This document shows, piece after piece, positions 1 to 25,081 of a DNA stretch of 25,081 nt; positions within the stretch are counted from its first letter, which is position 1, and each line of letters opens with the position of its first letter. The position numbers and the translations under genes are program-made. A model generated the notes under the pieces. The model was not told where the DNA came from, ran no database searches, and saw only the letters and a list, made by a program, of their open reading frames with translations. The DNA comes from a virus. The stretch lies in the IMG/VR virus record IMGVR_UViG_3300024518_003967, positions 1 to 25,081 of that record, one strand, 5' to 3'.

Positions 1-802
1 CGAGGGTGATCACATCACCCGCTAAGAGAATGTCGGCGGTGTCGTTAGTCCAGCCATTGGTGATCAGACTTTGCGTCCAGGTCGTCTTCGACGCCGCATA
101 GGTCACATTCTGCGTGGCGCCATCGACCAAGGGCGTGCCGGTGGCCACACCAACGGTGTGACTGACGACGTTCTGATCCATGAAAATGTCGATGTCATCG
201 ATCATGTTCACCCGACCACGGACCCAGGCCTCTCGCACCAGGCGCTCCTGGTTCAGAGCTGCCTGCCCGCCGGCGACGGAGTGAGTGAACCCCGAAGTGC
301 CGATGAGCTTTCGGCGCAGCCTGCTCGAGCTCCCCGAGGGGGGGATCGCCATTTCATCCATGCGTTGCCCGAGAATGCCGAACTCGGCAAAGGTGTCGGG
401 CTTCACGAATGAGGCATTGCTCACCGAGCTGTATACGTCCTTGTAGAGCGCCAGGCCGGCGGAATCGACGGTCTGTGCGAGGGTAATCATGGCCGGCTGA
501 ATATACCGCTCAGAATATTCCTCGATGGTCATGGTGAGATCGACCGAGCTGAATTCCCAGCCAACGTGCTTCTGGCTGGACACGGTGATCGACGTGTTGG
601 CTTCCTCGACATCCTGCTTGACCAGCGTGGCGCCATTGGAAGTGTTGAATTTGACGGGCTTACGGATATTGACCGTTTGCCCGACCTTTACGAACTCCTC
701 ACGGTACTCACGGTGTACCTGGTTCGCCATCTGCAGGTTATTCTCGAGCTGGAACAGAGCCTCCTGCGCGATGATGGTCGGCGTGATTAAGGCGTTTGCC
801 AT
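1..802 (-). CDS. P22-type major coat protein (3' end outside window)
   Basis: Builds the icosahedral head shell. Reading leftward from ATG at 802, 267 codons are visible before the window ends. The N-terminus MANALITPTIIAQEALFQLE, the IRKPVKF segment, then QKHVGWEFSSVDLTMTI and YIQPAMITLAQTVDSAGLALY are the pattern I know from the P22 gp5-like coat family. MDQNVVSHTVG and the visible end LLAGDVITL match the family's later region. AGGAG lies 7 bases before the ATG, and the start is 15 bases after the scaffold stop, in the expected portal-scaffold-coat order. Residues between MDEMAIPP and VNMIDDIDIF resemble the family less; a 7-base G run at 338-344 lies there, but the frame stays open. The family call is firm; the full length is unknown. 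Confidence 0.9.
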   Translation of the reverse strand, partial: MANALITPTIIAQEALFQLENNLQMANQVHREYREEFVKVGQTVNIRKPVKFNTSNGATLVKQDVEEANTSITVSSQKHVGWEFSSVDLTMTIEEYSERYIQPAMITLAQTVDSAGLALYKDVYSSVSNASFVKPDTFAEFGILGQRMDEMAIPPSGSSSRLRRKLIGTSGFTHSVAGGQAALNQERLVREAWVRGRVNMIDDIDIFMDQNVVSHTVGVATGTPLVDGATQNVTYAASKTTWTQSLITNGWTNDTADILLAGDVITL

Positions 803-817
803 TGTGGACTCCTGACA

Positions 818-1834
818 TTAGTAGTCCCCTCTCGCCTTCATCTGTTCCCGCCGGATGCGCCGATACTCCTCCGGGTCGGCGGAGTTCAGATCCGCCTGCC
901 GGCCTTGAGCACCGCCACCCTCGGTGGGTGTGATCGGTGGAGGGGCGTTGGATATGGTCGGGGCCACGTTCGCCGCTCCATCGGTGGGGGCCTGACTGCC
1001 GTTGCCTTTCGGTTTACTCAGGGTCGCTTGCAGCTTCCCGAGTTCCCGAGCTACGGCGGTCTCGCCCTGCACCAGTGCGATGCGCTTCGCTTCTTCCGGA
1101 TGTTTGCCGAGGTAGTACGCGAGCTCGGCGCCTTCGTCGGCCATGCTGATCAACTGGTCACAGACAGGCCCGGTAAAAAAAGTGTTGGTCGGTGCGTACA
1201 CGACCTCGGAGAAATCTTCGTACTTGTCGGTTACTTCGCCCCAGCTGTCCGGTGCCATCCTCTTTGTATCGGGGGCCGGCGCAGCCTCGGCGATCTTTTC
1301 CGCGGCCAGCCAATCGGCTTTTGCGTCGGCATACTTCTCCCAATCATCGAACTGGTCGGGGTCGGGGGCTTCCTTCGCTTCCGCGGGGGCAGGAGCCGAA
1401 TCCTGTAGTCGAGTTTCCAGCGTCGAAATCTGCTCGCGCGCCTCGCTCAGTTCCTTCTGCAAGCGGGCGACCTTACGAGCTCGCCGACTTTTCGGCTTTG
1501 ACTCCTCGGCCTCCTCGTCCGACTCGTTCGCCGATTCGTCCGCTTCACCAGCATCGGCCGATGCTGGGGGCGGCTCATCCTCGCCGGCTTCCCCGCCCCG
1601 TGGCTTGTCCGGGTCGAGCTCCTCGGCGGTGGCCGTGGCTGCCGCGCTCGCCTCGAGCGGTCGCTCTAACGGTTCCTCCGTTAAAACGTGCGAGCTCTGG
1701 GCGTGGGCACGGGCAGCTTGGGCCTGCAGCGCGCGGTGCTCATCGGACTCTGTCGTAACGACTTCGATGCTCTCGCGCGTTGGTGCCGGTGGCTGCGACT
1801 CGGTTTCAGCTGTGGGGGTCGGTTCAGGATTCAC
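818..1834 (-). CDS. Head scaffolding protein
   Basis: Predicted internal scaffold that guides coat assembly and leaves before DNA packaging. The 338-residue product is acidic and low in complexity over residues 1-115 (many E, A, D, P), has a likely coiled coil at about 115-150, and ends in a charged helix (PEEYRRIRREQMKARGDY). A C-terminal charged coat-binding helix is typical of P22-like scaffolds. The start is GTG at 1834; an ATG one base upstream in the minus strand reads straight into a stop. AGGAG sits 6 bases before the GTG. The gene lies between portal and coat, the standard scaffold position. The sequence itself is too divergent for a family name, so the call rests on composition and context. 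Confidence 0.8.
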   Translation of the reverse strand: MNPEPTPTAETESQPPAPTRESIEVVTTESDEHRALQAQAARAHAQSSHVLTEEPLERPLEASAAATATAEELDPDKPRGGEAGEDEPPPASADAGEADESANESDEEAEESKPKSRRARKVARLQKELSEAREQISTLETRLQDSAPAPAEAKEAPDPDQFDDWEKYADAKADWLAAEKIAEAAPAPDTKRMAPDSWGEVTDKYEDFSEVVYAPTNTFFTGPVCDQLISMADEGAELAYYLGKHPEEAKRIALVQGETAVARELGKLQATLSKPKGNGSQAPTDGAANVAPTISNAPPPITPTEGGGAQGRQADLNSADPEEYRRIRREQMKARGDY

Positions 1835-1877
1835 ATTTCGCTCCTGTGGTGGAGTTTAGCCGCTCTGCGGCGGAATG

Positions 1878-3974
1878 CTATTGAGGCGGCGCTGGCGGCG
1901 TGTCCGCGGGCAGGCCATCCGCCGGCGTGGGCGCGGGACTGCCCTCGTTCTGGCGAATGAGTTGCGCGACCTCAGACTGGATAAGTTGCACCAGGGCCTC
2001 GCGGTCGAGACCGCTGTCTTTCATGAGCTGCATCAGCTTGACTTGCTCTTGCTGGGACTTCGCCTCGGCGGCCTCGACCTTGGCCTCCATCTCGGCGAGG
2101 CGGGCCTCGGCCTCAACGGCGGCAATTTTCTGTTCTTGCGACGGCGGGCGCTGCTCGCCCTCGTCCCCACGCTCGCCCTCGAGGAGCTCGGGCGGCACGG
2201 TCTTGCGGAGCCGTTCGGCCATCATCTTTGCCGCGGGGTGATCGAGGTTGCCGGCCACTAGGTCGCGCACCAGGGGGGCGGCGTCGGGGTCGCGCTCGAG
2301 GTACAACAGGATCGCCTGGACGGCGGCGAGGCGCTGGGTCGCGAACGACGGGCCGACGCGAATATTGATGCCGTAACGCCCGGCGCGCAGATCATTGATG
2401 AACGATTCCTTGCCGGTTTCCTGGTCAGTGATGGGCTCGAACAGCTGCAGGAAATCTTCGCTCTCGTCCTCATGGAGCAAGCGCACCACGCGCTGGCTGT
2501 CATACACCCGGGGGATCATGTCCACCAGGATGCGGCCGGTGTGGCGAATGCCGCGGCTCAAGTTGTCGATGTATGTGAAGGTATTGACGCTGGTTTTCTG
2601 CTGGAGCGCCTGAATCGCGCGGCCTGACTGTGCCTCCTCTGACTCTCCGATGCTCGGGTTGAACTGCCCGACCGTCGCGCGTATGTCGGCGTCCGCGGCC
2701 AGGGTCTCGTTGACCATGCCGGCGGGGATCTGGGGGGGCACCTGGCGCTGCGGCGGGGGGATGTCGGGAATGTGACTGTAGGTCAGCACCGCCTGGTTCT
2801 TGGCATTAGCGTTCTGCCATTCGGTCAGGTTGTCCTCGACTTGCTCCGCGGCGGCGACGAACGGCATTTTGGGGGTGAGCGCCACGAACTCAGTGGTCGC
2901 GGTGCGCCAATAATTATAGGCCCGCTGGGCGTCTTTCGCGTGGCGCACGATGCCGCGCGTCCGGACCTCACCATCGACGGCGAGCTCCTTGCCGGTGACG
3001 GCGATAATCGGAATCCAACGGGCTGGAAACTCCGTCGGGCCCTCGAGGATACGAGTGCCGCCGACACGGTAAAACTCCACCTTGTGAGAGCGCACGTCGC
3101 GGGTACGGACAACTTTCTCTCCGCGCTCCTCGAGCTCGTCCATGATGTCTGCCTGGGCGGTCGTGTCGATCACGGTGCCATCGGACAGCTGCGCGATGGT
3201 GCGTTTCATGGGCACCCGGCGGTAATACTCGGCCACCGCAACGTGGTCGTCCTTGGTGCGGAACCAGGAGCCCCACGGCCTCATGACGTCCGTATCGAGA
3301 TCGCCGGGCGGGAATTTCCCTGGGTAGCGTGCGTCGAACTCGCTTCGCTCCATCCAATCGAGGAGGAACCCCCAATTGCCGTCGCTGCGATCGGCCTTCT
3401 TCGCGTGCGGGTCGAGCACGACCAGGGTCGGGTCCAGGATTCGATCGATGACGATGTTCTGCGTGAACACGTCGTCAGCCACGTATTCCGTGCGCACTAT
3501 CCAGTTCCCGAGCCCACCGGCAAGCACGGTCTCGAGGGCCGTGTCGTAGGCGTCCTGGGCGCTCGATTGCTGCTCGATGTCCCGAATCAGGGCCTCGTAA
3601 GCGTCGGCGCGGCTCATCTCCTTGCCGGCCTTGGTGGTCATCTTCTCGTCGCCGACCTGGGACGTGGCGGCGACGTGAATAGCAATCTTGTTCTGCCGGT
3701 TCTCGCCGGCGGTGGAGTCTACGAATGCTGGCAGTTTATTGATGGTCAGCATCGGGCGCTTGGTCCCGCGGGCGTTCTTCGCTTCCTCGCTCCATTGGTC
3801 CTCGCCATCGAGAAAGGCCACGTCCTCGGTGTACTTCTCGATGCGGTCCCGCTGGCCATCGTGCCCCAATGACAGGCGCTCGCGGGCCTCCTGGGTGATG
3901 GCCTGCTCGCCAGTCGTGGGGGGTTGGTAGTGGGCGCCCGACTCTGAGGTTACGACCTCGGATTTATCTGCCAT
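1878..3974 (-). CDS. P22-type portal protein
   Basis: Forms the dodecameric ring at the head vertex through which DNA enters and to which the neck attaches. The product is 698 residues, close to the P22 gp1 size class. Diagnostic stretches include GENRQNKIAIHV near the N-terminus and VLDPHAKKADRSDGNWGFLL in the stem/wing region, followed by a long C-terminal coiled coil rich in E, A, K and Q (about 615-690) and a proline-rich end. The ATG at 3974 overlaps the terminase stop by one base (TGATG), which argues for translational coupling. A TTG at 3989 would add five residues and cannot be excluded. Neighbours are terL upstream and scaffold downstream, the canonical order. Confidence 0.9.
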   Translation of the reverse strand: MADKSEVVTSESGAHYQPPTTGEQAITQEARERLSLGHDGQRDRIEKYTEDVAFLDGEDQWSEEAKNARGTKRPMLTINKLPAFVDSTAGENRQNKIAIHVAATSQVGDEKMTTKAGKEMSRADAYEALIRDIEQQSSAQDAYDTALETVLAGGLGNWIVRTEYVADDVFTQNIVIDRILDPTLVVLDPHAKKADRSDGNWGFLLDWMERSEFDARYPGKFPPGDLDTDVMRPWGSWFRTKDDHVAVAEYYRRVPMKRTIAQLSDGTVIDTTAQADIMDELEERGEKVVRTRDVRSHKVEFYRVGGTRILEGPTEFPARWIPIIAVTGKELAVDGEVRTRGIVRHAKDAQRAYNYWRTATTEFVALTPKMPFVAAAEQVEDNLTEWQNANAKNQAVLTYSHIPDIPPPQRQVPPQIPAGMVNETLAADADIRATVGQFNPSIGESEEAQSGRAIQALQQKTSVNTFTYIDNLSRGIRHTGRILVDMIPRVYDSQRVVRLLHEDESEDFLQLFEPITDQETGKESFINDLRAGRYGINIRVGPSFATQRLAAVQAILLYLERDPDAAPLVRDLVAGNLDHPAAKMMAERLRKTVPPELLEGERGDEGEQRPPSQEQKIAAVEAEARLAEMEAKVEAAEAKSQQEQVKLMQLMKDSGLDREALVQLIQSEVAQLIRQNEGSPAPTPADGLPADTPPAPPQ

Positions 3975-5326
3975 CAGCTTGCCATCCAATCACCAGCGGC
4001 CCGGGGGGCCGTGCGGGGTTCGGCCTGCAGCCGGCGCCGCAGACGTTTGATGCGTTTCGCGCCTTCGCCGAAAGCGTCGGAGCCATCGCTCGCCCAATCA
4101 TCCTCGGGCTCGTCACTCCAGGCCTTGAGCTTCTCGTAATACTTGGCGTGGAATGTCCACAGACAGTCAAGACCCCGCTCACACGTTGCCTTGTTGAAGC
4201 GACAGAGCGGCAGCGTGACTTTGACCAGATCGCGGGTTTCCGCCTTGCTCTTGATGCGCGGATTGATTTTGAACTTGATGCCGTAGCCCTTTGCTCGAGC
4301 GACTCGCGATTCTCCCGTGCCCCATTCGCCGGCCCCCATGTCGTGTGGTGCGATGTGTTCGCCGTAAATATAGCCCTTCTCCTGGGCCCGCGCCTGAATC
4401 ACCCGCGCGTAATGAGACAGCCCCTCGCCGGCGCCCTGGTAAAAGTCGATGAAGTGCACGATAGGAGAAACCGGGTGCAGCTGGAAAAACCACACGGCCG
4501 TTGTGTGACCGAACCCAATGTCCCAACACGTATGAACGGGGAGCGCCGGGTCGTGGGGGAAGTCCCCAAAGCCGCCGATGCTCTCCAGGTGCGCCATTTC
4601 CTTTGCGTAGTAGGCGCCCTCGGTGGGGGCGGTAAAGCTGCAGTAATATTCCTGCTGAATCATCCCCTCGCTCATGCCCTCGAGGCGCTCCTCCTCGATG
4701 TCGGCGAGGGTCAGGAGTTTGGTGTCTCGAATGTCCAGCTTCTCGGCGAAGTAGCGGGGGTTAGTCTTGGCGAGCTCAGTGAAGGTGTCGAAGGTGGTCT
4801 TACCGTGGTTGCGGCCGAACGGGGTGTAGATGAACAGGGCCCAGCCGCCGTTTTCCCGCAGGATGGGGCGTATGTAGTCCCACGCCGCGGGGTTGGCGCG
4901 CTGCCACTCGGAGAACACCACCCCGACCGGGTTAGCGCCGAGGAGGCTCTCGAAATGGTCGGAGCCCACGCACTGGTAGACCGAGCCGTTGACGAGCTCA
5001 ATCTTCATTTCCGTTTTGTTCGCCTGGCCGGAGCGAATCGCGTGCGGGAAGGCCTGGTCGATGCGGCGCTGGCCTCGAATGTTGATGGAGTCCCAAACGA
5101 CCTTGCGCGCCTGGGTGGCCGCGGGGAGCATGTGCCAGTAGGTACCGGTGCGCTCGAACGACTCGTCGGCAATGAGGTTCATCGCCGTGTCATCCTTGCC
5201 GGCCCGGCGATGCCACACCGCGGCGCCGCGCTTACCCTTGGCGCTGCCGCCAGCCTTCATCCATAGCCAAAGCCGCTGCTGATGACGTCGCGGGTTCCAG
5301 TCGTTGGGGATCTCAACAGAGTCCAT
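3974..5326 (-). CDS. terL: Terminase large subunit
   Basis: ATP-driven DNA packaging motor and nuclease that cuts the concatemer. The 450-residue protein has an N-terminal ATPase with a Walker A-like WHRRAGKDDTA (38-48), a Walker B-like VGVVFSEW (134-141, catalytic E140 with S in place of the usual D) and a motif III-like YTPFGRNH (168-175). The C-terminal RNase H-fold nuclease has WDIGFGHT (D269), APHDMGAGEWGTGE (D329 region) and a final acidic motif DDWASDGSDAFG (409-420). The ATG at 5326 lies just inside a 26-bp palindrome, and no strong Shine-Dalgarno sequence is visible. Its stop overlaps the portal start. All expected motifs are present, so the protein should be functional. Confidence 0.95.
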   Translation of the reverse strand: MDSVEIPNDWNPRRHQQRLWLWMKAGGSAKGKRGAAVWHRRAGKDDTAMNLIADESFERTGTYWHMLPAATQARKVVWDSINIRGQRRIDQAFPHAIRSGQANKTEMKIELVNGSVYQCVGSDHFESLLGANPVGVVFSEWQRANPAAWDYIRPILRENGGWALFIYTPFGRNHGKTTFDTFTELAKTNPRYFAEKLDIRDTKLLTLADIEEERLEGMSEGMIQQEYYCSFTAPTEGAYYAKEMAHLESIGGFGDFPHDPALPVHTCWDIGFGHTTAVWFFQLHPVSPIVHFIDFYQGAGEGLSHYARVIQARAQEKGYIYGEHIAPHDMGAGEWGTGESRVARAKGYGIKFKINPRIKSKAETRDLVKVTLPLCRFNKATCERGLDCLWTFHAKYYEKLKAWSDEPEDDWASDGSDAFGEGAKRIKRLRRRLQAEPRTAPRAAGDWMAS

Positions 5327-5329
5327 TTG

Positions 5330-5355
5330 TCAAACTCGCCTGCAGGCGAGTTTGA
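5330..5355. repeat. Perfect 26-bp palindrome before terL
   Basis: The half-site TCAAACTCGCCTG is followed at once by its exact reverse complement, with no spacer. The palindrome ends 3 bases before the terL ATG, so it would occlude the ribosome site if it folded in RNA, or it could bind a dimeric protein as DNA. The core AACTCGC is repeated in the next hairpin at 5389-5426. Confidence 0.9.
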
Positions 5356-5388
5356 AACCCGATAAAAATGGGGGTAGGCGATTCTTTT

Positions 5389-5426
5389 TGGAAAACTCGC
5401 CTGAAAATTCACGCGCGAGTTTTCCA
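5389..5426. repeat. 12-bp-arm inverted repeat in terS-terL gap
   Basis: The left arm is TGGAAAACTCGC and the right arm GCGAGTTTTCCA, with a 14-base spacer. The arm core AACTCGC(CTG) matches the palindrome at 5330-5355. Together they form a family of related dyads in the 200-base gap between the two terminase genes. Confidence 0.85.
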
Positions 5427-5465
5427 GATGTTTCAGCCGTTGACGTCATCAGGCGTTCGCCTCGC

Positions 5466-5508
5466 AAGGTAGAAACCCCCCTCTTTGAAAGTGGGGGTTT
5501 TCTACCTT
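5466..5508. repeat. Long hairpin after terS (possible terminator or packaging-site element)
   Basis: The arms AAGGTAGAAACCCCC (5466-5480) and GGGGGTTTTCTACCTT (5493-5508) pair over 15 bp with one extra T. The loop is 12 bases. No U-tract follows the stem on either strand, so a simple intrinsic terminator is not well supported. It lies 18 bases beyond the terS stop. The gap 5327-5525 contains no gene; it holds only these three dyads. Confidence 0.75.
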
Positions 5509-5525
5509 AGACAATCCGGGAACAA

Positions 5526-5894
5526 TCATGTAGGCGCCTCGTCCGGCGGCGGGCCCTCAATGACGTAGACTTTCTTTACGATATGCACCGCGGACTCCTG
5601 GCTCCCGCCCACTTCCACGCGGTCGCGCCAGCCGAAGCGGTTTTTCATGTTGAAGATCCACCAGCTGGGCGGCGCGGCCGGTACCTTGCCCATCATCGCC
5701 AGGCGACCGAAGCGCATCCACCAGGCCTCGGAGAGCTCGCGGCCGAGCGCCACCGCCTCGGCGAATGGGCGGTGGTACTGTTTATCCTCGGAATCGCACC
5801 AACGGTAGATCGTTTCGCGACTCACCCCCAGGTAGTGGGCGAGCTCGGTGACGCCGGCGCCCTTGCGCATGGCCGTGATGGCGCGACCGGGCAT
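5526..5894 (-). CDS. terS: Terminase small subunit
   Basis: DNA-recognition subunit that selects the viral genome and delivers it to TerL. The 122-residue protein has an N-terminal helix-turn-helix (AITAMRKGAGVTELAHYLGV followed by SRETIYRW, residues 4-31), a middle oligomerisation-type segment (EAVALGRELSEAWWMRFGRL) and WWIFNMKNRFGWRDR, a stretch seen in many phage small terminases and related HTH proteins. The ATG at 5894 is the simplest start. The frame stays open upstream to a TTG at 6023, and homologous-looking residues SRYRRD precede the ATG, so the true N-terminus may be somewhat longer. It lies immediately upstream of terL, across a hairpin-rich gap. Confidence 0.8.
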   Translation of the reverse strand: MPGRAITAMRKGAGVTELAHYLGVSRETIYRWCDSEDKQYHRPFAEAVALGRELSEAWWMRFGRLAMMGKVPAAPPSWWIFNMKNRFGWRDRVEVGGSQESAVHIVKKVYVIEGPPPDEAPT

Positions 5895-5920
5895 GTCGCG
5901 CCGGTACCGACTCCGGTTCG

Positions 5921-6214
5921 CTATGGAACCAGCGCCGGCAAGCCGTCTGGATAATCCAGTAAATATGCTTGCATGACGCCCTCCGCGGCAGCCACCGCCA
6001 CCCGTGGATTCGCCACCGGCCAAGTTAGTGTGGCCTGCGGGAATCTCACGGTGACGTAGAAACTGCCGTAAATGTCTGAGTAGACGGAGCGTGTCACGCG
6101 CACGAGATCCTGAATTCCTCGCTTCTGAAATTCGGTCTCTATCGCGCGTTTCACTCGGATCTCCCCGTTGTCGAACGACTCATCGGAGAGGGTTGTTACG
6201 TTAGAAATTCCCAC
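5921..6214 (-). CDS. Small virion or neck-associated protein, unknown
   Basis: A 97-residue product (GTG start at 6214 assumed) that I do not recognise. It begins VGISNVTTLSDES, has an alternating beta-rich middle (DLVRVTRSVYSDIYGSFYVTV RFPQ region) and ends in YLLDYPDGLPALVP. The GTG overlaps the stop of the preceding gene by 14 bases, as expected in this tightly packed operon. The same frame is open upstream to 6352, but that part lies entirely inside the preceding gene and has poor amino-acid character. Its position between a virion protein gene and terS suggests a structural or packaging-linked role, by context only. Confidence 0.6.
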   Translation of the reverse strand: MGISNVTTLSDESFDNGEIRVKRAIETEFQKRGIQDLVRVTRSVYSDIYGSFYVTVRFPQATLTWPVANPRVAVAAAEGVMQAYLLDYPDGLPALVP

Positions 6215-6512
6215 CTGGTCGCACCCGGAGCTCCACGGGGGGCTCAGTTTCGTGGATGCGCCCGGTGGCGTCCACGACTTTGCACCGGATCTTGTAGGTG
6301 ACATCGCCCGACACGGCCGGGGCGGTAATGTCGATGTTGGTGCGCGTACCATTTACCACGGCCGCGGCGGAGAACGTCGGGCCTGTCGGGTCGGAGACCC
6401 ACGCCACCGAGGAGATTGCGGCGCCGCGCAGCGGAGCTCGCCACTCGAGGTAATGCTCGCGTTTCTCGTTGGAGCTCATGTCGCTCCAGACGCGGGGGCG
6501 CGGTGTAGCCAT
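6201..6512 (-). CDS. Small beta-sandwich protein, paralogue of next protein's N-terminus
   Basis: The 103-residue product resembles the first 100 residues of the 507-residue protein encoded just upstream (6524-8047). Both open MA(T/V)PRPRV..DM, share a central SVAW.S.P.G..F motif and TRT..DI, and end with (K/E)(I/L)RCK, then GRIHETEP..E. The likely fold is an Ig- or FNIII-like beta sandwich, as used in virion decoration and fibre proteins; that is an inference from the strand-like pattern. Its ATG is 11 bases after the previous stop. It looks like a duplication of that domain as a stand-alone protein. Confidence 0.75.
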   Translation of the reverse strand: MATPRPRVWSDMSSNEKREHYLEWRAPLRGAAISSVAWVSDPTGPTFSAAAVVNGTRTNIDITAPAVSGDVTYKIRCKVVDATGRIHETEPPVELRVRPGGNF

Positions 6513-6523
6513 CTATTCAGTCC

Positions 6524-8047
6524 TCAGTCCGGGTCAAGAAAGCGCCACCGCTTGCCGCCGAATGCCTGCGACAGATTGGCGGGGCTGTCAAAGTGGCACC
6601 AGGTAAACCCATTGTCGGATAACTGATCCTCGGGGCCGAAGCCCGAGTCCGTGAAATCGTTGCCATTGCCGGACACGTCATTCCCGAAGTGGGTATTGTC
6701 CTCAAAGTCGAGAAAGACTCCCCGGTTTCCATAAGTGCCAGTGTAGGTGATGGGAGCGCCGCCCGACGCGAATTGTGCCGGGGCGAGCGCCTGGCCGTCG
6801 ATGACATAGTAGAGCGCAATGTCGCCATCGAAGAAGTGGTTTGCGCCGTCCTGCCGCGCGCCGATGACGGTGGTGAGCGGCGCCTCTTGGAGCCAATCCA
6901 TTACCTGGCCGAGCGCCGGGTTGGTGCGTGCCTCAATGGCGGTGAGCCGCACACCATCGATGTAGAAAATCACCCGATCATCGGCCACCGCCAGATTCGT
7001 GTCGATGCTGCACATCACATGATAGATGGTGGCAACCGAATACTGCGTCGAGCTCCGTTGCTGGACGGTAATATTACCTTCGCCATCTTCATGAGTGAGA
7101 TCGAGCTTGTCAGCTTTGAAGCGTAGATAGCTGTGATTTGCAGGGTTGAGCCCGCCGTCGAAGTAATGCGACTCGGTGCCGGTGAAGGCATCGACACGGA
7201 GCCAGCAACTTACCGTGATGCGCGTGAGGTCAGTGGGAGCCCCGCCCTCGACGTGGCAGAGGTTGAGCGGTTCACACGTTTCAAGCGGGGGCTCGAGGTG
7301 TTCGGAGTCGCGGATAACGGCCGTAACGGCGGTGCCCGTGTCAATGTCCACCGAATCGCCCAGGCCGGTATCAACGAACGGCAGGCGCGTATATCCGTAG
7401 GGCGTGTCGATGACTCCGCAGGCGCCGCCCACATCGACCGACGCCACGTTGACGAAGGAATCCGCGCCCATCGGCAGGAACCACAACCGCGGGGTGCCGT
7501 CCTCGAGGAGCTCTATCTGGGATGTGCTGATGAAGGTCGCCGTCTTGTCTCCGTGTGCGTAGACAACGGCATCCCAGTTGTCATTAGTGCGACCGAACTC
7601 GACGTAGAAGCACCCATTGACCGCGCTCACCGTTGGGGTGAGCAGCGTCAGAGTCAGAACCAGGATGCTGGGTACCTCGACGGTCACAGCGTCGCCCGGA
7701 ATCACTGCCGGGAATTCGACGGCCCCGGGCAGCCCCAGCGTGTCGTAGACATCGACCTCGAGCGCCGGCTCAGTCTCGTGTATGCGCCCGCTGGAATCGG
7801 TGAACTTGCATCGGAGCTCGTACAGGGTCGGGTGGCCGGCAATGGGGATCTCAATGTCGAGGCTCGTTCGCGTACCGGCCCCCTCGACTGCCAGGCGGGT
7901 AAACAAAGCGCCAGGCGGGGAGCTCGCCCAGGCCACGGACTCCGGGACAATGGTCGCGCCGAGCAGCGCGCCCGACCAGTCGAACTCGTGCCGGCGGATC
8001 ATCGCCGTCGTCATGTCCGCAAGCACGCGAGGGCGTGGGACTGCCAT
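6524..8047 (-). CDS. LamG/lectin-like virion adhesion protein
   Basis: Probable virion surface or receptor-contact protein of 507 residues. Residues 1-102 form a domain shared with the small protein at 6201-6512. Residues about 121-143 (VTVEVPSILV then LTLTLLTPTVSAVNG) are one copy of the repeat that fills the 9078-11045 protein. Residues 275-425 have the concanavalin A/LamG pattern: TVSCWLRVDAF, FDGG, YHVMCSID, VIFYIDGVRLTA, TTVIGARQDG, FFDGDIALYYVIDGQAL. DVSGNGNDFTDSG (457-469) follows, a stretch common in phage lectin-like proteins. LamG domains usually bind carbohydrate, so a role in adsorption is plausible but not shown by the sequence. Confidence 0.8.
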   Translation of the reverse strand: MAVPRPRVLADMTTAMIRRHEFDWSGALLGATIVPESVAWASSPPGALFTRLAVEGAGTRTSLDIEIPIAGHPTLYELRCKFTDSSGRIHETEPALEVDVYDTLGLPGAVEFPAVIPGDAVTVEVPSILVLTLTLLTPTVSAVNGCFYVEFGRTNDNWDAVVYAHGDKTATFISTSQIELLEDGTPRLWFLPMGADSFVNVASVDVGGACGVIDTPYGYTRLPFVDTGLGDSVDIDTGTAVTAVIRDSEHLEPPLETCEPLNLCHVEGGAPTDLTRITVSCWLRVDAFTGTESHYFDGGLNPANHSYLRFKADKLDLTHEDGEGNITVQQRSSTQYSVATIYHVMCSIDTNLAVADDRVIFYIDGVRLTAIEARTNPALGQVMDWLQEAPLTTVIGARQDGANHFFDGDIALYYVIDGQALAPAQFASGGAPITYTGTYGNRGVFLDFEDNTHFGNDVSGNGNDFTDSGFGPEDQLSDNGFTWCHFDSPANLSQAFGGKRWRFLDPD

Positions 8048-8064
8048 CGCTCAGTCTCGTATGC

Positions 8065-8101
8065 GGGGCCGGCGCACTGTCATCGGTAGCACGCCGGCCC
8101 C
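8065..8101. repeat. 10-bp perfect hairpin between virion genes
   Basis: The arms GGGGCCGGCG (8065-8074) and CGCCGGCCCC (8092-8101) flank a 17-base loop. It fills the 64-base gap between the stop of the 142-residue gene and the start of the lectin-like gene. There is no U-tract on the minus strand, so partial attenuation or mRNA protection is more likely than termination. Confidence 0.7.
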
Positions 8102-8111
8102 TTCTGGGTTG

Positions 8112-8540
8112 TTAGATCTGGAAAATACCGCTTGCGTTGAAGTTGACACGGAAATCCGTGCCGTCGCCGGCAGTCTCGTCCTGGCCGAAATCAATGTTGA
8201 GCATGAGCTCGTCATTGGTCGCGGTGTCATCGTAGATGACCATGTGGCGCGCAGGCCCGATGGAGCCCCCGCTGGCCGTCCACACCTGGTCTGCCGCGTC
8301 GAAAGTGACCGTGCCGGTGGCCTCCACCCAAGTTGGGGTTGTCAGGTTTTGACCGAGGGCCGTGTAGCCGTTGCCAGTGCCGAGGGCGTTCGCGGAAATG
8401 GTGCTGCGTTGCGTGTGTGTGGCCGTGAACGTGTGGGTCGAGTTGTAGAGCTCACCCTTGAACGTATCGGCATCCAAGTCCATCGTGTTATCGCCAGCGT
8501 ACTCGATGAGCTTGTTGTAGTTGGAAATCGTGACTGCCAT
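8112..8540 (-). CDS. Phage structural protein, unknown role
   Basis: The 142-residue protein belongs to a type I recognise from many environmental phages. It begins with a short helix and DLDADTFKGELY, then TFTATHTQRSTISAN, GNGYTALGQNL, W.EATGTVTFDAADQVWTAS, AR..VIYDDTATNDELMLNIDFG and a closing DGTDFRVNFNASGIFQI. Such proteins are found among virion genes. The exact location (tail tube, decoration or fibre base) is not known to me. The beta-rich pattern and the G/T/N content fit a compact beta sandwich. The ATG at 8540 has an AGGACAC-type ribosome site upstream. Downstream is the lectin-like gene after a strong hairpin. Confidence 0.75.
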   Translation of the reverse strand: MAVTISNYNKLIEYAGDNTMDLDADTFKGELYNSTHTFTATHTQRSTISANALGTGNGYTALGQNLTTPTWVEATGTVTFDAADQVWTASGGSIGPARHMVIYDDTATNDELMLNIDFGQDETAGDGTDFRVNFNASGIFQI

Positions 8541-8573
8541 AGGTGGTGTCCTCGGTGCAGGCCCGTGGTGAGG

Positions 8574-8783
8574 TTATTCCTCGGGGCCGACGTTGATGGT
8601 TACACCGTTCCCACCGACTGAGGGTGTTTCTTCGCGGCGATTCTTGGCGCCCTCGAGGCGCTTCAGAGATTGGTCATATTGCTCGAGCCGGTTCTCGGCG
8701 CCGGGCTTGGCGGTGCCGAACACCATCTTGGCTACCAGCTTCTCCCGTGCGGCTTTGACCGCCTCATATCGGGGTGTGCTCAT
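8574..8783 (-). CDS. Small charged hypothetical protein
   Basis: A 69-residue product starting at MSTPRYEAVKAAREKLV. It is helical and charged in the middle (AENRLEQYDQSLKRLEGAKN) with a short beta end (GVTINVGPEE). The ATG at 8783 overlaps the stop of the preceding gene as ATGA, which fixes the start; the longer open frame upstream lies inside that gene. No family is recognised. It could be an assembly chaperone or a small structural protein, given the flanking virion genes. Confidence 0.65.
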   Translation of the reverse strand: MSTPRYEAVKAAREKLVAKMVFGTAKPGAENRLEQYDQSLKRLEGAKNRREETPSVGGNGVTINVGPEE

Positions 8784-9073
8784 AGTTCGCGGTCCTCTCG
8801 TTTGACGTTCTGTGCTTCGCCGTCCGTGTCGAGGATGCCCTCGGGCGTCACCCCGATGACTCGCTGACACTTGACGTTCAGACAGACTATAGACCCGCAA
8901 CGGGCCCATTTCTTGTCAAGAGCCGGGTCAGGAACCATGAACACACGGAAGCGCATCGAGCCACAGCTGCAGCGGAGCGCAAACTCGTCGCGGCCTGGAT
9001 ACACACGTTTCCCCGGAATATGCAGCGTTTGACGGCCGGCAATGTGGATGGCGGGGGATTTCTGTTCGCTCAT
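8780..9073 (-). CDS. Small zinc-ribbon-like protein
   Basis: The 97-residue protein has a beta-rich cysteine module: LRCSCGSMRFRVF (C35, C37) and, about 20 residues later, WARCGSIVCLNVKCQRVIGV (C59, C64, C69). This suggests a bound zinc. The remainder has SPAIHIAGRQTLHI, a beta-hairpin-like N-terminus. It sits 4 bases after the long repeat-protein gene and overlaps the next gene by ATGA, so it is translated with the virion set. Function unknown; metal binding is inferred from cysteine spacing only. Confidence 0.65.
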   Translation of the reverse strand: MSEQKSPAIHIAGRQTLHIPGKRVYPGRDEFALRCSCGSMRFRVFMVPDPALDKKWARCGSIVCLNVKCQRVIGVTPEGILDTDGEAQNVKREDREL

Positions 9074-9077
9074 CGGT

Positions 9078-11045
9078 TCATCCTGCTTTGGCGATGGTCA
9101 TGATGGAGCCCCGGGCCGGAATCAGCATCGAGGCGCCCGTCACGCCATCGAGCATGGTGGAGCCCACGGGAGCGGATAGTAGCGCAATGCCTTCCCCGAG
9201 TGATGTCGGGGCGCTGATCCCCACCTTGACCACCGGCGGGAACAACAGAAGCGTGAAGGTCTTGACGAGGGGGCGCACCACGACGCCACCACCCACATCG
9301 GGGGTGAGCAGCGTCAGGGTGAAGGTCTTGAGGGGCGCTCGGATGCCGATGCCGGTGAGTACCTGGCTCGGCGTGTGGAGCGTAAGCGTGAACGTCTTGA
9401 GCGGAGCCTCGACAACAGCGCCCGAGGCCGGGACCGGCGCGAACAGCTGCAGCGTGAACACCTTGACCGGGACGGCCACCGGCAGGCCGCCGATGTCGGT
9501 CGGCGCGAACAGCTGCAACGTGAACGTCTTGAGGGGCGCGGCCACCGTGACGCCGGTCTCGACCGCCGGCAACGGCAGGACCAGGGTGAAGGCTTTGAGC
9601 GGAGCATCGACCGTGACGCCGGTCATGAGCGCCGGCGTGAACAACGTCAGCGTGAAGATGAGGTAAGGCGTTTCGACAATGACCTCGGTAGCGCCGGCCG
9701 AGACCGTGGGCGTCAACAGACTCAGCGTAAACGTCTTGAGGGGCGCATCGACCGTGACGCCGCTCGCGGCGACGGGCGTGAGCAACGTCAGGGTCAGAGT
9801 CTTGAGCGGCGCATCGACCGTCACTCCGGAATGCACCGTGGGGGTGAACAGGGTGAGTGTGAATGTCTTGAGTGGAGCGACCGCCTGGGCGCCCGTTGCG
9901 GCAACCGGCGTGAGGAGCGTCAGAGTGAACGTCTTGAGCGGGGCGACCGATCGCACGCCCGTTGCGGCCACCGGCACCAGGAGTGTGAGCGTGAACGTCT
10001 TGAGTGGCGCGTCAACCGCGACACCGCCCGCCAGTGACGGGGTGAACAGAGTCAACGTGAACGTCTTGAGGGGAGTCTCAACGGTGACACCGCTCGCGGC
10101 AACCGGCGTCAAGAGAGTCAAGGTGAACGTCTTGAGGGGCGCGTCAACGGTGACGCCGGTATGGATTGCCGGCGTGAGGAGCGTCAGCGTAAACGTCTTG
10201 AGGGGGGCCGTGAGCTGGACGCCGGTGGCGATGGAGCTCGGCGTCAGTAACGTCAAGGTGAAGGTCTTGAGGGGGGCGTCAATCGCAACGCCGCCCGCCA
10301 ATGACGGGGTAAATAGTGTCAGAGTGAAAGTCTTGAGGGGTGCCTCGAGCTGTACGCCCGTTGCGGCCACCGGCGTAAGGAGCGTCAGAGTAAACGTCTT
10401 GAGGGGGGCCTCGAGCTGGACCCCGGTCGCGGCGACTGGCGTGAGTAGAGTAAGCGTGAAGGTCTTGAGCGGTGCATCGACGGTGACGCCAGAGTGCACG
10501 GCGGGCGTGAACAGAGTCAGGGTAAAAGTTTTGAGCGGCGCTGCGGCCGATGCCCCGGTCTCGGCCGAGGGCGTGCCGAGGCTCAAAGTGAAGGTCTTGA
10601 GCGGGGCCTCGAGCTGTACGCCGGTCGCGATGGAGCTCGGCGTCAGGAGCGTGAGTGTGAAGGTCTTGAGCGGGGCCTCGAGCTGTACGCCGGTCGCTGC
10701 AACTGGTGTAAACAGGGTGAGCGTGAAGGTCTTGAGTGGAGCATCGACCGTGACGCCGGAATGCACCGTGGGAGTGAACAGTGTGAGTGTGAACGTCTTG
10801 AGCGGCGCGTTGACCGTGACACCGGAGTGCACGGCCGGCGTGAACAGAGTAAGCGTGAAGGTCTTGAGCGGAGCATCGACGGTGACGCCGGTATGCGTCG
10901 CCGGGGTGAACAGGGTGAGCGTGAAAGTCTTGAGTGGAGCGTTGACCGTGACGGGCGCCCCAACGTCCGCAAACAGAAGCGCGACGGTGACGCCTCGTAT
11001 CTCATATTCCGAATACGAGGGAGGCCGATAGACGTGCTCGGACAT
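9078..11045 (-). CDS. Virion protein of 26 tandem 22-residue beta repeats
   Basis: The 655 residues divide exactly into a 35-residue head, 26 repeats and a 42-residue tail. The repeat consensus is APLKTFTLTLFTPxxxTGVTVD. Most copies are 22 residues; copies 5, 11 and 24 have 23 and copy 19 has 25. Copies 20-26 are more divergent, and copies 1-18 are nearly uniform. Alternating hydrophobic and polar residues (TFTLTLFT, GVTVD) predict two short strands per repeat, as in a beta-solenoid or a chain of small strands in a fibre. The ATG at 11045 overlaps the preceding stop (TAATG). The context of virion genes suggests a tail or head fibre. One matching copy lies in the lectin-like protein at 6524-8047. 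The function is inferred. Confidence 0.8.
   Translation of the reverse strand: MSEHVYRPPSYSEYEIRGVTVALLFADVGAPVTVNAPLKTFTLTLFTPATHTGVTVDAPLKTFTLTLFTPAVHSGVTVNAPLKTFTLTLFTPTVHSGVTVDAPLKTFTLTLFTPVAATGVQLEAPLKTFTLTLLTPSSIATGVQLEAPLKTFTLSLGTPSAETGASAAAPLKTFTLTLFTPAVHSGVTVDAPLKTFTLTLLTPVAATGVQLEAPLKTFTLTLLTPVAATGVQLEAPLKTFTLTLFTPSLAGGVAIDAPLKTFTLTLLTPSSIATGVQLTAPLKTFTLTLLTPAIHTGVTVDAPLKTFTLTLLTPVAASGVTVETPLKTFTLTLFTPSLAGGVAVDAPLKTFTLTLLVPVAATGVRSVAPLKTFTLTLLTPVAATGAQAVAPLKTFTLTLFTPTVHSGVTVDAPLKTLTLTLLTPVAASGVTVDAPLKTFTLSLLTPTVSAGATEVIVETPYLIFTLTLFTPALMTGVTVDAPLKAFTLVLPLPAVETGVTVAAPLKTFTLQLFAPTDIGGLPVAVPVKVFTLQLFAPVPASGAVVEAPLKTFTLTLHTPSQVLTGIGIRAPLKTFTLTLLTPDVGGGVVVRPLVKTFTLLLFPPVVKVGISAPTSLGEGIALLSAPVGSTMLDGVTGASMLIPARGSIMTIAKAG
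9150..10941 (-). repeat. Tandem 66-bp coding repeats (26 copies)
   Basis: Imperfect direct repeats of about 66 bp encode the 22-residue units of the 655-residue protein. On the plus strand they show as recurrent blocks around GTGAACGTCTTGAG and near variants. Copies differ at many third codon positions while the amino acids stay fixed, so selection has held the protein rather than the DNA. They are not CRISPR-like: there are no unique spacers. Confidence 0.85.
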
Positions 11046-11509
11046 TAGCCGAGTTCTTCAAATACCAATAAGGCGATCAGCGTGACCGAGGTAATGGTGA
11101 TCGCACTTTTAAGAGCCACGATCACGCCCGGATCGATGACGATACGCTCCTTCGGTGTGGGGAGCCATACGTGTCCGTTGAGCACGTTGAACCCACGATT
11201 GTAGAGAATGTCACCGTCGGTGCCTTCGGCCGTCGCCGTATGCCCGGTTGCTGTCGTCCCACCTACGGCCTTCGCTGTCGGCCCAAGACCCCGGTTATAG
11301 GGGACCGGCGTAAAAGATGTCACGGTCGCCGCCGCTGTTTTCTCCAGAATTTGTATCTCCCCGGTATCCGATACTTCGCTTGTGCTGTTGGAAACTTCGG
11401 CACGAATCAACTCGAGGGGTGTCGATGCGCCAGCTTTGATTTGCAGAAGTGTTTTAGCGGCCGTGACGGTCGCGATGTTTGCTCGTACCACGTACACAAG
11501 TCCTGACAT
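11045..11509 (-). CDS. Probable virion decoration/structural protein
   Basis: A 154-residue beta-rich protein, MSGLVYVVRANIATVTAAKT at its start. Features are LLQIKAGASTPLELIRAEVS, GEIQILEKTAAATVTSFTP, GHVWLPTPKERIVIDPG and a hydrophobic end TSVTLIALLVFEELG. The pattern of evenly spaced beta strands resembles single-domain jelly-roll or sandwich proteins that decorate capsids or form fibres, and I have seen similar unassigned proteins in environmental phages. AGGATG precedes the ATG at 11509, only 3 bases after the previous stop. Its stop is coupled to the repeat-protein start. The role is inferred from context. Confidence 0.6.
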   Translation of the reverse strand: MSGLVYVVRANIATVTAAKTLLQIKAGASTPLELIRAEVSNSTSEVSDTGEIQILEKTAAATVTSFTPVPYNRGLGPTAKAVGGTTATGHTATAEGTDGDILYNRGFNVLNGHVWLPTPKERIVIDPGVIVALKSAITITSVTLIALLVFEELG

Positions 11510-11512
11510 TGT

Positions 11513-12274
11513 TCACATCCTCAAGAGAGTATTTGCATTGTCCTCAAAGGGCGGGAGAAGCGGGGGCAGCGGATCGGCGGTGGGGGGCAACCCAACCCGC
11601 TCGGCGTTGTCGATTGCGATGTTATCCATGTACACCGTATTCGTTCCGCCAACGGAAGCCGTCACAATCCCTTGCAAAAGCTCAGTCGGGCGCAGATACC
11701 CCGTACCTAAATTGCCTGGCGTCGTCACGGGATCGCTAGCGTCCTGATCGTTCGGTTGCCGCACGCCATCCAGCCACCAATCCCATTCCCCGGCTGCTCC
11801 GGCGCTCTCGTCTACCACGAACTCAAAAACATAGGGGGTATCCAATGAAACCGTGGCAAAAGACGAAAAGCTCTGGAAAGTGTTGGTTGAGTCGGTGTAG
11901 ATCGAGACGGTAATCACGAGATCGCCGCCGGTATTCTGGAAAAGCATACAAAACAAACCGCCGGAGAACGTCGAATCGGCGTACCACGCTAGGTTTAGCG
12001 TGCCGTCATTCGCCAAATTTTCGGCGGCTATGATAAAGCCGAGCCGGTAATACAACGTCCCACCGAAGTCCTCGGAGTGATAGATGTATGCGTTTGAACT
12101 AATCGCGGTCGTTTCGCACTTTAAGCACTGCGCGTGCCAATTCCCCGGGGCGCCAGTAACCCCGCTGGTTGCCTGATCCTCGTCTAGCGTATTGCCGGCG
12201 GTGACAGTTTCCCCAATATTCCAGGTCTCCTCATAGCCGGTTCCCTCGAGTTTTTCATCCCATACGCGCGTCAT
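11513..12274 (-). CDS. Concanavalin A-like (lectin-fold) virion protein
   Basis: A 253-residue product from MTRVWDEKLEGTGYEETWNI. The beta-rich middle, with LYYRLGFIIAAENL, LNLAWYADS, DLVITVSIYTDS, YVFEFVVDESAGA and EWDWWLDGVRQ, has the strand order of a ConA-like jelly roll. TVYMDNIAIDNAERVG and a proline-rich end follow. Proteins of this kind in phages are often surface-exposed and may bind polysaccharide. The ATG at 12274 overlaps the previous stop (ATGA), so I prefer it to the in-frame start at 12319. Specific ligand unknown. Confidence 0.7.
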   Translation of the reverse strand: MTRVWDEKLEGTGYEETWNIGETVTAGNTLDEDQATSGVTGAPGNWHAQCLKCETTAISSNAYIYHSEDFGGTLYYRLGFIIAAENLANDGTLNLAWYADSTFSGGLFCMLFQNTGGDLVITVSIYTDSTNTFQSFSSFATVSLDTPYVFEFVVDESAGAAGEWDWWLDGVRQPNDQDASDPVTTPGNLGTGYLRPTELLQGIVTASVGGTNTVYMDNIAIDNAERVGLPPTADPLPPLLPPFEDNANTLLRM

Positions 12275-12588
12275 AGCGAAGACGCTCCCGGCAAACGTGG
12301 AAGCGGAACATCCCACCAATCGGGGTCCAACGGATGGATGGCGCCAGCCGGGCGAACGTTGATGATGTACTCCTCCCGGCCACGGTTAAAGATGTGAATA
12401 ACCACGTCGAAATTCGCATCACGGCTCTTTAGAGAGAACTCTACCTGGGACTTGACCCGCCCCTCTGCAGAACGGTTCGACTCCCCGAATTGGAAAACAT
12501 TGGCATTATTCAATGGATGTGACACGCCGTCACGGGACGACGAAGGTTTGTGAATAATGATGCCGTCACGGGACGGACGTACTGACAT
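12271..12588 (-). CDS. Small hypothetical virion-cluster protein
   Basis: A 105-residue protein that I do not recognise. It starts MSVRPSRDGIIIHKPSSSRD, and the SRDG motif is encoded by two copies of a short direct repeat (GCCGTCACGGGACG near 12528 and 12562). The centre VEFSLKSRDANFDVVIHIFN and REEYIINVRPAGAIHP looks like beta strands. It is the first gene after the promoter candidate at 12620-12648, so it probably leads the virion sub-operon. Its stop overlaps the next start by ATGA. Confidence 0.6.
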   Translation of the reverse strand: MSVRPSRDGIIIHKPSSSRDGVSHPLNNANVFQFGESNRSAEGRVKSQVEFSLKSRDANFDVVIHIFNRGREEYIINVRPAGAIHPLDPDWWDVPLPRLPGASSL

Positions 12589-12601
12589 CGGGCGATCAGC
12601 C

Positions 12602-12622
12602 TCTTTCGGGTGTGCCGAAAGA
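12602..12622. repeat. 8-bp hairpin just downstream of late promoter candidate
   Basis: The arms TCTTTCGG and CCGAAAGA flank a 5-base loop. It overlaps the -10 region and the expected start point of the minus-strand promoter at 12620-12648, so it would be an operator or the first hairpin in the 5' leader. Confidence 0.6.
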
Positions 12623-12648
12623 ATAGCCGACGCTTTTTATGGTGTCAG
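12620..12648 (-). promoter_or_regulatory. Candidate sigma70-type promoter for virion genes
   Basis: On the minus strand, CTGACA (5 of 6 to the -35 consensus) is followed after exactly 17 bases by TATTCT (4 of 6 to -10). The spacer contains an A5 run. It lies in a 75-base gap, one of the few in this operon, in front of the first virion-type gene at 12588. It would give extra transcription of the structural genes. Confidence 0.5.
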
Positions 12649-12663
12649 GTTTGGTGACGACAA

Positions 12664-12861
12664 TCAGGGCAGCGGGGGGCGGAGAAGGGCGGGAAATAGG
12701 TCAGTTGGCATCGGGCGCAGCCGTCCCGCGATCTCCTCCACGAGACACTCGATGCGCCGGAGGCAGTACGCGCACGCCTCTTTTCGGCCGCAGTCCGGGC
12801 AGGGGGCGGGCTCCCACCCCGGCTCCCACCCGTCGATGTGGCTGTAGTCACTTTCACTCAC
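12664..12861 (-). CDS. Small zinc-finger-like protein
   Basis: A 65-residue protein, GTG start at 12861 overlapping the previous stop (GTGA). It carries CPDCGRKEACAYC (C21, C24, C30, C33), a compact four-cysteine zinc knuckle, preceded by GWEPGWEPAP and followed by a helix LRRIECLVEEIAGRL. Zinc binding and protein- or DNA-contact roles are typical of such small phage proteins; the specific role is unknown. A different frame is also open here for 70 residues, but it lacks the cysteine pattern and is rejected. Confidence 0.6.
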   Translation of the reverse strand: MSESDYSHIDGWEPGWEPAPCPDCGRKEACAYCLRRIECLVEEIAGRLRPMPTDLFPALLRPPLP

Positions 12862-13232
12862 ATATCACGCACGAGCGAGGCTGGCACGGTATAGCTCCAA
12901 CAATGGATGTTGTGGCGAATCACCTTCAGGTCCGGGGGGCCCAGGAGCTCGGAAACCTCGCCTTCGCACATCTCGACCCATTTCGGGTCTGGGGGGGCCT
13001 CCCGTTTGTCGTTGAACACGGTCAGCAACAAGGAGAGGGTGTCCTCGTCGCGATCGTGCGTCGTGATGATGACCATCAGGTGCTCGGGATCCGGGCGTGA
13101 CGCTTGGCGGCGCACCATCAAAGCCCCCGGGTCGGGGAACTCCTCGGGCACCGACGCCGGCTCACTAGCTAGAGCGTTCCGGATCATTTCAATCGTGGAT
13201 AGGCTTTTCTGGGTGCTTTCGGCGTCAGCCAT
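12858..13232 (-). CDS. Hypothetical protein
   Basis: A 124-residue protein with no family I know. The N-terminal helix (STQKSLSTIEMIRNALASE) is followed by a beta-rich middle with EHLMVIITTHDRDEDTLSLL and an end RHNIHCWSYTVPASLVRDM. The ATG at 13232 lies 5 bases after the previous stop. The next gene begins inside its stop codon. Its place in the accessory part of the minus operon suggests a non-structural role. Confidence 0.6.
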   Translation of the reverse strand: MADAESTQKSLSTIEMIRNALASEPASVPEEFPDPGALMVRRQASRPDPEHLMVIITTHDRDEDTLSLLLTVFNDKREAPPDPKWVEMCEGEVSELLGPPDLKVIRHNIHCWSYTVPASLVRDM

Positions 13233-13237
13233 CGCCC

Positions 13238-13489
13238 TTACCCCAAGACCAGCGGGAGAATAATCGGCAGTATTTTCTCTCCGTCCGTCAGCAAGCTAAC
13301 TTTGATGCAGATTGCTTTTCCTTGAACTCGGGTAGGGTCGAAAGGATGGGGGTTAGCCAATAACCTATTATTCTCGGCTTCCCAAGTCGTCACGGCGGCA
13401 TCGCAATGTGCCTTGTCCAGCACCCTTGCCTGCTCGGTGCTCACATGGGCGCCGTTCACGAATAACTGCATGATCAATAAGAATTTCAT
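13238..13489 (-). CDS. Small secreted or membrane-anchored protein
   Basis: An 83-residue product starting MKFLLIMQLFVNGAHVS, a hydrophobic signal-like segment without a strong charge. Then LDKAHCDAAVTTWEAENNRL and KAICIKVSLLT follow, with two cysteines that could pair in the periplasm. It ends in a second hydrophobic stretch (EKILPIILPLVLG). It resembles the product of 13862-14044 in layout. The start at 13489 lies 5 bases after the previous stop; the longer upstream frame overlaps that gene. Function unknown. Confidence 0.6.
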   Translation of the reverse strand: MKFLLIMQLFVNGAHVSTEQARVLDKAHCDAAVTTWEAENNRLLANPHPFDPTRVQGKAICIKVSLLTDGEKILPIILPLVLG

Positions 13490-13494
13490 TTTGA

Positions 13495-13872
13495 TTACTC
13501 CTCCGGCGAATTGGGGGTCTGGTCGTCCTCCTGGCGCCAGAACCAGTGAACGATGGAGTGATGTAAGGCCCACCGGGCTGGAATGCCGAGGAGCTCCTGG
13601 AAAGTCGCGAGCATCGCTAGGCTGATGCCCACCAGTGGCTCGAGCTCACCCCGTTTCCGCGAGAGGCTGGCGTGATACATGAAAGCCTGGTCTGGCACGG
13701 ACCATTCGACGACGACCATGAGGAGATGATCGGCGCCCAGGTCCGCGACGATGGGATCGTGGGCCTCGAGCGGCACGCCGGGCCTGATAGGATGCGCCGC
13801 CGCGTAGGCCACCATTTCCGGAACGGTTGCGGGCGGCTGGGGCGCCGGCGGCTTCTCGAGGTCATTCTTCAT
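13495..13872 (-). CDS. Hypothetical protein
   Basis: A 125-residue protein, MKNDLEKPPAPQPPATVPEM at the start, so proline-rich at first and then helical. It contains ADLGADHLLMVVVEWSVPDQ, a strand-turn element, and a C-terminal helix with SLAMLATFQELLG and HHSIVHWFWRQEDD. I do not recognise a family. The ATG at 13872 overlaps the previous gene by 11 bases and is preferred over the upstream in-frame ATG at 13902. The position is between two small secreted-type proteins. Confidence 0.55.
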   Translation of the reverse strand: MKNDLEKPPAPQPPATVPEMVAYAAAHPIRPGVPLEAHDPIVADLGADHLLMVVVEWSVPDQAFMYHASLSRKRGELEPLVGISLAMLATFQELLGIPARWALHHSIVHWFWRQEDDQTPNSPEE

Positions 13873-14044
13873 GACGGCACTCCGCGCGACGGTCATAGAC
13901 ACCGGCGGCTTGTAGGTCGAAGTTCATCCTCATCGCGAGGGCCTGGCAATGGCCTTCCGGCAGGCCTCGCTGGAGTACAGCGTAGGAGCCGAACGGCTGA
14001 TGTACCATCACCAGGACCATGAGCAGGGGGAGCGGGTGGTTCAT
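13862..14044 (-). CDS. Small secreted-type protein
   Basis: A 60-residue product starting MNHPLPLLMVLVMVHQPFGS, a hydrophobic signal-like N-terminus, then LQRGLPEGHCQALAMRMNF and ending with DRRAECRHEE. It has two cysteines at positions similar to the 13238-13489 product and the same 'hydrophobic start, then HC' layout, so the two may be diverged paralogues. The ATG at 14044 overlaps the previous stop (ATGA). Function unknown; export is inferred. Confidence 0.55.
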   Translation of the reverse strand: MNHPLPLLMVLVMVHQPFGSYAVLQRGLPEGHCQALAMRMNFDLQAAGVYDRRAECRHEE

Positions 14045-14256
14045 GGCTTCTGCTCCAGCGCTTGGCGTACCTGCCGAAGCATGATGTCGTGCAATCGGTC
14101 TGCCTCCTCGTGCGGGAATGGACTTTTCCCCCACAACCATTCGTGATAGCGTGACTCAAATTCTAAGACCTTTTCCAGCGCCTTCCGCAGCCGTTCGATT
14201 TCCGCGTCCTTCACGGCGAGTGCAGCAGCAAACTGTGGCAGGGTGGGTTCGGGCAT
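14041..14256 (-). CDS. Small coiled-coil protein
   Basis: A 71-residue helical protein. Residues 10-35 (AALAVKDAEIERLRKALEKV) have a clear heptad pattern, followed by EFESRYHEWLWGKSPFP and a second helix ending in ALEQKP. It may dimerise. The start at 14256 is chosen because the upstream part of the frame lies inside the preceding genes. It overlaps the next gene by ATGA. No function can be assigned. Confidence 0.6.
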   Translation of the reverse strand: MPEPTLPQFAAALAVKDAEIERLRKALEKVLEFESRYHEWLWGKSPFPHEEADRLHDIMLRQVRQALEQKP

Positions 14257-14258
14257 AC

Positions 14259-14318
14259 TCACTTCACTTCCTCCAGTGCTGCGCGTGTCATCGCTTCTCG
14301 TTTTACCAGGCGTGCCAT
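14259..14318 (-). CDS. Possible 19-residue mini-ORF
   Basis: An ATG at 14318 overlaps the end of the preceding gene, reads MARLVKREAMTRAALEEVK and stops 2 bases before the start of the coiled-coil gene. It could be a coupling peptide that carries ribosomes across the 46-base gap. Basic and helical. It is too short to judge by sequence alone. Confidence 0.25.
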   Translation of the reverse strand: MARLVKREAMTRAALEEVK

Positions 14319-14569
14319 GCGGGCGATCCTTCTCGTTGGGCGCGAGCCAGTTCGGCGGCGCCGGCGTGCGGGGTGTGGTAGCTGCGACCGTGCCGCTTGT
14401 AATACGCATTCATTTCGGCACGAGCACGGCGCAAAGAGAGCTCTTTCCATGTGTTTACCCCGAACCGCTTGAGCTCCGTGCCGGCCTTACGCATCTCGCG
14501 GACCCATTCCCGCGAGCGCGTCAAAGCCGCCGCCTTGACCCGGTTCAGGTCACGCGGGCGCTCGGTCAT
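14303..14569 (-). CDS. Basic helical hypothetical protein
   Basis: An 88-residue strongly basic protein beginning MTERPRDLNRVKAAALTRSR. Residues 15-60 are helical and rich in R and K; near the C-terminus there is YYKRHGRSYHTPHAGAAELA. This could bind nucleic acid, but no family is recognised. The ATG at 14569 overlaps the preceding stop (ATGA), which supports the start. It lies downstream of the GapR-like gene. Confidence 0.6.
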   Translation of the reverse strand: MTERPRDLNRVKAAALTRSREWVREMRKAGTELKRFGVNTWKELSLRRARAEMNAYYKRHGRSYHTPHAGAAELARAQREGSPAWHAW

Positions 14570-14979
14570 TGCACCGGGCGCAGATCCGGCTTGACTGGTT
14601 TGCTGCGCCGCCGCCCCTGTGGAGCCTTCTCCTCGGGCGGCGGTGCCTCCTCCTCGGGCTCGATGAATAGATCCTGCTGCAGCGGGTGGCCGATGGACTT
14701 CAGCCCCAGGATAAGCGTCTGCGCGAAGCCCTCACGGTGCTGGTCCTCCATGCGCGCGACGGCTTCGATAATCGTCATCGCCTTACGGTTCAGCCCGCGG
14801 TCTACGAGCTTCGTGCGCGAGTGGCTGATCGCGGTGTTGATCACCTTGCGCTCGGCCACCTTGGAGGCGAGCAGCTGACAATGGTCTCGGATTGCGTCGT
14901 GGACCTCGGCGTTGTCGAGAGCCTGTTTCTCGGGGCTCAACGGCTCAATTGCCGTGCCTTTTCCTTTCTGCGATGCCAT
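14566..14979 (-). CDS. GapR/DUF2312-like coiled-coil protein
   Basis: A 137-residue protein. The core has AIRDHCQLLASKVAERKVIN, then TAISHSRTKLVDRGLNRKAM and REGFAQTLILGLKSIG, and ends in an acidic region after LQQDLFIEPEEEAP. The plan (a helix with ERK.IN..I..., then G(L/I)..KA(M/L), then a helix, and a C-terminal Q.DLF) matches the phage proteins related to the GapR/DUF2312 family of DNA-binding coiled coils. In bacteria GapR binds overtwisted AT-rich DNA. Whether this protein does the same is an inference. Start chosen at the ATG preceded by AGAGAGG; the upstream frame overlaps the neighbouring gene. Confidence 0.55.
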   Translation of the reverse strand: MASQKGKGTAIEPLSPEKQALDNAEVHDAIRDHCQLLASKVAERKVINTAISHSRTKLVDRGLNRKAMTIIEAVARMEDQHREGFAQTLILGLKSIGHPLQQDLFIEPEEEAPPPEEKAPQGRRRSKPVKPDLRPVQ

Positions 14980-14984
14980 TGGAT

Positions 14985-15452
14985 TTACCTCTCTGTGACG
15001 ATATTGATTTTGCGGCCGTATGCAGCCTCGAAACACCGTTGCTTGAGTTTGAACACGGGGTCGAGGCCGGCCTCGGCCTTCGGCTTAAAGTCTGCCGTGA
15101 TGAGCATACCGGCGCGCACGTATTCGGCGTCGGCTACGTACTCGAACACGCGAGTCGTGCAGGCCAGGTTAGGCACCAGCGCGACGTGAATCGGATAGCG
15201 GGGGTGGTGCTCGAGCTCCTCGATGTTGCCGGCATCGAGCTCACGCATGAGACCGACGAACCATCGCGCCTCGCCGTGGCTGTCGTAGTGTAGAAAACTC
15301 TTTCCCCCACACCGCTCGCAACACGGGGGTTTCTTTTTCTCGTGCCAGGCACGGCAGGCCAGACACGTCCAAATCTTATGGCTCATGCCGTACCCACCCA
15401 GGCGAGTACCGAACCCGCCGGGTTTGCGAATGAATACGGCGGGTCCGGCCAT
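14985..15452 (-). CDS. DUF1064-type phage nuclease with N-terminal zinc ribbon
   Basis: A 155-residue protein. Residues 28-54 contain IWTCLACRAWHE..KPPCCERCGG, a four/five-cysteine zinc ribbon. From residue 57 it follows DUF1064: YDSHGEARWFVGLMRELDAG (the conserved E of GEAR), NIEELEHHPRYPIHV, FEYVADAEY (conserved D), ITADFKPK (DxK) and VFKLKQRCFEAAYG. This is the motif order of a PD-(D/E)XK-type nuclease domain, and the residues look intact. The family's biological role is unproven. The start is at 15452, 1 base after the previous stop; MSHKIW at 15386 is the alternative. It sits in the late operon, so it may process DNA before packaging; that is speculation. Confidence 0.7.
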   Translation of the reverse strand: MAGPAVFIRKPGGFGTRLGGYGMSHKIWTCLACRAWHEKKKPPCCERCGGKSFLHYDSHGEARWFVGLMRELDAGNIEELEHHPRYPIHVALVPNLACTTRVFEYVADAEYVRAGMLITADFKPKAEAGLDPVFKLKQRCFEAAYGRKINIVTER

Positions 15453-15453
15453 G

Positions 15454-15747
15454 CTAGGTGGAGGCCTCGGGGTACTTGATGCCTTCCATAGTTAGGCGGC
15501 TAACATCAAAGAACTTGGCACACTCGTCGTGAAGCGCCTGGAAATACGCACACGCCTCGGCTTCGGGGTGATCGGTTGAGACCCGCCGAACTGCGTGCAA
15601 ACACTGGAAAAACCCGGAGAAGTAGGCGCGGCGCATATCCATAAGCTGTGCCTGGCCGCACTCGGTTGGCGACGTTGCGAGCCACCAACCGTCATACATT
15701 TGTGAGATGGTCTTGAGCTCCGCTAATTCATCCGAGTCCGCGCTCAT
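15454..15747 (-). CDS. Hypothetical protein
   Basis: A 97-residue helical protein beginning MSADSDELAELKTISQMYDG. It contains WWLATSPTECGQAQLMDMRR, AYFSGFFQCLHAVRR and CAYFQALHDECAKFF; four cysteines are spread over helices without a clear zinc pattern. No family is recognised. The ATG at 15747 overlaps the preceding stop (ATGA); the longer upstream frame is inside that gene. It lies directly before the DUF1064-type gene and is likely co-translated. Confidence 0.6.
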   Translation of the reverse strand: MSADSDELAELKTISQMYDGWWLATSPTECGQAQLMDMRRAYFSGFFQCLHAVRRVSTDHPEAEACAYFQALHDECAKFFDVSRLTMEGIKYPEAST

Positions 15748-16172
15748 GTGGGCATCCTCTTGACCGCCCCGGCCAGCGGGGCCTGGATGGCACGCATTCG
15801 CGCCACATACTGGCTGCGTGTTTCTTGGGGCCCTCGGCGCCACTCGGGATGAGCCTCGAGTAGCGCCGTGAGCATGTCGCGGAGCTCCGGCGGATAGTTC
15901 GCCTCAATCCATTCTTGCACGTTGGCCTTTTCTGCGAAGATCCGAAAGTGCTCGTCCTGCGCCAAGTCGTGGCGCTGGTTAGTGAAATTCTGGTGGTGCA
16001 AACAGAGCATGAGCCCGCCCCTACTCAGGGTTGCGGAGCCGCTCCCTGGCAACGGGCACCGCGCACCGTTATGCGTGAAGTGGCACCGGCCGTCATGTCC
16101 CGATGGCGTCGGCCCCGAATCCTTGGCAAGTGGTCCCGTGTTTGCGTTGGCGTTGCTGCGCTGCTTGGACAA
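15744..16172 (-). CDS. Zinc-finger-like protein with TTG start
   Basis: A 142-residue protein. Residues 29-60 contain GRCHFTHNGARCPLPG and MLCLHHQNFTNQRH; the C..H..C and C..H..H ligands suggest a zinc site (C30, C39, C57, H59/H60), a type I have seen in other phage proteins. The rest is helical (AEKANVQEWIEANYPPELR). No ATG or GTG lies ahead of the finger, but a TTG at 16172 has AGGAG 10 bases upstream. With it the gene overlaps its upstream neighbour by 80 bases in another frame, which is unusual here. It could be a late regulator or a nuclease accessory; unknown. Confidence 0.65.
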   Translation of the reverse strand: MSKQRSNANANTGPLAKDSGPTPSGHDGRCHFTHNGARCPLPGSGSATLSRGGLMLCLHHQNFTNQRHDLAQDEHFRIFAEKANVQEWIEANYPPELRDMLTALLEAHPEWRRGPQETRSQYVARMRAIQAPLAGAVKRMPT

Positions 16173-16581
16173 GGTTCTGTAGCTCCTGTCGGCTCGTGTT
16201 GATGGTGGAGAGGCCCAGGCGGGCCGCTTCTTCCACGAGCTCGTCGTCGGTCATTTTCCACACCGGGCCTTTCTCGCCTTGTGCAATGGCGGCGCCCAGG
16301 TAGGACATGGGGTCCATCGTCTGGAGATTGTCGGCCGCGCGTAGCACTTCAAGAGCTCGCTCGTCCCCGCACGTTTTGATGAGCTTCCCCACCAGAGACC
16401 GCCAGCGGGCAGGTTCCATGTGGAACATCGTCGCGCCCAGATCCCATATTTCCTTTTTGATGTCCTGCGGCGGATTGACCAGATTCTCGAGCGCCGATAG
16501 TCGTTCAAGAATCGGGGCCGCCAGTTGGTTGAATATCTCTCGCTCTCGGTCGGAGAGCACTAAGTGATCTTGATCTTTCAT
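16093..16581 (-). CDS. First gene of minus operon, hypothetical
   Basis: A 162-residue mainly helical protein starting MKDQDHLVLSDREREIFNQL. It has RWRSLVGKLIKTCGDERALE and VLRAADNLQTMDPMSYLGAA, then WKMTDDELVEEAARLGLS. The DP.SYLGAAI phrase recalls small modules at the end of replication-type proteins, but I cannot place it in a family. The ATG at 16581 is preceded by GAGGGTAG. Upstream, the same frame stays open to 16800, but that region is non-coding in character, with palindromes and C7 runs. Being first after the control region, it may be a regulator; this is position-based only. Confidence 0.6.
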   Translation of the reverse strand: MKDQDHLVLSDREREIFNQLAAPILERLSALENLVNPPQDIKKEIWDLGATMFHMEPARWRSLVGKLIKTCGDERALEVLRAADNLQTMDPMSYLGAAIAQGEKGPVWKMTDDELVEEAARLGLSTINTSRQELQNLVQAAQQRQRKHGTTCQGFGADAIGT

Positions 16582-16622
16582 CTTTCTACCCTCAATGCCT
16601 GGCTGGAAGGCCGGAGGGAGCG

Positions 16623-16638
16623 CCCCCCCAACCCCCCC
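16623..16638 (-). promoter_or_regulatory. G-quadruplex-capable tract in late leader
   Basis: The minus strand reads GGGGGGGTTGGGGGGG, about 42 bases upstream of the first late start codon, in the sense strand of the expected leader RNA. Two G7 runs can provide four G3 blocks with loops of 1, 2 and 1, the minimal requirement for an intramolecular quadruplex. Confidence 0.6.
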
Positions 16639-16803
16639 ATTCCTGGAGCGGTTGGTGAGGCACCAATACCCGACCGGAGCCGGCCATCGGTCGCGCCTGC
16701 GCGTGCGTTTATCGACCCCGCGCACATAGCCCACGCTATGCCCCGGTCGGGGTGGAGAGGAGGAGAGAGGAGAGGCGCAGACCTGGGTCGGCGCCGACAC
16801 AAT

Positions 16804-16911
16804 TCCCTTCAGCTCACCGCCCGGGCGGGATGTTCAACCACGAGGGAGTGTTGGCACAAACACGCGAGGACGAACCCCGGGCGGTGACTGAAGGAAACTG
16901 CTGGTGTGCCA
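16804..16911. ncRNA. Candidate structured RNA with pseudoknot
   Basis: CCTTCAG and TCACCGCCCGGG (16806-16812, 16814-16825) pair with CCCGGGCGGTGA and CTGAAGG (16876-16887, 16888-16894): 19 bp with one bulged base. In the 50-base loop, TGGCACA (16852-16858) is exactly complementary to TGTGCCA (16905-16911) beyond the stem, an H-type pseudoknot. A competing hairpin GTGTT/AACAC lies in the loop. The strand is not determined; on the minus strand it would be in the late leader. Confidence 0.45.
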
Positions 16912-16962
16912 TGAAAGTCCCTAGAAGGAATCCCGTGGACGCACTATGCCACTCGCTACAGG

Positions 16963-16999
16963 AAAAAAAAAGCCCCGGGCGGGGAGAAGGCCCCGGCCG
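16963..16999 (-). terminator. Leftward intrinsic terminator-like hairpin inside control region
   Basis: On the minus strand a GC-rich stem region (GGCCGGGG ... CCCCGCC, with an alternative fold through CCCGGGGC) is followed directly by nine Ts. This is the usual layout of an intrinsic terminator. It lies upstream of the first late gene, so it would stop leftward transcripts that begin near 17100. Confidence 0.55.
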
Positions 17000-17060
17000 A
17001 GGTTAAATCGGGCTCTGCTATGGGGGGAGGAAGGGGCAGGGCCCGATGTAGCGGGAAGGG

Positions 17061-17069
17061 TTATCCACG
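17061..17069 (+). promoter_or_regulatory. DnaA-box-like 9-mer
   Basis: TTATCCACG differs from the DnaA box TTATCCACA at one base. It lies in the control region, about 40 bases upstream of the rightward promoter. A single box is weak evidence. Confidence 0.25.
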
Positions 17070-17098
17070 CATGGTGCGAACAATGCCCGAAATGCGCG

Positions 17099-17127
17099 TT
17101 GCACGCAAGTATGCCCGGGACTATAAT
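17099..17127 (+). promoter_or_regulatory. Rightward early promoter
   Basis: A perfect -10 box TATAAT (17122-17127) is preceded at exactly 17 bases by TTGCAC (17099-17104, half-match to the -35 consensus). Start expected about 17134, giving a short leader. AAGGAG lies at the right distance before the first ATG at 17161. TGTTCAACA, a near-perfect short dyad, lies at 17138-17146 at the start of the leader, a possible operator. Confidence 0.65.
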
Positions 17128-17160
17128 TTAGTTGGGGTGTTCAACAGAAAGGAGTGACCA

Positions 17161-17373
17161 ATGGCCTACATGCTAGTCCACGGCCCGTGCTTCTCGTGCG
17201 GTCGCCTCATGTCCTACAACGCAGACCTGGTGCCCTCGCTTCGTGATGAAGCCGGCGTGCGCCAGGCAATTTGCCGCGGGTGCGTCGGGATCTTCAACGA
17301 AAACCAGCGCAAGCACTCGCGACCCGAGTTTCAAATCCCCAGCAGGGCCTACGAGGCCCAGGAGGTCGATTGA
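17161..17373 (+). CDS. First early gene: small zinc-ribbon protein
   Basis: A 70-residue protein with GPCFSCGRLM (C10, C13) and ICRGCVGIFNENQ (C38, C41), a four-cysteine zinc ribbon of the treble-clef type. The C-terminal tail is basic, then mixed. Such small ribbons at the front of phage early operons often act on host RNA polymerase or other host proteins, but nothing in this sequence shows the target. AAGGAG precedes the ATG by about 8 bases. The promoter at 17099-17127 lies immediately upstream, so this is likely the first protein made from the plus operon. Confidence 0.7.
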   Translation: MAYMLVHGPCFSCGRLMSYNADLVPSLRDEAGVRQAICRGCVGIFNENQRKHSRPEFQIPSRAYEAQEVD

Positions 17374-17374
17374 T

Positions 17375-17812
17375 ATGGAACTCACCACTAAAGCCTTGGA
17401 GCGGCTGTTCGAGAAGCACCCGCTCTATTCCGGCGAGGAGAAATACGACGACCAGGGCAACCGCCCGATCCTCGCCAAGTATTTTACCCCCGACAGCAAT
17501 TGGACCTGGTACGTGCTCGAGGCCGAGCGCCAGGGCGATGACTGGTACTTCTACGGGTACGTGGAGGGGTTCGAGAGCGAGTACGGCCCCTTCCTCCTGA
17601 GTGACCTTCAGAGCGCCCGCGGCCCCCTCGGATTGGCCATCGAGCGCGACCTGTACTTCAGGAACAAGCGCCTTCGGGACGTGGACAAGCGGCTGGAATC
17701 GGCCAGCATTGCCACCCCGAGCCAGAAAGCGGCGCCGGCGATGCTCATACGGCGGCGTAGGCGCCGCAGTAGGCGCCGGCGCTTGGCGCCGCTCGGGCTG
17801 AGAACGCGGTAA
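17375..17812 (+). CDS. DUF2958 protein with a foreign Arg-rich C-terminus
   Basis: Residues 1-100 match DUF2958: HPLYSGEEKYDD, KYFTPDSNWTWYVLEAE, DWYFYGYVEGFESEYGPF, LSDLQSARGPLGLAIERDL. DUF2958 proteins are common on phages and plasmids and have no established function. From residue 112 to the stop at 145 the protein is encoded by the left copy of the 117-bp inverted repeat, on the strand opposite to the membrane-protein gene that the right copy encodes. This gives an unnatural Arg-rich tail. The original C-terminus has therefore probably been replaced. The start at 17375 lies 1 base after the previous stop; GGAGG precedes it. Confidence 0.85.
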   Translation: MELTTKALERLFEKHPLYSGEEKYDDQGNRPILAKYFTPDSNWTWYVLEAERQGDDWYFYGYVEGFESEYGPFLLSDLQSARGPLGLAIERDLYFRNKRLRDVDKRLESASIATPSQKAAPAMLIRRRRRRSRRRRLAPLGLRTR

Positions 17813-17824
17813 GAAGGGGCATCT
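17708..17824 (+). repeat. Left copy of 117-bp perfect inverted repeat
   Basis: Base-for-base reverse complement of 22923-23039 over 117 bp, with mismatches on both sides (17707 and 17825). It covers the end of the DUF2958 gene and stops just before the ribosome site of the next gene. It contains three GGCGCC palindromes that could nucleate folding. Confidence 0.95.
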
Positions 17825-17835
17825 GCGGAGGCTGC

Positions 17836-18033
17836 ATGAATCCTGAACTTCAGAAAATCGTGCAACGAATGGTTGATCAGCACGGCCGACAACTTGCCGC
17901 GTCAATCATTCTCGCCGCACACAATGGCCGTTTAAGCGGGCCCATCAACCCCGCCAACATGCACCTGTTCCGCCGCTACAGGAACAGCGTCAGCGCCGAC
18001 CCCTTCGTTATGCTCAAGGAGGCCGGGGCGTGA
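17836..18033 (+). CDS. Hypothetical protein
   Basis: A 65-residue helical protein, MNPELQKIVQRMVDQHGRQL at the start, then AASIILAAHNGRL and MHLFRRYRNSVSADPF. No family recognised. GGAGG lies 6 bases before the ATG, immediately outside the inverted repeat. Its stop overlaps the GTG start of the following zinc-ribbon gene (GTGA), so they are co-translated. The charge and size suggest a small soluble protein. Confidence 0.6.
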   Translation: MNPELQKIVQRMVDQHGRQLAASIILAAHNGRLSGPINPANMHLFRRYRNSVSADPFVMLKEAGA

Positions 18034-18233
18034 AATTCCACAAAAGCATCACTCTGAAACGGCTTGAGCGAGTCGTCCGGGCCAGCATGGCCGGCACCGA
18101 ATACGCCGGCTTCTGCATCGCCTGTGGGCACAAACAGCACGGCGTCGAACCCGATGCCGAGGCCTACCGCTGCGAGAGTTGCGGCGAGTCCAAGGTCTAC
18201 GGGGCCGAGGATTTGGCGCTGGCGATTATGTGA
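18030..18233 (+). CDS. Small zinc-ribbon protein
   Basis: A 67-residue protein with FCIACGHKQHG (C29, C32) and YRCESCGESKVYGAEDLAL (C48, C51), a classic two-knuckle zinc ribbon. An N-terminal helix (ITLKRLERVVRASM) precedes it. I know the ribbon plus the VYGAEDL.L ending from other phage early regions, where it has no assigned function. The GTG at 18030 overlaps the previous stop. Confidence 0.7.
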   Translation: MKFHKSITLKRLERVVRASMAGTEYAGFCIACGHKQHGVEPDAEAYRCESCGESKVYGAEDLALAIM

Positions 18234-18244
18234 GGAGAACGGAA

Positions 18245-18943
18245 ATGACTGATTGGGACGTACAGGCACGCACCCGGGCCGAAATGAAGAATGGGCTCGA
18301 GGCCGTCGCCGTCGAGATTATGAGTTACGCCGCAGCCGGGACGAAATACACCTTTTCCCCGGTCCCGCGCGAGGAGATTTCACACTGGCTCGAAATGCGC
18401 CGCGAGGATGGCCTCGCCGTCAGCTTCAGGCTCAACACCTGGAAGAAGCGCGTCGAAGTGGACCCGAGCCCGCCGCGGCACGAGGAATTCAACATCATGG
18501 GGCTGCGCGCCTGGGGCGCCGTCGGGTACGACGAGGCCCCTCCTTCGATGTCATTCGCCTGGGGGCGTGACGCCAAGCGCGTAGCCGCCGAAGTGCGCCG
18601 CAAGGTCATCGAGCCTTACGAGCCCATGTTCGAGGGCATCCAGGAGCGCCGGCGGGAATTCGACCGGAAATGGGACGCCTACGAGAAGGGCGCCGCCGAG
18701 CTCGCCGCGGCCCTCGGCACCGAGGCGCGGGGCCACAACAGGAGCGACGAAACCAAGTTCTACCCCACCTTCCCCGGCTACGACGGCCGGCAAGAATTCG
18801 GGATTCGGAGCTACGGCTCCGCAGAAATTCGGATCACCACCGACATCGACGGCGCCGTGGCACTGGCGCGCTTCATGCGTGACAGGTTCGCCAAGGCGCG
18901 GGAAGCGGAGGCAGGACCGAAACAGCTTCAACTGGTTGCGTAG
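18245..18943 (+). CDS. Hypothetical early protein
   Basis: A 232-residue protein with an alternating helix and strand pattern: LEAVAVEIMSYAAAG at the N-terminus, YTFSPVPREEISHWLEMRRE, then a charged helix KWDAYEKGAAELAAALG, and at the end IRITTDIDGAVALARFMRDR. I do not recognise the family. GAGGAG precedes the ATG at 18245 by 7 bases, and the frame extending upstream to 18179 lies in the previous gene. The next gene follows after 17 bases. Confidence 0.65.
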   Translation: MTDWDVQARTRAEMKNGLEAVAVEIMSYAAAGTKYTFSPVPREEISHWLEMRREDGLAVSFRLNTWKKRVEVDPSPPRHEEFNIMGLRAWGAVGYDEAPPSMSFAWGRDAKRVAAEVRRKVIEPYEPMFEGIQERRREFDRKWDAYEKGAAELAAALGTEARGHNRSDETKFYPTFPGYDGRQEFGIRSYGSAEIRITTDIDGAVALARFMRDRFAKAREAEAGPKQLQLVA

Positions 18944-18960
18944 CGACCAAGGAGATTGAA

Positions 18961-19290
18961 ATGGAAACGATATGGGGGCACACCCAGACGATCGAGGAGC
19001 TCGCGCCGGGCATTCAGTTCGTGACCACGGCCAGCCACGGGGGCGTTGTCTTGAGCGATGAGCGTAAGGAGCAAATCCCGTGGGCGATCAAGCCGTTCAC
19101 CGGCGACCGCCGCTATTGGGAGGAGGATATTGACTGGGCGGTGCCCTACCTGGTGTTCGAGCGTGAGCTCCGGGAACACGGCGCCGACGCCCACTACCTC
19201 CCCACCGCCCTGAAGAACGCGCGAGACATGCTCGCCGGCTATAAACCCGAATGGCTCGAGGCCATCGAGGAGGCGGTGTCATGCCCGTGA
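18961..19290 (+). CDS. DUF7007-type phage protein
   Basis: A 109-residue protein that follows the DUF7007 pattern: METIWGHTQTIEELAPGIQF, TTASHGGVVLSDERKEQIP, then YWEEDIDWAVPYLVFEREL and a helical end. The strongly conserved S-H-G-G and E-E-D-x-D-W are intact. The family is frequent in phage and plasmid genomes; no function is established to my knowledge. AAGGAG precedes the ATG. It overlaps the following gene by 10 bases. Confidence 0.75.
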   Translation: METIWGHTQTIEELAPGIQFVTTASHGGVVLSDERKEQIPWAIKPFTGDRRYWEEDIDWAVPYLVFERELREHGADAHYLPTALKNARDMLAGYKPEWLEAIEEAVSCP

Positions 19291-19460
19291 AAATCAAATC
19301 AAAGCCTAAGAAGTACGTCGCGCCACCTCTGCCGCGGGCGTGCAAGCATCATTTTTGCCAGTGCTCGCGCGCCGCGGAGCTCGCGGCGATGGGCTTAATC
19401 CTGGAGGCCATCCAGGTGCACGACGGACCCGTAGCCTGCCGGAAGCAGGAAAATAGATGA
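19281..19460 (+). CDS. Small Cys-containing phage protein
   Basis: A 59-residue protein with a basic front (MPVKIKSKPKKYVAPP) and CKHHFCQCSRAAELAAMGLI, then EAIQVHDGPVACRKQENR. The CxxxxCxC and final C could coordinate a metal. I have seen the AEL...EAI.VH.GPVACR ending in phage early operons but know no function. The ATG at 19281 is inside the end of the DUF7007 gene; its own stop overlaps the next start (ATGA). Confidence 0.65.
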   Translation: MPVKIKSKPKKYVAPPLPRACKHHFCQCSRAAELAAMGLILEAIQVHDGPVACRKQENR

Positions 19461-19861
19461 GCTTCAAGGTGCCCGGAAACAGCCGGTTAACCAAAGCATG
19501 GTTCGTCACCCGCGGCCAGGAACATTTACTCCAGCTTGCGAGCTCACCGGCCGATGGCAATAACGGAGCGTTTCTCGTCAGACGCAGGGGCGGCAAACGA
19601 TTCTTCTGCATCGTGTCGGATGGTTTCGGTTGGGAGCATGTCTCGGTGAGCCTCAGAAGGGGCGACCTATCGACCTTTCCGCGCACCCCGACTTGGGAGG
19701 AAACGTGTCTCATCAAGGCCCTGTTTTGGGACGCCGAGGATACGGTCGTGCAATACCACCCGGCCGAGGCTGAATACGTGAATTATCATCCCTACACGCT
19801 GCACCTGTGGCGCTACGCAGGCGGGAGCTTCCCCACGCCGGCGCCAGAAATGATTGCTTAG
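19457..19861 (+). CDS. DUF7694-type phage protein
   Basis: A 134-residue protein with the DUF7694 run of motifs: NGAFLVRRRGGKRFFCIVSD, GWEHVSVSL, TPTWEETCLIKALFWDAEDT, VVQYHPAEAEYVNYHPYTLH and LWR. All strongly conserved W and H residues appear present. Members are widespread in phages, usually with small zinc-ribbon genes as here, and have no proven function. The start is set by the ATGA overlap with the preceding gene. A GAGGAG site follows its stop for the next gene. Confidence 0.8.
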   Translation: MSFKVPGNSRLTKAWFVTRGQEHLLQLASSPADGNNGAFLVRRRGGKRFFCIVSDGFGWEHVSVSLRRGDLSTFPRTPTWEETCLIKALFWDAEDTVVQYHPAEAEYVNYHPYTLHLWRYAGGSFPTPAPEMIA

Positions 19862-19878
19862 AGGAGACACAACAGGAA

Positions 19879-20400
19879 ATGAAAGACACCAACCCAAGAA
19901 TCTGGTTAGGCAGTGGGGACAACCCCGTGCCCGTTAAGGATCTGGCGGTGGAGGTTTGCCGAGAGGGTCACGCACCCGTGTTTTATATCTGCGCCGCCCT
20001 CGGAACCAGTATGCACGGCACTTGCCCTGTTTGCGCCATCCCCACCCCGAGGACGGCCGGCGAGCCGATGACTGAGGCGGCACCGACCGTATTCCGGCGC
20101 ATCGGCTTCGCGACCCTCTACGACGTGGCGCAGGGCTGCCGGGGTTGTCGGAATGAAGTGGTGGCCGCCTACACCGAGACACAGGCCGACATCATCGCGC
20201 GGCTGCCCGTTTGCAATGAGCACGCGCTGGGCCTGGAGGGCGATTTGGAGCTCCACGGCCAATATCAGGCCATCATTGATTCGAATTTCCCCATCTGCTA
20301 CCCGGAGACTTTCGAGGAACTCACCGCATGGATGCTCGATGGCGAGCCGTGCGTAATGAAGTCGCCAGGCATCAAGGGGGTGACTGATGCTGACCACTGA
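19879..20400 (+). CDS. Cysteine-rich hypothetical protein
   Basis: A 173-residue protein. The N-terminus is beta-rich with VEVCREGHAPVFYICAALG, then MHGTCPVCAIPTPR, a zinc-knuckle-like CPVC, then a second cluster AQGCRGCRNEVV and PVCNEHALGLEG (C..C, C..H). The composition fits a protein with two zinc sites. No family recognised. The ATG at 19879 has AGGAGACACAACAGG upstream; the open frame before it belongs to the DUF7694 gene. It overlaps the recombinase start by 14 bases. Confidence 0.6.
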   Translation: MKDTNPRIWLGSGDNPVPVKDLAVEVCREGHAPVFYICAALGTSMHGTCPVCAIPTPRTAGEPMTEAAPTVFRRIGFATLYDVAQGCRGCRNEVVAAYTETQADIIARLPVCNEHALGLEGDLELHGQYQAIIDSNFPICYPETFEELTAWMLDGEPCVMKSPGIKGVTDADH

Positions 20401-21259
20401 ACAACTCAAGGCCCGAGAGGGCAAGATTGGCGGCAGCGATGCCGCCGTGACTTGTGGGCTCTCACGGTGGCAAACGCCGCGGGAGCTCTATTACATCATG
20501 CGCGGGGAAATGCCCGCAGATCCCATCGATCCCATCAACGCCTTTCTGGGGCACCAGCTGGAGCCGATGGTCGTCAACTGGTACGTGGAGCAGACCGGCA
20601 ACAAGGTCCGAAACACCAACCGCACCTACCGCAACACGCTCTATCCGTGGGCGGTGGCACACCCCGATCGGATGCTCGTGCCGTATGGCGCGCAACGGAG
20701 GCGGCGGGGCCTGGAGATTAAGACCGCGGCCACGCCCGAGGGGTGGGGCCTCGATGGAACTGACGAGATCCCAGACGAGGCGCTCATGCAGGTTATCCAC
20801 TACATGGAAATTGTGAAGGCCGGCGCGTGGGACGTGGCGGTGTTTTTCCTGGTCTCGCGAGAATTCCGACGCTACACCATCAATCGCGATCCCGAGGTTG
20901 GCCTGCAGTTGATGAGCGCCGAGCGCACGTTCATGGAGTACGTGAAGGCTGGCACGCCGCCCGGGTGGGACTTCGACCACGGCACCACGCTCGAGCTCAT
21001 GAAGCGAGTCTATCCCGGCACCGATGGCACGAGCGTCACCCTCGACAAGCAAGTGGATCACTGGTGGGACGTGCTCGAGGATGCCCGCAAGCGCCGCGCG
21101 CAGTACCAGGCGGTGGTTGACGGGGCCAAGGCCCATGTCCTCGCAGAAATGGGCGAGCACTCCCTCGGCTACCTGCCCGGGGGCGACACCATCGCCCAGA
21201 AACACACCGGCAATGGCGCGGTGCTGCTCAAGCGCCGCAAATTCGTCAATTTCCAATGA
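20387..21259 (+). CDS. YqaJ-type viral recombinase/exonuclease
   Basis: A 290-residue PD-(D/E)XK nuclease of the YqaJ/lambda exonuclease group. It degrades one DNA strand from ends to give single strands for annealing. Visible motifs: KIGGSDAA (13-20), FLGHQLEPMV (E59), AVAHPDRML (D94), GLEIKTA (E110, K112) and QVIHYME (135-141). The C-terminus has a helical arm ending in LLKRRKFVNFQ. A candidate single-strand annealing protein follows two genes later, the standard pairing. It overlaps the previous gene by 14 bases and the next by ATGA. All catalytic residues are present. Confidence 0.9.
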   Translation: MLTTEQLKAREGKIGGSDAAVTCGLSRWQTPRELYYIMRGEMPADPIDPINAFLGHQLEPMVVNWYVEQTGNKVRNTNRTYRNTLYPWAVAHPDRMLVPYGAQRRRRGLEIKTAATPEGWGLDGTDEIPDEALMQVIHYMEIVKAGAWDVAVFFLVSREFRRYTINRDPEVGLQLMSAERTFMEYVKAGTPPGWDFDHGTTLELMKRVYPGTDGTSVTLDKQVDHWWDVLEDARKRRAQYQAVVDGAKAHVLAEMGEHSLGYLPGGDTIAQKHTGNGAVLLKRRKFVNFQ

Positions 21260-21537
21260 AGATTGATGTCCCCAGCCTCGGCGATTTCCGGATACACGTA
21301 ACACTCTTGAACGGGAAACGAGTGCTCGCGCGCCAAGTGCTTGCGAACGACACGAAACAGTGGCGCATTCACGCAACTGGAAACTGGACGATTACCAGCA
21401 TTCGATACCACGTTCGCACCGACATAGGGCACGGCGATTGGACGTGGCGCTTACCGACGCCGGCGAAAGTTACATCCGGCAAATGGGTGAAGGTCAACTT
21501 CGACCCACGCGGACTCATTGAGGAGATTTACACATGA
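21256..21537 (+). CDS. Small hypothetical protein between recombination genes
   Basis: A 93-residue beta-rich protein with PSLGDFRIHVTLLNGKRVLA and TGNWTITSIRYHVRT, ending VKVNFDPRGLIEEIYT. No family recognised. It begins in the stop of the exonuclease gene (ATGA) and its stop overlaps the annealing-protein start (ATGA). Such tight coupling between the two recombination genes suggests that it is made with them and may assist them; this is an inference from position only. Confidence 0.6.
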   Translation: MKIDVPSLGDFRIHVTLLNGKRVLARQVLANDTKQWRIHATGNWTITSIRYHVRTDIGHGDWTWRLPTPAKVTSGKWVKVNFDPRGLIEEIYT

Positions 21538-22322
21538 AACAGCCTGCAATCCCACAATCCCTTGACACCTTCGGCGGTGCCGAAGGTGCGCTCACCGTCA
21601 TGGACGTGAAGCGTCACGTCAATCTGATTCAGCAAGTGCTGCACGAAGTGATGAAACCCAACGTGCACTACGGGATCATCCCGGGCACCAAGGAAAACAC
21701 GCTCTACAAGGCCGGCGCCGAGCTGATTTTGACCACGTTCCGCCTGGGCTGCGTGCCCGAGACCGTGGAGGAGACCGGCGACGGTTTCCGGGTCATCGTG
21801 CGCGTGTTCCATATCCCGACCGGCAACACCATCGGCTATGGCATCGGCGCGTGCTCCTGGGCCGAGGAAAAATACGCCTGGCGCAAGGCGCACAAGGGGG
21901 AATACGAGAAGGCCCCCGACGACAATAAGCGGATTAAATATTATGGACGAAACGCCGTCCAACAGGTCCGCACGAACCCCGCTGACTACTACAACACCAC
22001 GCTGAAGATGGCCACCAAGCGGGCCCGCGTAGACGCCTGCCTGACTTCGACCGCCGCCTCGGACGTGTTCGCGCAAGACCTCGAGGATACCGGCGGCAAG
22101 CCCGACCAGGGCGCCCCGCAGCGCCCCGAGCCTGAGAGGGGGAACGGGGAGGAGAGCCCGGACACCGCGAAGTTACTCAAGAGCATCGAGCTCGCAGCTT
22201 CGGTGGACGAGCTCACGGTCATCATGGACGCCATCAACAAGGTACCGGGAAAGGGGAAGCTGCCGCTCATTACAGCGTATCGAGAGCGTATCAAGGAGGT
22301 CGCTCCAGACCTGGCCGGCTAG
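21534..22322 (+). CDS. Putative single-strand annealing protein (Rad52-like)
   Basis: A 262-residue protein. Residues 30-70 have LIQQVLHEVM then HYGIIPGTKENTLYKAGAEL; then VIVRVFHIPTGNTIGYG and, at 153-184, YNTTLKMATKRARVDACLTS followed by AASDVFAQDLED. I know this pair of motifs from a large phage and plasmid family that has been linked to Rad52-type annealing proteins. The coupling to a YqaJ exonuclease supports that reading. After residue 186 a linker rich in G, P and E leads to a C-terminal helical tail (AKLLKSIELAASVDELTVIM). The exact family (Rad52-like, Sak-type or other) cannot be fixed by eye. Confidence 0.65.
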   Translation: MKQPAIPQSLDTFGGAEGALTVMDVKRHVNLIQQVLHEVMKPNVHYGIIPGTKENTLYKAGAELILTTFRLGCVPETVEETGDGFRVIVRVFHIPTGNTIGYGIGACSWAEEKYAWRKAHKGEYEKAPDDNKRIKYYGRNAVQQVRTNPADYYNTTLKMATKRARVDACLTSTAASDVFAQDLEDTGGKPDQGAPQRPEPERGNGEESPDTAKLLKSIELAASVDELTVIMDAINKVPGKGKLPLITAYRERIKEVAPDLAG

Positions 22323-22367
22323 GCCCTACAATGCGTGTATTTGCGTTTAACCAATTGGAGGTACCCG

Positions 22368-22628
22368 ATGTCAAACTGTCACAACCCCGCGTGCGGTAGC
22401 GCGTTCACACGAACCCGGCCGTGGCAAAAGTTCTGCACTTCTCAGTGTCGTGCCGCGATGCGCAATCGCACCCTGAAGGACCACTACGCCCCCGCAAGCG
22501 CCGTGGCGGTCATGTCAGCGGCGATGGACTGGTGGGCACACGGTGGCAGCTTTGAGACCGTCGAGGAGCTCAAGGCCGCGTGCGAGCGCCACCGCATCGA
22601 GACCAAGGACGAGGAAAATATCCCGTGA
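22368..22628 (+). CDS. MYM-like zinc-finger protein
   Basis: An 86-residue protein with CHNPACGSAF..RPWQKFC..QC (C4, C9, C23, C27), a zinc finger of the CxxPxCG..F...R..QKFCS..CR type known from phage and mobile-element proteins. The rest is helical with VEELKAACERHRIE. The ATG at 22368 has GGAGG 7 bases ahead, a strong site after a 45-base gap. Its stop overlaps the next start (GTGA). DNA binding is likely but not proven. Confidence 0.7.
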   Translation: MSNCHNPACGSAFTRTRPWQKFCTSQCRAAMRNRTLKDHYAPASAVAVMSAAMDWWAHGGSFETVEELKAACERHRIETKDEENIP

Positions 22629-22918
22629 GCGTTCGAGATACATCGCACGAGGCCTACGAATACGTGCGAAAGCGAGGGATTACGGGCGCTCAGTCGGTGC
22701 GGCTAGGCCAGGTTCTCTATTCACGCCCACTGTTGACGCGCCAGGAGTTAAGCCGGGCGTCCGGTGTGGCGATAAACGCTGTTTGTGGGCGCGTGAACGA
22801 GCTCATCAAGGCGCATTTCATCCAGGAATGCGGGAAACGCCCGTGCCGCATCACCGGGCGAACGGCCTACGTGCTCAACATTCGGCGACCTTTACCGAAA
22901 CAGGAGCAATTGCTATGA
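22625..22918 (+). CDS. Winged-helix DNA-binding protein
   Basis: A 97-residue protein with GTG start at 22625. The centre reads RQELSRASGVAINAVCGRVN, then ELIKAHFIQECGKRPC and TGRTAYVLNI: the helix, turn, recognition helix and wing of a MarR/GntR-like winged helix. Small proteins of this plan are common in phage early regions and act as regulators or in replication. No effector domain is present. It is bracketed by the zinc-finger gene and the membrane-protein gene with overlapping starts. Confidence 0.7.
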   Translation: MSVRDTSHEAYEYVRKRGITGAQSVRLGQVLYSRPLLTRQELSRASGVAINAVCGRVNELIKAHFIQECGKRPCRITGRTAYVLNIRRPLPKQEQLL

Positions 22919-23070
22919 CCGAAGATGCCCCTTCTTACCGCGTTCTCAGCCCGAGCGGCGCCAAGCGCCGGCGCCTACTGCGGCGCCTACGCCGCCGTAT
23001 GAGCATCGCCGGCGCCGCTTTCTGGCTCGGGGTGGCAATCATCGTGGTCATCGTCGTGGTGAGCTCCTAG
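22915..23070 (+). CDS. Small single-pass membrane protein
   Basis: A 51-residue product with a basic front (AKRRRLLRRLRRRM, residues 16-29) followed by a transmembrane helix (SIAGAAFWLGVAIIVVIVVV, 30-49). Positive residues before the helix suggest an N-in orientation. ATGA overlap with the previous gene and AGGAG upstream mark this as a real gene. Codons 4 to 42 form the right copy of the inverted repeat, so this gene is likely the source of the duplicated sequence. Function unknown. Confidence 0.7.
   Translation: MTEDAPSYRVLSPSGAKRRRLLRRLRRRMSIAGAAFWLGVAIIVVIVVVSS
22923..23039 (-). repeat. Right copy of 117-bp perfect inverted repeat
   Basis: Reverse complement of 17708-17824 without a mismatch. 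It lies inside the small membrane-protein gene and reads as a natural protein there, so this copy looks original. Recombination between the two copies would invert about 5.1 kb between them. Confidence 0.95.
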
Positions 23071-23306
23071 TGGAACGCCGGGCGTTTCTCGTGACCCTGG
23101 CCGCAGTCATGAGCTCACCGACGTACCGCGCCGCGGCATTGGTGCGAGATTTCGGCGTACCGGGGACCGTGACATTTGATGCCGCCCACGTCGTGTGGAG
23201 GCAAGCGGCTGGCAATTACTTGGTCGCGCCGGAAATTGTGGCGCGCGAGGCACTCGCGATATACCACGAGTGGGAGCTCGCCCTCCTGAAAGTCGATGAA
23301 GCGTAA
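23070..23306 (+). CDS. Small hypothetical protein
   Basis: A 78-residue product with GTG start overlapping the previous TAG by one base. The N-terminus MERRAFLVTLAAVMSS is basic then hydrophobic, possibly a signal or membrane-proximal segment. The remainder, VTFDAAHVVWRQAAGNYLVA and EALAIYHEWELALLKV, is mixed. No family recognised. It overlaps the CxxCxxCC gene by 11 bases. Confidence 0.5.
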   Translation: MERRAFLVTLAAVMSSPTYRAAALVRDFGVPGTVTFDAAHVVWRQAAGNYLVAPEIVAREALAIYHEWELALLKVDEA

Positions 23307-23616
23307 GCCCAAGAAGCCGGCACAGCCGACTCTGGTGTGCGGGCTGTGCCGGGAGTGCTGCAAGGGTCCGCGCCAGCTACGAATTAAGCCACCTAAGCCC
23401 CCGTGGCAGTATTACACCTACAAGAATGATGGCCACACGTACTTAGGCACGCAGCCCAACGGCGATTGCATCTACCTCACGCCGGCGGGGTGCATGATCT
23501 ACAGCGTGCGGCCCGATGAGTGCCGCGCCTTCGACTGCCGCGACCATGTGGATCACCCTCTCATTCAGCCGCGTATCCAAATCGAGGCGCTCAAGAGAAT
23601 GGCGCCAACGACGTAA
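23296..23616 (+). CDS. YkgJ-family cysteine-cluster protein
   Basis: A 106-residue protein with CGLCRECCKG (C15, C18, C21, C22) and C58, C66, C76, C81 in GDCIYLTPAGCMIYSVRPDE then CRAFDC. The CxxCxxCC plus second cysteine set is the zinc/iron-chelating YkgJ family pattern (PF03692). The family's role is not firmly established; metal binding is expected. It is the last gene of the plus operon and is followed by the terminator at 23641-23675. Confidence 0.8.
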   Translation: MKRKPKKPAQPTLVCGLCRECCKGPRQLRIKPPKPPWQYYTYKNDGHTYLGTQPNGDCIYLTPAGCMIYSVRPDECRAFDCRDHVDHPLIQPRIQIEALKRMAPTT

Positions 23617-23640
23617 GCCGGGCTCCTTCCCTGGCATTTG

Positions 23641-23675
23641 AGGGCGCCAAGCTGCCAGTGCGGCGCCCTATTTCT
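23641..23675 (+). terminator. Intrinsic terminator of plus operon
   Basis: AGGGCGCC (23641-23648) and GGCGCCCT (23662-23669) form an 8-bp stem with a 13-base loop, followed by ATTTCTT. It lies 25 bases after the last plus-strand stop, at the convergence with the minus-strand cluster. Confidence 0.7.
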
Positions 23676-23691
23676 TAGTCAAGTTATATCT

Positions 23692-23730
23692 GAGGCGATT
23701 GAGGCGATTGAGGCGAAAATAATCGCCTCA
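23692..23730. repeat. Triple GAGGCGATT repeat with opposing arm
   Basis: GAGGCGATT occurs at 23692 and 23701, and GAGGCGA at 23710. TCGCCTCA at 23723-23730 can pair with any of the three, with loops of 6 to 24 bases. It reaches into the last codons and stop of the minus-strand gene at 23728. It could act as a minus-strand terminator hairpin, a slippage product or a protein-binding array. Confidence 0.7.
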
Positions 23731-24084
23731 CAGACTCCCGGAGCCGCGTTTCTGAAGTTCGATGAGCGTGCGGAGTAAGTCGGCGACCTCGCTCTGACCA
23801 TCACGCAGCGACTTGAGCCCTGTCACGGCCGAGGCCTCGAGCTGCTCGATGCGGCGCTCCATGCCGTGCCCCCGCCATCCTTGTTCGCCCATGTGATCCG
23901 GGCCATGCCACTCGTGGAGCTCGTCAATCTGCAGGAGCGCCGTTTCCGACATCGAGCACGGTAGTTTCCGGGCTCGGAAAATATGCTCGAACAGCGGGCG
24001 GGCAAATGCGCCCACGATCGCCGCCGTTCCGATCAGCGTGGCGGTGATGAGAGCTCCCCATTGGGTCGGGTCGATGTCGGCCAT
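23728..24084 (-). CDS. Membrane-anchored coiled-coil protein, possible lysis-cassette member
   Basis: A 118-residue protein with one N-terminal transmembrane helix (WGALITATLIGTAAIVGAFA, residues 9-28), a soluble part with DELHEWHGPDHMGEQGWRGH, and a C-terminal coiled-coil-like helix (MERRIEQLEASAVTGLKSLR). Holins and related phage envelope proteins often share this size and layout, but there is no diagnostic motif, so the role is tentative. It is the last gene of the right-hand minus cluster. The start is ATG at 24084 with a weak ribosome site. Confidence 0.5.
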   Translation of the reverse strand: MADIDPTQWGALITATLIGTAAIVGAFARPLFEHIFRARKLPCSMSETALLQIDELHEWHGPDHMGEQGWRGHGMERRIEQLEASAVTGLKSLRDGQSEVADLLRTLIELQKRGSGSL

Positions 24085-24145
24085 TTGCTTACAATAGCCC
24101 AGGGCCGGAACGGTTACGGGGCGAGTTACAAATCCCTACAGGGGG

Positions 24146-24211
24146 TTACGACTGGACAACATAGCCCGTCGCCATCAGCGCGAGCACCAGGGCGACGACG
24201 ACGGCGAACAC
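24146..24211 (-). CDS. Possible 21-residue transmembrane peptide
   Basis: A GTG at 24211 overlaps the preceding stop by one base (TAGTG). The peptide MFAVVVALVLALMATGYVVQ plus one serine is almost wholly hydrophobic. The coupling with the spanin-like gene and the position in a membrane-protein cluster favour a real micro-protein, but chance cannot be excluded at this length. Positions 24085-24145 beyond it hold no gene. Confidence 0.35.
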   Translation of the reverse strand: MFAVVVALVLALMATGYVVQS

Positions 24212-24528
24212 TATTTTATCTGCGCGGCCTGCTGGCGCAGGGCAGTTCGATATTCCCGGGCAATACGGATCTCCTCGTTCAGATCGTAGATAAGTGCATC
24301 GTCGCCGGGCCACTTCTGTCCATTCGTGCGCCGCCGGTGGATGCTCTCCAGCTGCCGCTCCAGACGTTCCAGCCGATTCTCGTTCGCCAGGGTCTCCTGC
24401 TGGTTCATCAATGTGATCTTCTGGACGGTCATCCCGCCGGCGCTTGCGTGGCGCTGCTCCAGGGTTATGAAGCCACCGATTAACAGGCCCACAAGGGCTA
24501 TCCATGCCGTTACCTCCTTGACCTTCAC
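24211..24528 (-). CDS. Inner-membrane spanin-like protein
   Basis: A 105-residue protein with an N-terminal transmembrane helix (VTAWIALVGLLIGGFITL, 6-23) and a long periplasmic helix (QETLANENRLERLERQLESI then HRRRTNGQ, and LIYDLNEEIRIAREYRTALR). A short membrane anchor followed by coiled coils is the usual plan of inner-membrane spanins (Rz type), but many small envelope proteins share it, so the assignment is an inference. The start lacks a strong ribosome site. It converges with the early operon. Confidence 0.55.
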   Translation of the reverse strand: MKVKEVTAWIALVGLLIGGFITLEQRHASAGGMTVQKITLMNQQETLANENRLERLERQLESIHRRRTNGQKWPGDDALIYDLNEEIRIAREYRTALRQQAAQIK

Positions 24529-24546
24529 GGCGCGCTAGCCCCGCGC

Positions 24547-24786
24547 TCACGTCGCTGCATCGTCCCGGGCGATTACTGCGTCGATGCGCGCGTCCAGTTC
24601 CGCGTGCAGTTTATCGAGTGCGGCGTGCTCCTCGGCATTTGGACCTCGCTGCTCCTCGAGCATCTTACGAGCCATAGCAATGAACGGATTTGCCATCGCG
24701 GCACGATCGGGCGAGTGCTCGACCGCCGAGGCCCAATAGTCGATCCCCATGAATACGAAACGCAGTACCAGTGCTTCCCATCCCAT
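24547..24786 (-). CDS. Small hypothetical protein
   Basis: A 79-residue protein. The N-terminal half is hydrophobic (MGWEALVLRFVFMGIDYWAS), then FIAMARKMLEEQRGPNAEEH and a helix LDKLHAELDARIDAVIARDD. No family recognised; it might be amphitropic or membrane-associated. The ATG at 24786 lies 1 base after the previous stop, so it is tightly packed with its upstream neighbour. Probably part of the same right-hand cluster. Confidence 0.55.
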   Translation of the reverse strand: MGWEALVLRFVFMGIDYWASAVEHSPDRAAMANPFIAMARKMLEEQRGPNAEEHAALDKLHAELDARIDAVIARDDAAT

Positions 24787-24787
24787 A

Positions 24788-25081
24788 TCAGGCTCCCACC
24801 GCTTTCGCGATTCCGTACTTTACGAGCTCCGCGTAAAACCGATTGGTCAACGTTCGGATCAGTGCCGCCTGGGCGGCTAAGTCCTCCCCGGTCGCCACGC
24901 GCGCGGCCTTGAATGCTACCTGGATCTCCCGGTCGAGGCGCCGGACCTCCTTGACCACCTTCGGGTCATGGCAGCCGGCCACGTTGGGGGCCACGCACGC
25001 CGGTTGCTCGGCGTAGCGGACGAAATCCGACTTGTTCACCAGGTAGTCGGCCTCGAGCACGAACACCCGTTGATCCGGGGT
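24788..25081 (-). CDS. Phage lysis-region-type hypothetical protein (5' end outside window)
   Basis: The frame is open to the right edge and reads TPDQRVFVLEADYLVNKSDF. It continues VRYAEQPACVAPNVAGC.DP, KVVKEVRRLDREIQVAFKAA and ends in IAKAVGA. The phrase 'YA.QP.C....C.DP.VV..VR..D....AA' is one I know from small proteins in many proteobacterial phages near lysis genes, with two cysteines that may form a bond in the periplasm. A GTG at 25066 is a possible internal start, but the upstream codons look coding. Function unproven. Confidence 0.6.
   Translation of the reverse strand, partial: TPDQRVFVLEADYLVNKSDFVRYAEQPACVAPNVAGCHDPKVVKEVRRLDREIQVAFKAARVATGEDLAAQAALIRTLTNRFYAELVKYGIAKAVGA

Follow-up and report, generated by a model that had tools for sequence, protein, structure and literature searches.

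The window analysed here, a 25,081-base partial virus record, carries on its minus strand a late structural cluster that includes the gene of an unusual repeat protein. The cluster holds a P22-type portal (1878..3989; PF16510, E 2.5e-155), a large terminase (3974..5326), a stand-alone Gp77-like fibre-tail adaptor (6201..6512; PF23148, E 1e-5, 26.4 bits against a cut-off of 27) and a fibre gene (6524..8047) that combines a weak Gp77-type N-terminal domain (E 0.006, below the cut-off), one repeat unit and a LamG/ConA-like domain (Laminin_G_3, E 2.7e-8). A phrog_644 protein (8112..8540), found in the same module in the relatives L002 and L022, and a small cysteine-containing protein (8780..9073), with look-alikes in both of these modules, lie downstream of the repeat gene (9078..11045). 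The start of the latter overlaps the neighboring upstream gene (11045..11509) as TAATG, a translational coupling; in relatives, the repeat gene and the fibre gene overlap stop to start (TGATG in L022, TAGTG in L013) or are directly adjacent (L002). Structural proteins that are made together are usually arranged in this way, though it is no proof of virion location. The original prediction had called the product a virion-type protein, and the genomic context agrees with this, both through synteny with terminase, portal and Gp77-type genes and through the coupling to the fibre gene in relatives. The Gp77-like adaptor and the weak-Gp77 fibre near the repeat gene resemble the gp77 adaptor (PF23148) and fibres of podophage GP4; the repeat protein itself lacks a Gp77 domain and matches no known phage protein. 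A 41,635-base contig, 99.95% identical to the window over the shared stretches compared, represents a longer copy of the same phage. Elsewhere in the window, a 121-nt inverted repeat with one mismatch (17708-17828 and 22919-23039, arms 5.09 kb apart) could mark the boundary of a mobile or invertible segment.

The repeat gene starts with ATG and encodes 655 amino acids, which divide into a 35-residue N-terminal head (10941..11045), 26 tandem units spanning residues 36-613 (578 residues; 9207..10940) and a 42-residue C-terminal tail containing the motif GSTMLDG (9081..9206), all on the minus strand. The arithmetic proposed from the sequence at first reading, 35 + 578 + 42 = 655 with 26 units, was thus exact. 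The units follow the consensus APLKTFTLTLFTPxxxTGVTVD and are mostly 22 residues long (22 units), with three of 23 and one of 25 residues. At the DNA level, a two-unit pattern matched 14-16 times within the repeat gene and never in 100 dinucleotide shuffles.

Comparison between units revealed two regimes of constraint. Within the core (unit residues 0-12), synonymous differences far outnumbered nonsynonymous ones (pS 0.59, pN 0.12, pN/pS 0.20), whereas the loop and second strand (unit residues 13-21) reached a pN/pS of 0.90. The early claim that copies differ mostly at silent positions hence applies to the core, but not to the remainder of the unit. Pro1, Thr6, Leu7, Leu9 and Pro12 were invariant among 25 aligned units, even though most of their synonymous codons are used, and about 58% of synonymous sites differed between units, which is near saturation. 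DNA identity between copies averaged 0.63 (range 0.45-0.89) and was flat with respect to the separation of copies, at 0.60-0.65 for every separation, so that the array is not a recent slippage expansion, and leaves the refuting scenario of recent neutral expansion without support. From the saturated synonymous sites and the constrained core it follows that the array is an old expansion, in which the main strand is kept by selection at the protein level while the loops are free to vary. Selection on the protein, as anticipated in the original prediction, was also evident between the L022 and L030 orthologues (dN/dS 0.22).

The array could in principle reflect neutral tandem expansion, or the real gene could lie on the opposite strand, where a 450-aa frame is open against the array (9679-11031, +). 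We regard this as very improbable and reject it on codon usage and core pN/pS: the sense core shows a ratio of 0.20 with most synonymous codons in use, the sense tail and last units are conserved between contigs, and the sense gene belongs to the late operon. Because the opposite frame uses the same wobble positions as the sense frame, composition accounts for its being open, and the frame is most plausibly an incidental result of composition and period. A separate codon-level feature was seen at unit position 2, where CTC serves as the leucine codon in 23 of 23 units, compared to 14 of 50 at positions 7 and 9 (p 1.5e-9); CTCAAGAC occurs 21 times in the repeat gene. This represents a site-specific synonymous conservation, although adjacent synonymous sites are saturated.

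Sequence and pattern scans of viral contigs recovered the repeat protein in seven of them: 3300024520_000169 (the window phage), 3300043172_000505, 3300043171_000343, 3300027881_000850, 3300037246_001100, 3300043173_000426 and 3300037245_002605 (homologues L001, L002, L022, L030/L067, L013, L016 and L072). A single-unit profile, which recovers 25 of the 26 window units, counted about 34 units in L002 (1361 aa) and about 40 in L022 (1130 aa). Copy number, which had been expected to vary and to set fibre length, therefore does differ between relatives (26, ~34, ~40); L022 and L030, from strains 97% identical in DNA, carry equal numbers, so rapid length variation was not seen and the proposed role in setting length gained no support. 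The last ~10 units and the tail can be matched position for position between phages, while most N-terminal units of the window protein are closer to one another than to the units of other phages. The 42-residue tail is retained in homologues that reach their C-terminus, and its GSTMLDG-containing sequence is confined to homologues of the repeat protein. The head, in contrast, is not conserved: relatives have other N-termini in place of the short head of the window protein, with an extra non-repeat domain among the units of L022 and a minor-tail-protein-like region in L002 (phrog_553, E 1.1e-5; phrog_2106, E 3.6e-5). Similarity to known tail proteins is limited to this N-terminal extension of L002. 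Between L022 (3343-6735) and its counterpart L067 on the L030 contig, dS was 0.015 in the middle of the array and 0.15-0.22 at both ends, as if the middle had recently been exchanged by recombination.

Outside this group, searches returned no credible relatives, within the limits set by the low-complexity filter of BLAST and by patterns that fix the spacing at 22 residues. A tblastn search of 50,697 phage records, for which the window protein, L002 and the C-termini of L022 and L013 served as queries, yielded no match or chance matches (E 9), and pattern scans of 84,980 prokaryote genomes gave nothing or unrelated low-complexity frames, as judged by eye from a sample of matches. A profile search of 398 genomes produced two matches, a low-complexity opposite frame and a CRISPR-like tandem-repeat array, neither of which is real. 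The environmental phage proteins with VP..TL.L.TFAP.V-type repeats mentioned at first reading were not found outside this one phage clade with the patterns and profiles used. The first pattern also picked up, in many viral contigs (L012, L014, L015, L017, L020, L021, L023, L025, L026, L028 and L029), an unrelated ~162-aa frame with Val-Pro-Ala-Thr-Pro-Val-Thr repeats, possibly an opposite-strand frame. Among known families, SWM_repeat (PF13753) scored 50.6 bits on the window protein, but the best stretch covered only 22 of 86 model residues and neither L002 nor L022 matched the model; we therefore read the match as compositional and do not assign the protein to this family. A weak match to phrog_9063 turned up as well.

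AlphaFold2 modeled eight consecutive units (monomer, template-free, 12 aligned segments as input) as a regular ladder in which each unit contributes one long strand and a short second one (pLDDT 75.9, pTM 0.69), in line with the beta-rich repeats predicted originally, albeit at moderate confidence. The full-length prediction showed the same ladder (pLDDT 62.9), but did not resolve head and tail. Two of five models were poor (mean pLDDT 38-39). With Foldseek, no PDB entry matched significantly (best E 0.66 and 0.23); one match came from a viral model whose function is unnamed (A0A159B6J2, TM 0.62, E 3.8e-4), and no sequence or profile match to solved structures was obtained. Owing to the moderate model confidence and the lack of a significant PDB match, we consider a beta ladder plausible and claim nothing stronger.

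The unit is present in further tail genes, which the first reading had missed. In the window, the fibre gene contains a single copy, VTVEVPSILVLTLTLLTPTVSA (7622..7687, minus strand), whose score was reached by none of 2,000 shuffles. Located between the Gp77-type and LamG domains, fibre units number one in the window phage, one in L022 and four in L013; their scores were never reached by shuffles, and the two-unit profile applied to L013 had been built without L013 sequences. The unit in the L002 fibre was not significant alone in the shuffle test.

Complementarily, the two-unit profile, run against 11,772 ORFs, matched a protein encoded several kilobases away (E 7.6e-6). This protein is an Hc3/gp10-like nozzle, matching phrog_578 over its full length (E 2e-104 and 1.7e-101), and its homologues bear the annotation "packaged DNA stabilization protein gp10". 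An eight-unit profile run on whole records again matched Hc3, in four contigs (E 2e-8 to 1e-7), and listed no units beyond these tail genes in the 41.6- and 43.4-kb contigs. The Hc3 proteins of L066-L069 carry an in-frame two-unit insertion. In the alignment, a clean insertion of ~55-65 residues was restricted to this clade and occurred in none of six outgroup phages, which include Rhodoferax phage P26218, Xanthomonas phage PBR31 and Vibrio phage 1.211.A. The insertion is recognizable as two units in the four contigs. In the window phage, for which Hc3 was taken from the longer contig, an insertion occupies the same site, but is so diverged and weakly unit-like (19 of 2,000 shuffles scored as high) that it is only presumed to consist of repeat units. 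In phage P22, gp10 and gp4 form the body of the short tail, and tailspikes bind its sides (PMC3741392). The nozzle proteins of this clade resemble the P22 gp10/head-closure Hc3 nozzle (phrog_578, PF11134) in their profile match (E ~1e-101 to 1e-104), and differ from it by the 55-65-residue insertion that the six outgroup homologues lack. A more distant Hc3 homologue (L075:17800-20277, +) bears an unrelated Thr/Ser-rich insertion near the same site; the nozzle loop may therefore be a general insertion site.

On balance, we consider it somewhat probable that the repeat protein serves an uncultured podophage as a tail-associated structural protein and forms a beta rod of ~26 rungs. Each 22-residue unit would make one rung, consisting of a long strand (residues 4-11) whose two faces bear Phe/Leu and Thr, respectively, a proline-bounded turn, a variable loop and a short strand (GVTV). 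Stacking of ~26 rungs would give an elongated solenoid or ladder that separates the conserved C-terminal tail from the lineage-specific N-terminus. The fibre has acquired the same rung between its adaptor and lectin domains, and the nozzle has acquired it within a loop. A location in the virion is suggested by tail synteny, coupling to the fibre gene, the minor-tail-protein domain of L002 and the occurrence of the unit in the nozzle. The protein would probably also be rod-like in its native assembly, and its predicted role is to present receptor-binding or lectin-like parts as a shaft or spacer.

The ladder could alternatively belong to a trimeric fibre shaft of the triple-beta-spiral type, with three chains wound around each other and a strand-turn-strand motif per unit that has Pro/Gly at the turns. 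Trimeric shafts are common in phage fibres, and the triple beta-spiral is the fold of the adenovirus fibre and PRD1 P5 shafts, whose short repeats combine an alternating hydrophobic strand with Pro/Gly turns. The window unit shares these features, having an alternating hydrophobic strand and Pro and Gly at fixed turn positions, and AlphaFold2 runs on a monomer cannot reveal a trimeric fold and gave moderate confidence. Against this, neither Pfam profiles nor PDB sequences linked the window protein to such shafts, and the regular ladder already forms in the monomer model (pTM 0.69), so that we rate a triple beta-spiral as a less likely, yet credible, fold. A functional-amyloid solenoid resembling CsgA/FapC and acting as a sticky adhesive on the surface appears decidedly improbable. 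CsgA and FapC are built from imperfect ~22-residue repeats with two strands per unit (PMC11005368), a period and strand number that the window array shares, and both were among the weak fold matches. These matches were, however, non-significant (E above 1, TM ~0.1), the sequence pattern and genome context differ, no sequence similarity was found, and no curli-type accessory genes were seen within the window.

A different question is whether the units hold tail parts together. The rungs of the long protein might stack on those of the nozzle (Hc3) and the fibre, thereby anchoring the repeat protein on the tail. An identical unit type in three tail proteins of one clade and the missing insertion in six outgroup Hc3 proteins would fit such docking, but the units in Hc3 and the fibre may be independent spacers, and those in the Hc3 of the window phage are strongly diverged; we deem docking unlikely, and any stacking between the three proteins speculative. 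A broader version, in which the unit spread in frame through nozzle, adaptor-fibre and long repeat protein and serves as a common interlocking rung for tail assembly, is likewise doubtful, if slightly less so. If true, the unit would be less a conventional domain than an assembly module that can be reused within a genome.

Returning to the favored reading of a tail-associated beta rod, the 22-residue unit is best read as a lineage-specific module common to three tail proteins; this points to a building block that short phage tails can reuse. Repetitive beta shafts are known in phage fibres; overall, the units form a new repeat family within this known class of fibre and shaft repeats, and what is unusual is the use of one short unit in three tail proteins. 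With its diverse codons, the array also constitutes a natural series of beta repeats useful for protein design. For the phages themselves, one unit type in nozzle, fibre and long array would reveal how shaft material is acquired and shared by tails, and provides a testable idea of how appendages stay on short tails.
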